Source: Gilliamella mensalis (GTDB lineage: Bacteria; Pseudomonadota; Gammaproteobacteria; Enterobacterales; Orbaceae). From it: DNA of 64,000 nucleotides. Position 1 is the first letter of the stretch. The number at the start of each line of letters is the position of its first letter. Under the pieces are notes generated by a model. It made no database searches and was not told the origin of the DNA. It was given only the letters and a program-made list of their open reading frames with translations. The DNA lies in contig NZ_FMWR01000011.1 in NCBI RefSeq assembly GCF_900103085.1, positions 1 through 64,000 of the forward strand, in the 5' to 3' direction. The position numbers and the translations under genes are program-made. Shown piece after piece: positions 1 through 64,000 of the stretch.

Positions 1-232
1 TTATATAAATGGTAAAAAATATCAGAGTAGTGGATAATTTATAGTTTATATATGGAATCTTTATAAAGATTAGTGCTAGTAATAACATTATTTATTATTA
101 TAAATATTTGTAAGTATAAAAAATAATCAATCAAAGAGTGTATTTACCCTATTAGTACTATTTTTTTATTTATTTATTGCTGTATGTATGAAACAATTCA
201 GCTATATAAGAATAAATTTTTTGAGGTAGTCA

Positions 233-805
233 GTGATCGATAATGATGGCTACCGTCCAAATGTAGGAATAGTTATTTGTAACAGGTATGGTCAGGTACT
301 TTGGGCTCGTCGTTACGGCCAAAATTCTTGGCAATTTCCTCAGGGCGGAATAAAACACAACGAAACGCCTGAGCAGGCAATGTTTCGCGAATTAAACGAA
401 GAAGTTGGTTTATTATCAAAAGATGTGAAGATTTTATCCGTTACTAATGGTTGGTTACGATATAAGTTACCCAAAAGAATGATCCGTTGGGAAAATCAAC
501 CAGTTTGTATTGGACAAAAACAAAAATGGTTCTTATTAGAATTAATATCTGATGCTTCAGTAATTAATCTTAATATGTCTTCAACTCCTGAATTTGATGA
601 TTGGAAGTGGGTAAGTTATTGGTATCCTATTCGACAAGTGATTGCGTTTAAACGGGATGTTTATAGAAAGGCAATGAAAGAATTTTCTTTACCTGTGTTT
701 TCTATACAGTCTGAAATGAATGCTCCCATAACGAATATTCCCAAAAAGAAACAATTTAATTTCTTTGTTCATAAACGGAAAAACAAAAAGCGTATTAAAA
801 AATGA
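233..805 (+). CDS. rppH: RNA pyrophosphohydrolase RppH
   Basis: Nudix hydrolase that removes pyrophosphate from 5'-triphosphorylated mRNA and so starts 5'-end-dependent decay in the cytoplasm. The Nudix box lies at residues 38-60 (GG...RELNEEVGL), and the SYWYP and FKRDVYR segments match E. coli RppH along most of the chain. At 190 aa it is slightly longer than E. coli, ending in a lysine-rich tail. The GTG start is supported by GAGG at 223-226, six bases upstream. It overlaps lgt by 4 bp (ATGA), so rppH-lgt-thyA is a translationally coupled operon. In E. coli ptsP sits between rppH and lgt; here it is absent. Confidence 0.96.
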
Positions 806-1671
806 ATCAATATTTACAATTTCCTAATTTCAATCCAATCGCTTTCGCCATTGGTCCTATATCTCTTCATTGGTATGGTGCTATGTATCTATTTGGTGTG
901 CTAGGAGCACTTTACCTGGCTAAACGTCGAGCAAATAAACCAAATAGTCTATGGACACCACAGCAGGTTGAAAATTTATTATTCTGGGGATTTTTAGGTC
1001 TTTTTATCGGAGGACGGTTGGGCTATGTCTTTTTTTATAACTTTCATGCTTTTACTCAAGATCCTGTAATTTTATTTAAAGTCTGGGAAGGCGGTATGTC
1101 TTTCCATGGGGGATTAATTGGAGCTATTTGTGTTATAGCTATTTTTGCTAAGAAGACAAAGAAAACTTTTTTGCAAGTAGGGGATTTTGTTGCACCGCTT
1201 GTACCTATTGGTTTGATGTTTGGTAGATTTGGAAATTTTATTAATGGAGAACTTTGGGGAAGAGTAACTAATTCGTCTATTGGTATGTTATTTCCAACAT
1301 CATCACATACCGACTTTATGTTTGTGCAGTCTCATCCAGAATGGTTTTCACTTTATTCGCAACTAAATGGTATTTTACCACGACATCCATCGCAACTTTA
1401 TGAAATGATGTTTGAAGGCATCGTACTATTTATTATCTTAAATATTTTTATTCGAAAATCAAGACCAACCGGTGCTGTCTCTGGACTCTTTTTACTTTGC
1501 TATGGTTTATTTAGATTTATTATAGAATTTTTTAGACAACCAGATGAACAACTAGGCTTATTTTTAAATAGTATCAGTATGGGACAAATTTTATGCCTAC
1601 CAATGATTATTGGGGGTATTTTAATTCTTTTATTTGCGTATCGATTTAATACTAAGGCAAAAATACGATGA
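802..1671 (+). CDS. lgt: Prolipoprotein diacylglyceryl transferase
   Basis: Inner-membrane enzyme that transfers diacylglycerol from phosphatidylglycerol to the lipobox cysteine of prolipoproteins, the first step of lipoprotein maturation. The 289-aa product has about seven hydrophobic segments, the Lgt signature at residues 141-154 ([14 protein letters not shown]) and the catalytic-region histidine at about position 102 in SFHGG. Start and stop both form ATGA overlaps, with rppH upstream and thyA downstream, the same lgt-thyA pairing as in Enterobacteriaceae. LpoA, encoded a few kb further on, would be one of its substrates. Confidence 0.97.
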
Positions 1672-2462
1672 AACAATATTTAGCGTTAATGCAAAAAATT
1701 TTAGATGAAGGCACTCCAAAGTCAGATCGAACTGGTACAGGCACGCTATCTATTTTTGGTCATCAAATGAGATTTAATCTACAAGAAGGCTTTCCTCTTG
1801 TTACGACTAAAAAATGTCATTTACGTTCAATTATTCATGAACTACTTTGGTTTTTGAAAGGCGACACAAATATTAAGTATTTACAAGATAATAATGTCAC
1901 TATTTGGAATGAATGGGCTGATGAAAATGGTAATTTGGGGCCTGTTTATGGCAAACAATGGCGAGCATGGGGAACAGCTGATGGTTGTCAAATAGATCAG
2001 ATTTCACAATTAATTAGCCAAATTAAAAATGATCCTGATTCCAGACGTATGATCGTTTCTGCTTGGAATGTTGGAGAGTTAGAACAAATGGCATTAGCAC
2101 CTTGTCATGCTTTTTTCCAATTTTACGTTGCTAATGGTAAACTTTCTTGTCAACTTTATCAGCGCTCTTGTGACGTATTTTTAGGATTACCATTTAATAT
2201 CGCCAGCTATTCATTGTTAGTTCACATGATTGCACAGCAATGTGAATTACAGGTAGGTGATTTCGTGTGGAGTGGTGGTGATACGCATCTTTATTCAAAT
2301 CATATGGAACAGGCCCATTTACAATTAAGCCGTGAGCCAAGAGCATTACCAAAATTAGTCATTAAACGTAAGCCTCCCACAATTTTTGATTATGTGTTTG
2401 AGGATTTCGAAATCGTTGATTACGATCCGTATCCCGCAATTAAAGCTCCTGTTGCGGTTTGA
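1668..2462 (+). CDS. thyA: Thymidylate synthase
   Basis: Makes dTMP from dUMP using methylene-tetrahydrofolate. The length, 264 aa, is that of E. coli ThyA. The nucleophilic cysteine is C146 in [12 protein letters not shown], the folate/dUMP segment RRMIVSAWN precedes it, and the [13 protein letters not shown] block follows. It is the last gene of rppH-lgt-thyA and overlaps lgt by 4 bp. A hairpin at 2526-2559 follows the stop codon, but it lacks a strong T-tract. Confidence 0.98.
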
Positions 2463-2525
2463 TTTGTTGTGAAAAAGCTTCAGAAAATGATGTGTTTTAG
2501 TATACAACAGAAATTTTAAGAGCAT

Positions 2526-2559
2526 ATCATAGCTAACAGTTCTAATTATTAGCTATGAT
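2526..2559 (+). terminator. Hairpin downstream of thyA
   Basis: Perfect 11-bp inverted repeat (ATCATAGCTAA / TTAGCTATGAT) with a 12-nt loop, 64 bp past the thyA stop. The tail (CTATCTTC) is only weakly T-rich, so it may be an mRNA 3'-end stabiliser rather than an efficient intrinsic terminator. Confidence 0.45.
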
Positions 2560-2712
2560 CTATCTTCTATCATCAATATAAATTGATTATAAATTCTGTT
2601 ACACAATGATGATATAATACCACTTGGCTTGGTTTATTTTTTTGCCCCTAAAATCAAGATATGGTATATAATAATCAACTTTATTATCAATAATATAATA
2701 ACTTATCTTAAT

Positions 2713-3663
2713 ATGAGCCAAAATCAAGAAATTCGCCCTATCTTTAATAAATGTTTGCTACATCCTCGTTATTGGTTAACGTGGTTTGGTATTGGCATTT
2801 TATATTTTATTGTGTTGTTGCCATATCCAATTATTTTCCGTATTGGAAAAGGTTTAGGATTAATTTCAATGAAAATAATCGGTAAACGTAAAGAAACAGC
2901 CAGGCAAAATCTGAAGCTATGTTTTCCCGAAAAAACGCAACAAGAGCATGATAAAATGTTGCGAGAAAATTTTATTTCGACCGGTTTAGCTATTTTTGAG
3001 ACAGGTATGGCTTGGTTCTGGTCAGATAAACGGCTTGCTAAACATGTTTCCATTGTTGGTGACTTTCATATCAAAAAGGTGCAACAATCAGGTCAAGGTG
3101 TTTTGCTCATTGGTATTCATTTTTTAACATTAGAATTAGGAGCACGTATATTGGGAATGAGTCATCCTGGAGTTGGCGTTTATCGGCCAAATGATAATCC
3201 TGTAATGGATTATGTTCAGCTTAAAGGTCGACTCAAATCAAATAAATATATGCTAGACCGTCATAATACAAAGGGCATGATCCGCGCACTAAAAAATGGA
3301 GAGTTGCTTTGGTATGCGCCGGATCATGACTATGGACCTAAAAATAGTGTATTTGCGCCTCTATTTTCAGTGGAAAAAGCAGCAACAACTGTTGGTACGC
3401 GCATATTAGTTAAGTTAGGTCAACCTGCAATTATCCCGTTTACGCCTAAGCGTGAAAAAAATGGTCACTACACCGTTTATGTAAATTCAGCACTTGAAGG
3501 CTATCCAATCGATGATGATGTGCTTGCTGCTACTTTTATGAATAAAGTCATTGAACAAGAAATTTTAAAAGCACCTGAACAGTATATGTGGTTACATCGC
3601 CGATTTAAAACTCGCCCAAAAGGGGAAGCACCTTTATATACTGATAATATTCAGTCTGATTAA
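2713..3663 (+). CDS. lpxL: Lipid A lauroyl acyltransferase LpxL (HtrB)
   Basis: Late acyltransferase of lipid A synthesis, adding a secondary acyl chain to Kdo2-lipid IVA at the inner membrane. The 316-aa protein has an N-terminal membrane anchor (about residues 22-42), the HX4E catalytic motif at H136/E141 (HFLTLE), and the conserved [18 protein letters not shown] and [16 protein letters not shown] blocks. These align with E. coli LpxL along the full length. ATG 2713 was chosen because homology begins at [10 protein letters not shown] just after it; a TTG-initiated extension to 2629 is possible but adds 28 unmatched residues. A TATAAT at 2613-2618 is a candidate -10. LpxP is a close paralogue, so the exact acyl donor is uncertain. 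Confidence 0.93.
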
Positions 3664-3710
3664 TATGGATGTTCTTTAAGGCTTCTATTGAAAGAGTAAA
3701 AAATTACAAT

Positions 3711-4793
3711 ATGCAAAAACTAAATAAAATTATTCTGTATTGCCGTTGTGGATTTGAAAAAGAGTGTGCAGCAGAAATTACAGATAGAGCTGTACAAAAA
3801 GAAGTATATGGCTTTGCTAAAGTTAAAGAAAACAGTGGTTATGTTGTTTTTGAATGCTATCAAGAAGATGATGCTCAATTATTAATAAAAGATTTAGCCT
3901 TTCGAACGCTGATCTTTGCGCGACAAATGTTTGTGTCAGGTGATTTATTAGTTGATTTACCCACAGATGATCGTATTTCTCCAATTATTGATGCATTATC
4001 CGGATGTATTGACAAAGCAGGTGACCTGCGTGTTGAAGTTGCTGATACAAATGAAGGTAAAGCGCTTTCTGGATTTTGTCGTAAATTTACGGTTCCTTTT
4101 CGTCAGGTATTACGTAGCAAACGTATTTTATTAAAAGTTGAAAACCCATCAAGACCAGTTATTCATCTATTTTTTATCAATAGTAATAGTTGTTATGTTG
4201 GTTATTCTCTGAGTCAAAATAATTCACCTTTTTACATGGGTATTCCAAGATTAAAATTCCCAATAGATGCACCGAGTCGATCTACGTTAAAATTAGAAGA
4301 AGCCTTTCATGTCTTTATTCCGTATGAAGAATGGGATGAGCGGTTAAAAGGGGGATTGAATGCTGTTGACTTAGGGGCTTGCCCAGGCGGTTGGACTTAT
4401 CAATTGGTTAAAAGAAGTATGATGGTGTATGCTATTGATAATGGTGCTATGAGTGAAAAACTGATGGCAACAGGACAAGTGAAACATTATCGTGAAGATG
4501 GCTTTAAATTTATACCTAAAAAGCATAATATTTACTGGTTGGTATGTGATATGGTTGAAAAACCGACTAAGGTGACCGAATTAATCGCTAAATGGTTAGT
4601 TAATGGGTGGTGTAGAGAGGCTATTTTTAATCTTAAATTACCAATGAAAAAGCGGTACGAAGAAGTAAAACAAAATCTACAATTGTTAAATAACGAATTA
4701 AATAATAACAAAATCAATGTGCAAATTCAGGCAAAGCAGCTGTATCATGATCGAGAAGAAATAACTGTTCATGTACAACGAATTTGGAGATAA
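3711..4793 (+). CDS. rlmM: 23S rRNA C2498 2'-O-ribose methyltransferase RlmM
   Basis: SAM-dependent methyltransferase of the RlmE/FtsJ superfamily that modifies C2498 of 23S rRNA before 50S assembly. An N-terminal THUMP-like region leads into the Rossmann methyltransferase domain with the SAM loop [27 protein letters not shown] carries the conserved lysine near the C-terminus. From ATG 3711 the protein is 360 aa (E. coli 366). An upstream in-frame ATG at 3669 would add 14 residues with no counterpart. It starts 48 bp after lpxL on the same strand. Confidence 0.95.
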
Positions 4794-4813
4794 CAACTTA
4801 AAAGAGAATAGGT

Positions 4814-6655
4814 ATGAATTTAAAACGCTACTTTTATGCTATGTTAATAATGCCATTATTTACATTTTTGGTAGGCTGTACTTTAGAAATATCAAAGAAA
4901 TCTTTTAACTTTGATGATAGTCAAAATTCTAATTATTATTTGTCACAAGCAGATAATAGCTCGGGTTCAGTTAAAGTTAATTGGCAATTATTAGCTATAC
5001 GCGCGCTGATAAAAGAAAATAAATTTTCTCAAGCAGATGCCTTACTATCAAATTTACCGTTTAATCTTAATACTGAGCAGCAAAAAGAAAAATTCTTATC
5101 AGCAGGTGAAATTGCTGTAATAAAAAGGTTGCCATTTAATCTGAATCAATTGACTATCGGAGATTTGACTGACACACAGCTATATCGTTATTACAATATT
5201 AAATTAGGTTTGGATATAAATAGCAAAGATATTAATGCTCAAGCTCATGATTATCTTGAATTAGACAAATATGTACCAGAAACCGAAAAAAGAAAATTAT
5301 TAAATAATACCTGGAACTTTTTTCATCAATTGAAATCTAATGAAATTCGTAAGGTTTTAGTTTATGAACATGAAATAACACTACAAGGTTGGGTTGATCT
5401 AGCTTACGCTTATCAAAATGCTAGTAAAGAATCCGTTTTGCAAGATGATGATACGCCCGACACAATTACAACAAAATCTCAAAATCAAGAACTGCTATTA
5501 AAGCAAGCTATCATTGATTGGTCTACACAATATCCAAATCACCCAGCTAAAGAGATTGTTTCGGTATTAATTGGTGAACAGGCTCTTTCTGTTGATGTAA
5601 ATGCAAAAAAAGTTGCTTTATTGCTACCATTAAATGGCACTTCACGTATATTTGGTGAAACTATTCGTCAAGGCTATATCAATGGCATAAAGTTTTTTCC
5701 ACAAGAGCCACAACAAAATGTGATTGTGCTTGATACAACGAGTGAATCAATGGATACCCTAGTCCAGCAAGCTAAGGAACAGAATATTGAATTAATTGTA
5801 GGTCCTTTGTTAAAAGAGGAAGTTGTTAAAATACAAGAGTTAGCTCCTGCTATTCCCGTTCTAGCCTTAAACAAAATTGATAATACAACTCCGTCAGATA
5901 ATAAAATGTGTTACTTTGCTTTATCTCCTGAAGATGAAGCAAAAGATGCGGCAAATCATATTTATTCTCAAAATAAAGTAAAACCATTACTATTAGTTCC
6001 TCAAACTGATTTGGGTCAACGTGTAGCACAAAGTTTTGCCACACAGTGGTCGCAACTGTCGACAAATAGTTCACAAGCTTACGTGCAATATTTTGGCAAT
6101 ACTAAAACATTAAGCGATCATATGAACAATAATGTAGGAATTAACCTTTCAGGGAGTCCTATCTTAATTAATGACACATCACCAGAGGAGAAGTTATCAG
6201 CTGAATTTGATGCTATTTATGTTTATTCTTCATATGATGAATTAACATTGATAAAACCAATGCTTGATATGGGAGCGAATAAGACAATTGGTAATTCATC
6301 TGCTGTCACACTTTATTCCAGCTCAAAAAGTCATGTAGCAAATGCTTCTAATGATTTTAATTATGATATGAATAAAACTCAATATGCAGACATTCCTATG
6401 ATTGTGAATCAAAGAGATAATACAAATATACCTAGTAATGTTCAGCAAGATTATTCATTAATGCGCCTATATGCAATGGGAATTGATGCCTGGAGACTCG
6501 CTAATCGTTTTAATCAACTTAATTCGAATCAGCCTAATCTTTTAGATGGTATGACCGGGAAACTATCAACTGGTAATCAATGTGAGGTGTCTCGCTCACT
6601 TTCTTGGCAGCAATATATTTATGGTGAAGCTAAATCTGATTCAAATAGCGAATAA
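4814..6655 (+). CDS. lpoA: Penicillin-binding protein activator LpoA (outer-membrane lipoprotein)
   Basis: Outer-membrane lipoprotein that reaches through the periplasm to activate the peptidoglycan synthase PBP1A. The signal peptide ends in the lipobox LVGC with Cys22 as the lipidated residue. The following Thr is not Asp, consistent with Lol export to the outer membrane. The N-terminal half is helical and repeat-like; from about residue 265 (KKVALLLPLNG) a periplasmic-binding-protein fold begins, as in E. coli YraM. At 613 aa it is shorter than E. coli LpoA (678 aa). Position before yraN and diaA matches the E. coli yraM-yraN-diaA order and supports the call more than sequence identity alone. 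Confidence 0.9.
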   Translation: MNLKRYFYAMLIMPLFTFLVGCTLEISKKSFNFDDSQNSNYYLSQADNSSGSVKVNWQLLAIRALIKENKFSQADALLSNLPFNLNTEQQKEKFLSAGEIAVIKRLPFNLNQLTIGDLTDTQLYRYYNIKLGLDINSKDINAQAHDYLELDKYVPETEKRKLLNNTWNFFHQLKSNEIRKVLVYEHEITLQGWVDLAYAYQNASKESVLQDDDTPDTITTKSQNQELLLKQAIIDWSTQYPNHPAKEIVSVLIGEQALSVDVNAKKVALLLPLNGTSRIFGETIRQGYINGIKFFPQEPQQNVIVLDTTSESMDTLVQQAKEQNIELIVGPLLKEEVVKIQELAPAIPVLALNKIDNTTPSDNKMCYFALSPEDEAKDAANHIYSQNKVKPLLLVPQTDLGQRVAQSFATQWSQLSTNSSQAYVQYFGNTKTLSDHMNNNVGINLSGSPILINDTSPEEKLSAEFDAIYVYSSYDELTLIKPMLDMGANKTIGNSSAVTLYSSSKSHVANASNDFNYDMNKTQYADIPMIVNQRDNTNIPSNVQQDYSLMRLYAMGIDAWRLANRFNQLNSNQPNLLDGMTGKLSTGNQCEVSRSLSWQQYIYGEAKSDSNSE

Positions 6656-6992
6656 AAAACAAATTGGTGTGCATTATGAAAATATTGCGCGCCAATATTT
6701 GCTTAAGCAAGGGCTTGAACTACTTGCCCAAAATTGCCAATTTCGCTTTGGTGAACTCGATTTAATTATGCGAGATAATAAATGTCTTGTTTTTATTGAA
6801 GTACGATATCGAAAAAATGCAAATTTTGGCGAAGCTGAAATGACTGTGACATTAAATAAGCAAAACAAAATCAAGCAAGCAGCTCAACTATGGATGATGG
6901 CGCAAAATTTGAATATTGAGAATACAGAGTTTAGATTTGATGTTTTTGCTATTACAGGCAAATGTCAAAAATGGATTATAAATGCGTTTTAA
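6621..6992 (+). CDS. yraN: YraN, UPF0102 endonuclease-like protein
   Basis: Small protein of the UPF0102 family, which has a PD-(D/E)XK nuclease-like fold; its cellular role is not established. Motif GELDLIMR followed by VFIEVRYR matches the family core, and RFDVFAITG is the conserved C-terminal strand. The start at 6621 lies inside the end of lpoA (35-bp overlap, different frame) and gives 123 aa against 131 in E. coli. GTG 6669 is an alternative but would delete the first helix. It lies between lpoA and diaA, the conserved order. Confidence 0.9.
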   Translation: MVKLNLIQIANKKQIGVHYENIARQYLLKQGLELLAQNCQFRFGELDLIMRDNKCLVFIEVRYRKNANFGEAEMTVTLNKQNKIKQAAQLWMMAQNLNIENTEFRFDVFAITGKCQKWIINAF

Positions 6993-7008
6993 TTTTTAGG
7001 TGAAAAGC

Positions 7009-7587
7009 GTGCAAGATTTAATTAAAAATTATTTTACTGAAAGTATTCAAACTCAAATTGTGATGGCAGAATCACTTGGTTATTCTATTGAAAAGGCTGC
7101 CAATATTATTGTTGAGAGTTTGCTTAACGGCAATAAAATTATGAGTTGTGGTAATGGCCCATCTGCAGCTAATGTACAAAGTTTTACTTCACGTTTAATA
7201 ACTAGTATTAATATCGAAAGACCAAGTATTCCCGCAATAGCTTTAGTATCGGACAATGTTTTATTAAGTGCCATAGCCAATCATGAAGAGGTTTATGCTC
7301 GCCAAATTCAAGCATTAGGGCAACAAAGTGATGTTTTAATTATAGCAACTTGCCAAGGAAATAGTCGAGCCATCATTCGAGCAGTTCAAGAAGCAGTAAT
7401 TAAAGATATGAAAATCGTTGCATTAACGGCTTTTGATGGGGGGGAAGTTATTGGTTTACTTGGGCAAAATGATATTGAAATAAGAGTTCCATCTTATAAA
7501 AAAGTGATGGCTTACGAAATGCATGCCATGATTTTAAATTGCCTATGCCAATTAATTGAAAATACGTTGTTTATTCATAGTGAATAA
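7009..7587 (+). CDS. diaA: DnaA initiator-associating protein DiaA
   Basis: SIS-domain protein that in E. coli forms a tetramer, binds several DnaA molecules and promotes timely initiation at oriC. The SIS core is visible as SCGNGPSAANVQ, and the TESIQTQI, LLNGNKI, DVLIIATCQGNSR and EMHAM segments align with E. coli DiaA. GTG 7009 gives 192 aa, places VQDLIKNYF opposite the E. coli N-terminus, and has TAGG eight bases upstream. GTG 7000 is an in-frame alternative. Related GmhA is excluded by the neighbours and by the DiaA-type C-terminus. Confidence 0.92.
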   Translation: MQDLIKNYFTESIQTQIVMAESLGYSIEKAANIIVESLLNGNKIMSCGNGPSAANVQSFTSRLITSINIERPSIPAIALVSDNVLLSAIANHEEVYARQIQALGQQSDVLIIATCQGNSRAIIRAVQEAVIKDMKIVALTAFDGGEVIGLLGQNDIEIRVPSYKKVMAYEMHAMILNCLCQLIENTLFIHSE

Positions 7588-7633
7588 GTTGAAATAAAAA
7601 CAGTTTAGTTCTGCATTAATAGCGATTGTATGC

Positions 7634-7639
7634 TATAAT
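7634..7639 (+). promoter_or_regulatory. Extended -10 promoter element upstream of gyrA
   Basis: TGCTATAAT, a consensus -10 hexamer with the TGn extension, 46 bp before the gyrA start. No good -35 is present at 17 bp, which is common for extended -10 promoters. Placed by sequence only. Confidence 0.55.
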
Positions 7640-7684
7640 TATGCACTGTTTTGATGACTTAAATTAATAAGAGAACATGGTGTT

Positions 7685-10384
7685 ATGACCGAACTAGCCA
7701 AAGAAATAACCCCCGTTAATATTGAAGATGAATTAAAATCCTCTTATCTTGATTATGCAATGTCTGTTATTGTTGGGCGTGCTTTACCTGATGTCCGTGA
7801 CGGTCTAAAACCTGTTCACAGGCGCGTTTTATTTGCTATGCATGAAGCGGGATATGATTGGAATAAACCCTATCGAAAATCAGCTCGTGTTGTAGGGGAT
7901 GTTATCGGTAAATACCATCCACATGGCGATTCGGCGGTTTATGACACAATTGTGCGTATGGCTCAGCCTTTTTCATTGCGTTATATGTTAGTTGATGGTC
8001 AAGGAAACTTTGGTTCTGTTGATGGTGATTCAGCAGCTGCGATGCGTTATACTGAAATTCGTATGCAAAAGTTTGCTGGAGCATTATTAACGGATCTTGA
8101 TAAAGAAACGGTTGATTTTTCTCCTAACTATGATGGATCAGAAATGATCCCGGATGTGTTACCAACGCGAATTCCTAACTTATTAATTAATGGATCATCG
8201 GGAATTGCTGTTGGTATGGCAACGAATATCCCACCTCATAATCTTGCTGAAGTCATTAATGGCTGTCTTGCTTTTATTGAAGATGAAAACATTTCAATTG
8301 ATGGTTTAATGGAATATATCCATGGGCCAGACTTTCCAACCGCAGCATTAATTAATGGTCGAAAAGGTATTGAAAATGCGTACCGTACGGGGCGTGGTAT
8401 TATCTATATTCGTTCTAAAGCAACAATTGAAGTTGATGATCATAGTGGTCGTGAGACCATTATTGTTAATGAGATCCCATATCAGGTTAATAAGAAAAAA
8501 TTAATCGAAAAAATTGCAGAATTAGTTAAAGATAAGAAAGTAGAAGGTATTTCGGCATTACGTGATGAGTCAGACAAAGATGGTATGCGTATTGTTATTG
8601 AAATTAAACGTGATGCGGTGGGTGAAGTTGTATTAAATAACCTCTTCTCGTTGACTCAATTACAGGTTTCATTTGGTATCAATATGGTGGCTTTACATAA
8701 AGGTCAACCAAAACTTTTAAACTTACGTGAAATGATTGAAGCCTTTGTGCTTCACCGCCGTGAAGTGGTCACACGTCGAACTATATACGAATTACGCAAA
8801 GCACGTGAACGAGCTCATGTATTAGAAGGTTTAGCGATAGCGCTTGCTAATATTGATCCAGTTATTGAATTAATTCGTGCAGCTGCAACGCCAGGAGAAG
8901 CTAAAGTTAAATTATTAGCTCAAGCTTGGCAACTTGGCAATGTTGCAGCTATGCTTGAAAAAGCAGGAAATGATGTCGCTCGTCCTGAAGATTTAGCGCC
9001 AGAATTTGGTATTCGCGATGGTCACTATTATTTATCTGATGCACAAGCTCAAGCTATTTTGGATCTCCGCTTACATCGGTTAACAGGTCTTGAACATGAA
9101 AAAATCCTTGACGAATATAAAGAGTTATTAGTTCAAATTAGTGAGTTATTACATATCTTAGCAAGCTCAGAGCGTTTAATGGAAGTGATTCGTGAAGAAT
9201 TAGAAAGTGTTCGTGACCAATTCCAAGATGCTAGACGAACAGAAATTACAGCAAGTAGTGCAGATATTAATATTGAAGATCTTATTGCTCAAGAAGATGT
9301 GGTCGTTACGCTTTCGCATCAAGGTTATGTAAAATATCAACCGATTTCTGACTATGAAGCTCAACGTCGTGGTGGTAAAGGTAAATCTGCAACTAAAATT
9401 AAAGAGGAAGATTTTGTTGAAAAATTATTAGTTGCTAATACTCATGATACGATTCTTTGTTTCTCAAGTCGTGGTCGATTATATTGGATGAAGGTTTATC
9501 AATTACCTGAAGCCAGTCGTGGTGCTCGAGGTCGTCCAATTATCAATTTATTACCGCTTGAAGAAAATGAGCGTATCACAGCAATTTTGCCAGTTCGAGA
9601 ATTTGATAATGAACACTGTGTATTTATGGCTACAGCGCAAGGCACAGTGAAGAAAACGTCCTTAATTGAATTCAGTCGCCCACGAAGTGGTGGCATTATT
9701 GCGATTAATTTGCGCGATGATGATGAATTAATTGGTGTTGATTTAACTAGTAATGATCCTTCAGCTATTACAGACGATGAAGAACTTAATGATGATATAG
9801 TTGTTGAAGAGATTGAGTCAGAAAATGATGACGTTGTTGGTGAAATCTCAACAACTGAAGATATTATGTTATTCTCTGCTAATGGTAAAGTTGTTCGCTT
9901 CCCTGCCAATAAAGTTCGTTGTATGGGCAGAACAGCCACAGGCGTACGAGGCATAAAACTTGATAGTGATGATAAAGTAGTTTCATTAATTGTTCCTCGA
10001 GGTAATGGTGCAATTTTAACTGCAACTCAAAATGGATATGGTAAACGTACACAGCAAGAGTTATACCCAACTAAATCACGAGCAACTAAAGGCGTTATCT
10101 CTATCAAAGTTAGCGAGCGAAATGGTGCAGTTGTTGGCGCAGTTCAAGTTGATGAAACTGATCAAATTATGCTAATTACCGATGCAGGAACGCTTGTGCG
10201 TACTCGTGTTTCAGAGGTGAGTATTGTCGGTCGTAATACTCAAGGTGTTATGCTTATTCGAACTGCCGAAACTGAAAAAGTTGTGGGATTACAGCGAATA
10301 GCCGAAACAGAGGATGACGCAAGTGAATCGGAGTTATTGCAAAGTGATATACGGCAAGATTCACCTCAGGAGTCCGAGGATTAA
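7685..10384 (+). CDS. gyrA: DNA gyrase subunit A
   Basis: Type IIA topoisomerase subunit that breaks and rejoins DNA during negative supercoiling. The catalytic tyrosine is Y122 in AMRYTEIRM. The quinolone-resistance region has Ser83 and Asp87, the sensitive-type residues. The GyrA box QRRGGKG is at 560-566 and starts the C-terminal wrapping domain. At 899 aa it exceeds E. coli (875 aa). The extra length is largely an acidic Asp/Glu-rich stretch inside the C-terminal domain, encoded at about 9751-9866, and the protein also ends in an acidic tail. ATG 7685 is preceded by GAGAA. The gene stands alone and ends in a strong terminator. Confidence 0.98.
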
Positions 10385-10398
10385 TTATTTAATAATCT

Positions 10399-10430
10399 AA
10401 AAGGATTAGTTTGGCTAATCCTTTTTCATT
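10399..10430 (+). terminator. Intrinsic terminator of gyrA
   Basis: Perfect 11-bp stem (AAAAGGATTAG / CTAATCCTTTT) with a 5-nt loop TTTGG and a T-run, 15 bp after the gyrA stop codon. gltP begins 30 bp further on. Confidence 0.88.
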
Positions 10431-10459
10431 TTCAAAACCGTGAAAAGGAATAGTATTAG

Positions 10460-11782
10460 ATGTCATTTTTAATAAAAAAAATCTTAACAAATCTTGCATG
10501 GCAGATTTTGATTGCTTTGATTCTAGGGATTGCAGTAGGTGCTTATTTATTTGAACTTTCTGTTCCAAGCCATCCATTACATTCATATTATCAATTTTCA
10601 ATAGTAAATATATTTCAACCCGCAGGTGATATCTTTATTCGATTAATTAAAATGATTGTGCTACCGATTATACTGAGCACATTAACGCTAGGTATTGCAG
10701 GTATTGGAGGTTCTAAACGATTAGGAGCATTAGGTTTTAAAACGATTCTTTATTTTGAAATTATTACAACTATTGCTATTTTATTAGGTCTTTTTTGGGG
10801 TAATATTTTTTCACCGGGCGCAGGTATTGACTCTTCAACACTTGCAACGGCAGATATTAGTAAATACACCCAAGCTGCTGAAGAATTAAGTGGAAAACCG
10901 CATGGTTTGATTGTCATGATTCTTGATATGATTCCTGCCAATATCTTTAAAGCTATGACTGATGGTGCAGTTTTGCCGGTAATTTTCTTCTGTGTCTTTT
11001 TTGGTTTAGGCTTAATGTCTTTACCAGATAAACAACGCGAACCATTTGTATTCTTCTTGAAGGTTGTATCTGACACTATGTTCAAAGTCACTAATATGAT
11101 CATGCGTTATGCGCCAATAGGGGTATTTGCACTGATTACTGTAACGGTGGCGAAATATGGATTTGAATCTTTACTTCCTTTGTTAAAACTAATTTTAACT
11201 GTTTATTCAGCAATGATTATTTTTACATTAGTGGTATTGGGACTTGTTTGTAAACTTTGCCAATTTAATATTTTCACATTATTAAAAATATTAAAAGAAG
11301 AATTAGTGATCGCATTTTCGACCGCAAGTTCAGAGACAGCATTACCTAAAATCATTGAAAAAATGGAAGCTTATGGTGCTCCTAAATCAATAACAAGTTT
11401 TGTTATTCCTACTGGATATTCATTTAATCTTGATGGTTCAACACTTTATCAAAGCATTACCGTTATCTTTTTAGCGCAACTGTTTCATATAGATTTAACT
11501 ATTTTAGATCAGATTATTATAGTCATTACTTTGATGATAGCATCTAAAGGGATTGCCGGTGTACCCGGCGCTTCAATTCTTGTTTTATCCGCAACGCTAG
11601 GTAGTGTGGGAATTCCTCTTGAAGGGATTGGTTATATTATGGGGGTAGAACGTATTTTAGATATGGGTAGAACGGTAGTTAATGTGGTCGGTAATGCACT
11701 TGCAGCAATTGTTATTGCGCGTTGGGAACATGCCTTTGACGATAAAAAAGCAAGAGCTTATGAACAACAATATTTAAAATAA
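10460..11782 (+). CDS. gltP: Proton/glutamate-aspartate symporter GltP
   Basis: Secondary transporter of the dicarboxylate/amino acid:cation symporter (DAACS) family, bringing glutamate or aspartate into the cell. The protein is 440 aa (E. coli GltP 437) with about eight membrane segments. It has the serine-rich loop STASSETALPK, the TGYSFNLDGSTLYQS motif and the ERILDMGRTVVNVVGNALA block that binds substrate and cation in this family. GltP is favoured over DctA or GltT by length and the C-terminal motif, but the substrate is inferred. It has its own start and terminator, so it is probably monocistronic. Confidence 0.85.
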   Translation: MSFLIKKILTNLAWQILIALILGIAVGAYLFELSVPSHPLHSYYQFSIVNIFQPAGDIFIRLIKMIVLPIILSTLTLGIAGIGGSKRLGALGFKTILYFEIITTIAILLGLFWGNIFSPGAGIDSSTLATADISKYTQAAEELSGKPHGLIVMILDMIPANIFKAMTDGAVLPVIFFCVFFGLGLMSLPDKQREPFVFFLKVVSDTMFKVTNMIMRYAPIGVFALITVTVAKYGFESLLPLLKLILTVYSAMIIFTLVVLGLVCKLCQFNIFTLLKILKEELVIAFSTASSETALPKIIEKMEAYGAPKSITSFVIPTGYSFNLDGSTLYQSITVIFLAQLFHIDLTILDQIIIVITLMIASKGIAGVPGASILVLSATLGSVGIPLEGIGYIMGVERILDMGRTVVNVVGNALAAIVIARWEHAFDDKKARAYEQQYLK

Positions 11783-11800
11783 AACTATTTGTCGACTTTT

Positions 11801-11835
11801 AAAAAGCTTCAGGTTAAAAACTGGAGCTTTTTTAT
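11801..11835 (+). terminator. Intrinsic terminator of gltP
   Basis: Stem AAAAAGCTTCAG / CTGGAGCTTTTTT (one G-T pair) closed by GTTAAAAA and running into T residues, about 20 bp after the gltP stop. Confidence 0.85.
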
Positions 11836-11917
11836 TGTTTAGCTACTGCTTATGTGGCGAAATGGAGTGATAGGGATATATTGATAGTAATGTGTGTTGG
11901 TGCGTAGTGATAGATAT

Positions 11918-11944
11918 AAAAAACCCAGCATGTGCTGGGTTTTT
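11918..11944 (-). terminator. Terminator of rpmB-rpmG (bidirectional)
   Basis: Perfect CCCAGCA / TGCTGGG stem with a 2-nt centre, flanked by six A on the left and five T on the right, so it can end transcripts on both strands. It sits about 25 bp past the rpmG stop and separates it from convergent gltP. Confidence 0.88.
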
Positions 11945-11964
11945 GGGAAATTTATAATAGATAA

Positions 11965-12132
11965 CTATTTAATTTTAGCTTCTTTATATATAACATGCTG
12001 ACGAACTACAGGATCGTATTTTTTGATCTCCATTTTTTCAGGCATAGTTCTTTTGTTTTTGCTAGTAGTATAAAAATGACCTGTACCAGCAGAAGAAACT
12101 AATCTAATTTTTTCGCGAACACCTTTAGCCAT
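11965..12132 (-). CDS. rpmG: 50S ribosomal protein L33
   Basis: Small basic component of the large ribosomal subunit. Translation of 11965-12132 gives 55 aa beginning [20 protein letters not shown] and ending VIYKEAKIK, the size and pattern of E. coli L33. The zinc-binding cysteines of the alternative L33 form are absent, so this is the Cys-minus version. It lies 15 bp after rpmB, the usual rpmB-rpmG operon. Confidence 0.96.
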
Positions 12133-12147
12133 GATATGGTTTCCTTA

Positions 12148-12384
12148 TTAGTACTTTTCACCACGGGCACGAAGTTCAGCTAAAACTGCATCAATACCCT
12201 TTTTATCGATAGTACGCATACCTTTAGCAGATACACGCAATTTTACAAAACGTTTTTCGCTCTCAATCCAGAAACGGTGAGTTTGAAGGTTTGGTAGAAA
12301 ACGACGTTTAGTAGCATTCATCGCATGAGAACGATTATTTCCTACTAAAGGACCTTTTCCTGTTACTTGGCATACTCGTGACAT
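12148..12384 (-). CDS. rpmB: 50S ribosomal protein L28
   Basis: Large-subunit ribosomal protein of 78 aa, starting [20 protein letters not shown] and carrying the family segment [22 protein letters not shown] Shine-Dalgarno lies just upstream on the minus strand. It is the first gene of rpmB-rpmG, with a roughly 140-nt leader driven by the promoter at 12530-12558. In E. coli radC precedes this pair; here the upstream side is intergenic. Confidence 0.97.
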
Positions 12385-12529
12385 GTCAATAATTCTCCGA
12401 AATTTCTATGCTTAAGCCCTGGGCGTAATATGTTAATGGAATTAACCTCGTCAGGCTTTTAGTTTGCTGCAGTTCTAACTGAGAAGCAGTCTAACCTCTC
12501 ACACTACACCCACAATAATGAGGTAGCGA

Positions 12530-12558
12530 AGTATACGCTGTTATACGCAAATTCTCAA
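12530..12558 (-). promoter_or_regulatory. Sigma70 promoter of rpmB-rpmG
   Basis: On the minus strand TTGAGA (12553-12558) and TATACT (12530-12535) are separated by exactly 17 bp, near consensus at both hexamers. Predicted transcription starts near 12523, leaving a leader of about 140 nt before rpmB. Confidence 0.72.
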
Positions 12559-12559
12559 G

Positions 12560-12877
12560 TATTATCTTATTTATGTATGCATAAAATTAAGTTTATAACG
12601 GCATAATTGATATAGCGCTTATTTCATCCGCTAAAACTATATTTTTCAATATCATTGAAATTATTTCGACTCAATTTGATTGAGAAAATTTCTATAAAAA
12701 TTTATTGGAATAGGCCTAAATTTATTTGTGATAATAAACAATTCTTTATAAAACAATATACTGTCCTTATCATCATTTTAGAAAAAATGATTTAATTTCA
12801 TAATAAATATGTTTTAATAAGCTTGATTAACAATTTTATTTATCTCGTGTTTATTTTCCAATTTTTAAGGAGATTAT
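12560..12877. other. AT-rich intergenic region between rpmB promoter and shikimate dehydrogenase-like gene
   Basis: About 320 bp with no credible gene. Two small inverted repeats are visible, CTCAAT-TTG-ATTGAG near 12672 and ATCATTTT-AGA-AAAATGAT near 12772. Either could be an operator for the downstream gene, but neither matches a site known to me. AAGGAG sits just before the next start. Confidence 0.4.
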
Positions 12878-13708
12878 ATGAACCAGTTCACGCCGTATAG
12901 TATATATGGCATTATCGGTTATCCTTTAGGACACAGTATGAGTCCACTTATTCATACTACGTCGTTTCAAGATTATGGAATTCCGGCAGTTTTAGTGCCT
13001 TTTCCTACACCACTTGAAGAGATATCGACACTTTTCCAATCAGTAAGATTATTAAATATTCGTGGGTTATGTGTCACTATTCCACACAAACAGACTATCA
13101 TTCCTTATTTAGATGAAGTGACCGAACATGTAAAAAAAGCAGGTGCTGCAAATTTGGTGTATTGGGATGGCGATAAGCTCTGTGGTGATAATACAGATAT
13201 TATTGGATTTATGGAGCCACTTCGAACCAAAAAACTACCCGCTGAATACAAAAAAGTGTTATTACTTGGTGCGGGAGGTGCTGCACGTGCAGCTGTTGTG
13301 GGATTACAGGAGCTTGGTTATACCGATATTACAGTAGCCGATATTGCCGATGATTTATCTCAGGCATTAGCTAATGAGTTCAATCTTAAAACAGCCTCAT
13401 GGGAAGATCGTAGTAAAATTGAAGCTCAGATTATTATTAATTCAACACCATTAGGTATGACAGGTAAATTTGAAGATCAAACACCTTATAAACAAGCTTG
13501 GTTCAAAGGTAAAGGTGTGGCTTATGATATTGTTTATACTCCATATAATACACTGTTTAGACAAGAAGCAGAAAAAGCAGGCTGGGAATCTATTTCAGGA
13601 CGTGAAATGTTTATCGGTCAAGCAAATGCTCAATTTAAAATTTGGACAGGTAAAGATCTTTCTGATCGTGCAAAACAGGCTGTAATTGATGCTTTAACTA
13701 CAAACTAA
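12878..13708 (+). CDS. Quinate/shikimate dehydrogenase, AroE/YdiB family
   Basis: Interconverts shikimate (or quinate) and the 3-dehydro acid. The 276-aa protein has the N-terminal substrate domain with HSMSP (residues 19-23), catalytic Lys71 in TIPHKQ and Asp107 in GDNTD, then a Rossmann domain with GAGGAA at 131-136. The second strand ends VADIADD, with acidic residues where NADP-specific AroE has the Asn-Arg-Thr phosphate-binding motif. This suggests NAD use, as in YdiB or catabolic quinate dehydrogenases. AAGGAG precedes the ATG. Neighbouring genes are a YdiL-like regulator, shikimate kinase and a YdiM/YdiN-like carrier. It could instead be the cell's biosynthetic AroE; the window cannot decide. 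Confidence 0.82.
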   Translation: MNQFTPYSIYGIIGYPLGHSMSPLIHTTSFQDYGIPAVLVPFPTPLEEISTLFQSVRLLNIRGLCVTIPHKQTIIPYLDEVTEHVKKAGAANLVYWDGDKLCGDNTDIIGFMEPLRTKKLPAEYKKVLLLGAGGAARAAVVGLQELGYTDITVADIADDLSQALANEFNLKTASWEDRSKIEAQIIINSTPLGMTGKFEDQTPYKQAWFKGKGVAYDIVYTPYNTLFRQEAEKAGWESISGREMFIGQANAQFKIWTGKDLSDRAKQAVIDALTTN

Positions 13709-13865
13709 TTACTAAACAGATAAACAAACATATTTGGTTAAATTGGAATTAATCGTGTTTTCTATTATTGATATAAATTAGCTTGGCAATTGCCCACTAT
13801 TTATTTTACTGAGAGTTGGCATAGATCAATTGGATAGTGTAATAACCTTATAATAAGGAGCATTT

Positions 13866-14219
13866 ATGACTAATTTAGAATTACAAGCATATCGTCGTTT
13901 TCTTATGCTAAAAGTGTCTGAGGCTAGTGAACATATTGGTAAAACAGATATTAAAACGTGGCATGATTGGGAAAACGGTATAACCCCTATTCCAGAATCT
14001 GTCACAAAAGCAATGCAGGAGCTAAAAAAACGACGAAACGAAAAGATAAATATTATTATTAATAGTATTAATGATCGTATTGGGAGTAATACCATTCGTT
14101 ATTTTATGACATATGAAGAGTTTAAAAAGGTAAATACAGATCTTGATGTGATTCAATGGCGATTACATCAATCGATCGCTACAGAGCTCTATTTTCGTGG
14201 TTTAGAAAAACTATGTTAA
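13866..14219 (+). CDS. YdiL-family (DUF1870, Aca2/YdiL-like) helix-turn-helix protein
   Basis: 117-aa protein aligning end to end with E. coli YdiL: NLELQAYRRFLML at the start, TWHDWENG-IP in the helix-turn-helix region, INSINDRIGSNTIRYF in the middle and QSIATELYFRGLEKLC at the end. The family has an N-terminal HTH related to the anti-CRISPR-associated repressor Aca2. YdiL itself has no established target to my knowledge. AAGGAG at 13856-13861 supports the ATG. In E. coli ydiL lies beside ydiM, ydiN and ydiB; here it lies between a YdiB/AroE-like dehydrogenase and aroL, so a role in regulating shikimate genes is inferred. Confidence 0.88.
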   Translation: MTNLELQAYRRFLMLKVSEASEHIGKTDIKTWHDWENGITPIPESVTKAMQELKKRRNEKINIIINSINDRIGSNTIRYFMTYEEFKKVNTDLDVIQWRLHQSIATELYFRGLEKLC

Positions 14220-14235
14220 TGGACTTTATCAAGAT

Positions 14236-14262
14236 GACTTTTAGGAACCTAAAAAGTTTTCT
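14236..14262 (+). terminator. Possible terminator after the YdiL-family gene
   Basis: Imperfect inverted repeat GACTTTTAGG-AA-CCTAAAAAGTT followed by TTTCTT, 17 bp past the stop codon. One stem position is bulged, so strength is uncertain. Confidence 0.45.
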
Positions 14263-14271
14263 TATAATCTT

Positions 14272-14289
14272 TGTAAATAATTATTTACA
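14272..14289 (+). promoter_or_regulatory. TyrR box upstream of aroL
   Basis: TGTAAA-N6-TTTACA, a perfect match to the TyrR operator consensus, about 160 bp before the aroL start. A second weaker copy with 4 of 6 matches in its right arm (TGTAAA-N6-GTTGCA) lies at 14354-14371 and overlaps the end of a TATAAT at 14347-14352. E. coli aroL is repressed through strong and weak TyrR boxes, so the arrangement fits. Confidence 0.72.
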
Positions 14290-14435
14290 AAATAACGCAT
14301 AAAATTTAATTTAATCATTTGAAAAATAAATGATTTTTATTATTTCTATAATATGTAAAAAATATGTTGCAAAAATAAGAGTGAATCACTAGCATGGTTA
14401 ATATATTCTGTAAATCTGAAAAGATAGAACCCGAT

Positions 14436-14948
14436 ATGAATAAAACAATTTTTTTAGTTGGTGCAAGGGCGGCAGGTAAAACAACAATGGGAAAAATGTT
14501 AGCGAATAAGCTATCGTTTTCTTTTATTGATACCGACAGCCATTTGCTTGAAACTACTCAAAAAACAGTGGCTGAAATTGTTGAAAAAGAAGGTTGGGAA
14601 GGATTTAGAGCAAGAGAAAGCCAAGTGCTTGTTGATACAACTAAACCCAATCGTGTCATTGCCACTGGTGGAGGCATGGTATTAGCTGAGCATAACCGCG
14701 ATTTTATGAAACAAAATGGCACGGTTATCTTTTTATCTGCGCCAGCGGCAACGCTAGCTGCTCGTTTAATGAAAGATCCGAATGTTGCTCAAAGACCCTC
14801 GTTAACGGGCCTATCTATTGCTGATGAAATAGAAAAGGTGTTAGCTGAAAGACTACCTTTATATCATGATGCTTCGCACCATATGGTGAATGTTGATCAA
14901 GATGAAAGCTTGATCCTAGCAAAAATGCTTGAAATGCTTGGAAGTTAA
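14436..14948 (+). CDS. aroL: Shikimate kinase AroL
   Basis: Phosphorylates shikimate to shikimate 3-phosphate in chorismate synthesis. The Walker A loop is GARAAGKTT, followed by the shikimate-binding DTD, the GFRARE arginine motif and ATGGGMVL. LID-region arginines lie in AQRPSLTG, and LAERLPLYHDASH closes the domain. Sequence is closer to E. coli AroL than AroK. ATG 14436 gives 170 aa and begins where homology begins; ATG 14394 would add 14 residues. TyrR-type sites lie upstream. Its place beside a shikimate/quinate dehydrogenase suggests that imported or oxidised shikimate could be channelled to chorismate. Confidence 0.93.
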   Translation: MNKTIFLVGARAAGKTTMGKMLANKLSFSFIDTDSHLLETTQKTVAEIVEKEGWEGFRARESQVLVDTTKPNRVIATGGGMVLAEHNRDFMKQNGTVIFLSAPAATLAARLMKDPNVAQRPSLTGLSIADEIEKVLAERLPLYHDASHHMVNVDQDESLILAKMLEMLGS

Positions 14949-14966
14949 TTTAACCTTTTATAACAG

Positions 14967-14991
14967 ATACCACTTAAAAAGTGGTATTTTT
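14967..14991 (+). terminator. Intrinsic terminator of aroL
   Basis: Perfect ATACCACTT / AAGTGGTAT stem with a 3-nt AAA loop and a T-rich tail, about 18 bp after the aroL stop. Confidence 0.85.
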
Positions 14992-15174
14992 ATTGGAATA
15001 GATAGTAATAAAAATTCTATATAACTTTAATTTTATATCATATTTTTGCTATTTTTTAGGATTAAAGAAGATAAAAGTTAAGTAATAAATCTAGACTCAT
15101 TCTTTCTGCTTAATATTGGTACATGTATATTGAATAGAACTAAATTTTTATGTTTTACATATGGAGTATGACAA

Positions 15175-16374
15175 ATGGATAATCGAAAGATCAATTCTTA
15201 TGGAATTGTTGGATCTATTTATGCAAACTATATTATTCAAAGTATTGCGCTGATTGTGATTATGCAATTTTCTCAAGGGCTTTCAAAGCAGCTAAATACT
15301 GATATAGTTGGGCTTGGTTATGTTGCATCGGGCATAGGAATTGGCAAAATATTTTTAATGTTCGTCGGTGGGCTGCTATCAGATAAATTTGGTAGAAAGT
15401 TATTTATTTATCTAGGAATGATCTGTTACGCAATCTTCTTTATAGGGATGAGTTGTTGTACTAATATTCATGTGGCTTTTTGTCTAGCCATTGCCGTGGG
15501 AGCAGGTAATTCTTTTTTAGATACAGGCTCTATGCCTGCCTTGACTGAATGCTTTCCTGGATCTGCAGGATCTGCGAGTGTTCTTATAAAAGCCTTTATT
15601 TCCATCGGAACGCTAGTTCTACCTTTCATTGTTACTTTTTTTGATATCAACAATATATGGTATGGTTGGGCATTTTTCGGTTTTACTGCTTATTTAGTGA
15701 TTAATAGCTTATTATTATTACCTCAACAATTCCCACATAAAGATACAATAATTAAAGGTTGTAAAGGCTCAGGAAACTATTTTACAGGTAATCCTCGATT
15801 TGAATTTGAAGGTATTTTACTGATTATCATGGGATTTACTACAACAGCAACGTTTGTCATTATTTTACAGTGGTTACCAACTATCGCTATTAAAGGTGTT
15901 AATATGAGCGATATCGATGCCAAACAACTGATCAGCTATTACAGTACAGCATCGATTATCTCAGTATTTGTTACGGCTTTTGTTGTTAAGCGTCTTTTAA
16001 AACCTATATTTTGTATTATTATTCTGCCTGCTTTGTCAGCCCTAGTATTAATTATTTTTTATTTCAATATTTCACCACAGATGTGTGTTATCGCTGCAAT
16101 TGGCATGGGATTTACTGCTGCTGGTGGCGTGTTACAGTTGACGTTGGTTGTAATGCAACAAATGTTCCCTACTCGTAAAGGTCTTGCTGTAGGTTGTATG
16201 TATACATTTAGTGGACTATCGTTTGTTGTCATTCCGCTTATCGTGCCAAAATTAGCTATGATCAATGTCAGTTATGCTATCTTAATAGACTTTTTTATTG
16301 CAGTATCAAGTGTATTACTTGGATCAATTGTTTTTTATCGCTTTAAGAAGGTCATTGATTTAACAAAAATATAA
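15175..16374 (+). CDS. MFS transporter, YdiM/YdiN type
   Basis: Inner-membrane major facilitator with about 12 hydrophobic segments over 399 aa. The loop 2-3 motif is GGLLSDKFGRKLF. GAGNSFLDTGSMPALTECFPGSAGSASVLIKAF and the GFTAAGGVLQLTLVVMQQMFPTRKG segment closely follow E. coli YdiM and YdiN. TGGAG eight bases before the ATG is the ribosome site. Substrate is unproven. The E. coli homologues flank ydiB and aroD, and here the gene follows aroL and a quinate/shikimate dehydrogenase, so a quinate, shikimate or related aromatic acid is the natural hypothesis. Confidence 0.82.
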   Translation: MDNRKINSYGIVGSIYANYIIQSIALIVIMQFSQGLSKQLNTDIVGLGYVASGIGIGKIFLMFVGGLLSDKFGRKLFIYLGMICYAIFFIGMSCCTNIHVAFCLAIAVGAGNSFLDTGSMPALTECFPGSAGSASVLIKAFISIGTLVLPFIVTFFDINNIWYGWAFFGFTAYLVINSLLLLPQQFPHKDTIIKGCKGSGNYFTGNPRFEFEGILLIIMGFTTTATFVIILQWLPTIAIKGVNMSDIDAKQLISYYSTASIISVFVTAFVVKRLLKPIFCIIILPALSALVLIIFYFNISPQMCVIAAIGMGFTAAGGVLQLTLVVMQQMFPTRKGLAVGCMYTFSGLSFVVIPLIVPKLAMINVSYAILIDFFIAVSSVLLGSIVFYRFKKVIDLTKI

Positions 16375-16404
16375 TTTTATTGATCTAAAGTTTAATGTTA
16401 TGGG

Positions 16405-16430
16405 GCATGCCAATATGGCATGCTTTTTTT
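16405..16430 (+). terminator. Intrinsic terminator of the MFS gene
   Basis: Perfect GCATGCCA / TGGCATGC stem with ATA loop followed by seven T, about 30 bp past the stop codon. Confidence 0.9.
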
Positions 16431-16605
16431 CATACTAACGGTTTTTAAAATTTTAACTTAATCTTTTTAATTAACCATTTAATGCTGGGTTAATTGGTCG
16501 TTTTTCAATCAGATACTTATCGATTTTCAATTTTATCTTTTATAAATAGTGAATATTTAGATTGTTGATAGAACCTTAAAATATAGCTTGCTATTAAATT
16601 AAAAA

Positions 16606-16640
16606 TAAATAAAATTACATTTAATTTGAATAAATATTCA
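16606..16640 (+). promoter_or_regulatory. Tandem ArgR boxes upstream of argA
   Basis: A perfect ARG-box core, TGAAT-AAAT-ATTCA, lies at 16627-16640, and a weaker one, TAAAT-AAAA-TTACA, begins exactly 21 bp earlier at 16606-16619. Pairs of boxes one 21-bp unit apart are the canonical ArgR operator. The downstream box ends four bases before the Shine-Dalgarno, so ArgR would cover the promoter or start region. Confidence 0.78.
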
Positions 16641-16659
16641 TTTTAAGGTGGTTGTAAAA

Positions 16660-17988
16660 ATGCAAGAACGTACAACTGAATTAGTTGATGGATTAAGACA
16701 TTCAGTACCTTATATTAATGCTCATCATGGAAAGACATTTGTAATTTTGCTCACAGGTGCAGTGTTAAGAAGTAATAATTATTCAAGTATTATCAGTGAT
16801 ATTGGTTTACTCTATAGTCTTGGTATTAAACTTGTTATTGTCAATGGTGCTCGTAATCAGATCGATGAATATTTAAAAAATCATCATATAGTGCCGAAAT
16901 ATCATAAAAATACGCGCATCACTGATGCAATGACGCTAGACATCATTAAACAAGTTACCGGATCATTACAACTTAATATTACCGCAAGTTTATCTATGAG
17001 CTTAAATAATACCCCATTACAAGGTGCACATATCAGTGTTGTCAGTGGTAATTTTGTGATTGCACAACCATTGGGTGTAGATGATGGTGTTGATTATTGT
17101 CATACAGGTAAAATCCGACGAATCAATAACGAGGTGATCGCAGAACAGCTAGATCGTGGCTCTATTGTGTTATTAGGACCAGTTGGCGTTTCGGTTACTG
17201 GAGAGAGTTTTAATTTAGCATCTGAGGATGTCGCAGCTGAAGTTGCCATTCGCTTAAAGGCGGATAAATTAATCAGCTTTTGTGCAGAACAAGGGGTTTT
17301 AGATGAGCAAGGTCGTGTTATTACTGACCTTTATCCAGTTGATGCAGATAATTATGTTAATCAAAAAGAACAGCAAGGCAAACATTTATCCAGTGAAGCA
17401 CGGTTCTTACGCGCAGCATCGAAAGCATGTCGAAGTGGAGTTAGACGAAGCCATTTAGTAAGTTATCTGATTGATGGTTCGATTTTACAAGAATTATTTT
17501 CGCGCGATGGCATTGGAACACAAGTTGCGATGGAACATTCTGAGCAGGTTCGTTCGGCAACGATTAACGATATTGGTGGAATTTTAGAACTCATCCGTCC
17601 ACTTGAGGAACAAGGTGTATTGGTTAAACGATCTCGTGAACAATTAGAAATGGAGATTGATAAATTTACCATTATTGAACGTGATAACATGACAATAGGT
17701 TGTGCCGCACTGTACCCTTACCTTGAAGAAAAAATGGGCGAAATGGCCTGTGTAGCTATTCACTCAGACTATCGTAGCTCTTCTCGGGGGAACTTATTAA
17801 TTGAAAAGTTAACTGAAAAAGCAACCCAGTTAGGATTAGAGAAAATATTTGTTCTTACTACACGTAGCATTCATTGGTTTAGGGAAAAAGGATTTAATCC
17901 AGCAGAAGTAGATGATTTGCCGATTAAAAAGAAGCAACTTTATAATTATCAACGGAATTCGAAAATTTTAATGCTTGATATTATTTGA
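16660..17988 (+). CDS. argA: N-acetylglutamate synthase ArgA
   Basis: First enzyme of arginine biosynthesis, acetylating glutamate with acetyl-CoA. An amino-acid-kinase-like arginine-sensing domain (about residues 1-280) is fused to a C-terminal GNAT acetyltransferase domain. [22 protein letters not shown] and [11 protein letters not shown] match E. coli ArgA almost residue for residue. ATG 16660 gives 442 aa (E. coli 443) and has AAGGTGG at 16645-16651; GTG 16648 is an in-frame alternative inside that site. It is monocistronic and preceded by tandem ArgR boxes, so arginine should both repress transcription and inhibit the enzyme. Confidence 0.96.
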
Positions 17989-18080
17989 TTTATCTTCAAA
18001 TAGGCTGGAAGACATAGAAAGTTATAGTATTAGAAGTTTGATATTAACAAATTCATTATTAACAAGCGATACAAAAGTAA

Positions 18081-18752
18081 TTAGCATTTTAAAGCCGTAT
18101 TTAGAATTTGCTTGGTAAACGTTTTTTTTAAATAAAATCCTCTAGGGCGGGTTAAAATAATTTGACCATTTTCACCAATTGCTTCAGTTAAAGATTGCCC
18201 ATTGGCTGCTTTAGGTCTAATTTGTAGATAGGTACCATATCGAGCCGTAATTTTTTCAACATGCCCCAGTGCTATCATATCCATTAACTCTTCCCAGTCT
18301 TGTTTTAGCTGTTGTTCTTGTTCTTGGGTTGGTGTCCATAAAATAGGTTTCCCCACTTTTCGATGTGAAAGTGGAATTGTTCTTTCTCCCTCTATTGGGA
18401 TCCAAAGTACTTTGGCAAGCTTGTATTTAACATGGCTTGTTTCCCAAATAACACCATGATTAGCCATTAATGGCGTGACACTGACAAAGGTGGTTTCTAA
18501 TGGTTTACCCTGCTTATCAACAGGAATCGTTTTTAGCTCTATACCAAGATTAGCAAAATCTTGCTCAGCTTTACTACCTGCATTTGCACCTAAAAACGTT
18601 TCAATAAGGTTACCTACCCAACCTTTTTGTTTGTTTAAGTTAGCGGGTATAGTGATGTTTAAGTATTGTGCTATTTCACCAAAAGAGTATCCAGCAACTA
18701 ACTGTGCACGATTTAATAGCTCTTGCTCACTTTTCGGAATAGATAATATCAT
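18081..18752 (-). CDS. mutH: DNA mismatch repair endonuclease MutH
   Basis: Nicks the unmethylated strand at hemimethylated GATC sites when activated by MutS and MutL. The restriction-like active site is DX6EXK, here Asp65, Glu72 and Lys74 ([10 protein letters not shown]). [12 protein letters not shown] and PLETTFVSV agree with E. coli. The length is 223 aa against 229 in E. coli. Presence of MutH implies Dam methylation in this organism. In E. coli mutH lies next to rppH; here the two are about 18 kb apart. The 3' end faces argA across about 90 bp. Confidence 0.96.
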
Positions 18753-18789
18753 TACTGAGGAATTTAAATAGACTTATCAATAAATCAAA

Positions 18790-18809
18790 CAGCCAAAAAA
18801 GCTTGGCTG
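18790..18809 (-). terminator. Possible terminator upstream of mutH
   Basis: Stem CAGCCAA / TTGGCTG with a 6-nt loop, between the 3' end of the FMN reductase gene and mutH. On the minus strand it is followed by TTTGATTT, so it would end the reductase transcript. Confidence 0.6.
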
Positions 18810-18831
18810 CGAATAGCAAAATTTATATCAA

Positions 18832-19380
18832 TTAACTGAATTTTTCAACCCAAGTTGCATAAGTATTAATAAATAATGATAAAAATTCTTTACTTTTTTC
18901 AGTAATATTACCTTGTTCATCAAAGGCAGTACTTACACCGCCAAAATAAGCTTCTGGTTGTTGCAATGTTGGCATATCAAGGAACACTAAAGATTGACGT
19001 AATTGATGATTGGCACCAAATCCACCAATCGCACCTGGTGAAACTGAAATAATTGCAGCCGGTTTTTTTGACCAAATACTTTTACCATAAGGGCGAGAGC
19101 CCACATCTATTGCATTTTTGATAACCGCCGGCAAGCCACGATTATATTCAGGCGTTACAAAAATAGCACCTTGACATTCTGCTACTTCTTGACGAAAACG
19201 AGTATAAGAGGCAGGAGGGATATCAGTATCAATATCTTCATTATATAAAGGTAAATCCCCAATTTGGATAATTTGTAACGAAAGTGATGGTGGTGCAATT
19301 TTCTGAAAAACTTTTGCTACTTTTAAGTTATAAGAGTCTTTACGTAAACTCCCAACTAATACAGCAATTTTTTTACTCAT
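18832..19380 (-). CDS. NADPH-dependent FMN reductase (ChrR/YieF-like)
   Basis: Flavodoxin-fold oxidoreductase of the NADPH-dependent FMN reductase family; relatives reduce quinones, chromate or azo dyes. The FMN phosphate loop is GSLRKDSYN (residues 10-18), and the family signature TPEYNRGLPAVIKNAIDVGSRP follows in the middle. SPGAIGGFGANHQLRQ is the second flavin loop. ATG 19380 gives 182 aa with GGAGAT just upstream; a longer in-frame start at 19437 lacks support. It sits between mutH and dps on the same strand, which with Dps hints at an oxidative-stress role, though that is inference. Confidence 0.88.
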   Translation of the reverse strand: MSKKIAVLVGSLRKDSYNLKVAKVFQKIAPPSLSLQIIQIGDLPLYNEDIDTDIPPASYTRFRQEVAECQGAIFVTPEYNRGLPAVIKNAIDVGSRPYGKSIWSKKPAAIISVSPGAIGGFGANHQLRQSLVFLDMPTLQQPEAYFGGVSTAFDEQGNITEKSKEFLSLFINTYATWVEKFS

Positions 19381-19400
19381 CTTAAATCTCCACATAATTT

Positions 19401-19430
19401 TAATAAGAGGCGTTGTTATGCCTCTTATTA
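19401..19430 (-). other. Stem-loop between dps and the FMN reductase gene
   Basis: Perfect 11-bp inverted repeat TAATAAGAGGC / GCCTCTTATTA with an 8-nt loop, between the dps stop and the reductase start and only 20 bp from the latter. No T-tract follows on the minus strand, so it may be a leader hairpin or mRNA-stabilising element. Confidence 0.5.
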
Positions 19431-19450
19431 TTGTCATTAATAATTATTTA

Positions 19451-19987
19451 TTAATGTCCTGATGAGTCGACTTTTCGGCCGGCTTCAAATAAGAACCATG
19501 CACGCTGCTCAGTTTGATCTATCCACTCTTCGATTAAGCTTGCAGTAGCAGTATCGTTATATTTATCACAGATGTCATGTGCTACACGCATACGTTCTGT
19601 TAGTCTTACATTATCTTGGCATAGTTCAGCAAGCATATCTGATGGTTCAACAAAATCAGCATCATTATCAGAAATGCTTTGTAATTTAGCGATATGGCCG
19701 ATTGAACGTAATGTTGTGCCACCTAATTTACGGACACGTTCAGCAATTGGATCTGTCATTGCAAATAGCTCATCACCATGATCATCTAACATCAAATGGT
19801 AATCACGGAAGTGGGGACCACTAACATGCCAATGGAAGTTTTTGGTTTTCAAATATAAAGCAAATACATCTGCTAAAACAGAATTCATTGCTCCTGAAAT
19901 ATCTTTTGATGCCTGTTGACCTAAATCAGTTGGAAACAAAATCGCTGCTTGTTGTAACTTTTTAGCAGAAGTCGTACTTTTAGCCAT
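19451..19987 (-). CDS. dps: Dps ferritin-like DNA-protection protein
   Basis: Dodecameric ferroxidase that stores iron and shields DNA in starvation or peroxide stress. The ferroxidase segment is NFHWHVSGPHFRDYHLMLDDHGDEL, giving the His, His, Asp and Glu ligands at subunit interfaces, followed by AERVRKLGG. The lysine-rich N-terminus (AKSTTSAKK) may bind DNA as in E. coli Dps. ATG 19987 is backed by AAGGAG and gives 178 aa; a longer frame to 20032 is unlikely. It belongs to a Dps subgroup other than that of E. coli itself. The gene is divergent from the srl operon. Confidence 0.93.
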   Translation of the reverse strand: MAKSTTSAKKLQQAAILFPTDLGQQASKDISGAMNSVLADVFALYLKTKNFHWHVSGPHFRDYHLMLDDHGDELFAMTDPIAERVRKLGGTTLRSIGHIAKLQSISDNDADFVEPSDMLAELCQDNVRLTERMRVAHDICDKYNDTATASLIEEWIDQTEQRAWFLFEAGRKVDSSGH

Positions 19988-20143
19988 GATATATTCTCCT
20001 TTAAATTGAATAATAAATACCCGTATTGACAAAATTACGCCAACTTAATGTTAATGTCCAATAAAAAAAGTTAATTTTTTACTATCATTGCTATTTTAGT
20101 AACCTATGATTCTTTTTTTCATTTTTTTTCTTATTTTTATCTG

Positions 20144-20184
20144 TTTGAAATATTTTCTTTCAAAATAAAAGAAAATATTTCAAA
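20144..20184. repeat. Perfect 17-bp inverted repeat between dps and srlA
   Basis: TTTGAAATATTTTCTTT at 20144-20160 is repeated exactly in reverse complement at 20168-20184 around a 7-nt centre CAAAATA. It lies about 77 bp before the srlA start, just ahead of a TGTGATCGCG half-site. Candidates are an SrlR or other sugar-operon operator, or a transcript hairpin. Confidence 0.8.
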
Positions 20185-20260
20185 TTGTGATCGCGTTAAA
20201 AGTTTTCACCTTTCTTAGTTGATATCATCTGCTCGAAATTTAACGAAAATAGGAGGAAAT

Positions 20261-20809
20261 ATGATTGATGCTATTTCATTTGGAGCTGAATGGTTTATTG
20301 GTTTATTCCAAGAAGGAGGTAAAGTATTTGTTGGAATGGTAACGGGAATTTTACCATTATTAATTTCACTGCTTGTTGTAATGAATGCGGTAATTAAATT
20401 TATTGGGCAAGAACGTATCGAGCGTTTAGCTCAAGCATGCGCCGGCAATCCTATCTCTCGATATCTTTTATTGCCATTAATAGGCACTTTTGTTTTTTGT
20501 AATCCAATGACATTAAGCCTAGGTCGTTTTATGCCAGAATTTTATAAGCCAAGCTACTACGCTGCATCTTCTTATAGTTGCCATTCAATGAATGGATTAT
20601 TTCCACATGTTAATCCCGGTGAACTATTTGTTTATTTAGGTATTGCAGCCGGTTTAACTAAATTAGGTCTGCCACTCGGTCCCCTTGCTGTGAGCTATTT
20701 TCTTGTTGGTTTAGTGACAAACTTTTTTAGAGGTTGGATTACTGACTTTTGTACCGCCATTTTTGAAAGAAAAATGGGTATTAAATTAGAAAGAAAAGTT
20801 CATTTATAA
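20261..20809 (+). CDS. srlA: Sorbitol PTS permease subunit IIC (SrlA)
   Basis: Membrane channel part of the glucitol/sorbitol phosphotransferase system, taking up sorbitol as sorbitol 6-phosphate. The 182-aa protein has several hydrophobic segments and the conserved [27 protein letters not shown] and [17 protein letters not shown] blocks. AGGAGG sits directly before ATG 20261; an upstream start at 20219 is ignored. It is the first gene of srlA-E-B-D-M-R and is divergent from dps. Confidence 0.95.
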
Positions 20810-20830
20810 ATAATCAGAAGGAATATCAAT

Positions 20831-21838
20831 ATGGCTAAATTTATTCGGATTGAAAAAGGTGAAGCTGGGTGGGGTGGGCCATTAGAGCTTCCAGTGATTG
20901 AAGGTAAGAAGATTGTTTATATCGCTGCAGGAACAAAACCAGCAATAGTTGACACATTAGTCGAGTTAACAGGATGGGAGGCAATTGATGGCTTTAAAGA
21001 AGGTGAGCCACCTAAAGATGAAATTGGTGTGGCTGTGATTGACTGTGGCGGCACGTTACGTTGTGGTATCTATCCTAAAAATCGTGTTCCAACTATCAAT
21101 ATTCACGCAACGGGTAAATCAGGTCCACTTGCTCAATATATCGTTGAGGATATCTATGTTTCAGCAGTAAAAACAAATAATATCAAATTGATAGAAAAAG
21201 AAGGTGATTTAGTAAGCGAAAGTCCATCAGTAGTCAAAGAACTACCAACAAATAATAAATCGTCTGAATTTAAAGATTATGATAGCAGTAAAAAAATTAC
21301 TGAACAAAGCGATGGATTACTAGCAAAAATTGGTATTGGTATGGGATCCGGGGTTGCCGTTTTCTTCCAAGCTGGTCGTGATACTGTTGATACAGTACTT
21401 AAAACAATACTTCCTTTTATGGCGTTTGTATCTGCAATTATTGGAATCATTATTGCATCAGGCTTGGGTAACTTTATCGCTCATGGCTTAGTTCCGCTAG
21501 CAAATAACCCAATTGGGCTTGTCATTTTAGCTTTAATCTGCTCTTTCCCATTACTTTCACCATTTTTAGGGCCTGGTGCGGTTATTGCGCAAGTGATAGG
21601 TACGCTAGTTGGGGTGCAAATTGGGCTTGGTAATATTCCACCTCAATTAGCATTACCTGCACTTTTTGCGATTAATGCTCAAGCGGCCTGTGATTTTATC
21701 CCGGTTGGTTTATCGCTTGCGGAAGCGAAACAAGATACCGTACGTGTCGGTGTTCCTTCCGTGCTTGTTAGTCGCTTTTTAACTGGTGCGCCAACAGTAT
21801 TAATTGCTTGGGCTGTGTCGTTCTTTATTTATCAGTAA
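20831..21838 (+). CDS. srlE: Sorbitol PTS subunit IIBC (SrlE)
   Basis: Carries the phosphorylatable IIB domain and the remaining membrane IIC part of the sorbitol permease. The N-terminal IIB domain contains [13 protein letters not shown] (residues 71-83) with Cys72 and Cys78; one of them is the phosphocysteine. A hydrophilic linker (about 120-165) leads to a membrane domain with [22 protein letters not shown] and the [17 protein letters not shown] motif. Length 335 aa. It starts 21 bp after srlA. Confidence 0.95.
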
Positions 21839-21953
21839 TCACTATTGAAAATAAAAATTGGAATGATGTAGTAAAGAAGTTTTGCCTTAATCACATCTTA
21901 TTTGTCAGGAACAGGAGCCTGAAATCGCTATAAATATGTAAAAGGGGTAAATG

Positions 21954-22322
21954 ATGTCAAAGACTATCTATCAATCACAAATTAATTATATTGGAGAGTT
22001 TGCCCAAGAGGCTTTAGCCGATGGCATGTTAATCCTATTTAAGGATGGTGCGCCATCAGACTTAGCTGATTACTGTTTTGTTCATAGCCATGATGATTTT
22101 CAGCTAGAACTACAAGTAGGACAACTATTTCAATTAGGTACTCAAAGTTATCTCATCACTTCAGTTGGCGAAGTTGCTAATGCTAATTTTCGTGAATTAG
22201 GGCACATCACATTAAAGTTTGATGGTAACTGTGAGGCAGAGCTACCTGGAACCGTTCACCTAGAGGGGCAATGCCCAATTCAGCTTTCTGTTGGTGATGA
22301 AATTAAAATTTTAAATCGATGA
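21954..22322 (+). CDS. srlB: Sorbitol PTS subunit IIA (SrlB)
   Basis: Cytoplasmic IIA protein that passes phosphate from HPr to SrlE. 122 aa from ATG 21954, with the active-histidine region FVHSHDDF (His44, His46) and the glucitol-IIA pattern ANFRELGHITLKFDG and PGTVHL. ATG 21951 immediately before is equally in frame; AGGGG spacing favours 21954. It overlaps the first possible ATG of srlD, suggesting coupling. The 115-bp gap after srlE is the largest within the structural part of the operon. Confidence 0.93.
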   Translation: MSKTIYQSQINYIGEFAQEALADGMLILFKDGAPSDLADYCFVHSHDDFQLELQVGQLFQLGTQSYLITSVGEVANANFRELGHITLKFDGNCEAELPGTVHLEGQCPIQLSVGDEIKILNR

Positions 22323-22333
22323 GGAATATAAAA

Positions 22334-23113
22334 ATGAAACAAGTTGCAGTCATTATTGGTGGGGGACAAACCCTAGGTGAGTTCTTATGTAATGGTATTG
22401 CTGATGCGGGCTATCATGTTGTTGTTGCTGATTTGAATAGGGACAATGCCAATAAAGTCGCTCAAGCAATTAATCAAAAACATGGTGCGGGGACGGCAAA
22501 AGGATTTTGTGTTGATGCTACAAATGAAGAAAGTGTGCAGCAATTAGCGCAAGATGTTGATAGTGTGTTTAAGCGTGTTGATTTAATGGTGTATAGCGCA
22601 GGCGTTGCAAAAGCAGCACCAATTACCCATTTTGCATTGCATGATTTTCAGTTATCAGTCAATGTTAATCTCACCGGTTATTTTTTATGTGCACGTGAGT
22701 TTGCTAAATTAATGATCAAATACAATACGCAAGGTCGCATTATTCAAATTAACTCAAAATCAGGTAAAGTCGGCAGTAAACATAATTCAGGATACAGTGC
22801 AGCCAAATTTGGTGGGGTCGGGTTAACACAATCTTTAGCTTTAGATCTTGCCGATCATGGTATTACTGTTAACTCGTTGATGCTTGGTAATTTGCTTAAA
22901 TCCCCCATGTTTCAATCATTATTACCTCAATATGCAAAAAAACTAGGTATCCCAGAAAGTCAAGTTGAACAAGTCTATATTGATAAAGTGCCACTCAAGC
23001 GCGGTTGCGATTACCAAGATGTACTTAATGTATTGTTATTTTATGCAAGTGATAAAGCCTCTTATTGTACAGGGCAATCAATCAACATTACTGGTGGACA
23101 AGTGATGTTCTAG
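22334..23113 (+). CDS. srlD: Sorbitol-6-phosphate 2-dehydrogenase (SrlD)
   Basis: Oxidises sorbitol 6-phosphate to fructose 6-phosphate with NAD, delivering it to glycolysis. Short-chain dehydrogenase of 259 aa, the E. coli length, with the N-terminal nucleotide loop GGGQTLGEF, YSAGVAKA, and the catalytic Ser/Tyr/Lys set in INSKSGKVGSKHNSGYSAAK. The C-terminal segment GNLLKSPMFQSLLPQYAKKLG is diagnostic for SrlD. ATG 22334 is preceded by GAGG. Confidence 0.97.
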   Translation: MKQVAVIIGGGQTLGEFLCNGIADAGYHVVVADLNRDNANKVAQAINQKHGAGTAKGFCVDATNEESVQQLAQDVDSVFKRVDLMVYSAGVAKAAPITHFALHDFQLSVNVNLTGYFLCAREFAKLMIKYNTQGRIIQINSKSGKVGSKHNSGYSAAKFGGVGLTQSLALDLADHGITVNSLMLGNLLKSPMFQSLLPQYAKKLGIPESQVEQVYIDKVPLKRGCDYQDVLNVLLFYASDKASYCTGQSINITGGQVMF

Positions 23114-23126
23114 ATAACACATAGAA

Positions 23127-23160
23127 TGCGAAAATTTTTTACAAAATTTTCGCACTTTTA
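23127..23160 (+). terminator. Strong stem-loop between srlD and srlM
   Basis: Perfect 12-bp stem TGCGAAAATTTT / AAAATTTTCGCA with a 4-nt TTAC loop and a CTTTTA tail, 14 bp after srlD. Being inside the operon, it may be a partial terminator that lowers expression of the regulators srlM and srlR, or a stabiliser of the srlAEBD message. Confidence 0.72.
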
Positions 23161-23190
23161 ATCTTATTAAACTTAACATGGAGTGCCTAT

Positions 23191-23559
23191 ATGAATATGA
23201 CCACCTCTTTAATTGTTATCGCACTTATTGCTTGGTGTATTCAAATCATATTTAGTTGGTTTCAGATTCGTCGTTTTAATCAAGCTTTTTTAACGATGAA
23301 AAAAGGGGCTTATTTAGGGGTTGGTCGTAGCCAAACAAAGCGATTGAGACCAAGGGTATTAATTGCTATTTCATTAGATGAACACCAAGTCGTTATTGAT
23401 TCCGTATTAATGAAGGGTATTACTATATTTGCTTTACCAAAACCAATTATTCAATTACATGGCTTACCTATCACTGATATTATCCCTGAAAATATTTTCC
23501 CAAATGATCCTGTAAGTCAAAGTGCATTGACTGTAGCATTAGCCACAAATAAAAAATAA
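23191..23559 (+). CDS. srlM: Sorbitol operon activator SrlM (GutM)
   Basis: Positive regulator of the sorbitol operon in E. coli. The 122-aa protein starts with a hydrophobic segment (about residues 5-23), then FNQAFLTMKKGAYLGVGRSQTKRLRPRVLIAISLDE, the conserved core of the family. ATG 23191 follows TGGAG. It keeps the E. coli order srlD-srlM-srlR. How this membrane-anchored small protein activates transcription is not clear from sequence. Confidence 0.92.
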   Translation: MNMTTSLIVIALIAWCIQIIFSWFQIRRFNQAFLTMKKGAYLGVGRSQTKRLRPRVLIAISLDEHQVVIDSVLMKGITIFALPKPIIQLHGLPITDIIPENIFPNDPVSQSALTVALATNKK

Positions 23560-23582
23560 TTAACTTTTATTTTGAAAAATAT

Positions 23583-23617
23583 TCACTTTTATTATGAAAT
23601 AATATATTTTAAAGTGA
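23583..23617 (+). repeat. Inverted repeat between srlM and srlR
   Basis: TCACTTT (23583-23589) and AAAGTGA (23611-23617) flank an AT-rich centre about 45 bp before srlR. It could form a hairpin or serve as an operator. Its sequence is unrelated to the 17-bp repeat before srlA. Confidence 0.4.
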
Positions 23618-23660
23618 TTTTAGTTATGATGTGCGTCGATAATGGTGATGGGATTTTATT

Positions 23661-24440
23661 GTGAAAGTGAAGCAACGACAAACAGCGATTCTGGAATATC
23701 TACAAAAAAATGGGCAAATCAGTGTAGAAGAGTTGGCCGAGCATTTTAAAACAACAGGGACAACCATTCGTAAAGATCTCACCCAACTGCATGAAAGTGG
23801 TTTAGTTTTGCGGACATACGGCGGGGCAATGCTAAATCGAGAGGTTGGCGATAGAGCAATCGATCACAAAACCTACATTAATACTGCACAAAAAAAGGCC
23901 ATAGCACAAGAGGCAGCTAAATTAATTCATGAGGGTGACTCTATCATTTTTGATGCAGGAAGTACGGTGGCACAAATGATCCCCATGTTAGCAAGGTTTA
24001 ATAATTTAACGATTATGACCAATAGTTTGCATATGGTCAATGAGCTGGTTGCTAATGATAATGATCAAACGATTATTTTAACGGGGGGAACGTTTCGTCG
24101 AAAATCTGCCTCTTTTCATAGTAATAATGCTTTAGCCATCGCAGCGTTTGAATCTTATACTTTCGATAAGTTGTTTATGGGTGCTGATGGGGTAGATTTG
24201 GTAGGTGGCGTAACAACTTTTAACGAAAGTTATCATGGCAGTGTAGCCATGAGTAAAGCTGCTGCTAAGTTAATTTTGTTAGTTGACTCCTCAAAATTTG
24301 GTCGCCGTAGCCCCAATGTTGTTTGTGATTTAAGTGCTGTGGATACGATTATCACTGATGATAATTTAGATGATAGATATTATGATGCGCTCACTCAAAG
24401 AGGCATTAACGTGATTAAAGTGAAGACGAGCGGAAAGTAA
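23661..24440 (+). CDS. srlR: Sorbitol operon repressor SrlR (GutR), DeoR family
   Basis: DNA-binding repressor that responds to the sugar phosphate. The N-terminal winged HTH (about residues 5-55) has [24 protein letters not shown] and [10 protein letters not shown]. The sensor domain carries [29 protein letters not shown] and the DeoR C-terminal pattern [20 protein letters not shown]. It starts with GTG. The srlQ/gutQ isomerase that follows in E. coli is missing; 470 bp of non-coding DNA follows instead. Confidence 0.93.
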
Positions 24441-24912
24441 ATATAAGTAAATTCTGTTAAAAAATTTCTAGGCAATAATTTCATTATTTCTTGAAAATTT
24501 AACTGTTTTTTATTAAATATTTAAACTGTGTAATAGCTAAAAAGAGGGGATAATACATTTTCTCCTATAAATTCTCCTTATCCTCTAAAAAATGGTATAT
24601 GTCTATGTGGCTTATCAAGCCGGCAATATTTTTGGCTATCGAGTTCCCAATCACTTTACTACAAAAGCGATATATGTGTATCTAAGTCTCAGGCGTGACG
24701 TTCGCGGACATTGTTAAGCATTAATCTGATAAGTTATCCAATAATTTTAGTGATATTGCTAATATTCTAAAAAGATTAATTACATATAGTATTTTTATAA
24801 TAATTAAATATTGTGTTTGGGATGGTAAAATGGGTTGCTATGCCAATGTGGCGTCGAATCAAATATGCCACTTACCAAATAATAAGTGGTATATTTTTTA
24901 TTTTGTCAAAAG
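24441..24912. other. Gene-poor stretch between srlR and serA, partly unexplained
   Basis: No gene of normal size. At about 24544-24590 AGAGGGGATAA and TTATCCTCT could pair and end the srl transcript. A noticeably GC-richer patch at about 24605-24720 includes a GGCTT-ATC-AAGCC hairpin and an open 28-codon frame (24600-24686) without recognisable homology. It may be a decayed gene or a small RNA. A terminator-like hairpin is at 24863-24894. Confidence 0.4.
24863..24900 (+). terminator. Hairpin downstream of serA
   Basis: ATATGCCACTTA pairs with TAAGTGGTATAT (one G-T) across an 8-nt loop and is followed by TTTTTTA on the plus strand. It lies about 20 bp beyond the serA stop, so it blocks plus-strand transcripts running toward serA and may fold at the serA 3' end too. 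Confidence 0.65.
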
Positions 24913-26154
24913 CTAAAATAACAACCTTGCTCGGATCGTTCCTGGAACGTTTTTCAGTTGCACTAACAACTCTTCAGCTTTACCTTGTTCAACTCTATCA
25001 ATATCAATAACAACATAACCAATTTTAGGATCGGTTTGTAAATACTGGGCTGAAATATTCAGACCTTGCTCGGCAAATAAGGTATTGATAGCGGTTAGTA
25101 CACCAGGTTGGTTATGGTGAATATTGATAAAACGGCTTGCACCTTTAGCTGGAATTGGTAAAGAGGCTTCTGGAAAATTAACCGCTGAAAGCGTTGCACC
25201 CGTGTCTGAGTATTTTGCTAGTTTTGTGGCAACTTCAATACCAATGTTTTCTTGAGCTTCGCTAGTTGAACCGCCAATGTGTGGTGTAATAATCACGTTA
25301 TCAAATTGGCACAATGGTGATTCAAACGGGTCGTTATTACTAGCCGGTTCAGTTGGGAAAACATCAATAGCTGCACCGCTCAGTTTATGAGTATTTAGCG
25401 CTTTAGTTAATGCATCAATATCGATGACTCTACCGCGCGACGCATTAATCAAAATTGAACCTGATTTCATAGCATCGATTTCTTTATCGCTGATCATCTT
25501 TATGGTAGTTGCGTTTTCCGGCACATGCATGGTGACAATGTCGCTTATAGCCAATAACTCTTTCATTGTTGAAATTTGCTTAGCATTACCTAAAGGCAGC
25601 TTTGTTTCAATATCGTAAAAATAAACATTCATGCCTAATGATTCAGCTAAAATACTTAATTGGCTACCAATATGTCCATAACCAATGATACCTAAATTTT
25701 TACCTCGTGCTTCGTGTGAACCTGTGGCAATCTTATTCCATTTACCTTGATGTGCTTTAGCATTCGCTTCGGGCACTCGGCGCAATAATAAAATTGCCTC
25801 AGCTAGCACTAGTTCAGCAACAGATCGCGTATTAGAAAATGGCGCATTAAAAACAGGGATGCCTTTCACCGTTGCGGCATTCAAATCAACTTGATTGGTT
25901 CCTATACAAAAGCAACCAATCCCTGCAAGTTTTGGTGCTGCATTGATGATGTCTTTAGTTAATTGCGTTCTTGAGCGGATCCCAATAAAACGGACATCTT
26001 TCAGGGCTTGTTTAAGCTCTTCAGGGGATAATGCGCTTTTATGATATTCAATATTGGTAAAGCCTGCGGATTTTAATACATCTAATGCGCTCGGATGAAC
26101 GCCCTCAAGTAACAAAAATTTGTTTTCATCTTTGGTTAAACTCTGAATAACCAT
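24913..26154 (-). CDS. serA: D-3-phosphoglycerate dehydrogenase SerA
   Basis: First step of serine synthesis, oxidising 3-phosphoglycerate with NAD. Of 413 aa, residues about 10-320 form the D-isomer 2-hydroxyacid dehydrogenase domains with GIIGYGHIGSQLS for NAD, the catalytic arginine in INASRGRVID and the catalytic histidine in ITPHIGGSTSEAQ. The C-terminal ACT domain (NIHHNQPGVLTAINTLF) would give serine feedback inhibition. The serA-rpiA-argP neighbourhood is that of E. coli. It also feeds the pathway opposite to the sdaC-sdaB serine-catabolic pair in this window. Confidence 0.96.
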   Translation of the reverse strand: MVIQSLTKDENKFLLLEGVHPSALDVLKSAGFTNIEYHKSALSPEELKQALKDVRFIGIRSRTQLTKDIINAAPKLAGIGCFCIGTNQVDLNAATVKGIPVFNAPFSNTRSVAELVLAEAILLLRRVPEANAKAHQGKWNKIATGSHEARGKNLGIIGYGHIGSQLSILAESLGMNVYFYDIETKLPLGNAKQISTMKELLAISDIVTMHVPENATTIKMISDKEIDAMKSGSILINASRGRVIDIDALTKALNTHKLSGAAIDVFPTEPASNNDPFESPLCQFDNVIITPHIGGSTSEAQENIGIEVATKLAKYSDTGATLSAVNFPEASLPIPAKGASRFINIHHNQPGVLTAINTLFAEQGLNISAQYLQTDPKIGYVVIDIDRVEQGKAEELLVQLKNVPGTIRARLLF

Positions 26155-26237
26155 TATTTCCTCTTTTTTTCCTTAAGCATAAAAATTGGTTCTTATTGCG
26201 ATATAACGTTATAAATTTGCTATAATAAATGATAATG

Positions 26238-26894
26238 TTATCTAAGCTCTTTTACACCAGTGCTACATCCGACAAGCGCAATATCAGCGCCTTTATTGGC
26301 GAATAACCCAACTGTTACCACACCTGCAATACTGTTAATTCGATTTTCTAATTCGACTGGTTTGTCAATGACAAGATCATGAACATCCAAAATAACATTA
26401 CCATTATCAGTAACTACGCCTTGACGATATATTGGTTTGCCACCGAGTTTAAATAATTCGCGAGCAACATAAGAACGTGCCATAGGGATCACTTCAATAG
26501 GTAACGGAAAATTCCCTAATACATCAACAACTTTTGATTCATCAACAATACAAATAAATTGCTTAGCAATAGCAGAAACAATTTTTTCACGAGTTAAAGC
26601 CGCACCACCGCCTTTAATCATTTGTAAATGGTGATTTATTTCATCAGCACCATCAACATAGACATCTAAGCTATCGACTTGGTTACAATCTAATACTGGA
26701 ATATCATAGCTTTTTAATTTTTGAGTTGATGCTTCTGAACTTGATACCGTACCTTTGATCTGATCTTTTATTGTGGCTAATGCATCAATAAAATGCGATG
26801 CCGTTGAGCCGGTTCCTACGCCAACATAAGAATCCGGTTTTATAAATTTTAAAGCTGACCAGCCTACGGTTTTTTTTAGTTCGTCTTGTGTCAT
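26238..26894 (-). CDS. rpiA: Ribose-5-phosphate isomerase A
   Basis: Interconverts ribose 5-phosphate and ribulose 5-phosphate in the pentose phosphate pathway. The 218-aa protein shows [15 protein letters not shown], the substrate loops YVDGADEIN and [12 protein letters not shown], and the catalytic region [13 protein letters not shown]. It lies 83 bp upstream of serA on the same strand, with argP divergent on the other side. Confidence 0.97.
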
Positions 26895-27102
26895 GATATC
26901 ACCCTAATTTGAGGATAATTTTTGTTAAAAAAATAAAATTTTGAAAGCAAAATCATTGAAGATATGGCATAGTACCCAATTGGAAAGCAAAAATCATTAG
27001 GATTTTAAGAAAATATATCATCTTTTGGTATGTTTATAACTTATTGCAATATTAAAGTAGTTTGAATATTCGAGCAATGATCAAATCATTAGTAAAGAGA
27101 TT

Positions 27103-28002
27103 ATGAAGCGTCCAGATTATAGAGCATTACAAGCATTAGATGCAGTGATAAAAGAACGAGGATTTGAACGAGCAGCAGATAAACTGTGTATTACACAACC
27201 TGCAGTATCACAACGCATTAAGCAGTTAGAGAGCTTTTTTGGTCAGCAGTTATTGGTTAGAACCATTCCACCTAAAGCTACTAAGCAAGGCGAGCATCTG
27301 TTAGGATTATTGCACCAAGTTGAATTATTAGAACAACAATGGCTGGGAGATAGTGAACAAAGTACAACGCCACTGTCATTATCTATTGCGATTAATGCTG
27401 ATTCTTTAGCTACTTGGCTGTTACCTGCGTTAAAACCAGTCTTAGATAAAAATATCTTACGTTTTGATATACAAGTCAAAGATGAAGAACATACGCTAGA
27501 ACTCCTCCGATTAGGTACAGTGGTTGCTGCAATAAGTATTCAACCCAATCCTTTACCTGGCTGTCTATCCGATTTGTTAGGTGCATTAGATTATATTTTC
27601 GTGGCTTCACCAGATTTTGCTAAAAAGTATTTCCCAAATGGTGTAACACGATCCTCTTTGTTAAAAGCTCCTGCTGTTGCATTCGACCATTTAGATGATA
27701 TGCATCAGGCCTTTTTGCAGGAAAATTTTAACCTTACCCCTGGTAGTGTAGTTTGTCATATTACCAGTTCTTCCGAGGCTTTTGTACAATTGGCTAAACA
27801 AGGTTCAGCTTGCTGTATGTTGCCAAAATTACAAGTTGAACAAGAATTAAAAAGCGGTGAGTTGATTAATTTAACAGAAGGGTTATATCAAAGGCGTATG
27901 CTATATTGGCATCGATTTGCTCCGGAAAGTATTGTAATGCAAAATATCTCTGAAACGTTGATTCAATATGCACAAAACACATTATCACAACCGCAAGTTT
28001 AG
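27103..28002 (+). CDS. argP: LysR-type regulator ArgP (IciA)
   Basis: Regulator that in E. coli controls argO, lysine-responsive genes and dapB among others. The N-terminal HTH ([23 protein letters not shown], about residues 20-42) leads to a LysR effector domain. [31 protein letters not shown] and the end [12 protein letters not shown] match ArgP. At 299 aa it is close to E. coli (297). It is divergent from rpiA, as in enterobacteria; argO is not nearby. Confidence 0.93.
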
Positions 28003-28104
28003 GATCACAACTAATTGATACATCAGATGATTTTTATAACTCAAATGCATGTTTTCCTGAAACCTTTTTGATAAAATAAAGTCTTTATTTAAAGAGCTGA
28101 AGAT

Positions 28105-29178
28105 ATGAGCCAATTAAAAAATGATCGTTATTTACGTGCTTTACAATGTTTGCCCGTGGATTACACACCGATTTGGATGATGCGCCAAGCTGGTCGTTAT
28201 TTGCCTGAGTATCGCCAGTTAAGGGCAAAAGCCGGTGATTTTATGACGATGTGTCAAACGCCAGAATTAGCTTGTGAAGTCACCTTACAACCATTACAAA
28301 GATTCGATCTTGATGCTGCTATTATTTTTTCTGATATTTTAACTATTCCTGATGCCATGGGACTAGGTTTATATTTTGAGTCGGGTGAAGGTCCTAAATT
28401 TACAAAATCGATATCTTGCCTATCAGATATTGAACAATTACCTATCCCAGATCCAGAGCAATCACTTAAATATGTGATGGATGCGATTCGATTAACGAAA
28501 AAAGAGCTCAATGGCAAAGTACCATTAATTGGTTTTTCGGGCAGTCCATGGACTTTAGCCACCTACATGATTGAAGGAGGCAGTAGCAAAGCATTTACCA
28601 AAATCAAAAAGATGCTCTATAGTGAGCCAAAAGCATTGCATCAGCTACTTGAAAAGCTCGCCAATAGCATTGCGTTATATTTAAATGCGCAAATCCAAGC
28701 TGGAGCACAATCAATTATGATTTTTGATACTTGGGGGGGCGTATTGAGTCATCAAAGTTATCAAACATTCTCGCTTGACTATATGCAGCTTATTTTATCC
28801 CAGTTAAAACAAGGTAAAAAAAGCGAAGATATAACCTCGTATATCCCTGTTACTTTATTTACTAAAGGGGGGGGATTATGGCTTGATAGAATAATTAACT
28901 CCAGCTGCGATGCGGTAGGTGTGGATTGGACTGTGAATTTGAGCCAGATTACTCAAAAAGGGCAAGTTGCGGTGCAAGGGAATTTAGATCCTTGCGTTTT
29001 ATACGCAGGCAAGCAAATAATTGAATCCAACGTAGAGGCCGTTCTTAGTGAATTTGGTCCTTACAATGGACATATTTTTAATTTAGGGCATGGTATCCAC
29101 CAAGATATCCCCGTAGAACATGTACAGCATCTGATTGAAGCCGTGCATCGACAGTCAAAAAGGTTCCATTATGATTAA
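28105..29178 (+). CDS. hemE: Uroporphyrinogen decarboxylase HemE
   Basis: Decarboxylates uroporphyrinogen III to coproporphyrinogen III in haem synthesis. 357 aa, with the signature [16 protein letters not shown] near residues 21-36, the catalytic aspartate in [30 protein letters not shown] and the C-terminal [15 protein letters not shown]. It overlaps the next gene by 8 bp. The hemE-yjaG-hupA order matches E. coli except that nfi is absent. Confidence 0.98.
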
Positions 29179-29764
29179 AAATCCTGTTCAATTAAGAATA
29201 GAAAAGTTACCGCAATGGCAGCAGCGTTTATTTATGGTTTGCTTATGTGAACGCATGTATCCCAATTTCGTTTTTTATTGTCAGCAACAACAAAATGAAG
29301 AAGATGCAAAAAGTTACAAAAAAATACTAGATCTAGTTTGGGAAACATTATTAGTTGAAGATGTAAAAATCAATTTTGATTTACAGCTTGAAAAATTAGA
29401 AGCCATCATTCCAATTGTCACTGATGACAGTCCTTATATGGTTTACCCGGCTATTGATGCTTGTCATGCACTAGGTGAAGTTTTACACTCTTATTTGAGT
29501 GGTGAAATGGCCGAGCATACAGCTAAAGTAAGTAGTATATCAGCAACTACTATTGCTGAATTTGAAATGACCAAAACCAATGTTAATCTTTTAGAAGATG
29601 AACAGCAAGCTTTACCTAGTGTGATTGATGAATTTGATTTACAGTGGGAAATATTTCGCTTATTACGTGATGAAAATAGTAATATGAATGAGTTAGTAAA
29701 AGGATTAAAAGATGAAATTCGGTCAGAGAGAACGAGTAATATTGGTGTTTTTTTGAGCAGTTAA
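29171..29764 (+). CDS. yjaG: YjaG, DUF416 family protein
   Basis: Conserved cytoplasmic protein of unknown function. From ATG 29171 it is 197 aa (E. coli 196), beginning [19 protein letters not shown] and including [10 protein letters not shown]-like [36 protein letters not shown] and the end [12 protein letters not shown]. Mostly helical, with no catalytic motif seen. Start lies inside the hemE stop region, so translation is likely coupled. Confidence 0.92.
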
Positions 29765-29882
29765 GCTATTTGGAGTGTAAATTTTTTAATTTTTATCAAA
29801 TTTTTCTTTAACATTAGACAAATATAGACTACATTTAATAACAATGTAACCTAAACAACGTTTACAGTAACGAAGTTAGAAT

Positions 29883-29907
29883 GCTAAGTTTTAGCCTCGT
29901 TTTTTTA
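29883..29907 (+). terminator. Intrinsic terminator between yjaG and hupA
   Basis: GCTAA-GTT-TTAGC hairpin, extendable by flanking AACGA / TCGTT pairing, followed by eight T. It would end the hemE-yjaG transcript just before hupA. Confidence 0.65.
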
Positions 29908-29947
29908 TGTTAACTTTAACAATAAGATAATATGTAAGGATATACCC

Positions 29948-30220
29948 ATGAATAAAACAGAACTTGTCGATGCTATTGCTAGTAAAGCTGATATTACTAA
30001 AGTTGCTGCTAAAACAGCATTAGAAGCGACATTAGCGGCTATTACTGAATCATTGAAAGCTGGTGAACCAGTTCAATTAGTTGGCTTTGGTACATTTAAA
30101 GTTAATGCTCGTAAAGCACGTACTGGTCGTAACCCTAAGACAGGGAAAGAAATTAAGATTGAAGCAAGCAAAGTTCCTGCATTCGTATCAGGTAAAAGCT
30201 TAAAAGACGCAATCAAATAA
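29948..30220 (+). CDS. hupA: DNA-binding protein HU-alpha
   Basis: Nucleoid-associated histone-like protein of 90 aa. It starts [18 protein letters not shown], and [24 protein letters not shown] forms the beta-arm that wraps [15 protein letters not shown] ends it. Strongest match is to the alpha subunit, and the position after yjaG is that of hupA in E. coli. TAAGGA precedes the ATG. Confidence 0.97.
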
Positions 30221-30399
30221 GTTACTTCCTCTTTTTGTCGATTTTATTGATGGAACTTATTTTAAGGTCATAGGGTATATCTTGTGACCTTGTCATTATA
30301 CGAAAGACAAGTGCTCAAAAATAAAGACGTTGCTTGTTTTTTCGTTTTTCTATTCTTTTATAGCATTCCACTCCAATGAAAAGTTATGCAGTTAATAAT

Positions 30400-30891
30400 T
30401 TAAGTGGTTATTTCAATTAACTTTGCTTGTAATATATTAGCTAAATCTTGAGGTGCGATTTCGATTTCTAATCCCCGCCTGCCGCCCGATATGAACATTG
30501 TTGTGTGCTCATTTGCACTTAAATCAATGATTGTCGGTAGTTGTTGCTTTTGAGCTAATGGACTAATTCCTCCCACTAAATAACCTGTTACCTTTTGGGC
30601 TAAATTAGCATCGGCTAAATCTATTTTTTTACAGTTTAATGCTTTTGCTACTTTTTTAAGATCTAAATAACCATCAACAGGCAATACGCAGACCGCTAAT
30701 GTCTTATTATTACCATTTAAACTTACAACCAAAGTTTTAAATACTTGTGTGGCAGTAACATTTAGACTTGGATCTAGTTTATCAACCGCTTCTTGCCCGT
30801 AGTTGGTTTGGTTTGGATCGTGCTTATACTGATGAATGTTAAATTTGATTTTTAGCTTCTTAAGTAAATTAATCGCTGGAGTCATCGCCAT
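30400..30891 (-). CDS. ybaK: Cys-tRNA(Pro) deacylase YbaK
   Basis: Trans-editing enzyme that hydrolyses Cys-tRNA(Pro) formed by prolyl-tRNA synthetase. The 163-aa protein has TQVFKTLVV with the key lysine, the [14 protein letters not shown] helix and [22 protein letters not shown], all typical of YbaK rather than ProX. Start is 30891 or 30885 (MAMTPA); E. coli begins at MTPA. ProS, the enzyme it corrects, is encoded 13 kb away and has the editing insertion. Confidence 0.94.
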
Positions 30892-30938
30892 TATCCAATA
30901 CGTTTAGTTAAATCAAATTAATGCATGAAAAATGATAT

Positions 30939-30962
30939 CCTTATCAACTTTAGTTGATAAGG
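30939..30962 (-). terminator. Hairpin downstream of the YciC-like gene
   Basis: Perfect 10-bp stem CCTTATCAAC / GTTGATAAGG with a 4-nt loop, 11 bp beyond the stop codon on the minus strand. The tail ATATCATTTTTC is moderately T-rich. Confidence 0.7.
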
Positions 30963-30972
30963 AAGTGAATGA

Positions 30973-31785
30973 TTAAATAATCAAGTTGTGTTCATCATTA
31001 TTTTTAGATGATAATTCTGAGCTAGAAGCTCCAGTTGCCAGCCAATAAAGACGATAAAAAAAGCAAGTGAAGAAGATACTCAAAAAGATCGAACCGAATT
31101 CAAAAATAACGTTAAATATAATATTATCATTATCAAATAGCATACCTATTTTCAGAAAAGCAAATATAAGAGCTATACCGATTAATATCATGATTAAAGC
31201 AGGCTTCCACTGTTTTGTTGATAAATCAAGCGCTAAAGAGAGTAATTCAAAAAAGTTTTTTTGATTAGGCTCAACCAGTAAGCCAAAAAAGAAGTTACTA
31301 AAGATACCTAAAAATAAGATTGGAACAATTAGCATTAAAATAACGAATATATAAACTAAAGCTTTAGGTAATAGATAACTTAAGCAAACAATGACTAGAG
31401 AGGACATTAACGCGACTAAAACTATAGAAATAGCAACAATAAGATAAAAAAGAATGATTTTTAACGTATTTGATAATGCCTTAGAGAGTAATAAATTAAG
31501 ATTAAGTTTATCACTGACGTAAAGGTTAGAAATCGCTGCAATACTCATTGCTTTTATAATGATATTTATTAACATTGTCATTATTAAAAATAAAAAATAG
31601 TTATCTAGATTTTGTGTTAAATATAACTGTTCGAGCATTTCTGGAGCGTAAAAACTAGAATGAATTATGGCACTAACTAATGCTATTACTAGACTAACAA
31701 GGGCAAATTGCGTAATACGTTTACGAATAAAATTGCGTGTCTGATCAAAAATTACAGAAAAAGAGAGTTTTGTTTGCATTTCCAT
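30973..31785 (-). CDS. YciC-like (UPF0259) inner-membrane protein
   Basis: 270-aa protein with about six hydrophobic segments and a short polar C-terminal tail. N-terminal TRNFIRKRITQFALVSLVIAL and C-terminal FFYRLYWLATG resemble E. coli YciC, a UPF0259 membrane protein of unknown function; similarity is modest and the hydrophobic composition inflates it. AGGAAC precedes ATG 31785. It sits downstream of glyQ-glyS on the same strand. Codon use looks more AT-rich than neighbours, as is common for membrane proteins here. Confidence 0.6.
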   Translation of the reverse strand: MEMQTKLSFSVIFDQTRNFIRKRITQFALVSLVIALVSAIIHSSFYAPEMLEQLYLTQNLDNYFLFLIMTMLINIIIKAMSIAAISNLYVSDKLNLNLLLSKALSNTLKIILFYLIVAISIVLVALMSSLVIVCLSYLLPKALVYIFVILMLIVPILFLGIFSNFFFGLLVEPNQKNFFELLSLALDLSTKQWKPALIMILIGIALIFAFLKIGMLFDNDNIIFNVIFEFGSIFLSIFFTCFFYRLYWLATGASSSELSSKNNDEHNLII

Positions 31786-31800
31786 ATAAGTTCCTTACAG

Positions 31801-31831
31801 GTGGTAACCGATTTGGTTACCACTATTATTT
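31801..31831. terminator. Hairpin between glyS and the YciC-like gene
   Basis: GTGGTAACC-GATTT-GGTTACCAC, a perfect 9-bp stem, with a T-rich tail on the plus strand. It lies in the 67-bp gap after glyS and could act as a 3' end for glyQS, though the minus-strand tail is weak. Confidence 0.55.
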
Positions 31832-31852
31832 TTGAATGATTAAATTCGTAAA

Positions 31853-33922
31853 TTAAGCTTGCAATAATGAAATATCAGCGACTTTTAAGAATAAGTTTTG
31901 TAGCTTTTTCAAAAGCGCTAACCGATTAAGTTTAATCTGTTCATTGTCAACCATAACCATGACAGAATCAAAAAACGCATTCACCGTTTCTTTTAGTGAC
32001 GATAATTCAACTAACGCATCTTGATAACGGCCTTCATCAAAATAAGGTGCAAGTTTATCGGTTAAAATTGCCAATTTTTTAGCTAATTCGCCTTCAGCGC
32101 CAGCTTCTAGCAAGGCTGCATTAATCTGCTCTGGAATAGTCAATTCGGCTTTAGATAAGATATTTGACACCCGTTTATTAGCCTGTGCTAATGACGATGC
32201 TTCTGGCAAGGTTCTAAAGTGAGTAACCGCTTTAATGCGTGCATCAAAATCAGCTGGTTTTGTTGGATTAAGTGCTAAAACTGCTTGAATAGTATCAATG
32301 GCAAAGCCTTGTTCTTGATACCATGCGCGGAAACGACCTTGCATAAAAGTAACAATATCTTCAACCACATTTGTATTATTCAGTTTATCACCATATAACG
32401 ATGCGGCATAATTGGTTAATTCAACAAGATCTAAAGGTAGCGACTTTTCAACAATGATTCGTAAAACACCAATTGCAGCACGACGTAATGCAAAAGGATC
32501 TTTATCGCCTTTAGGGTGCTGACCGATACCAAAAATACCCGCTAAAGTATCCATTTTTTCAGCGATAGCAACCGCACAAGACACCGCTGTACTTGGTAAT
32601 TCATCGCCAGCAAAACGCGGTTTATATTGCTCTTCAATGGCGGTGGCAACTTCTATGCTTTCGCCATCTTTAAGTGCCAAATAGCGCCCCATAATACCTT
32701 GCGTTTCAGGGAATTCAAAAACGGTGTTGGTCACTAAATCGCATTTTGTTAATTTACCTGCTCGTTTGGCTTGTTCAGCATTAGCACCAATTTTATCGGC
32801 AATAAAGCCTGATAGCGACGCTATGCGAATTGCTTTATCTTTAACAGTTCCAAGTTGTTGTTGAAATAACACTGTTTCAAGGCGAGGTAAACGATCTTCT
32901 AAACGTTGTTTTAAATCGGTTTGATAAAAGAATTCAGCATCAGCAAGGCGTGGACGAACCACTTTTTCATTACCAGAAATCACAACTTGCGGATCTTTCG
33001 ACTCAATATTAGCCACAAAAATAAAGTTCGGTAATAATTTGCCTTGTTTATCATAAACAGGAAAGTATTTTTGATCCCCTTTCATGGTATAAACCAGTGA
33101 TTCAGCAGGAACTTGTAAAAATCGCTCTTCAAATTTAGCCGTTAACACAACTGGCCATTCAACCAAAGAACAGACCTCTTCAAGTAGCGTGTCAGTTAAA
33201 TCAGCCTTACCATGAAGTTTAGCCGCTTCGCTTTCAGCTTGTTGCTTAATCATAGCTTTTCGCTTGTCATAATCAGCAATGACTTTACCACGTTGCTCCA
33301 AAATTTCAGGATACTGATCGGCATTATCGATAGTAAACTCTTGTTCACCCATAAAACGGTGACCACGAATAATGCGGTTTGACTCAATATCTAAAATGGT
33401 ACCAGGAACAATTTCATCACCATACAACATGGTGACAGTATGGCATGGGCGAATAAATTCGACTTGCCGTGCAGCCCAACGCATTGGTTTAGGGATAGGT
33501 AATTTATTTAATGCCGTCTTAACCATATCACATAATAAGTTAACAACCGGCTGACCTTTTTGATTTTGAGTATAAGACAGCCATTCGCCTTTATCAGTTT
33601 GTATACGCTGTGCTTGATCAACTGTAATACCACAACCTCGCGCCCAACCTTCAGCCGCTTTGGTAGCATTTCCATTGGCATCAAATGCAGCACTGATCGC
33701 AGGACCGCGTTTAACAATTTTACTATCGGGTTGTGTGTTATTCAAATTTAAGACTTTCAACGCTAAACGGCGAGGAGATGCATACCAAAGCACCTCGCCA
33801 TGCTCTAAATTGGCATTATCGAGCTGCTGTATAAAATTAGCCGCAAAGCTTTCTGCTAAAGTGCGGAGTGATTTTGGTGGTAACTCTTCGGTACCAATTT
33901 CCACTAAAAATGTTTTTTGCAT
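31853..33922 (-). CDS. glyS: Glycyl-tRNA synthetase beta subunit
   Basis: Large subunit of the heterotetrameric (alpha2beta2) glycyl-tRNA synthetase, responsible mainly for tRNA recognition. The 689-aa length equals E. coli GlyS. It begins [17 protein letters not shown], the family signature, contains an HD-like region ([27 protein letters not shown]) and ends in the DALRx-like anticodon region. It starts 13 bp after glyQ. Confidence 0.97.
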
Positions 33923-33935
33923 AATCTTTTAATTC

Positions 33936-34868
33936 CTACTTTGATGCACTTTCGTTAGACTGTGAATTTTGGCACATAGGAAATCCAAGTGCTTCACGTG
34001 ATGCGTAATAGGCTTCCGCCACCATTTTGGTTAATGTTCTGATGCGTAAAATATAACGTTGTCGCTCAGTCACTGAAATCGCTTTACGTGCATCAAGTAA
34101 ATTAAAACAGTGGGCGGCTTTTAAAATACGCTCATAAGCTGGTAGTGGAAGTGGTTTTTCTAACTCAAGCAAAAATTTTGCTTCTTTTTCGTGTTGTTCA
34201 AAACAGTAAAATAAAAATTCAACATTCGCATATTCAAAATTATAAGTGGATTGCTCAACTTCGTTTTGGTGGAATACATCGCCATAAGTGGTTTTACCAA
34301 ATGCACCATCGCTCCAAACTAAATCATAAACGCTATCAACTCCTTGAATATACATTGCTAAGCGTTCAAGTCCATAAGTGATTTCACCGGTAACAGGTTT
34401 ACATTCAAGTCCACCAACTTGTTGAAAGTAAGTAAACTGGGTTACTTCCATACCATTTAACCAAACTTCCCAACCAAGCCCCCATGCACCAAGGGTTGGG
34501 TTTTCCCAATTGTCTTCAACAAAACGAATATCATTGACTGTTGGATCTAGCCCTAACTGTTTTAACGAACCTAAATAAAGCTCTTGAATATTATCAGGAG
34601 AAGGTTTTAAGATAACTTGAAATTGGTAATAGTGTTGTAATCTATTTGGGTTTTCGCCATAGCGGCCATCGGTTGGACGTCGCGATGGTTGAACATAAGC
34701 GGCATTAATCGGTTCTGGACCTAGTGCGTGCAAACAGGTCATGGGATGAGATGTCCCCGCACCAACTTCCATATCTAAAGGCTGAATCACGGTACAACCT
34801 TGATTAGCCCAGTAATCTTGTAACGTAAGTATTAACCCCTGAAAGGTTTTGACATTAAACTTTTGCAT
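33936..34868 (-). CDS. glyQ: Glycyl-tRNA synthetase alpha subunit
   Basis: Class II catalytic subunit that forms glycyl-adenylate. The 310-aa protein has [18 protein letters not shown] at the start, the motif [44 protein letters not shown] (motif 2) and [15 protein letters not shown] (motif 3). glyQ-glyS is the usual operon. A TATAAT-like -10 lies on the minus strand at 34922-34927, with a weak -35. Confidence 0.97.
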
Positions 34869-34921
34869 GATGTTATCTTTATAGTTAAATTGATATTTCG
34901 ATGATTTAAATAGTGCTATAT

Positions 34922-34927
34922 ATTATA
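34922..34927 (-). promoter_or_regulatory. Candidate -10 of the glyQ-glyS promoter
   Basis: Minus-strand TATAAT, 54 bp before the glyQ start. No convincing -35 was found at 16-18 bp, so this is a tentative call. Confidence 0.4.
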
Positions 34928-34929
34928 CT

Positions 34930-35330
34930 TTTTATCAATACTTGTGAAATGCCTAATCATACCCTGTTTAATATAGTACTGAATTCGGTTTATGTGTTTA
35001 GCAAAATATAATTAAAAAACGACTCAATTAATGGGTCATTATGGGATAATTGATTGATTTTAATGAGGGTTTTAATTAAAAAATTAAATAAAATCAATGG
35101 TCTACCTGGGTTTTTTTGATGGAAAAATACACCGATATTTTATAATATCCGAACGTTACTCTTTATTGTCTTCGCAATGAGCCGACAATACCAATTAATC
35201 TAAACAGTGGTAAATGTCATAAAATAAAATTACTCCACTTGGTTATGGTTTTCATTTTGCATCTTTAACTATTTGTAGGTATAGTGGCAACAATTATTAC
35301 TGCTTGGTTATAAATCATAAATACAACGCC
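34930..35330. other. Intergenic region between glyQ and envC
   Basis: About 400 bp with many stop codons in all frames and no recognisable gene or remnant. Only weak short repeats (for example GACTC-AATTAATG-GGTC near 35021) are visible. It presumably holds the divergent glyQ and envC promoters. Confidence 0.5.
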
Positions 35331-36539
35331 ATGTCTTTTTATAAAAAAATTGTTATTATTTTTCTAGTTGGGTTAATGAAGGTTAATTTTTTGTATGCTG
35401 ATGACAATCAGCAGCTTCAGTCCTTACGCCACTCTATTGAAGAACAAGAAAAGCGTCTAGCACAGCAAAAAAAAGAACGCAACCGGCTAGTTAATGACCT
35501 TAAACAGCAAGAAACCGAAATAGCGAAACTGTTAACATCAATTGAAAAAAATAATTTGTTACTTAGCAAGCTCAATCAAGAGATGAATCATTTGGTTACA
35601 CAAATTGATCTATTAACGATAAAACAAAAACAGCAACGAGTCGTGTTATCAAAACAACTAGAAAGTGCATTTAAGCTAGGCAATACAACAGGGTTGGAGC
35701 TGATTTTTCCTGGTGAAAAAAGTGAGCGTAATGATCGAATCATCACTTATTACAGTTACATTAACCAAGCACGACAACAACAAATTCATGATCTTGAAGA
35801 TACGCAAATTCAATTGAATGAAAAGCGGATTGAGCTACAAAAAAAGCAAGCTTCGCATAAAACATTACAAAGCAAACAGCAAGAACAACAAGCCGGTCTT
35901 GAAAAAAATCGCCAAAATCGCCAAAAAACGATAACCTCGCTTGAATCATCAATGCAAGTTAATCAACAAAAATTAACGAACTTGCGTAACAACGAAATCA
36001 AATTACAAGCCAAAATTGCTCAAGCAGAAAAGGAAAGTCGACGCATAGCTGAAGAAGAAGCAAGACAAGCAAAAAATATTCAAAAAAAGCAAAAGAATAT
36101 GAGTTATACTCTTAATCCTAATGAAAAGGCATTAATGGCTCGTGTAAGTGGTATTGGTAAACCACAACATCAGTTTAGTTGGCCTGTTAATGGTAATGTT
36201 GCACATCGATTTGGTGAGTCGCTTCAAGGCGAGCTACGTTGGAAGGGATTAGTAATTAATGCTAAAGATGGTACTCAAGTTAAAGCAATTGCCGATGGTC
36301 GAGTTATATTGGCAAGTTGGTTGCAAGGCTATGGCTTTGTTGTTGCGCTTGAACATGGTAAGGGAGATATGAGTTTATATGGTTATAACCAACGCATGTT
36401 GGTTGAGGTGAATGACAGGATTCAACGTGGACAACCTATTGCGTTGGTTGGTTCAAGTGGTGGGCAAAATACACCTGCTTTATATTTTGAGATTCGTCGT
36501 GATGGTCGGGCGCTTGATCCGAGTGGGTGGTTGAAATAA
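35331..36539 (+). CDS. envC: Murein hydrolase activator EnvC
   Basis: Periplasmic protein that activates the amidases AmiA and AmiB at the division septum under FtsEX control. A signal peptide ends near LYADD, then long coiled coils fill residues about 30-270 (EEQEKRLAQQKKERNRLVNDL). A C-terminal degenerate LytM/M23 domain follows; its metal-binding His/Asp residues are missing, as expected for an activator. ATG 35331 gives 402 aa with the signal at the very N-terminus; TTG 35304 is rejected. The stop overlaps the start of yibQ (TAATG). Confidence 0.93.
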   Translation: MSFYKKIVIIFLVGLMKVNFLYADDNQQLQSLRHSIEEQEKRLAQQKKERNRLVNDLKQQETEIAKLLTSIEKNNLLLSKLNQEMNHLVTQIDLLTIKQKQQRVVLSKQLESAFKLGNTTGLELIFPGEKSERNDRIITYYSYINQARQQQIHDLEDTQIQLNEKRIELQKKQASHKTLQSKQQEQQAGLEKNRQNRQKTITSLESSMQVNQQKLTNLRNNEIKLQAKIAQAEKESRRIAEEEARQAKNIQKKQKNMSYTLNPNEKALMARVSGIGKPQHQFSWPVNGNVAHRFGESLQGELRWKGLVINAKDGTQVKAIADGRVILASWLQGYGFVVALEHGKGDMSLYGYNQRMLVEVNDRIQRGQPIALVGSSGGQNTPALYFEIRRDGRALDPSGWLK

Positions 36540-37360
36540 TGCGCCATTTTATAAACATGATTGTTGTTATAAGCCTATTGGCGCTAAATCCCTACTATGT
36601 ATGGGCGGCTAAACTTGCACTAGTTATTGATGATTTTGGATATCGACAGCGTAATGAAGCACAAATTATTGCGCTTTCGCCTAATATTACTATTGCTGTT
36701 TTACCTAATTCACCCAACGCTAAACATATTGCAACTATCGCTCATGAGCATGGTAATGATGTGATAATTCACTTACCTATGGCACCACTAGGTAAACAGC
36801 CTTTAGAGAAAGATACGCTATTTCCCACTATGAGCGAAACTGAAGTGAATCGCATTGTGACCAATGCGGTTGAGCGAGTGCCTTATGCTATTGGCGTTAA
36901 TAATCATATGGGAAGTTTGATGACATCAAATTTAACCGGTATGACACATGTTATGAAAGTATTAAGTCATCATTCGATGTTTTTTTTGGACAGCAAAACA
37001 ATCGGTAAAACTCAAGTAAAAAACGCCGCGCGCAATTACAACATTCCAGTGTTAACGCGTGATGTCTTTCTAGATGATCAGCAAAAAGAAAACGCTATTA
37101 GCCAGCAATTTGATTTTGCCGTAACACTGGCACGCAAAAATGGTGTGGCCATAGCGATTGGTCATCCGCATCCCCAAACGGTTAATGTATTAAGAACAAA
37201 GCTTGCCAATTTACCTGAAGATATTGAATTAACAAAACTTAGTCAATTGGTTATGCCAATACCGGCACCGGTTAAACATAAAATAACATTGAAAGATATC
37301 GTGGAAAAATGTAAAAAACGAATTGAAGAAATATCAAATATTAATATTGTCGAAGAATAA
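36539..37360 (+). CDS. yibQ: YibQ, divergent polysaccharide deacetylase family protein
   Basis: Secreted protein with a signal peptide ending near YVWAA and a NodB-like divergent polysaccharide deacetylase domain (DUF610). LVIDDFGYR, the DVIIHLPMAP loop, IGVNNHMGS and IAIGHPHPQT are the family motifs and include candidate metal ligands Asp-Asp, His and His. Natural substrate is unknown; a cell-wall or surface glycan is assumed. ATG 36539 overlaps the envC stop and is preceded by GGGTGG. The envC-yibQ pair is conserved in enterobacteria. Confidence 0.9.
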   Translation: MRHFINMIVVISLLALNPYYVWAAKLALVIDDFGYRQRNEAQIIALSPNITIAVLPNSPNAKHIATIAHEHGNDVIIHLPMAPLGKQPLEKDTLFPTMSETEVNRIVTNAVERVPYAIGVNNHMGSLMTSNLTGMTHVMKVLSHHSMFFLDSKTIGKTQVKNAARNYNIPVLTRDVFLDDQQKENAISQQFDFAVTLARKNGVAIAIGHPHPQTVNVLRTKLANLPEDIELTKLSQLVMPIPAPVKHKITLKDIVEKCKKRIEEISNINIVEE

Positions 37361-37363
37361 GCA

Positions 37364-38212
37364 TTACCTTTTTTCTAATGTACGATGACGAATTTGCACT
37401 TGTTTACTTTGTGCTTTAAAAAATGCAGCCAATTGTTCCGCAATAAAGACAGAACGATGTTGACCACCAGTGCATCCAATTGCAATGGTTAAGTAACTGC
37501 GATTGTTTTGTTCTAACAAAGGTAGCCATTGATTTAAGTAATTGGCGGTTTTATTGATAAAATTAGACACTTCGTTGTGCTTTAATAAATAGTTTTGTAC
37601 AGGTTCATCTAGCCCTGTTAGTGGGCGCAAACTGACCTCCCAATGTGGGTTAGGTAAAAACCTAACATCAAAGACAAAATCGGCATCAACCGGTAGACCA
37701 TGTTTAAAACCAAATGATTCAAAAATGATGGTTAATTCACGCTCTTTTTTACCCAAAATACGCGATCTTAATATGTCAGATAGTTCATGAACTGAAAGGT
37801 TGTCGGTATTTATAACTAAGCTTGCATGCGATTTTAACGGTTCTAGATATTTTTCTTCGAGATCGATCGCCTCTTCAAGAGAATATTGTTGATTGGTTAA
37901 TGGGTGTATCCGTCTTGTTTCACTATAGCGTCGAATTAAGGTGTTACGGCTGCAATCAAAGAAAATGATTTCGGGTGTAACAGATTGAGGTAAGCGTTGA
38001 AATATATCGTGATTAAAATCAAAATTTTCTGGCAAATTTCGAATATCAATACTAATTGCAACTGGGGTATTATTGTCCTTTAATGAGTTGGCTAATTGAG
38101 GTAATAAAACAACGGGAATATTATCAACACAATAAAATCCCATATCTTCTAGCGCTCGCAGTGCAATTGATTTGCCAGAACCGGAGCGACCACTTACTAT
38201 CAATAGAATCAC
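37364..38212 (-). CDS. rapZ: RNase adapter protein RapZ
   Basis: Binds the sRNA GlmZ and delivers it to RNase E, controlling GlmS and hence amino-sugar supply. The N-terminal ATPase-like domain begins [29 protein letters not shown] with Walker A. The C-terminal domain carries [22 protein letters not shown] and [21 protein letters not shown] 38212 was chosen because GGAG lies eight bases upstream and it gives 282 aa (E. coli 284); ATG 38236 is the longer alternative. The gene stands apart from the rpoN-hpf-ptsN-npr genes that surround it in E. coli. Confidence 0.94.
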
Positions 38213-38300
38213 AATATTAACTCCAATATCATCCATGCCTTAATTATATACTGTTTATTTCTTATTATACAATTTGGAGCATAAATAATATTGTTAACAA

Positions 38301-38897
38301 TTAATAATCGGTTTTAATTTTGGTAATCAATTGTTTAAGAGCTTGACCTCGATGTGATAGTTGGCTTTTCTGTTCTTTAGTTAGTTGCGCTGCGGTGCAG
38401 TTTAATTCTGGTACATAAAAAAGTGGGTCGTAACCAAACCCGCCGTCACCTTGCTCTTCATTTAAGATTAAACCATGCCATTTGCCTAAACAGATGATAG
38501 GCGTAGGGTCGTTTTCGTGTCGCATAAAAACGAGTGCACAATAAAAGTAAGCAGTGCGCTTTTCTTTTGGGATATTTTGTAACGCATTGAGTAATTTTTG
38601 ATTGTTGCTTGCGTCGTTGCCATGTTCACCTGCATAACGAGCAGAATAGATGCCAGGTTGTCCATCAAGTGCATCGACCGCTAAGCCTGAGTCATCGGCA
38701 ATGGCGGGAAGTCCCGTTAATTTAGCGGTATGTCTTGCTTTTAAAATCGCATTTTCAATAAAGGTTAAACCTGTTTCGTTAGCATCTGGTACATTAAATT
38801 GGCTTTGTGCAATAATGTCAAAACCGGCATCGGCGAGTAATTTTTGCAATTCATTGACTTTACCTTGATTATTCGTTGCTAACACAATTTTTTGCAT
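38301..38897 (-). CDS. rdgB: dITP/XTP pyrophosphatase RdgB
   Basis: House-cleaning enzyme that hydrolyses non-canonical purine triphosphates to monophosphates, preventing their incorporation into DNA. The 198-aa Ham1-family protein has the N-terminal [15 protein letters not shown], the ADDSGL metal site, [21 protein letters not shown] and the C-terminal SHRGQAL. It is of normal length and located between rapZ and rluA on the same strand. Confidence 0.96.
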
Positions 38898-38960
38898 TTT
38901 AACTTCCTTAATATTAATTGTTTATCAATGATTAGCATGAGCAAGTTTTATACCTCTATT

Positions 38961-39617
38961 TTAAAAATCAGGTTCACAGCTAAACGTCATACTTTCACCT
39001 GTTTTTGGGTGATTAATGGTGAGTAATTGGGCGTGCAATAGCAATCTTTTAGACATGGCAAACGCTTGGGGATGTGCATAAAATTTATCGCCTAAAATAG
39101 GGTGGCCAATGGCTTGCATATGAACACGTAATTGGTGCGATCTTCCCGTAAAAGGAAATAATTTAACGCGGGTTGTATTGTCCGAGTTGCGTGAAATAAC
39201 TTGATATTCAGTCAGTGCATGTTTGCCATTTTCTAAATCGACCATTTGCCTTGGGCGATTAGGCCAATCACAAATCAATGGTAATTCAACACGACCAAAA
39301 TCCTGTTCAAGATGCCCATGTACGACAGCAATGTATGTTTTTTTAGGAATACGTTCTCGAAACTGTTTTTTAATTTCTCGATCGGCTAGTTTTGACAGTG
39401 CGACAACCATAATACCACTGGTTGCCATGTCTAACCGATGGACTGATTCGACGTAGCTATATTTTTGCTGTAATCGATGAATAATACTATCAATAAATTG
39501 AGGTTTATTGCCTGACACCGACAAAATACCAGGTTGTTTATTTACAACCACAATATGGTCGTCTTGATGCAAAATCGATAGCCAAGGTTCAATAGGTGGG
39601 TGATATTCTAAAAGCAT
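38961..39617 (-). CDS. rluA: Dual-specificity pseudouridine synthase RluA
   Basis: Isomerises U746 of 23S rRNA and U32 of several tRNAs. Catalytic Asp lies in VHRLDMATSG; DDHIVVVNKQPGILSV, ELPLICDWPNRPRQ and TGRSHQLRVHM-IGHPILGDKFYA fit RluA closely. The 218-aa length and absence of an S4 domain separate it from RluC, encoded just over 0.7 kb away on the other strand. Confidence 0.95.
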   Translation of the reverse strand: MLLEYHPPIEPWLSILHQDDHIVVVNKQPGILSVSGNKPQFIDSIIHRLQQKYSYVESVHRLDMATSGIMVVALSKLADREIKKQFRERIPKKTYIAVVHGHLEQDFGRVELPLICDWPNRPRQMVDLENGKHALTEYQVISRNSDNTTRVKLFPFTGRSHQLRVHMQAIGHPILGDKFYAHPQAFAMSKRLLLHAQLLTINHPKTGESMTFSCEPDF

Positions 39618-39696
39618 TTATGTGTGAAAACTTGTAAAATAAAATTGCCACACATTTTAACAAACTCAACCAAAAGTGCCAGTTTTATAAATAAAG

Positions 39697-40230
39697 TTAT
39701 TTATTCCAGATTGAAACTTTTGGGGATGAAAAGATCTGGGCTATTAATACGGCTAAACCAACAATAAGATAGCATGCAAAAATAATAATCATCCATTGTG
39801 ACATTTCGATGGTTAAAAATGTCCAAATTTTATCGGCACAAGAACCATAAGCTTTAAACATGCTAGGAAACAAAGTGTCTAAGGGTAACCAAGTCGGAAA
39901 CTGTACGTTAATTGTGCAGGTATCACTTAAATTAGGTTCGAATTGTAAATGGGCATGGAACGTTGCTAAACAAAAACCTTGATAGGCGCTAAAAAGCCAA
40001 ATAAAAGTACCAATTAACCGAAAAATAAAGTTACCAGGCGCAATAAGCCCAACAATGCCAGCTAGCATGATGCCTAAAATAGCGCAACGCTGATAAATGC
40101 AGAGTGTACAAGGGGCAAGCCCTAAACCATGCTGAAAATAAAGCGCGATTATTTCAAAAGTAAGAGTAGAAAAGAACAATAAGAACCAAGCAAATCGACC
40201 TTTTGAGTATTGATTAAGCAGTGATAACAT
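39697..40230 (-). CDS. dsbB: Disulfide bond formation protein DsbB
   Basis: Inner-membrane quinone-linked oxidase that reoxidises DsbA. The 177-aa protein has four membrane segments and both redox pairs: Cys41-Thr-Leu-Cys44 in APCTLCIYQRC, and Cys105/Cys131 in the second periplasmic loop. Arg48 in IYQR, needed for quinone reaction, is present. DsbA is not in the window, while DsbC is, at 52.7 kb. It is divergent from rluC. Confidence 0.96.
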   Translation of the reverse strand: MLSLLNQYSKGRFAWFLLFFSTLTFEIIALYFQHGLGLAPCTLCIYQRCAILGIMLAGIVGLIAPGNFIFRLIGTFIWLFSAYQGFCLATFHAHLQFEPNLSDTCTINVQFPTWLPLDTLFPSMFKAYGSCADKIWTFLTIEMSQWMIIIFACYLIVGLAVLIAQIFSSPKVSIWNK

Positions 40231-40377
40231 ACTATTTTATTCTCCCATATTCCGCTATAATCTTTTTTTATTAATTATATCGAAGATAATCTATCTTATT
40301 TTTAAATTACGATAGTGTAGTTTATTTTTGAATAATGTAAACGACTTTATCTATTGATGGCGGATTAATCATTTCTT

Positions 40378-41361
40378 ATGGACTCAACTGTTCCACAAAC
40401 AAAATTACAAGTCTCATTTGTTACCATTTCAGAGGAAAATGCGACGCAGCGGATTGATAACTTTTTAATCACCTATTTAAAAGGTGTACCAAAAAGTATG
40501 ATTTATCGTATTTTAAGAAAAGGCGAAGTTCGTGTTAACAAAAAGCGAATTAAACCTGAATATAAATTGAGTATTGGTGATCAAGTACGTATTCCTCCTA
40601 TTCGCATGACTGAAAAAACTATGCCCGAAATTTCGACCAAGCTTAATAAAGTCGCCGATTTAGAAAAAGCAATTATCTATGAAGATGAGGTAATGTTGGC
40701 GATTAATAAACCATCAGGTATTGCCGTTCATGGTGGCAGTGGTTTAAGTTTTGGCGTAATTGAAGGTTTACGTGCTCTAAGACCTGAAGCAAAGTTTTTG
40801 GAGTTGGTGCACCGCATCGACCGTGAAACATCGGGTGTGTTATTGATCGCCAAAAAGCGCTCTGCATTAAAAGCGCTACACGAACAATTACGACTTAAAC
40901 AAATGCAGAAAAATTATTTGGCGCTTGTTAAGGGTAATTGGTCTTCTGACTGTAAAGTGATACAAGCGCCACTACTTAAAAATGTATTAAAAAGTGGTGA
41001 GCGAGTGGTGAAAGTCGATAAAGAGGGTAAAGCATCTGAAACACGTTTTAAAGTTGAAGAGCGTTTTGATTTTGCAACCCTAATCAAAGCAAGCCCAGTA
41101 ACTGGACGTACTCATCAAATCCGTATCCATACGCAATATGCTAATCATCCCATTGCTTTTGATGATCGCTATGGTGATAGACAGTTTGATGCATTATTGG
41201 CTGCAACAAAGCTTAATCGATTATTTTTACATGCTGCCAGTGTTAGATTTATTCATCCCAAAAGTTTACAAGAGATGCAATTACATGCGCCAATGGATGC
41301 TACTTTACAGGCTTGTTTAACCTATCTTAGAAAAGATAAATATCAGCAAAAAGAATCTTAA
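40378..41361 (+). CDS. rluC: 23S rRNA pseudouridine synthase RluC
   Basis: Converts uridines 955, 2504 and 2580 of 23S rRNA to pseudouridine. An N-terminal S4 RNA-binding domain (residues about 20-80, QRIDNFLITYLKGVPKSMIYRILRKGEVRVN) precedes the catalytic domain with Asp in VHRIDRETSG and TGRTHQIRIHTQYANHPI. At 327 aa it matches E. coli RluC (319) better than RluD. The next gene starts 23 bp downstream. Confidence 0.95.
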   Translation: MDSTVPQTKLQVSFVTISEENATQRIDNFLITYLKGVPKSMIYRILRKGEVRVNKKRIKPEYKLSIGDQVRIPPIRMTEKTMPEISTKLNKVADLEKAIIYEDEVMLAINKPSGIAVHGGSGLSFGVIEGLRALRPEAKFLELVHRIDRETSGVLLIAKKRSALKALHEQLRLKQMQKNYLALVKGNWSSDCKVIQAPLLKNVLKSGERVVKVDKEGKASETRFKVEERFDFATLIKASPVTGRTHQIRIHTQYANHPIAFDDRYGDRQFDALLAATKLNRLFLHAASVRFIHPKSLQEMQLHAPMDATLQACLTYLRKDKYQQKES

Positions 41362-41384
41362 AATAAAAAAGGTAGCTAGTACGA

Positions 41385-42047
41385 ATGAAAGATCTAAATT
41401 TATATTTAATTAGACATGGTCAAACGCAGTGGAATATTAAAGATCAGATGCAAGGATCTCAAAATTCACCGTTAACTGAACAGGGTATTTTAGGGGCTAA
41501 AGTGACGGGACAACATTTAAAAAATGTGCCTTTTATGCAAGCATACTCAAGTACTCAACAACGCGCTATGGAAACCCGCGATTATATCATTAACGAAAAT
41601 AATTTTGCGATTCCTACATATGAGCTTGCTGATCTGCGTGAGATGGATTTTGGTATTTGGGAAGGTAAACATGTACCAACGTTAAAACAAGAAGTGCCCG
41701 AATTTAACATTTATTTAACTGATCCGGCTAATTTTGATGCTGCAGTCAATCAAGGCGAAAATTACCTTGATATACTTGGGCGCATGAAGCAAGGGCTAAA
41801 TACCATTGTACAAAATGCTCCCCAAGATACCGGTAATATTTTGGTTGTGTCGCACGGTACGGTATTACGCATATTACTGTGTGTTTTAAATGGTGGCGAT
41901 TGGCGTTTACATCGTGATGAGGCTTATTTCCCAAGGATGTTAAATACCAGCATTAGTATGGTTAACTATAAGCAAAGTAATGATCAGGATGAAGGCATAT
42001 TTACTGTGAAATTTTACAATAATGTCGATCATTTAGCTGGAAAATAA
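41385..42047 (+). CDS. Histidine phosphatase (phosphoglycerate mutase-like)
   Basis: 220-aa member of the histidine phosphatase superfamily. LIRHGQTQWN holds the phosphorylated His, ADLREMDFGIWEG the acid, and VVSHGTVLRILLC the second His. The overall shape is that of bacterial GpmB/CobC-type phosphatases rather than the cofactor-dependent glycolytic mutase. Substrate is unknown. It follows rluC by 23 bp and is likely co-transcribed. Confidence 0.85.
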   Translation: MKDLNLYLIRHGQTQWNIKDQMQGSQNSPLTEQGILGAKVTGQHLKNVPFMQAYSSTQQRAMETRDYIINENNFAIPTYELADLREMDFGIWEGKHVPTLKQEVPEFNIYLTDPANFDAAVNQGENYLDILGRMKQGLNTIVQNAPQDTGNILVVSHGTVLRILLCVLNGGDWRLHRDEAYFPRMLNTSISMVNYKQSNDQDEGIFTVKFYNNVDHLAGK

Positions 42048-42057
42048 AGGCGTTATC

Positions 42058-42094
42058 TTCTCGACTAGTGGTTATTGCTATGATTAGTCGAGAA
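42058..42094. terminator. Bidirectional hairpin between phosphatase gene and bepA
   Basis: Perfect 10-bp stem TTCTCGACTA / TAGTCGAGAA with a 17-nt loop in the 64-bp gap between convergent genes. T-tracts are poor on both sides, so efficiency is uncertain. Confidence 0.55.
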
Positions 42095-42111
42095 GTTATC
42101 GTTAACGTCAA

Positions 42112-43563
42112 TTATCGATTATAAGCCGCATAACGTTTTTGTAGCTGCTTTAATTGATTGATTCTGGCATCAATTTTGGAAATCATTGTTTGATTGCCTT
42201 TGGTTTGGTTTTTAGCATTTTGTAGTAATTCAATGGCTTGTTGAAATTGTCCTTCTAATGCAATTGCTTCGGCTTGAGCACTCATTTCTTGAGCCCTTGA
42301 ATGTAACCCTCCATAAGCTGTAATGAGTAATTCCCAGCCATTGCTATCATCATTGTGGTCAAAAGTGTAGCGATGCAACAAGCTGACGGCTTGTTGATAG
42401 TTTCTATTTTTTATATACGCATTAGCTAAATTCAATTGCAATGCTGAGCTATCTGGTACTTTTTTTAATGCCACTTGTAGGCGAGTAATTGCAGCACTAC
42501 TATTGTTGAGTGCTAAATCAATATCAGTCATTAAATCAATATACCAAATATTATTAGGGTCACTGTCTAATAATGGTTGTAGTTGTTGTTTTGCTTTTTG
42601 ATTATTGCCACTCAAGTTGTCAGCTAAAGCACTACTATAGATAATGGCTGTTTTACTTTGTTCATCATTCAGTTTTTGGTAATCTTCAATTAATCGTTTT
42701 GTCGTATTTTTATTTTTCGCCATTAATATTGCTAATCTTGATTTTGCTAAATAATAGCTTAGCGATGACGGCACATTTTTTTTACTATATTGCATCGAAC
42801 GACTGCGAATATCAGTTAATCGGCTATTAGGTAATGGGTGAGTAAGTAAAATTTCAGGGGCTTTGCTACTAAAACGGTTCTGATCGGCGAGTTTTTGTAA
42901 AAATTCAGATGAAGCATAAGGATCAAATCCAGCTTTAGCAAGCGTTCTTAAACCGACACGATCAGCTTCTTGTTCATTACTTTGTGTAAAACTAATCCTA
43001 TTTTGAGCAGAGCCAGCCATAGTACTGGTCATTGCTGCCATACCAGCTTCGGGATTGGCTAATGTTAGTAATAAAGACCCCAGTGTTGCGCCCCAAACAT
43101 AAGGGCTATTACGTTTTTGGTTCTCCATTGCTCTGGCCAAATGACGTTCGGTGACATGTCCAATTTCGTGAGCCATAACAGAGGCTAATTGGCTTTCATT
43201 GTCGGTATCTAATATGAGCTTAGAATGAATAACAACATTTCCACCAAAAAAAGCGAATGCATTAAGTACATCACTTTTCATAATATAGAAATGAAAAGGT
43301 GTTTTTACTGATTCAGATTTAGCGACTAATTTATTACCTAAATCATTAATATATTGATTTAAAACAGGATCGTTTATTATGGGCGCACCCGCTCGTAACA
43401 TTCGCATATAATAATCGCCCATTTCCATCTCTTGACCGATAGTTAGTGTTGTGGCTGCGGCAGTGCCAATATCGGGAAGATTGATGTTATCCGCATAAAC
43501 GATAGATGTATGTTGTAATAACAATGAGGTGGAAAGTACAAATGCGATGGCTTTTTTTAACAT
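42112..43563 (-). CDS. bepA: Beta-barrel assembly-enhancing protease BepA
   Basis: Periplasmic M48 metalloprotease and chaperone that helps LptD and other outer-membrane proteins assemble, or degrades stalled ones. The signal peptide ends near IVYADN. The zinc site is VMAHEIGHVTERH with the third ligand in NEQEADRVG; TPR-type helices fill the C-terminal third (LQLNLANAYIKNRNYQQAVSLL). ATG 43563 gives 483 aa (E. coli 487) and places the signal at the start; a GTG 12 bp upstream is rejected. Confidence 0.94.
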   Translation of the reverse strand: MLKKAIAFVLSTSLLLQHTSIVYADNINLPDIGTAAATTLTIGQEMEMGDYYMRMLRAGAPIINDPVLNQYINDLGNKLVAKSESVKTPFHFYIMKSDVLNAFAFFGGNVVIHSKLILDTDNESQLASVMAHEIGHVTERHLARAMENQKRNSPYVWGATLGSLLLTLANPEAGMAAMTSTMAGSAQNRISFTQSNEQEADRVGLRTLAKAGFDPYASSEFLQKLADQNRFSSKAPEILLTHPLPNSRLTDIRSRSMQYSKKNVPSSLSYYLAKSRLAILMAKNKNTTKRLIEDYQKLNDEQSKTAIIYSSALADNLSGNNQKAKQQLQPLLDSDPNNIWYIDLMTDIDLALNNSSAAITRLQVALKKVPDSSALQLNLANAYIKNRNYQQAVSLLHRYTFDHNDDSNGWELLITAYGGLHSRAQEMSAQAEAIALEGQFQQAIELLQNAKNQTKGNQTMISKIDARINQLKQLQKRYAAYNR

Positions 43564-43710
43564 TATTTCAACCAATTGGAATAAGATTTTTATGGTTCTA
43601 TTTTAGCCGAAAAAAAGAACTATATCACTTTGAATTTATCATTAGAGTGCTTAGTTTATTTGCGGTAATAAGCATAAAAAGGCACTGTTCTTAATTATTG
43701 AAATGGCAAA

Positions 43711-43744
43711 ATAACAACAACCGTATTGACACGGTTGTTGTTAT
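43711..43744 (-). terminator. Intrinsic terminator of proS
   Basis: Perfect 14-bp stem ATAACAACAACCGT / ACGGTTGTTGTTAT with a 6-nt loop and a TTTT-containing tail on each side, 18 bp beyond the proS stop. Confidence 0.82.
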
Positions 43745-43761
43745 TTTCATAATCAAATTTA

Positions 43762-45483
43762 TTATGCCTTATGCTGACGATTTTTGATAAATTCAATAAT
43801 ATTATCAACGTTTACCATTTCTTTATTACCACCAGCACGATGTTTGTATTCAACTTCGCCATTTTCAAGATTGCGCTCACCAATTACTATCGAGTGTGGA
43901 ATGCCTATTAGTTCCGCATCAGCAAACATCACACCTGGGCGCTCTTTACGGTCGTCAAAGAGTACCTCAATGCCAGCTGCTTGTAGATCAGCGTAAAGTT
44001 TTTCAGCTGTTGCTTGGACTTTTTCTGATTTGTGCATATTCATTGGAATAATCACGACACTAAATGGCGCAATCGCTTCTGGCCAAACAATACCACGTTC
44101 ATCATGACATTGTTCAATTGCCGCAGCCACAATTCGGCTTACACCAATCCCATAGCAACCCATGATCATGACGTGATTTTGCCCATCTTCACCTTGTACA
44201 GTGGCTTTCATTGCTTGTGAGTATTTTGTACCAAGTTGGAAGATATGCCCAACTTCAATACCGCGTTTGATTTGTAATGTTCCTTTGCCATCAGGACTGA
44301 TGTCACCTTCAACCACGTTGCGGATATCTTCAATACGTGGCAGGGCAACGTCGCGCTGCCAATTAATATTAAAATAATGTTTATGATCAATATTGGCACC
44401 AGCGCTAAAATCGCTCATAACGGCCACATCGCGATCAATAATAATTGGCATATTTAAGTTAATTGGACCTAATGATCCTGGTCCAGCATTAACTAACGCG
44501 CGGATCTCTTCTTCGGTTGCAAATTCTAGTGGTGAGGCTACGATATCAATTTTTTCGGCTTTGATTTCGTTTAAGGTGTGGTCTCCACGGACTAATAGCG
44601 CAACAAGTTGGTGACCGCTTTCTTTTGTGGCTTTCACCATTAGGGTTTTCACGGTTTTTTCAATTGGTAAATTGAATTGTTCAACTAATTCTTCAATTGT
44701 TTTGGCGTTTGGTGTATCAACCAGTTCCATTGCTTTAGTCGGCGCTGAGCGTTTTTGTGTTGGCGCTTGTGCTTGTGCCATTTCGATATTAGCCGCATAG
44801 TCCGATTCTGTTGAAAACACGATGTCGTCTTCACCACTGTCGGCCAATACTTGGAACTCATGTGACCAGTTACCACCAATCGATCCAGTGTCAGCGCGCA
44901 CTGCTCTAAAGTTTAAACCTGCGCGTGTAAATACTGCACTATAGGCTTTATACATATCATCATAAGTTTCTTGCAATGATGCTTGTGTGGTATGGAAAGA
45001 GTATGCATCTTTCATAATAAATTCACGCGAACGCATCACACCAAAACGTGGGCGTACTTCATCACGAAATTTAGTTTGAATTTGATAGACATTAAGTGGT
45101 AATTGTTTGTACGAACTGACTTCATTACGGAGTAAGTCAGTAATCACTTCTTCATGGGTTGGTCCTAATACAAAATCACGATCACCACGGTCTTTAATCC
45201 GTAGTAGTTCAGGACCATATTGTTCCCAACGTCCACTTTCTTGCCAAATATCAGCAGGTTGTACAACGGGCATGAGTACTTCTATTGCGCCTGCTTTGTT
45301 CATCTCTTCACGAACAATATTTTCTACTTTTTTAAGGACTCGGTAACCAGTGGGAAGCCAAGTATATAAACCAGCAGCCACTTTACGGATCATGCCGGCA
45401 CGTAACATTAATTGATGGCTAATGACTTCTGCATCAGCGGGGGTTTCTTTTAACGTTGAAAGAAGATATTTACTGGTTCGCAT
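43762..45483 (-). CDS. proS: Prolyl-tRNA synthetase
   Basis: Class II synthetase charging tRNA(Pro). The 573-aa bacterial-type enzyme has motif 1 near [24 protein letters not shown], motif 2 in [27 protein letters not shown] and motif 3 in [13 protein letters not shown]. The editing insertion lies between motifs 2 and 3 (about 230-390), removing mischarged alanine. Cysteine mischarging would be handled by YbaK, also in this window. The C-terminal anticodon domain is complete. Confidence 0.97.
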
Positions 45484-45855
45484 AAATTTATCCCGAAAAT
45501 AATTTATTTATAAATATAATAAAAATGTGAGCTAGTTTAGCAGTACCAAGCACAACACTAAAGTAATTTTATCGCTATTTTAAATATAAAACTAACGGTA
45601 AAACCTTAAAACAACATTAAATAAACGTTTTTTAGGTTATTGGTCGACCGTAAGTTATTTTACGATATAGGTGCCAATTCTTTTGTCTATGAATTCTTAG
45701 TTATTGTCATTTAGCCGTCAATGCAATTTGCAATAAAACGGTAGATTGTTTTATTTAGTAAAAATCAAAATTGATACTTTATTCGTTTTTAATTTGTTTG
45801 GTATCAAATTGAATATCATTTATTATATTGATTATATTTGATTTTTAATTGATAG
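45484..45855. other. Divergent intergenic region proS-sdaC
   Basis: About 370 bp, very AT-rich, with no open frame of note and no recognisable gene remnant. It contains the divergent proS promoter side and leads into the CRP site of sdaC at 45856-45871. Confidence 0.5.
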
Positions 45856-45898
45856 TGTGATTGAGATCACTTTGTAATAGTCGTTCATTTGATATTAT
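45856..45898 (+). promoter_or_regulatory. CRP site and promoter of sdaC
   Basis: TGTGA-TTGAGA-TCACT at 45856-45871 matches the CRP consensus at 9 of 10 half-site positions. TATTAT at 45893-45898 is a -10; the implied start near 45905 puts the CRP centre at about -41.5, the class II activation position. Serine uptake should thus be catabolite-controlled. Confidence 0.7.
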
Positions 45899-45932
45899 AT
45901 TTACAGCATATTTAATTAAGGAGTAGTATAAA

Positions 45933-47237
45933 ATGAGTAAGTTAATGACTAACAAAGCTGTAATAGAGTCAAAGAATGGATCAGTATTACCCAAATGGCA
46001 AAAAAGTGATACATTATGGATGCTTAGCCTGTATGGTACCGCGATTGGTGCTGGCGTGCTTTTTCTACCAATTAATGCGGGGGTAGGCGGATTAATTCCA
46101 TTATTGGTTATGCTGGTTCTTGCTTTTCCAATGACATTTTTTGCTCACCAAGCTTTGTGTCGATTTGTATTATCAGGCAAAAGTCGTGAAGGTGATATCA
46201 CCGTTGTGGTTGAAGAGGCTTTTGGGCGAACAGCAGGAAACTGGATAACAGTGCTTTATTTTTTTGCAATTTATCCGATATTATTAGTCTATAGTGTTGG
46301 CATTACTAACACGGTAGATAGTTTTATGGTTCACCAACTAGGAATGGAATCACTACCACGAGCTTTACTTTCATTTGTTTTAGTTGCATTTTTAATGTCA
46401 ATTGTTCACTTTGGTGAAGAACTTATTGTTAAAGTTATGTCTATATTGGTTTTTCCATTTATTGCTGTTTTAATGATTTTAGCTTTATTTTTAATTCCGC
46501 AATGGCATGGTGAAATTTTTGCTAATTTATCTTTTGGCAGTAATGGTAGTGATGGTGAACAAAGTATTTTAATGACACTTTGGCTAGTAATTCCTGTTAT
46601 GGTTTTTGCCTTTAATCACTCGCCGATTATTTCATCTTTAGCTGTTGCTAAACGTAAAGAATATGGTGAAATTTATGCTGCTCCAAAATGTACTAAAATT
46701 ATTGCAGCAAGTAATATAATGATGGTTGTCACAGTTATGTTTTTTGTTTTTAGCTGTGCATTTTGTTTAACTCCAGCAGAGCTTTTAGAAGCGAAAGCGC
46801 AGAATATTTCAACGCTATCTTATTTGGCTAATCGTTTTAACTCACCTGTTATTGAATATATTGGTCCTCCAATTGCCTTTATTGCTATGGCAAAATCGTT
46901 TTTAGGCCATTATCTAGGTGGTAAAGAAGGTTTTAACGGTATTGTTAATAAAGTCTTGCGTAGCCGCAATAAAACAATTTCAGAAAAGAAACTTGATAAA
47001 CTTGCTATTGTATTTATGTTTGTAACAGCATGGGGCATTGCCACACTAAATCCTAGTATTTTAGGTCTTATTGAATCACTTGGTGGTCCTATTTTAGCGA
47101 TATTATTGTTTTTAATGCCGATGTATGCAATTCATAAATTACCTGTATTAGCAAAATATCGGGGAAAACCAAGTAATGTGTTTATAGTTGCTATGGGGCT
47201 AGTTGCGATTTCAGCTGCTATCTATAATTTATTATAA
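45933..47237 (+). CDS. sdaC: Serine/proton symporter SdaC
   Basis: Inner-membrane permease of the hydroxy/aromatic amino acid (STP) family importing L-serine. The 434-aa protein has about 11 hydrophobic segments, the N-terminal MLSLYGTAIGAGVLFLPINAG signature, VFAFNHSPIISSLAVAKRKEYG and AMAKSFLGHYLGGKEG. AAGGAG precedes the ATG. sdaB follows on the same strand after 291 bp, so uptake and deamination of serine are paired as in E. coli sdaCB. A class II CRP site lies upstream. Confidence 0.93.
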   Translation: MSKLMTNKAVIESKNGSVLPKWQKSDTLWMLSLYGTAIGAGVLFLPINAGVGGLIPLLVMLVLAFPMTFFAHQALCRFVLSGKSREGDITVVVEEAFGRTAGNWITVLYFFAIYPILLVYSVGITNTVDSFMVHQLGMESLPRALLSFVLVAFLMSIVHFGEELIVKVMSILVFPFIAVLMILALFLIPQWHGEIFANLSFGSNGSDGEQSILMTLWLVIPVMVFAFNHSPIISSLAVAKRKEYGEIYAAPKCTKIIAASNIMMVVTVMFFVFSCAFCLTPAELLEAKAQNISTLSYLANRFNSPVIEYIGPPIAFIAMAKSFLGHYLGGKEGFNGIVNKVLRSRNKTISEKKLDKLAIVFMFVTAWGIATLNPSILGLIESLGGPILAILLFLMPMYAIHKLPVLAKYRGKPSNVFIVAMGLVAISAAIYNLL

Positions 47238-47528
47238 AATTGATTAGATGGTTAATAACCACCTATTTATGCAATAAATAAAACCCGTCGATATTCATCG
47301 ATGGATAAAAAGTCTATTGGTAAACTTGACTAACTGTAAAATAAACATTAATTACTAATGAATATTAAAAACTTATTTTCATAATCTTTAAAAGTGATGC
47401 TTAGCTATCACTATGACAATTAATGCGATGTGTTGATGAGGTTATTTTTATTTAACTAGTAAAAAAATTTATAAAGTTATAACTAGGTCATCAGTATTAA
47501 TTTTTTTTGGCATCAAAAAGGAAAAAAT
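47238..47528. other. Gap between sdaC and sdaB
   Basis: 291 bp without a gene. A CGTCGAT-ATT-CATCGATG-type hairpin lies near 47286-47304 with no T-tract, and an AGTGAT-N8-ATCACT inverted repeat at 47393-47412 could be an operator for sdaB. The gap is long enough for sdaB to have its own promoter. Confidence 0.45.
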
Positions 47529-48896
47529 ATGAGTTCAGTATTTGAAATATTTAAGATAGGTATTGGTCCTTCAAGTTCGCATACAGTAGGGCCAATGAGA
47601 GCAGGGAAGGCATTTATCGATCAACTAATCGATAATGATATGATGTCATCAGTAACAAAAATTGTAGCTGATGTTTATGGTTCTTTGTCATTAACAGGTA
47701 AAGGGCACCAAACTGATATTGCTATCATTATGGGGTTAGCGGGTGAAAAACCTGATACTGTTAATATTGATAATATCCCGGTTTTTATGGAAAAATTAAG
47801 CCAAACTCACCGTTTACCGATTTATCATAATCGTTACGAAATCGACTTTGCTTTGGATAGTTGTATGGTGTTTCATTCTAACTTTTTGCCATTACATGAA
47901 AATGGCATGACGTTAAGTGCCTATAATGGTAATACATTACTATTGCAAAAAACGTATTATTCCATTGGCGGTGGTCAAATTGTTGAGGCAGAAAATTTTG
48001 GTCAACAAAAGCAAGATTCAGTAAAACTTCCTTATCCATTTTCTTCCGCTGCACAACTATTAAAACATTGTGAAGATAATTCATTGTCAATTTCCAGTAT
48101 TATGATGAAAAATGAGTTGCAATTACACAATTATGAAGAAATTGAAGATTATTTTTCTCGCGTTGGGCAAACGATTTTGGAATGTATCAAGCGTGGAATA
48201 AATACTGAAGGACTATTACCTGGACCACTAAAAGTTCCACGTCGTGCGTTTTCGTTATATCGTCAATTATCTACTACCAAAGATAAAATTATTAGTGATC
48301 CAATGGTGATTATTGATTGGGTAAATATGTTTGCACTTGCCGTTAGTGAAGAAAATGCGGCCGGTGGGCGAGTGGTGACGGCGCCAACAAATGGTGCATG
48401 TGGCATTATACCTGCGGTGCTTGCTTATTATGATAAATTTATTAATCCGGTTACGCCCGATATTTATATCCGATTTTTTCTAACTTGTGGTGCGATAGGA
48501 CAACTTTATCAAATTAATGCGTCTATTTCTGGTGCTGAAGTTGGATGTCAAGGAGAAGTTGGCGTTGCTTGTTCTATGGCTGCAGCAGGACTTGCTGAGC
48601 TTTTAGGGGGGAATCCTGAGCAAGTTTGCATGGCTGCCGAAATTGCAATGGAGCATAACTTAGGATTGACCTGCGATCCAGTTGCTGGTCAAGTGCAGGT
48701 ACCTTGTATTGAGCGTAATGCCATTGCTGCAGTAAAATCAATCAATGCAACAAGAATGGCTTTAAGACGAATTACTGCGGCAAAAGTATCATTAGATAAG
48801 GTGATTAAAACCATGTATGAAACAGGAAAAGATATGAACGCAAAATATCGAGAAACATCACGTGGTGGACTAGCAATTACGGTTCATTGTAATTAG
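47529..48896 (+). CDS. sdaB: L-serine dehydratase (deaminase)
   Basis: Iron-sulfur enzyme converting L-serine to pyruvate and ammonia. The 455-aa protein starts with the beta-domain signature [15 protein letters not shown]. The alpha domain has [24 protein letters not shown] and [23 protein letters not shown]; cysteines in ACGI, GCQG and LTCDP are the 4Fe-4S ligands. It ends [18 protein letters not shown]. It aligns along its length with both E. coli SdaA and SdaB; neighbouring sdaC favours the name sdaB. Confidence 0.94.
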
Positions 48897-48938
48897 ATGC
48901 GTTATTGTTGCATCTAATCCGCCGATTTTACAATCGGC
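48893..48938 (+). other. Two tandem stem-loops after sdaB
   Basis: TTAGATGC-N9-GCATCTAA (48893-48917, overlapping the stop codon) is followed at once by GCCGATT-TTAC-AATCGGC (48921-48938). Neither has a T-tract. They may protect the mRNA 3' end or end transcription with help from Rho. Confidence 0.6.
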
Positions 48939-48980
48939 TAAGATTTAAACTGTAGCTCATGCAATTTCCAGCACAACAAC

Positions 48981-49244
48981 TTATTCTATTTTTACTGTGT
49001 ATTGATTTTTTCGTTTGGCTACTCTGTTTTGCTCTGATGAAATAATAGGGATAACTTCGTTATAAGTAAGCAACTTATTAAGCTGAGCAAGTTCACTTAA
49101 TCCACGAAGAGCACAAATCAAGGTTTATAATGTGATCAATTTATCATGCTTAATATGTTTTATTATTGCAATACTAATTCCAGTTTTTTCAGCCTGTTTT
49201 GCTAAGATAATGTTGTAATTCTTTCTACTTTTATTTTGCGGCAT
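48981..49244 (-). pseudogene. Broken HTH regulator of the HipB-like (XRE) type
   Basis: Reading the minus strand from 49244 gives an 87-residue frame interrupted once, at TAA 49125-49127. Before it: LAKQAEKTGISIAIIKHIKH, the recognition-helix half of an XRE HTH. After it: TLICALRGLSELAQLNKLL, then SPI-like IPIISSEQNRVAKRK. This is the C-terminal pattern of HipB-like regulators, in which ITLETLIRALRGL is usual. The stop falls where Glu is expected, so one GAA-to-TAA change explains it. The first HTH helix is poorly matched, so the 5' end may also be damaged. No hipA-like gene is adjacent. Confidence 0.6.
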
Positions 49245-49335
49245 AACATAGTAATCATTTCGCTAGTTTTATTTATGAAATATCTTTCTTATATGAGATG
49301 CCATGTGATGTAGCTTATTTCATATTGCTATTAAC

Positions 49336-49362
49336 ATTGCCATTAATTTAATGGCAATTTTT
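49336..49362 (+). terminator. Hairpin overlapping the mpl stop codon
   Basis: ATTGCCATT-N5-AATGGCAAT followed by TTTTTC on the plus strand, overlapping the 3' end of mpl. It should stop plus-strand transcription into mpl; on the minus strand its tail is poor. Confidence 0.55.
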
Positions 49363-50734
49363 CTTGATCTTTGATTTGTTGCTTTTCTAGGCTTTCTAAA
49401 ATTTTGTTATGAATACCGCCAAAATCACCATTACTCATAATTAAAATTGCATCTGTTGGTCGAGCTGATTTTGTGATCATTTCAACCAATAAATCAATAT
49501 CACCGGTCCAGTAAGCGGGTTGAATACATGCTTCAACCACATCTGCTACTAACCAAGGTAGCTGTTCAGGTTGAAAGATGAAAATTTCGTCAGCACGTCC
49601 AAGTGATGGAGCCAGTTCATCTTTAGATACCCCTAATTTCATTGTGTTTGAGCGGGGTTCAAGTACGACTAAAATACGGCGATTAGCGCCAATTTTACTG
49701 CGTAATGCTTCTAAAGTAGCTAAAATTGCCGTTGGATGATGAGCAAAGTCGTCATAGATTTCGATGTTATTAACTTCACCATACAGCTCTAAACGTCTTT
49801 TTGCATTAATAAACGAGCCTAATGCTAAGCAAGCATCAACTGGATCAATGCCCACATTATGAGCGGCTGCAATTGCCATTAATGCATTATGCATATTATG
49901 TTCGCCAACTAATGCATATTTTACTTCGCCTACTTTTTTATTGTTATACAAAACAGCAAAATGGCTTGCATCGTTATTCATACGTTGAGCTAACCAGCCA
50001 GTTTCTGATTCAGTAAAGGTTTGTTCGCTCCAGCAGCCTTTTGCTAATACTTGTTTTAAATTTACATCATCTTGTGGTGCGATGATAAGTCCTTTACTTG
50101 GCACTAAACGAACTAAGTGGTGAAACTGTTTTTGAATTGAACTAAGATCATCAAAAATATCTGCATGATCAAATTCTAAATTGTTCATGATCAATGTTTT
50201 AGGGCAGTAGTGCATAAATTTTGAACGTTTATCAAAGAATGAACAGTCATATTCGTCCGCTTCAATGACAAAAAAATTACCTTCACCTAATCTTGCTGAT
50301 ACATCAAAATTACCCGGCACACCACCAATAATAAAACCTTGTTTATAATTTTGTTTTTCTAAAATCCAATTGATCATACCGGCTGTTGTGGTTTTGCCAT
50401 GTGTGCCAGCAACAGCAATGACCCAGCGATCGCGTAACACGTTATCATGTAGCCATTGCGGTGCTGAAATATAAGGAATGTTATTATCCAAGATATATTC
50501 AACGCAAGGATTACCTCTTGATAGGGCATTGCCAATGATGACTAAATCAGGTGTAGATGTGAGTTGTGATGGATCATATCCTTCAATAATATCAATGTGT
50601 TCTTTCTGTAAAAGTGTACTCATTGGCGGATAAATATTTTTATCTGAACCTGTTACTTTATGACCTAGGGAACGGGCTATTAATGCAATCCCTGCCATAA
50701 ATGTGCCACAAATCCCAAGAATATGAATATGCAT
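49343..50734 (-). CDS. mpl: Murein peptide ligase Mpl
   Basis: Recycles cell-wall peptide by joining L-Ala-gamma-D-Glu-meso-DAP to UDP-MurNAc. Mur-ligase fold: N-terminal HILGICGTFMAGIALIARSLGHKVTGSD, ATP loop VAGTHGKTTTAGM, NLEFDHADIF, and C-terminal DDFAHHPTAI and VLEPRSNTM. The 463-aa length is close to E. coli Mpl (457), and the IRAK-type MurC start is absent. It is not linked to other mur genes here. Confidence 0.95.
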   Translation of the reverse strand: MHIHILGICGTFMAGIALIARSLGHKVTGSDKNIYPPMSTLLQKEHIDIIEGYDPSQLTSTPDLVIIGNALSRGNPCVEYILDNNIPYISAPQWLHDNVLRDRWVIAVAGTHGKTTTAGMINWILEKQNYKQGFIIGGVPGNFDVSARLGEGNFFVIEADEYDCSFFDKRSKFMHYCPKTLIMNNLEFDHADIFDDLSSIQKQFHHLVRLVPSKGLIIAPQDDVNLKQVLAKGCWSEQTFTESETGWLAQRMNNDASHFAVLYNNKKVGEVKYALVGEHNMHNALMAIAAAHNVGIDPVDACLALGSFINAKRRLELYGEVNNIEIYDDFAHHPTAILATLEALRSKIGANRRILVVLEPRSNTMKLGVSKDELAPSLGRADEIFIFQPEQLPWLVADVVEACIQPAYWTGDIDLLVEMITKSARPTDAILIMSNGDFGGIHNKILESLEKQQIKDQEKLPLN

Positions 50735-50852
50735 TTTAAATCCTTAACGTTGTATAAATATGATATAGATGATGTTGGGCTATCATTGTCGATTTGACTA
50801 CTAATCAGATGTAAATTTAGCACAATCTTTAATTATAATCGATTCTACCTGC

Positions 50853-52589
50853 TTATGCGATAGACCATAGATGTTTAATCATTAATTGTGGTGCTTGGTT
50901 ACCACGAAACTCATCTATATCGAGATGATAAACTGCTTTTACATTTTTTATTGATTGATCTGGCCATTGCTGTCGATTTACATTAAAAAATATCCCCTCA
51001 ATAAGTGGACCACCATTTTGGGGTTCTAATACTAATTTTAGGTGTTTGTTGGCCAATAATCGTTGCTGATGAATAGTAAACTCACCATCAAAAATGGGAG
51101 CACCAAATCCTTCGCCCCATGGACCTGATTCTTTTAACTGCTTGGCAATGTGGTAAGTAAGATCTTGACTGTCTATTTCACCATCAGTTTCAATGATAGG
51201 TTCTAGCAAATCAGGTTTTAAATGTGTGTCTAAAAGAGTCTCAAAGCTACTTTTAAAACGTTGTAAATCTTCTTCACGAATAGTTAATCCCACAGCCATT
51301 GCGTGACCGCCAAAGCTTACTATTAAATCAGGATGTTGCTGATTTAATTCATCGATGAGATCACGTAGATGAACGCCCGGAATTGAGCGACCAGAACCTT
51401 TTAAAAAACCATCTTGAGTTGATGCGAACGATATAACGGGTCGATAATATTTATCTTTTAAACGTGAAGATAGGATCCCAATAATACCTTGATGCCATTC
51501 AGGATGGTAAAACACAAGTAAGTGAGGAATTGATATGTTTTGTTTTTCGATTTCTTGAATAAACGATAAAGCTTCTTTATGCATCGTTTGTTCAATGAGC
51601 TTGCGATCATTATTGAGATTATCAAGATCGGTGGCTTTGTTGATAGCGGAATCATAATTATCGCAAAGTAATAATTGAACACCCAATGCCATATTGTCCA
51701 TTCTGCCTGCAGCGTTTAATCTGGGCGCTATATAAAAAGCCAAATCTGTTGAAGTTAAAGAAGTTCGATCTTTTTTAGCGATATGTAATAAGGCTTTGAT
51801 ACCTTCACTACAATATCCAGATCGAATTCTATTTATACCTTGGTGAACTAAAATACGATTATTATGATCGAGTTTAACTACGTCAGCAATAGTACCCAAA
51901 GCAACTAAATCTAATAAATTTGCCACATTATATTCGGTCAAATTATTATCTGCGAACCAATTTTCTTGTCGTAGTTTTGCGCGTAAAGCCAGCATCAAAT
52001 AAAAAGCTACACCAACACCGGCTAAATGCTTAGACGGGAAAGAACAGTTTGGTAAATTAGGATTGATTATGGCATCGGCGTTCGGTAACTGTTCTGGGCA
52101 TAAATGGTGATCGGTAATAATCACCGATAAGTTTGATCTTTTTGCAAAATCAACAGCTTCATTAGCTGAAATGCCGTTGTCAACGGTAATAATGAGCTGT
52201 GTATTTTGTAAAATGGCTTTTTTAACAACCGAAACGCTTAACCCATATCCATCGTCAAAGCGATCTGGAATGATATAATCAACAAAAAGGCAGCCCATAT
52301 TTTTTAGTGCTTTGATAGTTAAGGCAGTGCTTGTCGCGCCATCGGTATCAAAATCGCCAACAACCATAATGCGCTTATTATTCTTCATTGCTAAATAAAG
52401 AATTTCAACGGCTTTATCAATACCCGCTAATTTATTGTAATTGAATAGATTGCGAGTAGTATAGTCGAGCTCTTGCATGCTAGAAATACCACGCAATGCA
52501 TAAATTCGCTGTAATAATAACGGAATATCATCAGGAAATTCTGGATATACTTCAGGTAATTTGCGATGTATTAATCTATTATTTTTCAT
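50853..52589 (-). CDS. recJ: Single-stranded-DNA exonuclease RecJ
   Basis: 5'-to-3' ssDNA exonuclease of the RecF and mismatch-repair pathways. DHH-family motifs are MVVGDFDTDGATST, ITVDNGISA and VIITDHH, with RLNAAGRMDN and the DHHA1 motif SFGGHAMAVGLTI further on. Length 578 aa (E. coli 577). xerD-dsbC-recJ is a conserved gammaproteobacterial order. Its function complements MutH-directed repair encoded in the same window. Confidence 0.96.
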   Translation of the reverse strand: MKNNRLIHRKLPEVYPEFPDDIPLLLQRIYALRGISSMQELDYTTRNLFNYNKLAGIDKAVEILYLAMKNNKRIMVVGDFDTDGATSTALTIKALKNMGCLFVDYIIPDRFDDGYGLSVSVVKKAILQNTQLIITVDNGISANEAVDFAKRSNLSVIITDHHLCPEQLPNADAIINPNLPNCSFPSKHLAGVGVAFYLMLALRAKLRQENWFADNNLTEYNVANLLDLVALGTIADVVKLDHNNRILVHQGINRIRSGYCSEGIKALLHIAKKDRTSLTSTDLAFYIAPRLNAAGRMDNMALGVQLLLCDNYDSAINKATDLDNLNNDRKLIEQTMHKEALSFIQEIEKQNISIPHLLVFYHPEWHQGIIGILSSRLKDKYYRPVISFASTQDGFLKGSGRSIPGVHLRDLIDELNQQHPDLIVSFGGHAMAVGLTIREEDLQRFKSSFETLLDTHLKPDLLEPIIETDGEIDSQDLTYHIAKQLKESGPWGEGFGAPIFDGEFTIHQQRLLANKHLKLVLEPQNGGPLIEGIFFNVNRQQWPDQSIKNVKAVYHLDIDEFRGNQAPQLMIKHLWSIA

Positions 52590-52596
52590 ATGTTAT

Positions 52597-52628
52597 ATGC
52601 TAGCGCATTCGCACTAGCATGTTTTTTT
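52597..52628 (+). terminator. Terminator-like hairpin between recJ and dsbC
   Basis: ATGCTAG-N10-CTAGCAT followed by GTTTTTTT on the plus strand, although both flanking genes read on the minus strand. It would stop antisense transcripts and may also fold in the dsbC-recJ message. Confidence 0.6.
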
Positions 52629-52668
52629 ACCTTCGATTTAAGTTTAAAAAACCATAATTTTTTAATGG

Positions 52669-53373
52669 CTATTTAGCTGTTTTTTTATCTAACATTTCAA
52701 TTAGTTTATCGGCTTTTACATAACCTGAAACAAGTTGTCCATTAGGTAAAAAAATTGCCGGTGTACCGTTAATGCCAAGTCGTTTACCAACATTAAATTG
52801 TTGTGTTACATAAGGTACCATGCTACTTGCTGGTGCAATTGTATCGCCTTTATATGCCTTTTCAAATGCTGCTTTGCGATCAGCCATACTCCAAATAGAT
52901 TGCATGTTTTTACCAACATCACTGTCATCACCAGCACGTGGAAATGCAAAATAGTGTACAGAAATACCCGCATCTAAATATTGGTTGATATTTTCATGAA
53001 GTAATTTACAGTAATGACAAGTGTAATCAGTAAAGACTGAAATGATGTATTTTTCATTTTTAGCTTTATAAACAATGGCATCTTTTTCAATTGACTTGAT
53101 TAGTTTAAGATTGTTGCTATTAGCAATGTTTTCAGGTTCATCACCTTGTACATCATAGATAGGACCTTGGGTTAAGTATCTACCATCTTCAGTCACATAA
53201 AAAATACCCTCTGGAGTGCTAACACTTTTAAGTCCTTGTACTGGGCTATTAGTAATATTTAGATCTTTACTATCATAACCCAATTTATTGAAAGATTTTT
53301 CAATATCAATATTACTTGCTAATACTGAAGTTGAAATTAAAGCTAAACCTAAACATAAAACTAATTTTTTCAT
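52669..53373 (-). CDS. dsbC: Disulfide isomerase DsbC
   Basis: Periplasmic dimeric isomerase that reshuffles wrong disulfides and is kept reduced by DsbD. The signal peptide ends near SVLAS; a dimerisation domain (about 21-85) is followed by a thioredoxin domain with active site Cys119-His-Tyr-Cys122 and the cis-proline loop NGTPAIF. Two features are unusual. The dipeptide is HY instead of GY, and the structural cysteine pair of E. coli DsbC is replaced by Ser162 (SIWSMAD) and Ser184 (APASSM), so the mature protein has only the active-site cysteines. Length 234 aa. Position between xerD and recJ confirms identity. Confidence 0.93.
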   Translation of the reverse strand: MKKLVLCLGLALISTSVLASNIDIEKSFNKLGYDSKDLNITNSPVQGLKSVSTPEGIFYVTEDGRYLTQGPIYDVQGDEPENIANSNNLKLIKSIEKDAIVYKAKNEKYIISVFTDYTCHYCKLLHENINQYLDAGISVHYFAFPRAGDDSDVGKNMQSIWSMADRKAAFEKAYKGDTIAPASSMVPYVTQQFNVGKRLGINGTPAIFLPNGQLVSGYVKADKLIEMLDKKTAK

Positions 53374-53397
53374 TCAATTATCCTTATTTTTTCAACC

Positions 53398-54312
53398 CTA
53401 TGCTCGAGGATGATGTTTACTGTGTAACTGTTTTAATCTTTCTGTCGCCACATGTGTATAAATTTGTGTTGTTGATAAACTACTGTGTCCGAGCAACATT
53501 TGCACAACACGCAAATCCGCACCATGATTGAGCAGATGTGTCGCAAAAGCATGTCGCAATACATGGGGTGAAAGAGCATCAATATTAATACCAGTTAGTA
53601 TGGCATAATATTTGATTCGATGCCAGAAGGTCTGTCGAGTCATTTTTTTTCCTAATCGACTAGGAAAAAGTACATCCACAGGACCTGCTTTTAAAAGATC
53701 ATTTCTAGCATATTTAAAATAATATTCAAGCCAATAAACAGCTTCTTCCCCAAGTGGCACCAGACGCTCTTTATTACCTTTACCAATCACTCTTACCACC
53801 CCTTGGCGCAGACTAACTTCACTCATTTCTAAGCTCACTAATTCCGATACGCGTAAACCTGTAGCATAAAGCACTTCTAACATTGCTTTATCTCGAAGCT
53901 CGATAGGATCTTCTATATTTGGTGATTCAAGTAATGCATCAACTTGCGATTCAGTTAAATCTTTAGGTAATTTTTTGGGCAGCTTGGGGGAAGATAATAC
54001 TGCGGTAGGATCATCGGTGCGATAATTTTCTTGATATAAATACTGAAAAAAACGTTTAGTTGCGCTAAGTAAACGTGCAGAACTACTTGCTTTATACCCA
54101 TCTTTTACGCGTTGCATTAAAAATTCTTGTAAATTATGTGTTTGAGCTGTCAGAAAGATGACTTTTTGTTGTTGTAAAGATTGACTTAATGCCAACAAAT
54201 CAAGCCGATAAGATTCAATTGTATTTTCAGCTAAGTTTCTTTCTAACCACAATGAGTCTAAAAACTGTTCTATTAATATTTTATTTTGGGTGGGGGTGTC
54301 TTGGCTAGACAT
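53398..54312 (-). CDS. xerD: Site-specific tyrosine recombinase XerD
   Basis: Resolves chromosome dimers at dif together with XerC under FtsK control. The 304-aa protein has the N-terminal core-binding domain (about 10-110) and the catalytic residues Arg154 (TGLRVSEL), Lys178 (IGKGNKER), His250/Arg253 (PHVLRHAFATHLL), His276 (LLGHSS) and nucleophile Tyr285 (TTQIYTHV). ATG 54312 is preferred to TTG 54315. The neighbourhood dsbC-recJ indicates XerD rather than XerC. Confidence 0.96.
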   Translation of the reverse strand: MSSQDTPTQNKILIEQFLDSLWLERNLAENTIESYRLDLLALSQSLQQQKVIFLTAQTHNLQEFLMQRVKDGYKASSSARLLSATKRFFQYLYQENYRTDDPTAVLSSPKLPKKLPKDLTESQVDALLESPNIEDPIELRDKAMLEVLYATGLRVSELVSLEMSEVSLRQGVVRVIGKGNKERLVPLGEEAVYWLEYYFKYARNDLLKAGPVDVLFPSRLGKKMTRQTFWHRIKYYAILTGINIDALSPHVLRHAFATHLLNHGADLRVVQMLLGHSSLSTTQIYTHVATERLKQLHSKHHPRA

Positions 54313-54990
54313 CAATGATTATCTCTACATTATAGTTATTTTTTATATTATATCCTAACTGTCAATAATTTGCAGTTTGGTCAGTTAGTTACCTTTTAGA
54401 ATAACTTATAGTCGTTTCTAATTTATAAATGTTTAGTCAAATGTAAGTCTTTTATACTAAAACACTTGCTTTTCTGAAACTTTTTGGCAATCATTTTTTA
54501 AATAAATTATTTTGGAGCATTATTATTATATTTTTGATGAACTACTATTTGTTTTTTGGTGCTAATTGTTAAAACGTGTGATAACCATCGTATCAATCAA
54601 ACATTCATAAAACTTGCCTGCCCTTAAATGAATGGAAAAGCCCAAAAAGATAGATACTTTTATGAAGATGTCGCGTTTGCTTTTAGGCTACATTTTTTGT
54701 AAAAAGTATTCAGGTGTCTATATCGTTTAATTATTAATTGAAAATTTGCAGTATCTATTTATAGCAAAAAGAAATATTAACTTTTCTATAGCACTATATG
54801 TGCCATTAGTTATTGATCTTGAAACTTATCATTATTGGCATATTCAGCTTTGTCCATCACAATCAAGTACGCCAATTGGTCGGATCGTATATTACTACCG
54901 CTTTTTACGTTTTTATTAAATTTTATATTGGTATTGCGCTGTTTTGCTAACTATCAATCTTAATTGTTATTGATGTAGTTTTAAAGTTAT
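54313..54990. other. Non-coding, decayed-looking stretch upstream of the EamA remnant
   Basis: About 680 bp of AT-rich DNA with frequent stops in all frames. No convincing protein fragment could be read here. It may be the more eroded 5' part of the EamA-type gene recognised just downstream, but I cannot show that. Confidence 0.35.
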
Positions 54991-55012
54991 TCACTGGAAT
55001 GGGTTGGTTAGT

Positions 55013-55240
55013 CAGATTATAACTGCTATTGTGTATAACATCGTGTTAAGAGGAATTCATACACTACTTTACTTAGTGTTCTGAGAGTCGCTAATGAAAG
55101 TTTATCTGTTGCTATTCCTGTTTTGGGATTATTGAGTTGGTTTATTTTGGGACTATTTCGATGAATTGATTTAAATGTCATTTGGGGGATCGTTTTTGTC
55201 GATGATTGGATATGGCATTTATAATTTTTTCGAGGTTACT
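55013..55240 (+). pseudogene. Remnant of an EamA/DMT-family transporter (C-terminal part)
   Basis: Fragments of one protein appear in shifted frames. ITAIVYNIVLRGIHTLLYLVF (55019-55081, then TGA) is followed after a frame change by RVANESLSVAIPVLGLLSWF (from 55084). After another shift and an internal TAA comes GGSFLSMIGYGIYNFF (to about 55230). The second piece resembles the RVAPLSLLVPVVGL segment of E. coli EamA, and the third its final helix. Two frameshifts and two stops make it non-functional. Upstream limits are not visible. Confidence 0.5.
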
Positions 55241-55363
55241 ATACCAATCAAAATCCATATCCTTTTATTAATTTTGTGCGGATTGGTTACTCCCAAAACA
55301 CTGTTTACCGTGTTAAGGATTAGCCTTTTTATTTTGAGTGATTGAATATTTAAGGAGTCGAAA

Positions 55364-56014
55364 ATGAAGCTGTATATTTATGAGCATTGTCCTTTTTGTG
55401 TAAGGGCAAGAATGATATTTGGTCTAAAAAACATACCGGTTGAATTGCAAGTGTTGCTGAGTGATGATTCTCAATCGCCAGAGCGTATGATTGGCGAAAA
55501 AATGGCACCCATTTTACAAAAAGAGGATGGCAGCTATATGCCTGAAAGTTTAGATATTGTTGATTATATTGATAATAATTATGGTGGTGATCCCATTTTA
55601 GTTGGACCTAAATCCCCAAATATTGCAGAGTTAATCAAACAGTTGCAACAATATGATTATAAGTTAGAGTGTCCCCGTTATATAAAGCTCGGCTTAGCTG
55701 AATTTGCAACACAAAGTGCGATTGATTATTTTGTCACTAGTAAAGTTGGTAAATTAGGATCGTTTGACGAATGTTTAGCACAAACTGATTCGTTAGTGTC
55801 TGCCGTATCTGCGGTATTAAATCAGCTTGAATTATTGATTGTTTCGCCAGATGCGTGTAATGGACAATTATCTTTAGATGATATCTGTTTGTTTCCCGTT
55901 TTACGCAATTTGACGTGTGTTAAAAGCTTAACTTTTCCGCCTAAAATTAAAGCTTATATACAATCCATGGCAAAACTCAGTAAAGTTAATTTATTTTTTG
56001 ATAAAGCCATTTAA
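55364..56014 (+). CDS. grxB: Glutaredoxin 2 (GrxB)
   Basis: Glutathione-dependent dithiol oxidoreductase with a glutathione-transferase-like fold. N-terminal thioredoxin domain KLYIYEHCPFCVRARMIFG has the active pair Cys9/Cys12; VPMLQ-like APILQKEDG and the MPESLDIVDYID glutathione-binding segment follow. A helical C-terminal domain completes 216 aa (E. coli 215). AAGGAG precedes the ATG. It is an intact gene standing between two decayed regions. Confidence 0.95.
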   Translation: MKLYIYEHCPFCVRARMIFGLKNIPVELQVLLSDDSQSPERMIGEKMAPILQKEDGSYMPESLDIVDYIDNNYGGDPILVGPKSPNIAELIKQLQQYDYKLECPRYIKLGLAEFATQSAIDYFVTSKVGKLGSFDECLAQTDSLVSAVSAVLNQLELLIVSPDACNGQLSLDDICLFPVLRNLTCVKSLTFPPKIKAYIQSMAKLSKVNLFFDKAI

Positions 56015-56081
56015 TTATTAGGCAGTTAGATCTAGCGTTTTATTTATCGTTAAACTAAGGTTTAAGAAAAAGCCAGATTGT

Positions 56082-56300
56082 TTACACTTCATGATTAACA
56101 TAATCATTTAATAACGCATAAGGCGTTTTATTTAAAATCGCTTTATGCGGTTTAACTATATTATAAATGTGAATCAATCATTTTCTATCTTTTGCATCGC
56201 TAACTATATGTTGATTACGCCACATAGCTATTAAAGTACGTCTCTCTTTCAGCTTTCCCATTCGTTTATTAGCGGGTTGGTTTATAAGTTTTCGATTAAT
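56082..56300 (-). pseudogene. Fragment of an IS3-type (rve integrase) transposase
   Basis: On the minus strand, ending at TAA 56082-56084, reads IHIYNIVKPHKAILNKTPYA then LLNDYVNHEV. This is the Y-N-x2-R/K-P-H-x2-L/I-x4-P end of rve-type transposases. Just upstream a TGA interrupts the frame after DAKDRK; the preceding KRMGKLKERRTLIAMWRNQH is in the same frame but unassigned. No inverted terminal repeats or complete element were seen. Confidence 0.5.
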
Positions 56301-56410
56301 AGATGGTGATCATACGTTTTAACAAATGAGATACTAAAAATTCTTAATAAATCACGAAACGGTATAGAATCCTGAATATTTTTTACAAAAATATAATCTA
56401 AAAAGCGAAC
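56293..56410. repeat. Direct repeat, copy 1 (~100 bp)
   Basis: First of two copies, the well-matched core being 56314-56410. It begins ACGTTTTAACAAATGAGATA and includes GGTATAGAATCCTGAATATT. Copy 2 is at 56472-56591, one period of about 179 bp later. Confidence 0.85.
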
Positions 56411-56471
56411 ACTATATCTTTATTAAAGTTCCTATCTTGTATTCATTTTAAGTCAGTCAACTTTTATTTTT

Positions 56472-56591
56472 GGATTGATACGATGAATATTAACGTTTTA
56501 ACAAATGAGATACTAAAAATACTTAATAAATCGCCAAACGGTATAGAATCCTGAATATTTTTTACAAAAAAATATAATCTAAAAAGTGAAC
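56472..56591. repeat. Direct repeat, copy 2 (~100 bp)
   Basis: Second copy, core 56493-56591, differing from copy 1 by a handful of substitutions and two extra A in an A-run. The preceding 20 bp are also related (GATT-ATA-GATG pattern). Two copies only, so it is not a CRISPR array; a duplicated segment of a decayed mobile element is likelier. Confidence 0.85.
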
Positions 56592-56639
56592 AGTTGTATA
56601 AATATTCCATAGTAAGACACAACAGATGTAGAAAATTAT

Positions 56640-56749
56640 GTGACCTGTTTTCGTATTTTATATGCAAGGGGAGCTATGTGATGTAATACCTGATGACACC
56701 TTTCGGCATTATGAATGGAATGTTATGGGTAGATGTTTGGTGTCGTCAT
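56640..56749 (-). pseudogene. Second IS3-type transposase fragment
   Basis: Minus-strand frame from 56749 reads, after an early stop, HSIHNAERCHQVLHHIAPLA then YKIRKQV. N-x2-R-x-H-x2-L-x4-P-x2-Y is the C-terminal pattern of IS3-family OrfB. It differs from the fragment at 56.1-56.3 kb, so at least two elements have decayed here. Confidence 0.42.
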
Positions 56750-57013
56750 GAAGCATTTTGCTTAGATAGGTTTTGTTATTGCCTTTAGTTTGCAGTCTTA
56801 ATTTATCTTTAATGGATTTTTCAATTTTGATCAAACAGTTAATACCATAACCGATGATTATTTTTTCTTTATGATATCAGCGCTATATCACTTGTCTGTA
56901 ATAAGGCGTTAGTGTTGTTGTTCATGTATATCTATTACAGTCGTTTCTCAAATTACTGTAAATAATGCGAACAATTCCGGCAACTAAGGTTATAAACTTG
57001 TTATCATTACAAA
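56750..57013. other. Non-coding DNA before the lacD terminator
   Basis: About 260 bp with stops in all frames and no recognisable feature. It continues the decayed tract that begins after grxB. Confidence 0.4.
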
Positions 57014-57048
57014 AGAGAACAGGAAAATAGAAACAACCCCTGTTCTCT
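57014..57048 (-). terminator. Intrinsic terminator of lacD
   Basis: Perfect 10-bp AGAGAACAGG / CCTGTTCTCT stem with a 15-nt loop, followed on the minus strand by TTTTG, 15 bp after the lacD stop. Confidence 0.8.
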
Positions 57049-57062
57049 GTTCGGTTTGTTAA

Positions 57063-58103
57063 TTAGTTACCTAATTTAACATCAATCACTTCAATATTAT
57101 CTTTACCACCATAGATATCATACCAAGGTGTAGCGTATTGTTTTAATATCTTATTAAGGTGCTCAACATTTTCACGACCAGTTTGATCTAACCAACGCTT
57201 TAATCCCTCTTTTCCACCATTTGCATAGGCGGCAACTCCTTCAAACCATGTTGCACGACCACCTAAAATACCGCTATATTTAGCACCATGTTCACCGGCA
57301 AAAATGAGTTCTTGGTGGAAAGTTTTTGTTGGCACGCCAGCACTTAAATAAATGAAAGGGCGCGTTGCGGCATCGCTTGCTTGTTTAAAGTAGTCTGCTG
57401 CTTGTTTTTGCGTATAGACAACGATATTGTTGTCGTTAAAGCCTTCTACGTTTTTAAAGAGCACAGGGACTTCGACTTTTAAAATATCAATGTAATATTG
57501 CTCTTTAGTAAATTCTTTAATGGTATTAATGACTTTTTGTGGTTTGATTTTTGCAAATTCTGGGCTTTTATCGTCAGTTATCACGTTATCATATACAATA
57601 GGTTCAACAAAAACTGGAATATCAGCAGCTCTTGCCTCATTGCCTAAACGTTCTAAAAAAGCGTGCTTTTTATCTAAAATATCTTGAGGATCATCAGGAT
57701 TATAATAAACCAATACTTTTGCGGCATCCGCCCCTTTTTTTATTAAACGTTGTAATGAATCTTCTGGCAAAATATCGGGTAATCGCCCTGGCGTATTGGC
57801 GTCATATCCCGTTTTTTCGTATGACATGATTAATCCAGCATTGCTATTTTTGGCTGTCATGCCTTTAAAGCCATATTCTTCATCTAACAAAATTGCACTG
57901 ACATATTTAGTTAACTCTTGAGAGACAAGTTCTTTAAATTCATACACCATATCAATATGATAACGATCTTTACCAACGGCCGATTCCATCATCTTAACCA
58001 TTGAACCTCGTTGATCTATCGCTAATGCAGCGATAACGCCATCTTGGTTTGATAATTGCTGCATACGTGTGAATTTGCCACGAGAAATACATTTTTTAGC
58101 CAT
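57063..58103 (-). CDS. lacD: Tagatose 1,6-bisphosphate aldolase (LacD type)
   Basis: Class I aldolase cleaving tagatose 1,6-bisphosphate, with broad action on related hexose bisphosphates, to triose phosphates. Family segments include IAALAIDQRGSMVKMM, SAILLDEEYGF, SYEKTGYDANTPGRLPD, ADAAKVLVYYNPDDP, the Schiff-base lysine region IDILKVEVPV, FIYLSAGVPTKTFHQEL and GILGGRATW. This family is typical of streptococci and staphylococci, so transfer is suspected. ATG 58103 has GGAGAG upstream and gives 346 aa. No lacA, lacB or lacC is adjacent, so it may serve another sugar route. Confidence 0.9.
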   Translation of the reverse strand: MAKKCISRGKFTRMQQLSNQDGVIAALAIDQRGSMVKMMESAVGKDRYHIDMVYEFKELVSQELTKYVSAILLDEEYGFKGMTAKNSNAGLIMSYEKTGYDANTPGRLPDILPEDSLQRLIKKGADAAKVLVYYNPDDPQDILDKKHAFLERLGNEARAADIPVFVEPIVYDNVITDDKSPEFAKIKPQKVINTIKEFTKEQYYIDILKVEVPVLFKNVEGFNDNNIVVYTQKQAADYFKQASDAATRPFIYLSAGVPTKTFHQELIFAGEHGAKYSGILGGRATWFEGVAAYANGGKEGLKRWLDQTGRENVEHLNKILKQYATPWYDIYGGKDNIEVIDVKLGN

Positions 58104-58203
58104 TTTATAGCTCTCCATTTAGTAAGATGTACTATTGTAGTTTTTTTGTTTGACTATTTATTAATCATTCGTGCTAGTTTTAGCGCTATACTTTATTAAA
58201 GCG

Positions 58204-58249
58204 AACTCAATTATTATGTAATGCGATGATGATTGAGTTTACATCATCG
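58204..58249. repeat. Overlapping inverted repeats between lacD and the MFS gene
   Basis: AACTCAAT (58204-58211) pairs with ATTGAGTT (58232-58239), and CGATGATG (58224-58231) pairs with CATCATCG (58242-58249). The right arm of the first repeat is the loop of the second, so the two hairpins exclude each other. They lie in the middle of the divergent region and could be shared operators. Confidence 0.6.
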
Positions 58250-58342
58250 TGTGAGCAAATATTTCCTTTAAAAAAATAAGCGTTAGGGTATAGTAGTTCA
58301 CAATATTAAACTGTCTGTAAACAATAACTTACAAGGATCCTC

Positions 58343-59662
58343 ATGCAAGATGTAGTAACCCATACACCGACAAGAACTCTAAATGCTCAGGACTATAAAA
58401 CATTGGCACTTTCCGCATTAGGTGGAGCATTAGAATTTTATGATTTTATTATTTTTGTCTTTTTTTCAATAACCATTAGTCACCTTTTTTTTCCGAATGA
58501 TATGCCGGCTTGGCTAAGTCAAGTTCAAACCTTTGGTATTTTTGCTGCTGGATATTTGATTCGCCCATTCGGCGGTATTGTAATGGCGCACTTTGGCGAT
58601 CTGTTCGGTCGCAAAAAAATGTTTACGCTAAGTATATTGCTTATGGCTTTACCAACCCTATTTATAGGATGTCTACCTACGTATACCCATATTGGTATTT
58701 TGGCTCCTTTGTTGTTACTGGTTATGCGATTGTGTCAGGGATTAGCGGTTGGCGGTGAAGTTCCGGGGGCTTGGACTTTTGTTGCTGAGCATGTGCCGAA
58801 AAATAAAATTGGATTGGCATGTGGCATTTTAACCAGTGGATTAAGTCTCGGTATTTTACTCGGTTCGTTAGTTTCAACGGCTATAAATAAATGCCTATCA
58901 GCCGAACAACTTATTGATTGGGGATGGCGTATGCCATTTATTATTGGTGGTGTTTTTGGATTGATTGCAATGTATTTACGTCGTTGGTTAAAAGAAACAC
59001 CAATTTTTCTGGAAATGCAAAAGCGTAAACAACAAGAATTGGCTAAAAAAATACCGGTTATCACTGTGTTGACGCAGTATTTACCTCAGACTATTTTGTC
59101 AATGCTACTCACTTGGGTGCTGTCTGCGGGTATTATGGTCATTATGCTAATGACGCCAATTTTATTACAAAAGCAATTTGGCTACTCGCCGATCGATGCG
59201 TTGCAAGGGAATATACTAGCGATTATTGGGCTCATTATAAGTTGTACTTTTTATGGCATGATGGTTGATAAATTTGCTATGGGGAAAGTGATATTTATAG
59301 GTTGTGCTATTGCAACCATTGTTATCGCTATTTTTTACCTCTCATTAGATAACCCACACCTTTTATTCATGACTTATTCATTAGCTGGTTTTGGCGTTGG
59401 TATTGTGGGTTGTTTTGCTTATTTTATGGTGACTGTGTTTCCTACTCAGATTCGTTACAGTGGTGTCTCGTTTTCATTTAATATGGCTTACGCCATTACC
59501 GGCGGATTAACCCCTTTACTGATCTCCTTTTTGAGTGATTTTGTGAGCAAAATGGCACCTGCTATTTATGTTATTGGATTATTTGGATTTGGTGCATTGA
59601 TTGGGTTATTTTTATTAATTAATGATAACAGTCAAAAGTATATAGCTAAAGATATTGCATAA
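58343..59662 (+). CDS. MFS transporter of the metabolite:proton symporter family
   Basis: 439-aa inner-membrane carrier with 12 hydrophobic segments. SALGGALEFYDFIIFVFFS, the RPFGGIVMAHFGDLFGRKKMF loop and RLCQGLAVGGEVPGAWTFVAEH are hallmarks of the MHS group (relatives of ProP, ShiA and KgtP). Substrate unknown; organic acids, osmolytes or shikimate are carried by relatives. AAGGAT precedes the ATG. It is divergent from lacD across about 240 bp. Confidence 0.85.
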   Translation: MQDVVTHTPTRTLNAQDYKTLALSALGGALEFYDFIIFVFFSITISHLFFPNDMPAWLSQVQTFGIFAAGYLIRPFGGIVMAHFGDLFGRKKMFTLSILLMALPTLFIGCLPTYTHIGILAPLLLLVMRLCQGLAVGGEVPGAWTFVAEHVPKNKIGLACGILTSGLSLGILLGSLVSTAINKCLSAEQLIDWGWRMPFIIGGVFGLIAMYLRRWLKETPIFLEMQKRKQQELAKKIPVITVLTQYLPQTILSMLLTWVLSAGIMVIMLMTPILLQKQFGYSPIDALQGNILAIIGLIISCTFYGMMVDKFAMGKVIFIGCAIATIVIAIFYLSLDNPHLLFMTYSLAGFGVGIVGCFAYFMVTVFPTQIRYSGVSFSFNMAYAITGGLTPLLISFLSDFVSKMAPAIYVIGLFGFGALIGLFLLINDNSQKYIAKDIA

Positions 59663-59864
59663 TAAATGATGACCGTAGAATTTTAATTATTATTTAATAA
59701 TATGTTGAAATGGAAAGTATAAGAATTTATTCTTGCTTTCCATTTACCTGACTTACCTTATATTCAAACCTGCCAGATTTATTCATTTAAATGATATATC
59801 TAACTTATTTTGTTAAAAACTTTCAGGAAAGACTACGTTTTAGTATAGTTTATTAAATAATCAA
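59663..59864. other. Intergenic region after the MFS gene
   Basis: About 200 bp. An imperfect GGAAAGTATAAG / CTTGCTTTCC-type pairing near 59710-59743 could end the MFS transcript. Otherwise AT-rich and without recognisable content. Confidence 0.35.
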
Positions 59865-59896
59865 CACAATTTAATAAAATTGTGAAATAACTCAAA
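59865..59896 (+). promoter_or_regulatory. Palindrome and CRP-like site before the alcohol dehydrogenase gene
   Basis: CACAATTT-AATA-AAATTGTG (59865-59884) is a perfect 20-bp inverted repeat. Its right end begins TGTGA-N6-TCAAA (59881-59896), close to a CRP site. The two signals share bases and lie 70-100 bp before the start, a typical operator position. The protein that binds is unknown. Confidence 0.5.
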
Positions 59897-59965
59897 TTTT
59901 TTAAGGGGGATTAGGTTAAAATAAAATCAATGATATTTTAATTTTAATATTTCCTAGGAGAAAAA

Positions 59966-61000
59966 ATGAAAGCAGCAGTTATTAAACAACAGTGTGATGG
60001 TCAAGTCGAAATTAAAGATATCCCTGTTCGTCCTTTGGAAGCAGGAGAAGCACTTGTTGATGTTGAATATTGTGGTCTTTGCCATACGGATATCCATGTA
60101 GCATCGGGTGATTTTGGTAAAAAACCGGGGCGAGTTATTGGTCATGAAGGTGTAGGCATTGTGACTAAAATTGCCCCTGATGTAAAGAGCCTAAAAATTG
60201 GTGATCGTGTCAGTATTGCTTGGTTTCATGCCGGCTGTGGTACTTGTGAGTATTGTATTTCAGGTAATGAGACATTTTGTCGGAATGCGTTAAATTCTGG
60301 TTACAGCGTTGATGGCGGTATGGCAGAACAATGTATTGTTAAAGCGGATTATGCAGTTAAAGTGCCAGAAGGGCTCGATCCGGCACAAGCAACTAGCGTT
60401 ACATGTGCAGGTGTCACGACATATAAAGGTATTAAAGTGGCTAATACAAAACCAGGTCAATGGCTTGCTGTATTTGGTATTGGTGGACTAGGTACACTTG
60501 CTATCGAATATGGTAAAAAAGTGTTTAACAATAAAGTCGTTGCAATTAGTAACAGTGATAGCCAACTAGAATTGTGTCGAAAATTAGGTGCTGATTTAGT
60601 CGTTAATCCTAAAAAAATTGAGGATGTAGGCGCTTATATTAAAGAGCATACTGCAGGTGGCGTACATGGTGCTGTTGTGACCTCGGTTACTAAAACTGCA
60701 TTCAATCAAGCTATCAATTCTGTGCGACCTTTAGGACGTGTTGTTGCACTAGGCTTGCCTTCTGAAAATATGGATTTGAGTATTCCTAAAACGGTGTTAG
60801 ATGGCATTCAAGTATTAGGTTCACTGGTTGGTACTCGTGAAGATTTAGCTGAAGCATTTCAATTTAGTGCTGAAGGTAAAGTGGTGCCGATAGTGGAAAA
60901 AAGACCATTAGAAGATATCAATGATATGATTGAGGAAATGAAAGCAGGTAAAATTCGAGGTCGTATGGTCGTTGATATGAAAATGAAGAAAAAGAAATAA
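59966..61000 (+). CDS. adhP: Zinc-dependent alcohol dehydrogenase, AdhP type
   Basis: Medium-chain NAD-dependent alcohol dehydrogenase oxidising ethanol or reducing acetaldehyde. Catalytic zinc ligands are Cys36 (CGLCHTD), His60 in GHEG and a Cys in VTCAGVTTY. Structural zinc is held by Cys91, Cys94, Cys97 and Cys105 (CGTCEYCISGNETFC). Rossmann motif GIGGLGTLAIEYGK. The 344-aa length and sequence fit E. coli AdhP, with an added lysine-rich C-terminus. AGGAG precedes the ATG. It is flanked by transporters and not part of an obvious operon. Confidence 0.92.
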   Translation: MKAAVIKQQCDGQVEIKDIPVRPLEAGEALVDVEYCGLCHTDIHVASGDFGKKPGRVIGHEGVGIVTKIAPDVKSLKIGDRVSIAWFHAGCGTCEYCISGNETFCRNALNSGYSVDGGMAEQCIVKADYAVKVPEGLDPAQATSVTCAGVTTYKGIKVANTKPGQWLAVFGIGGLGTLAIEYGKKVFNNKVVAISNSDSQLELCRKLGADLVVNPKKIEDVGAYIKEHTAGGVHGAVVTSVTKTAFNQAINSVRPLGRVVALGLPSENMDLSIPKTVLDGIQVLGSLVGTREDLAEAFQFSAEGKVVPIVEKRPLEDINDMIEEMKAGKIRGRMVVDMKMKKKK

Positions 61001-61021
61001 TTTTTCAAAAAGATAGCGAAT

Positions 61022-61049
61022 AAAAAGTCAGTTTTTGCTGACTTTTTGT
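61022..61049 (+). terminator. Intrinsic terminator of the alcohol dehydrogenase gene
   Basis: Perfect AAAAAGTCAG / CTGACTTTTT stem with a 6-nt loop, 21 bp past the stop codon; symmetric A and T runs allow it to work both ways. Confidence 0.88.
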
Positions 61050-61175
61050 TTATTTTATCACGCTGATTTTTGATGTTTTTTTAATTAGGTAAAATTAATC
61101 TTTCTTGTATTTTATAAATAAATCCCTATCATGAATAGATTTTTCACGTTTATTTATATATTTAAGGGGATCTTT

Positions 61176-62624
61176 ATGTCAGAACATAATTTAGAAAATA
61201 AATTGAGGAAAGATCTTGGTTTAGTTTCTGCATTATCACTGGTTGTGGGAATGGTTTTAGGGGCAGGTGCATTTATGAAACCCCCAGCAGTTCTAGAAGT
61301 AGCAGGTGATTATCATTATGCACTATTAGCTTGGATAATTGGTGGTGTTATTTCTATTTGTGGCGGGTTAACACTTTGTGAACTAGGTGTAATGTTTCCA
61401 AAAACTGGTGGAATGCTTGTTTATTTAGAAAAAATCTATGGTGCCAAAATTTCTCATCTTTATGGTTGGATGATGACAGTCATTTTTTCGCCTGCTTTGA
61501 TCGGTGCATTAGTAGGCTATTTTAGCTCGGTATTTTGTTCATTATTTAATATTGAAAATACGTACAAAATGGCAGTAGGAGCTGGAGCATTAGGTTTTAT
61601 CGCTTTTATTAATGCAATTGGTGTTAAACAAGCAGGGTACTTGCAGACCATTGCCACGGCTTGTAAATTGATCCCAATACTGTTATTAGCGATATTTGGG
61701 TTATGTCAAGGAAATGGGCAAGTTGCATTGTTTAGTGCTAGTGGTCAGGGTATTGAGACATATGCTCCTTTTGCTGTTGCGATCTTAGCGACATTATTTG
61801 CTTATGATGGTTGGGCTCAAGTTGCATCGGTTGCGGGTGAAATTAATAAGCCTGCTAAAGTATTACCTAAAGCAATTATTTTGGGAATTATATTTTTAGT
61901 CATTGTTTATGCTTGTATTAATATTGCATTATTTAAAATCTTTCCAGTTCAAGAGATGGTCTCATTAGGTCATGACGCTTCTTCTGTTGCATCGCAACGT
62001 CTGTTTGGACATTTAGGTGGTAATTTGGTTGCAGTTGGTATCATGGTCTCAATTTTGGGCGGAATTAATGGCTATATCATGACATTATCACGTACTATTT
62101 TTAGTATGGCTGAGCGAGGCAATATCGTTGGTGCGCGTTATTTAAGCACAATAGATGAAGACAGCCGTTCACCGGTAAATGCAATTTTAGTGCTTGTCGT
62201 TTTTTCATTTTTATACTCGGTATTATTAGATGCCGATCGTTTGTCTGAAATTTCAATGTTTTCGATTTGGGTTTTTTATTTATTAACTTTTATTGGTGTT
62301 ATTATAGCCAGAAAAAAATACCCTAATATACCAAGATCTTATAAAGTAATTGGTTACCCACTTATTCCTATTATTGCCATTGCAGGTTCTATTTATGTCA
62401 TTTATGGAATGCTGATTCATCAAACAGAAAATGGTATTGCATCAATTGTGCTGACATTAATTGGTTTACCCATGTACTATTATTATCAAAGTAAGAACCA
62501 ACATAGAGATCTTTCAGTTGGTGAAGTGAAAAAGTATCGTGTCAAAACACAATACACTACAGCGATATTGGCAATCGGTGTTGTTGCTGTGTTAATCATG
62601 TATGGCAGTATGGCTAGTAAATAA
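61176..62624 (+). CDS. APC-family amino acid permease
   Basis: Amino acid/polyamine transporter with about 12 membrane segments over 482 aa. The N-terminal SALSLVVGMVLGAGAFMKPP holds the helix-1 unwound GXG motif that binds substrate. LFAYDGWAQVASVAGEINKPAKVLPKAI in the middle is the LAT/SteT-like signature. Serine, threonine or neutral amino acids are likely substrates, but the sequence does not decide. AAGGGG precedes ATG 61176; an in-frame start at 61131 would add 15 residues before the normal N-terminus. It has its own terminator. Confidence 0.85.
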   Translation: MSEHNLENKLRKDLGLVSALSLVVGMVLGAGAFMKPPAVLEVAGDYHYALLAWIIGGVISICGGLTLCELGVMFPKTGGMLVYLEKIYGAKISHLYGWMMTVIFSPALIGALVGYFSSVFCSLFNIENTYKMAVGAGALGFIAFINAIGVKQAGYLQTIATACKLIPILLLAIFGLCQGNGQVALFSASGQGIETYAPFAVAILATLFAYDGWAQVASVAGEINKPAKVLPKAIILGIIFLVIVYACINIALFKIFPVQEMVSLGHDASSVASQRLFGHLGGNLVAVGIMVSILGGINGYIMTLSRTIFSMAERGNIVGARYLSTIDEDSRSPVNAILVLVVFSFLYSVLLDADRLSEISMFSIWVFYLLTFIGVIIARKKYPNIPRSYKVIGYPLIPIIAIAGSIYVIYGMLIHQTENGIASIVLTLIGLPMYYYYQSKNQHRDLSVGEVKKYRVKTQYTTAILAIGVVAVLIMYGSMASK

Positions 62625-62675
62625 TACTGTGATTGCTGATTACATAGTTGTTTGATGCTATTTTATCGTAGCAAT

Positions 62676-62706
62676 AAAAGAAACCAAAAGTTTTTGGTTT
62701 CTTTTA
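62676..62706. terminator. Bidirectional terminator between the permease and GNAT genes
   Basis: AAAAGAAACCAAAA / TTTTGGTTTCTTTT inverted repeat between convergent genes, with A and T runs on both flanks. Confidence 0.85.
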
Positions 62707-62721
62707 ATTAAAATAATAGTT

Positions 62722-63273
62722 TCAAAGATAAGTTGAAATTAGACTATAAATGTTTTGATCGTAAAAAACATTATTTAAATACTCAGCTTGCTTAAGTGTA
62801 CCTTCATAGCTAAAACCACATCGTCTGGCCACTTCATTGCTTTGCTTATTTTCAACAGAGCATTTAATAACGAAGCGTTTAATGATTCGCTTTGTCGCAT
62901 AATATTTTGTTAGGGCATTAATGGCTTGTGTCATAACCCCTTGTCCTTGAACTCGGCTATCTAACCAATAACCCAGGTAGGCTGTTTTATTATTTTGATC
63001 GATTTGATTAAAAGAAAGCATTCCAACAGCGTTATTATTCAACATAATGACATAATTTTTTGACTGATTATTCTGATGTCTTGTTAAACAAGAATCTAAA
63101 AAATCAACGGTATCTTTTGGGTGAGTCACAAACTTAGGCCATGCCATAAATTGGCTAAAATACGCTCGATTAAAATCTATAACACGATACAGCTCAGCGG
63201 CAAATTCCCTTATTGGTGGTTTTAGAGAAATATGTTTATTAACATAAATACTCGCTTGTTTGGTACGATTCAT
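62722..63273 (-). CDS. GNAT acetyltransferase, RimL/RimJ-like
   Basis: 183-aa acetyl-CoA-dependent N-acetyltransferase. NYVIMLNNNAVGMLSF and LGYWLDSRVQGQGVMTQAINAL contain the acetyl-CoA loop (Q/RGxGxx variant VQGQGVMT). KCSVENKQSNEVARRCGFSYEGTLKQAEY is the RimL/RimJ-type C-terminal motif. Relatives modify ribosomal protein L7/L12 or S5, antibiotics or small amines; the target here is not evident. Terminators separate it from the convergent permease gene. Confidence 0.85.
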   Translation of the reverse strand: MNRTKQASIYVNKHISLKPPIREFAAELYRVIDFNRAYFSQFMAWPKFVTHPKDTVDFLDSCLTRHQNNQSKNYVIMLNNNAVGMLSFNQIDQNNKTAYLGYWLDSRVQGQGVMTQAINALTKYYATKRIIKRFVIKCSVENKQSNEVARRCGFSYEGTLKQAEYLNNVFYDQNIYSLISTYL

Positions 63274-63458
63274 GTTTATTTCTATCTTTTTATGCCTAAA
63301 TATTTAATTTTACGGTCGGGTAGATAGCAGTTGTCACTAAAAATATCTGGCTGTCAATATAAAATAAGAATTACATTTTACTCATGATTGGCTTATTTTT
63401 TTCATATTAATATAGTATATAAAGCCCCTAATATGATTAGAGGCTATAGTAAGTATGC

Positions 63459-64000
63459 TTAATTTTTTGCATCCACTTTAGGTTTAGCTACGTAATTATA
63501 AATAACTAATATGGCAAAAATAGCAATAAAAATACCCATTATCATATCTTTGTTAAACCATTTAGCCATATTACCAAGAATAATTCCAATACCACAAAAA
63601 TCGACATCGGAGAAAGTCGTATTAGCAAAACCCAGTGATCCTAATACTGGCAATAACATAACAGGTAAAAATGTGACTAATAAACCATTAGCAAACGCAC
63701 CTAGCATGGCACCACAACGCCCTCCTGTTGCATTGCCAAATACGCCAGCAGTAGCACCGCAAAAGAAATGGGGAACAACGCCCGGCAATATGAGGACTAA
63801 GTCTAATTGTCCTAGAACAAATAATCCGACTAGCCCACCAAGGAAGCTAAATAAAAAGCCAATGAGCACTGCATTAGGCGCATATGGGAATACCACCGGG
63901 CAATCAAGAGCAGGTTTGGCATTAGGGACTAATTTTTCCGAAAACCCTGTAAAGGCAGGTACAATTTCAGCCAGAATTAATCGCACACCTTGAAGAATAA
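63459..64000 (-). CDS. ulaA: L-ascorbate PTS permease subunit IIC (UlaA), partial
   Basis: C-terminal 180 residues of a membrane PTS subunit that continues beyond the right edge of the window; the frame is open to the last base. GVRLILAEIVPAFTGFSEKLVPNAKPALDCPVVFPYAPNAVLIGF and PGVVPHFFCGATAGVFGNATGG are characteristic of UlaA/SgaT, which imports ascorbate as the 6-phosphate with UlaB and UlaC. The stop lies about 185 bp from the GNAT gene. Other ula genes, if present, lie outside the window. Confidence 0.9.
   Translation of the reverse strand, partial: ILQGVRLILAEIVPAFTGFSEKLVPNAKPALDCPVVFPYAPNAVLIGFLFSFLGGLVGLFVLGQLDLVLILPGVVPHFFCGATAGVFGNATGGRCGAMLGAFANGLLVTFLPVMLLPVLGSLGFANTTFSDVDFCGIGIILGNMAKWFNKDMIMGIFIAIFAILVIYNYVAKPKVDAKN

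Follow-up and report, generated by a model that had tools for sequence, protein, structure and literature searches.

The window, a 64,000-nucleotide stretch of a Gilliamella mensalis contig, carries a group of four genes on its forward strand. The first (12878..13708) encodes a 276-aa AroE-type shikimate dehydrogenase, assigned from TIGR00507, its universality among relatives and an AlphaFold model. It is followed by a 117-aa helix-turn-helix protein of the YdiL/Aca2 family (13866..14219; PF08965, with the PDB structures of YdiL, 1s4k, and of Aca2), by the shikimate kinase AroL (14394..14948; NF002988, 231.9 bits, cutoff 161), and by a 399-aa MFS carrier of the YdiN/YdiM group (15175..16374; PF07690), a candidate quinate/shikimate importer. 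An alignment of aroL starts indicates that the one conserved in relatives is probably the inner ATG at 14436, which gives a product of 170 aa. The order dehydrogenase, YdiL, AroL, MFS carrier, with rpmB and argA as flanking genes, is a conserved feature of Gilliamella and is identical in most of 34 Gilliamella genomes, so the grouping is not due to chance. The first-pass annotation had recognised these four same-strand genes, likened them to the E. coli group ydiL, ydiM, ydiN, ydiB and aroD, and assigned each gene its own terminator or gap; the gene identities and the likeness to E. coli hold, as does the co-occurrence in relatives that it proposed to survey. A terminator-like hairpin with a T-run lies 3' of aroL (14967..14994, forward strand; read by eye, and absent from the terminator scanner's list), and the terminator scan placed an intrinsic-terminator-like site 3' of the carrier (16402..16426, forward strand). 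With a hairpin and T-run at both positions, separate transcription of the genes is plausible.

The dehydrogenase had initially been compared with YdiB and with catabolic quinate dehydrogenases. It scores 205.2 bits against the aroE model TIGR00507 (cutoff 200.2), which the YdiB of the same genome also passes (205.1 bits), and it remains below the cutoffs of the YdiB model NF009390 (101 vs 349 bits) and of the quinate/shikimate dehydrogenase QsuD model NF010631 (85.8 vs 515 bits). A true YdiB, 54% identical to that of E. coli and scoring 385 bits against NF009390 (cutoff 349), is encoded beside aroD at a separate locus (L099). Assignment of the window enzyme to YdiB or to the catabolic members of the family is not supported on these grounds. 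Additionally, the enzyme retains the substrate-binding and catalytic residues of E. coli AroE (S20, S22, T67, K71, N92, T106, D107, Y220 and Q248), and at a position occupied by Ser in the YdiB of both E. coli and Gilliamella it has the Thr typical of AroE. Its AlphaFold model (pLDDT 95) finds its best PDB fold match in AroE 2egg (TM 0.90). It is 30% identical to E. coli AroE, and its closest relatives belong to the Desulfovibrionaceae and to a Planctomycetota MAG.

The genome holds three SDH-family genes, namely the window type, YdiB and SdhL. The search for a second aroE therefore returned two other family members and no enterobacterial-type AroE, either in this genome or in the Orbaceae genomes searched. 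Among the 39 near-complete Orbaceae genomes (at least 90% complete), the window type is the sole SDH-family gene present in all 39, with YdiB missing from six (G003, G009, G020, G029, G061 and G064) and SdhL from one (G066). AroB is encoded in 44/44 genomes, and AroD and a shikimate kinase in all near-complete genomes searched, so an AroE is needed. As the only universal SDH-family gene, intact also where YdiB has been lost, the window dehydrogenase is almost certainly the housekeeping AroE of the cell and apparently its sole biosynthetic one. A merely accessory role for the window enzyme, with biosynthesis served by SdhL (HI0607 type) or YdiB, is very improbable: both are widespread members of the SDH family, but neither is universal, and SdhL has lost two serines and a tyrosine that belong to the shikimate site. 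Since aroB is not at its usual place after aroK, reliance on imported shikimate was also considered. It was rejected, as all 44 genomes carry aroB at another position, which leaves the de novo pathway intact. In other Orbaceae, the dehydrogenase and aroL also lie within a fuller putative quinate/shikimate cluster (L185, L188 and L190), and the dehydrogenase may thus have arrived with, or may also serve, a quinate/shikimate pathway.

An N-R-T motif is typical of AroE, yet neither the fold nor the chemistry requires it, and an NAD-type site is usual in catabolic SDH-family enzymes. Where E. coli AroE has TNRTVSR, the window enzyme has VADIADD (residues 153-159; codons at 13334..13354, forward strand), so that the NADP-binding N-R-T is absent and D155-I156-A157 stands in its place. 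In the AlphaFold model, the acidic Asp155 directly follows the second Rossmann strand (E150-154). D-I-D correlates with NAD and NRT with NADP, and plant NAD enzymes carry D-I-D (PMC7752791). The original reading of the motif as NAD-type is thus upheld, and NADH is the probable cofactor, since the pocket has D-I-x and not N-R-T. In a fragment search for residue-level likeness to the C. glutamicum NAD enzyme, that enzyme was not among the matches listed. The first-pass annotation had regarded an enzyme that was both the only AroE of the cell and NADP-specific as fatal to its proposal; the former essentially applies, whereas the motif is not that of an NADP-specific enzyme.

Asp occupies position 155 in 40/42 Orbaceae enzymes, the deepest Orbaceae branch (G066) has NRN, and the Desulfovibrionaceae relatives mostly have NRT. 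The motif switched from NRx to DIx inside the Orbaceae, and the new element here is the enzyme that underwent this change, an apparently sole biosynthetic AroE of Desulfovibrio-like ancestry. A broader scenario, for which the chances seem slightly short of even, is that the family acquired its AroE from Desulfovibrio-like gut bacteria and then changed its cofactor, leaving the sole biosynthetic shikimate dehydrogenase NADH-dependent and aromatic biosynthesis tied to the fermentative NADH pool. Alternatively, the enzyme could belong to two processes, acting as biosynthetic AroE and also as an NAD-linked oxidase that runs imported shikimate backwards. The NAD-type motif would fit such a double role, as would the position of the gene in G060, G063 and G065, within the fuller cluster adjoining LysR, YdiB and a flavoenzyme. 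However, the Asp-type motif is unchanged in lineages without carrier and YdiB (the G009 clade, G003 and G061), and is thus independent of catabolism, and YdiB already offers the oxidising step. A double role is therefore possible but rather unlikely.

The carrier matches Pfam MFS_1 (PF07690) at 105.5 bits; its sequence identity is 36% with YdiN of E. coli and 32% with YdiM. Carrier and YdiB were lost on the same four branches, twice in lineages that have the two genes at separate loci. Because the carrier was lost exactly where YdiB was, in four events, two of them with the genes unlinked, the two are read as an uptake and oxidation pair, in which the YdiN-type carrier is predicted to import quinate and/or shikimate for YdiB. 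In the bee gut, several of the community's members consume quinate (PMC5726620). A survey of 95 Gilliamella genomes reported quinate transport and biosynthesis genes to be absent in its seven quiA-bearing genomes (PMC11325843), and the literature on anaerobic quinate/shikimate reduction yielded nothing directly usable.

The YdiL protein matches Pfam Aca2_YdiL (PF08965) over its full length (residues 1-117; 119.5 vs 23.8 bits) and is 38% identical to E. coli YdiL, a protein without an assigned biological role (PMC8434428). It had been proposed to regulate all four genes, in a regulon that would import quinate or shikimate, oxidise it with the NAD-dependent window dehydrogenase and pass it through AroL to chorismate. 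Several observations are in keeping with such a regulon: the four genes are conserved together, the same kinds of genes are grouped in E. coli and in the larger Orbaceae clusters, the dehydrogenase has an NAD-type motif, several bee gut community members use quinate, as noted above, and loss of YdiL is associated with loss of YdiB and carrier (Fisher p 0.008, one clade collapsed). In contrast, YdiL is kept in G061, which has neither YdiB nor carrier; it is missing or disrupted in G062, G066 and G008, all of which have both, and unlinked in G035 and G067. No common operator was found in aligned upstream regions of 35 ydiL genes, and no conserved palindrome is common to the promoters of the four genes. 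Palindromes common to the promoters of one genome are more numerous than in shuffled sequence (16 vs 3, with 6-bp arms), but were rejected as operators, all being AT-rich and almost all differing between genomes. Similarly, an inverted repeat between the dehydrogenase gene and ydiL was not counted as an operator, since it is symmetrical throughout but variable in sequence, as a terminator would be. Absence of a detected motif is weak evidence against a YdiL-controlled regulon. From these distributions, YdiL would be a frequent but loosely linked companion of carrier and YdiB, dispensable for that part.

The aroL promoter carries a different signature. A scan with the TyrR box consensus TGTAAA-N6-TTTACA placed a perfect box, TGTAAATAATTATTTACA, upstream of aroL (14272..14289, forward strand), and the 2.28 Mb genome contains no other exact match. 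A second TyrR-type box, TGTAAAAAATATGTTGCA, with the arm G and C kept, lies 82 bp downstream of the first (14354..14371, forward strand). In relatives, boxes with at most one mismatch occur upstream of aroL at 37/43 loci (0.3 expected) and are, within the group, essentially confined to this gene, and the same scan recovers the two-box arrangement at E. coli aroL. A TyrR homologue is encoded in the genome; it scores 475 bits against NF008085, below the cutoff of 576, but this is by far its best model. TyrR boxes at aroL, as in E. coli, argue that the gene belongs to TyrR-controlled aromatic amino-acid biosynthesis rather than to a YdiL regulon. As aroK is also present, AroL is not essential by itself. 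The earlier proposal that imported quinate is routed through AroL does not agree with these boxes, nor with the presence of aroB. Together with the separate YdiB and the persistence of dehydrogenase and AroL in genomes without carrier, YdiB and YdiL, they make the YdiL-controlled regulon improbable.

Taking as observed the gene identities, the synteny, the universality of the dehydrogenase, the fact that carrier and YdiB were lost together, the TyrR boxes and the motif change, the locus is quite probably best explained as two functional parts side by side: a biosynthetic AroE with a TyrR-linked AroL, and a carrier that acts with YdiB. In the first part, a dehydrogenase of Desulfovibrio-like ancestry, which replaces the enterobacterial AroE in all Orbaceae, would reduce 3-dehydroshikimate to shikimate, probably with NADH, and AroL, presumably under TyrR control, would then phosphorylate the shikimate. 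In the second, the YdiN-type carrier and YdiB, encoded beside aroD elsewhere, would import quinate and/or shikimate and, by oxidation, feed it into the pathway, with YdiL as a small helix-turn-helix protein that often accompanies this part but would not be needed by it. Plant-derived quinate or shikimate would accordingly enter through the carrier and YdiB, and not through the four-gene group as a unit. This reading would distinguish two processes in a bee symbiont, the synthesis of aromatics and the uptake of pollen-derived quinate or shikimate. An NAD-type motif is often taken as a catabolic mark, and here it occurs throughout a family of insect-gut symbionts in what is apparently their sole housekeeping AroE, such that annotation by motif would mislabel an essential gene. 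With NRN in G066, NMT in Orbus hercynius and DIx in other members, the Orbaceae also provide natural variants in series for the study of cofactor switching.

Compared with known systems, the window enzyme resembles biosynthetic AroE (TIGR00507) in fold, in its catalytic Lys/Asp and shikimate-binding Ser, Ser and Thr, in passing the model cutoff and in its family-wide presence, but differs in having D-I-A and in its nearest kin, which are not enterobacterial. With the NAD-dependent quinate/shikimate dehydrogenases (YdiB, C. glutamicum QsuD 3jyo and plant QDH) it shares an acidic residue close to where the second Rossmann strand ends, and differs in its model scores and in the AroE Thr. The YdiL protein, matched along its whole length, belongs with the Aca2 anti-CRISPR repressor in the two-domain family of structures 1s4k and 7b5j, but neither a prophage nor an acr neighbour was seen at the Gilliamella locus, and no operator was found. 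In relation to E. coli ydiL-ydiM-ydiN-ydiB-aroD, the Gilliamella genome has YdiL, a YdiN/M-type carrier, YdiB and AroD, but divides them between two loci, with AroE and AroL added in the window and YdiB-AroD at L099. Finally, both aroL genes have two predicted TyrR boxes upstream, although these are 76 bp apart in E. coli and 82 bp in Gilliamella.

The four open reading frames that the first-pass annotation placed at 12878-16374 are present as described, all on the forward strand. Curated models identify them as an AroE-type shikimate dehydrogenase (12878-13708), a YdiL/Aca2-family HTH protein (13866-14219), AroL (14394-14948), and an MFS carrier (15175-16374) that is closest to YdiN in E. coli (36%; YdiM, 32%). 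The genome is 2.28 Mb, its same-genus relatives are Gilliamella species (two deposited as 'Orbaceae bacterium'), and the order rpmB, dehydrogenase-YdiL-AroL-carrier, argA is kept in most of the genus. The group itself is therefore real, but its reading as a YdiL-controlled quinate/shikimate import route mostly fails for the dehydrogenase, AroL, and YdiL; apart from a single unusual property, the genes are ordinary.

The genome encodes three members of the shikimate dehydrogenase family, none of them an enterobacterial AroE: the dehydrogenase at 12878-13708, an HI0607-type SdhL, and a clear YdiB (NF009390, 385 bits; 54% to E. coli YdiB) whose gene immediately precedes aroD at a separate locus, L099. 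Of 44 Orbaceae genomes surveyed, 39 reach at least 90% completeness, and every one of these has the first type; YdiB is absent from six (G003, G009, G020, G029, G061, and G064) and SdhL from one (G066). AroB was found in 44/44 genomes and AroD and shikimate kinase in every near-complete genome searched, and Gilliamella is credited with synthesis of chorismate (PMC11325843) and, de novo, of Phe and Trp (PMC9600256); therefore, the pathway needs an AroE. The dehydrogenase is the only universal candidate in the Orbaceae set, rather than the YdiB-like catabolic member previously proposed. Its shikimate-site residues align with those of E. coli AroE, three of which SdhL lacks, and its AlphaFold model (pLDDT 95) best resembles AroE structures. 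In genome G000, aroB is gone from its usual aroK/damX interval (L228:4153-5544, contig C41; aroK-damX-dam-rpe-gph-trpS) and lies on another contig (C21:81556-81894).

The unusual property, correctly noted before, is D155-I156-A157 where N-R-T is expected, with Asp155 straight after the modelled strand 150-154. In plant enzymes, NADP correlates with NRT and NAD with D-I-D (PMC7752791). Aspartate occupies this position in 40 of 42 Orbaceae enzymes, the exceptions being Orbus hercynius (G062/L122; NMT) and the deepest branch, G066 (NRN). These orthologues (L187:8272-9090 and L191:4307-5128, respectively) are candidate natural intermediates or reversions of the DIx motif. The nearest relatives outside Orbaceae belong to a Planctomycetota MAG (support 0.98) and to Desulfovibrionaceae, the latter mostly NRT. 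The simplest history suggested by a single gene tree, whose deeper nodes are weakly supported, is that Orbaceae acquired an NADP-type AroE and that its motif then switched within the family. Because the aspartate survives in lineages lacking both YdiB and the carrier (G003, G009/G020/G029, G061, and G064), a biosynthetic role is compatible with an NAD-type site. What is notable, then, is an NAD-type motif, judged by sequence, in the apparent sole housekeeping AroE of Orbaceae.

The import reading is plausible for the carrier only, paired with the distant YdiB. Genome-wide searches found the carrier in 6/6 tested YdiB-bearing genomes, with which the remaining loci read concur, and in none of the six without YdiB. 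On the dehydrogenase tree, the two share four joint losses and no single ones. Presupposing independence and a correct tree, the probability of such coincidence is approximately 6e-7 for random placement on 82 branches, and 3e-4 with just the two Gilliamella events in which the genes are unlinked.

YdiL tracks this pair less closely than the two track each other. It is lost or broken in three YdiB-less lineages (G003, the G009 clade, and G064), whereas G061, which also lacks YdiB, retains it; conversely, YdiB and the carrier are present, yet YdiL is absent (G062 and G066) or broken (G008). It is unlinked in G035 and G067, and in the former, Zophobihabitans entericus, it is isolated from any shikimate gene and adjoins a KefC-like transporter (L098:7757-9939). 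An operator common to the gene group was sought and not found. These observations argue against YdiL as the group's regulator; in published work it has no known function, and autorepression has been suggested (PMC8434428).

A fuller cluster of the same gene kinds beside a LysR regulator occurs in G060, G063, and G065 (L185:4125-18749, L188:589-14278, and L190:6347-18547), in the order LysR-(AroE)-AKR-YdiL-AroL-carrier-carrier-TIM-YdiB-AroD-SDR-flavoenzyme. Its extras are an aldo-keto reductase (missing in G065), a second YdiM-type carrier, a TIM-barrel protein, an SDR, and, wherever the contig extends far enough, a BaiCD-related 680-aa Fe-S flavoenzyme. Some Gilliamella (G005, G012, G019, and G033) carry an additional copy without the AroE and YdiL genes (L067, L102, L199, and L203). 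The cluster looks like a candidate pathway for dissimilating or reducing quinate/shikimate and may act as an electron sink; the LysR protein would be a better candidate for its regulator than YdiL. Several bacteria in the bee gut consume pollen quinate (PMC5726620). At the loci read in the G. mensalis genome, there is no LysR, second carrier, TIM-barrel protein, or flavoenzyme. In G004 and G011 (L066 and L073), rsmB and a gene for a 447-aa membrane protein separate the carrier part from the YdiB-AroD part, and both still border YdiB in bee Gilliamella; this arrangement may reflect how the cluster was split there.

AroL had been assigned to the quinate route, but its upstream region indicates biosynthetic control. 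A perfect match to the published TyrR box consensus (PMC4374768), TGTAAATAATTATTTACA, lies at 14272-14289 and is the sole exact match in the whole genome; a second TyrR-type box follows 82 bp downstream. With at most one mismatch, the aroL box is found at 37/43 Orbaceae loci versus 0.3 in shuffles, and upstream of none of the dehydrogenase, ydiL, carrier, or aroD genes and of one of 40 ydiB genes. In the YdiB-less G009/G020/G029 clade, the box has been lost along with YdiL, and the dehydrogenase-aroL interval contains neither (L082:8258-9401, L071:1169-2312, and L090:9631-10375). The genome encodes a TyrR homologue (best model, at 475 bits, under the 576 cutoff). Together, the two boxes, their frequency, and this homologue make it very probable that aroL is a biosynthetic gene regulated by aromatic amino acids, as in E. 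coli, whose own aroL has two boxes 76 bp apart in an identical scan.
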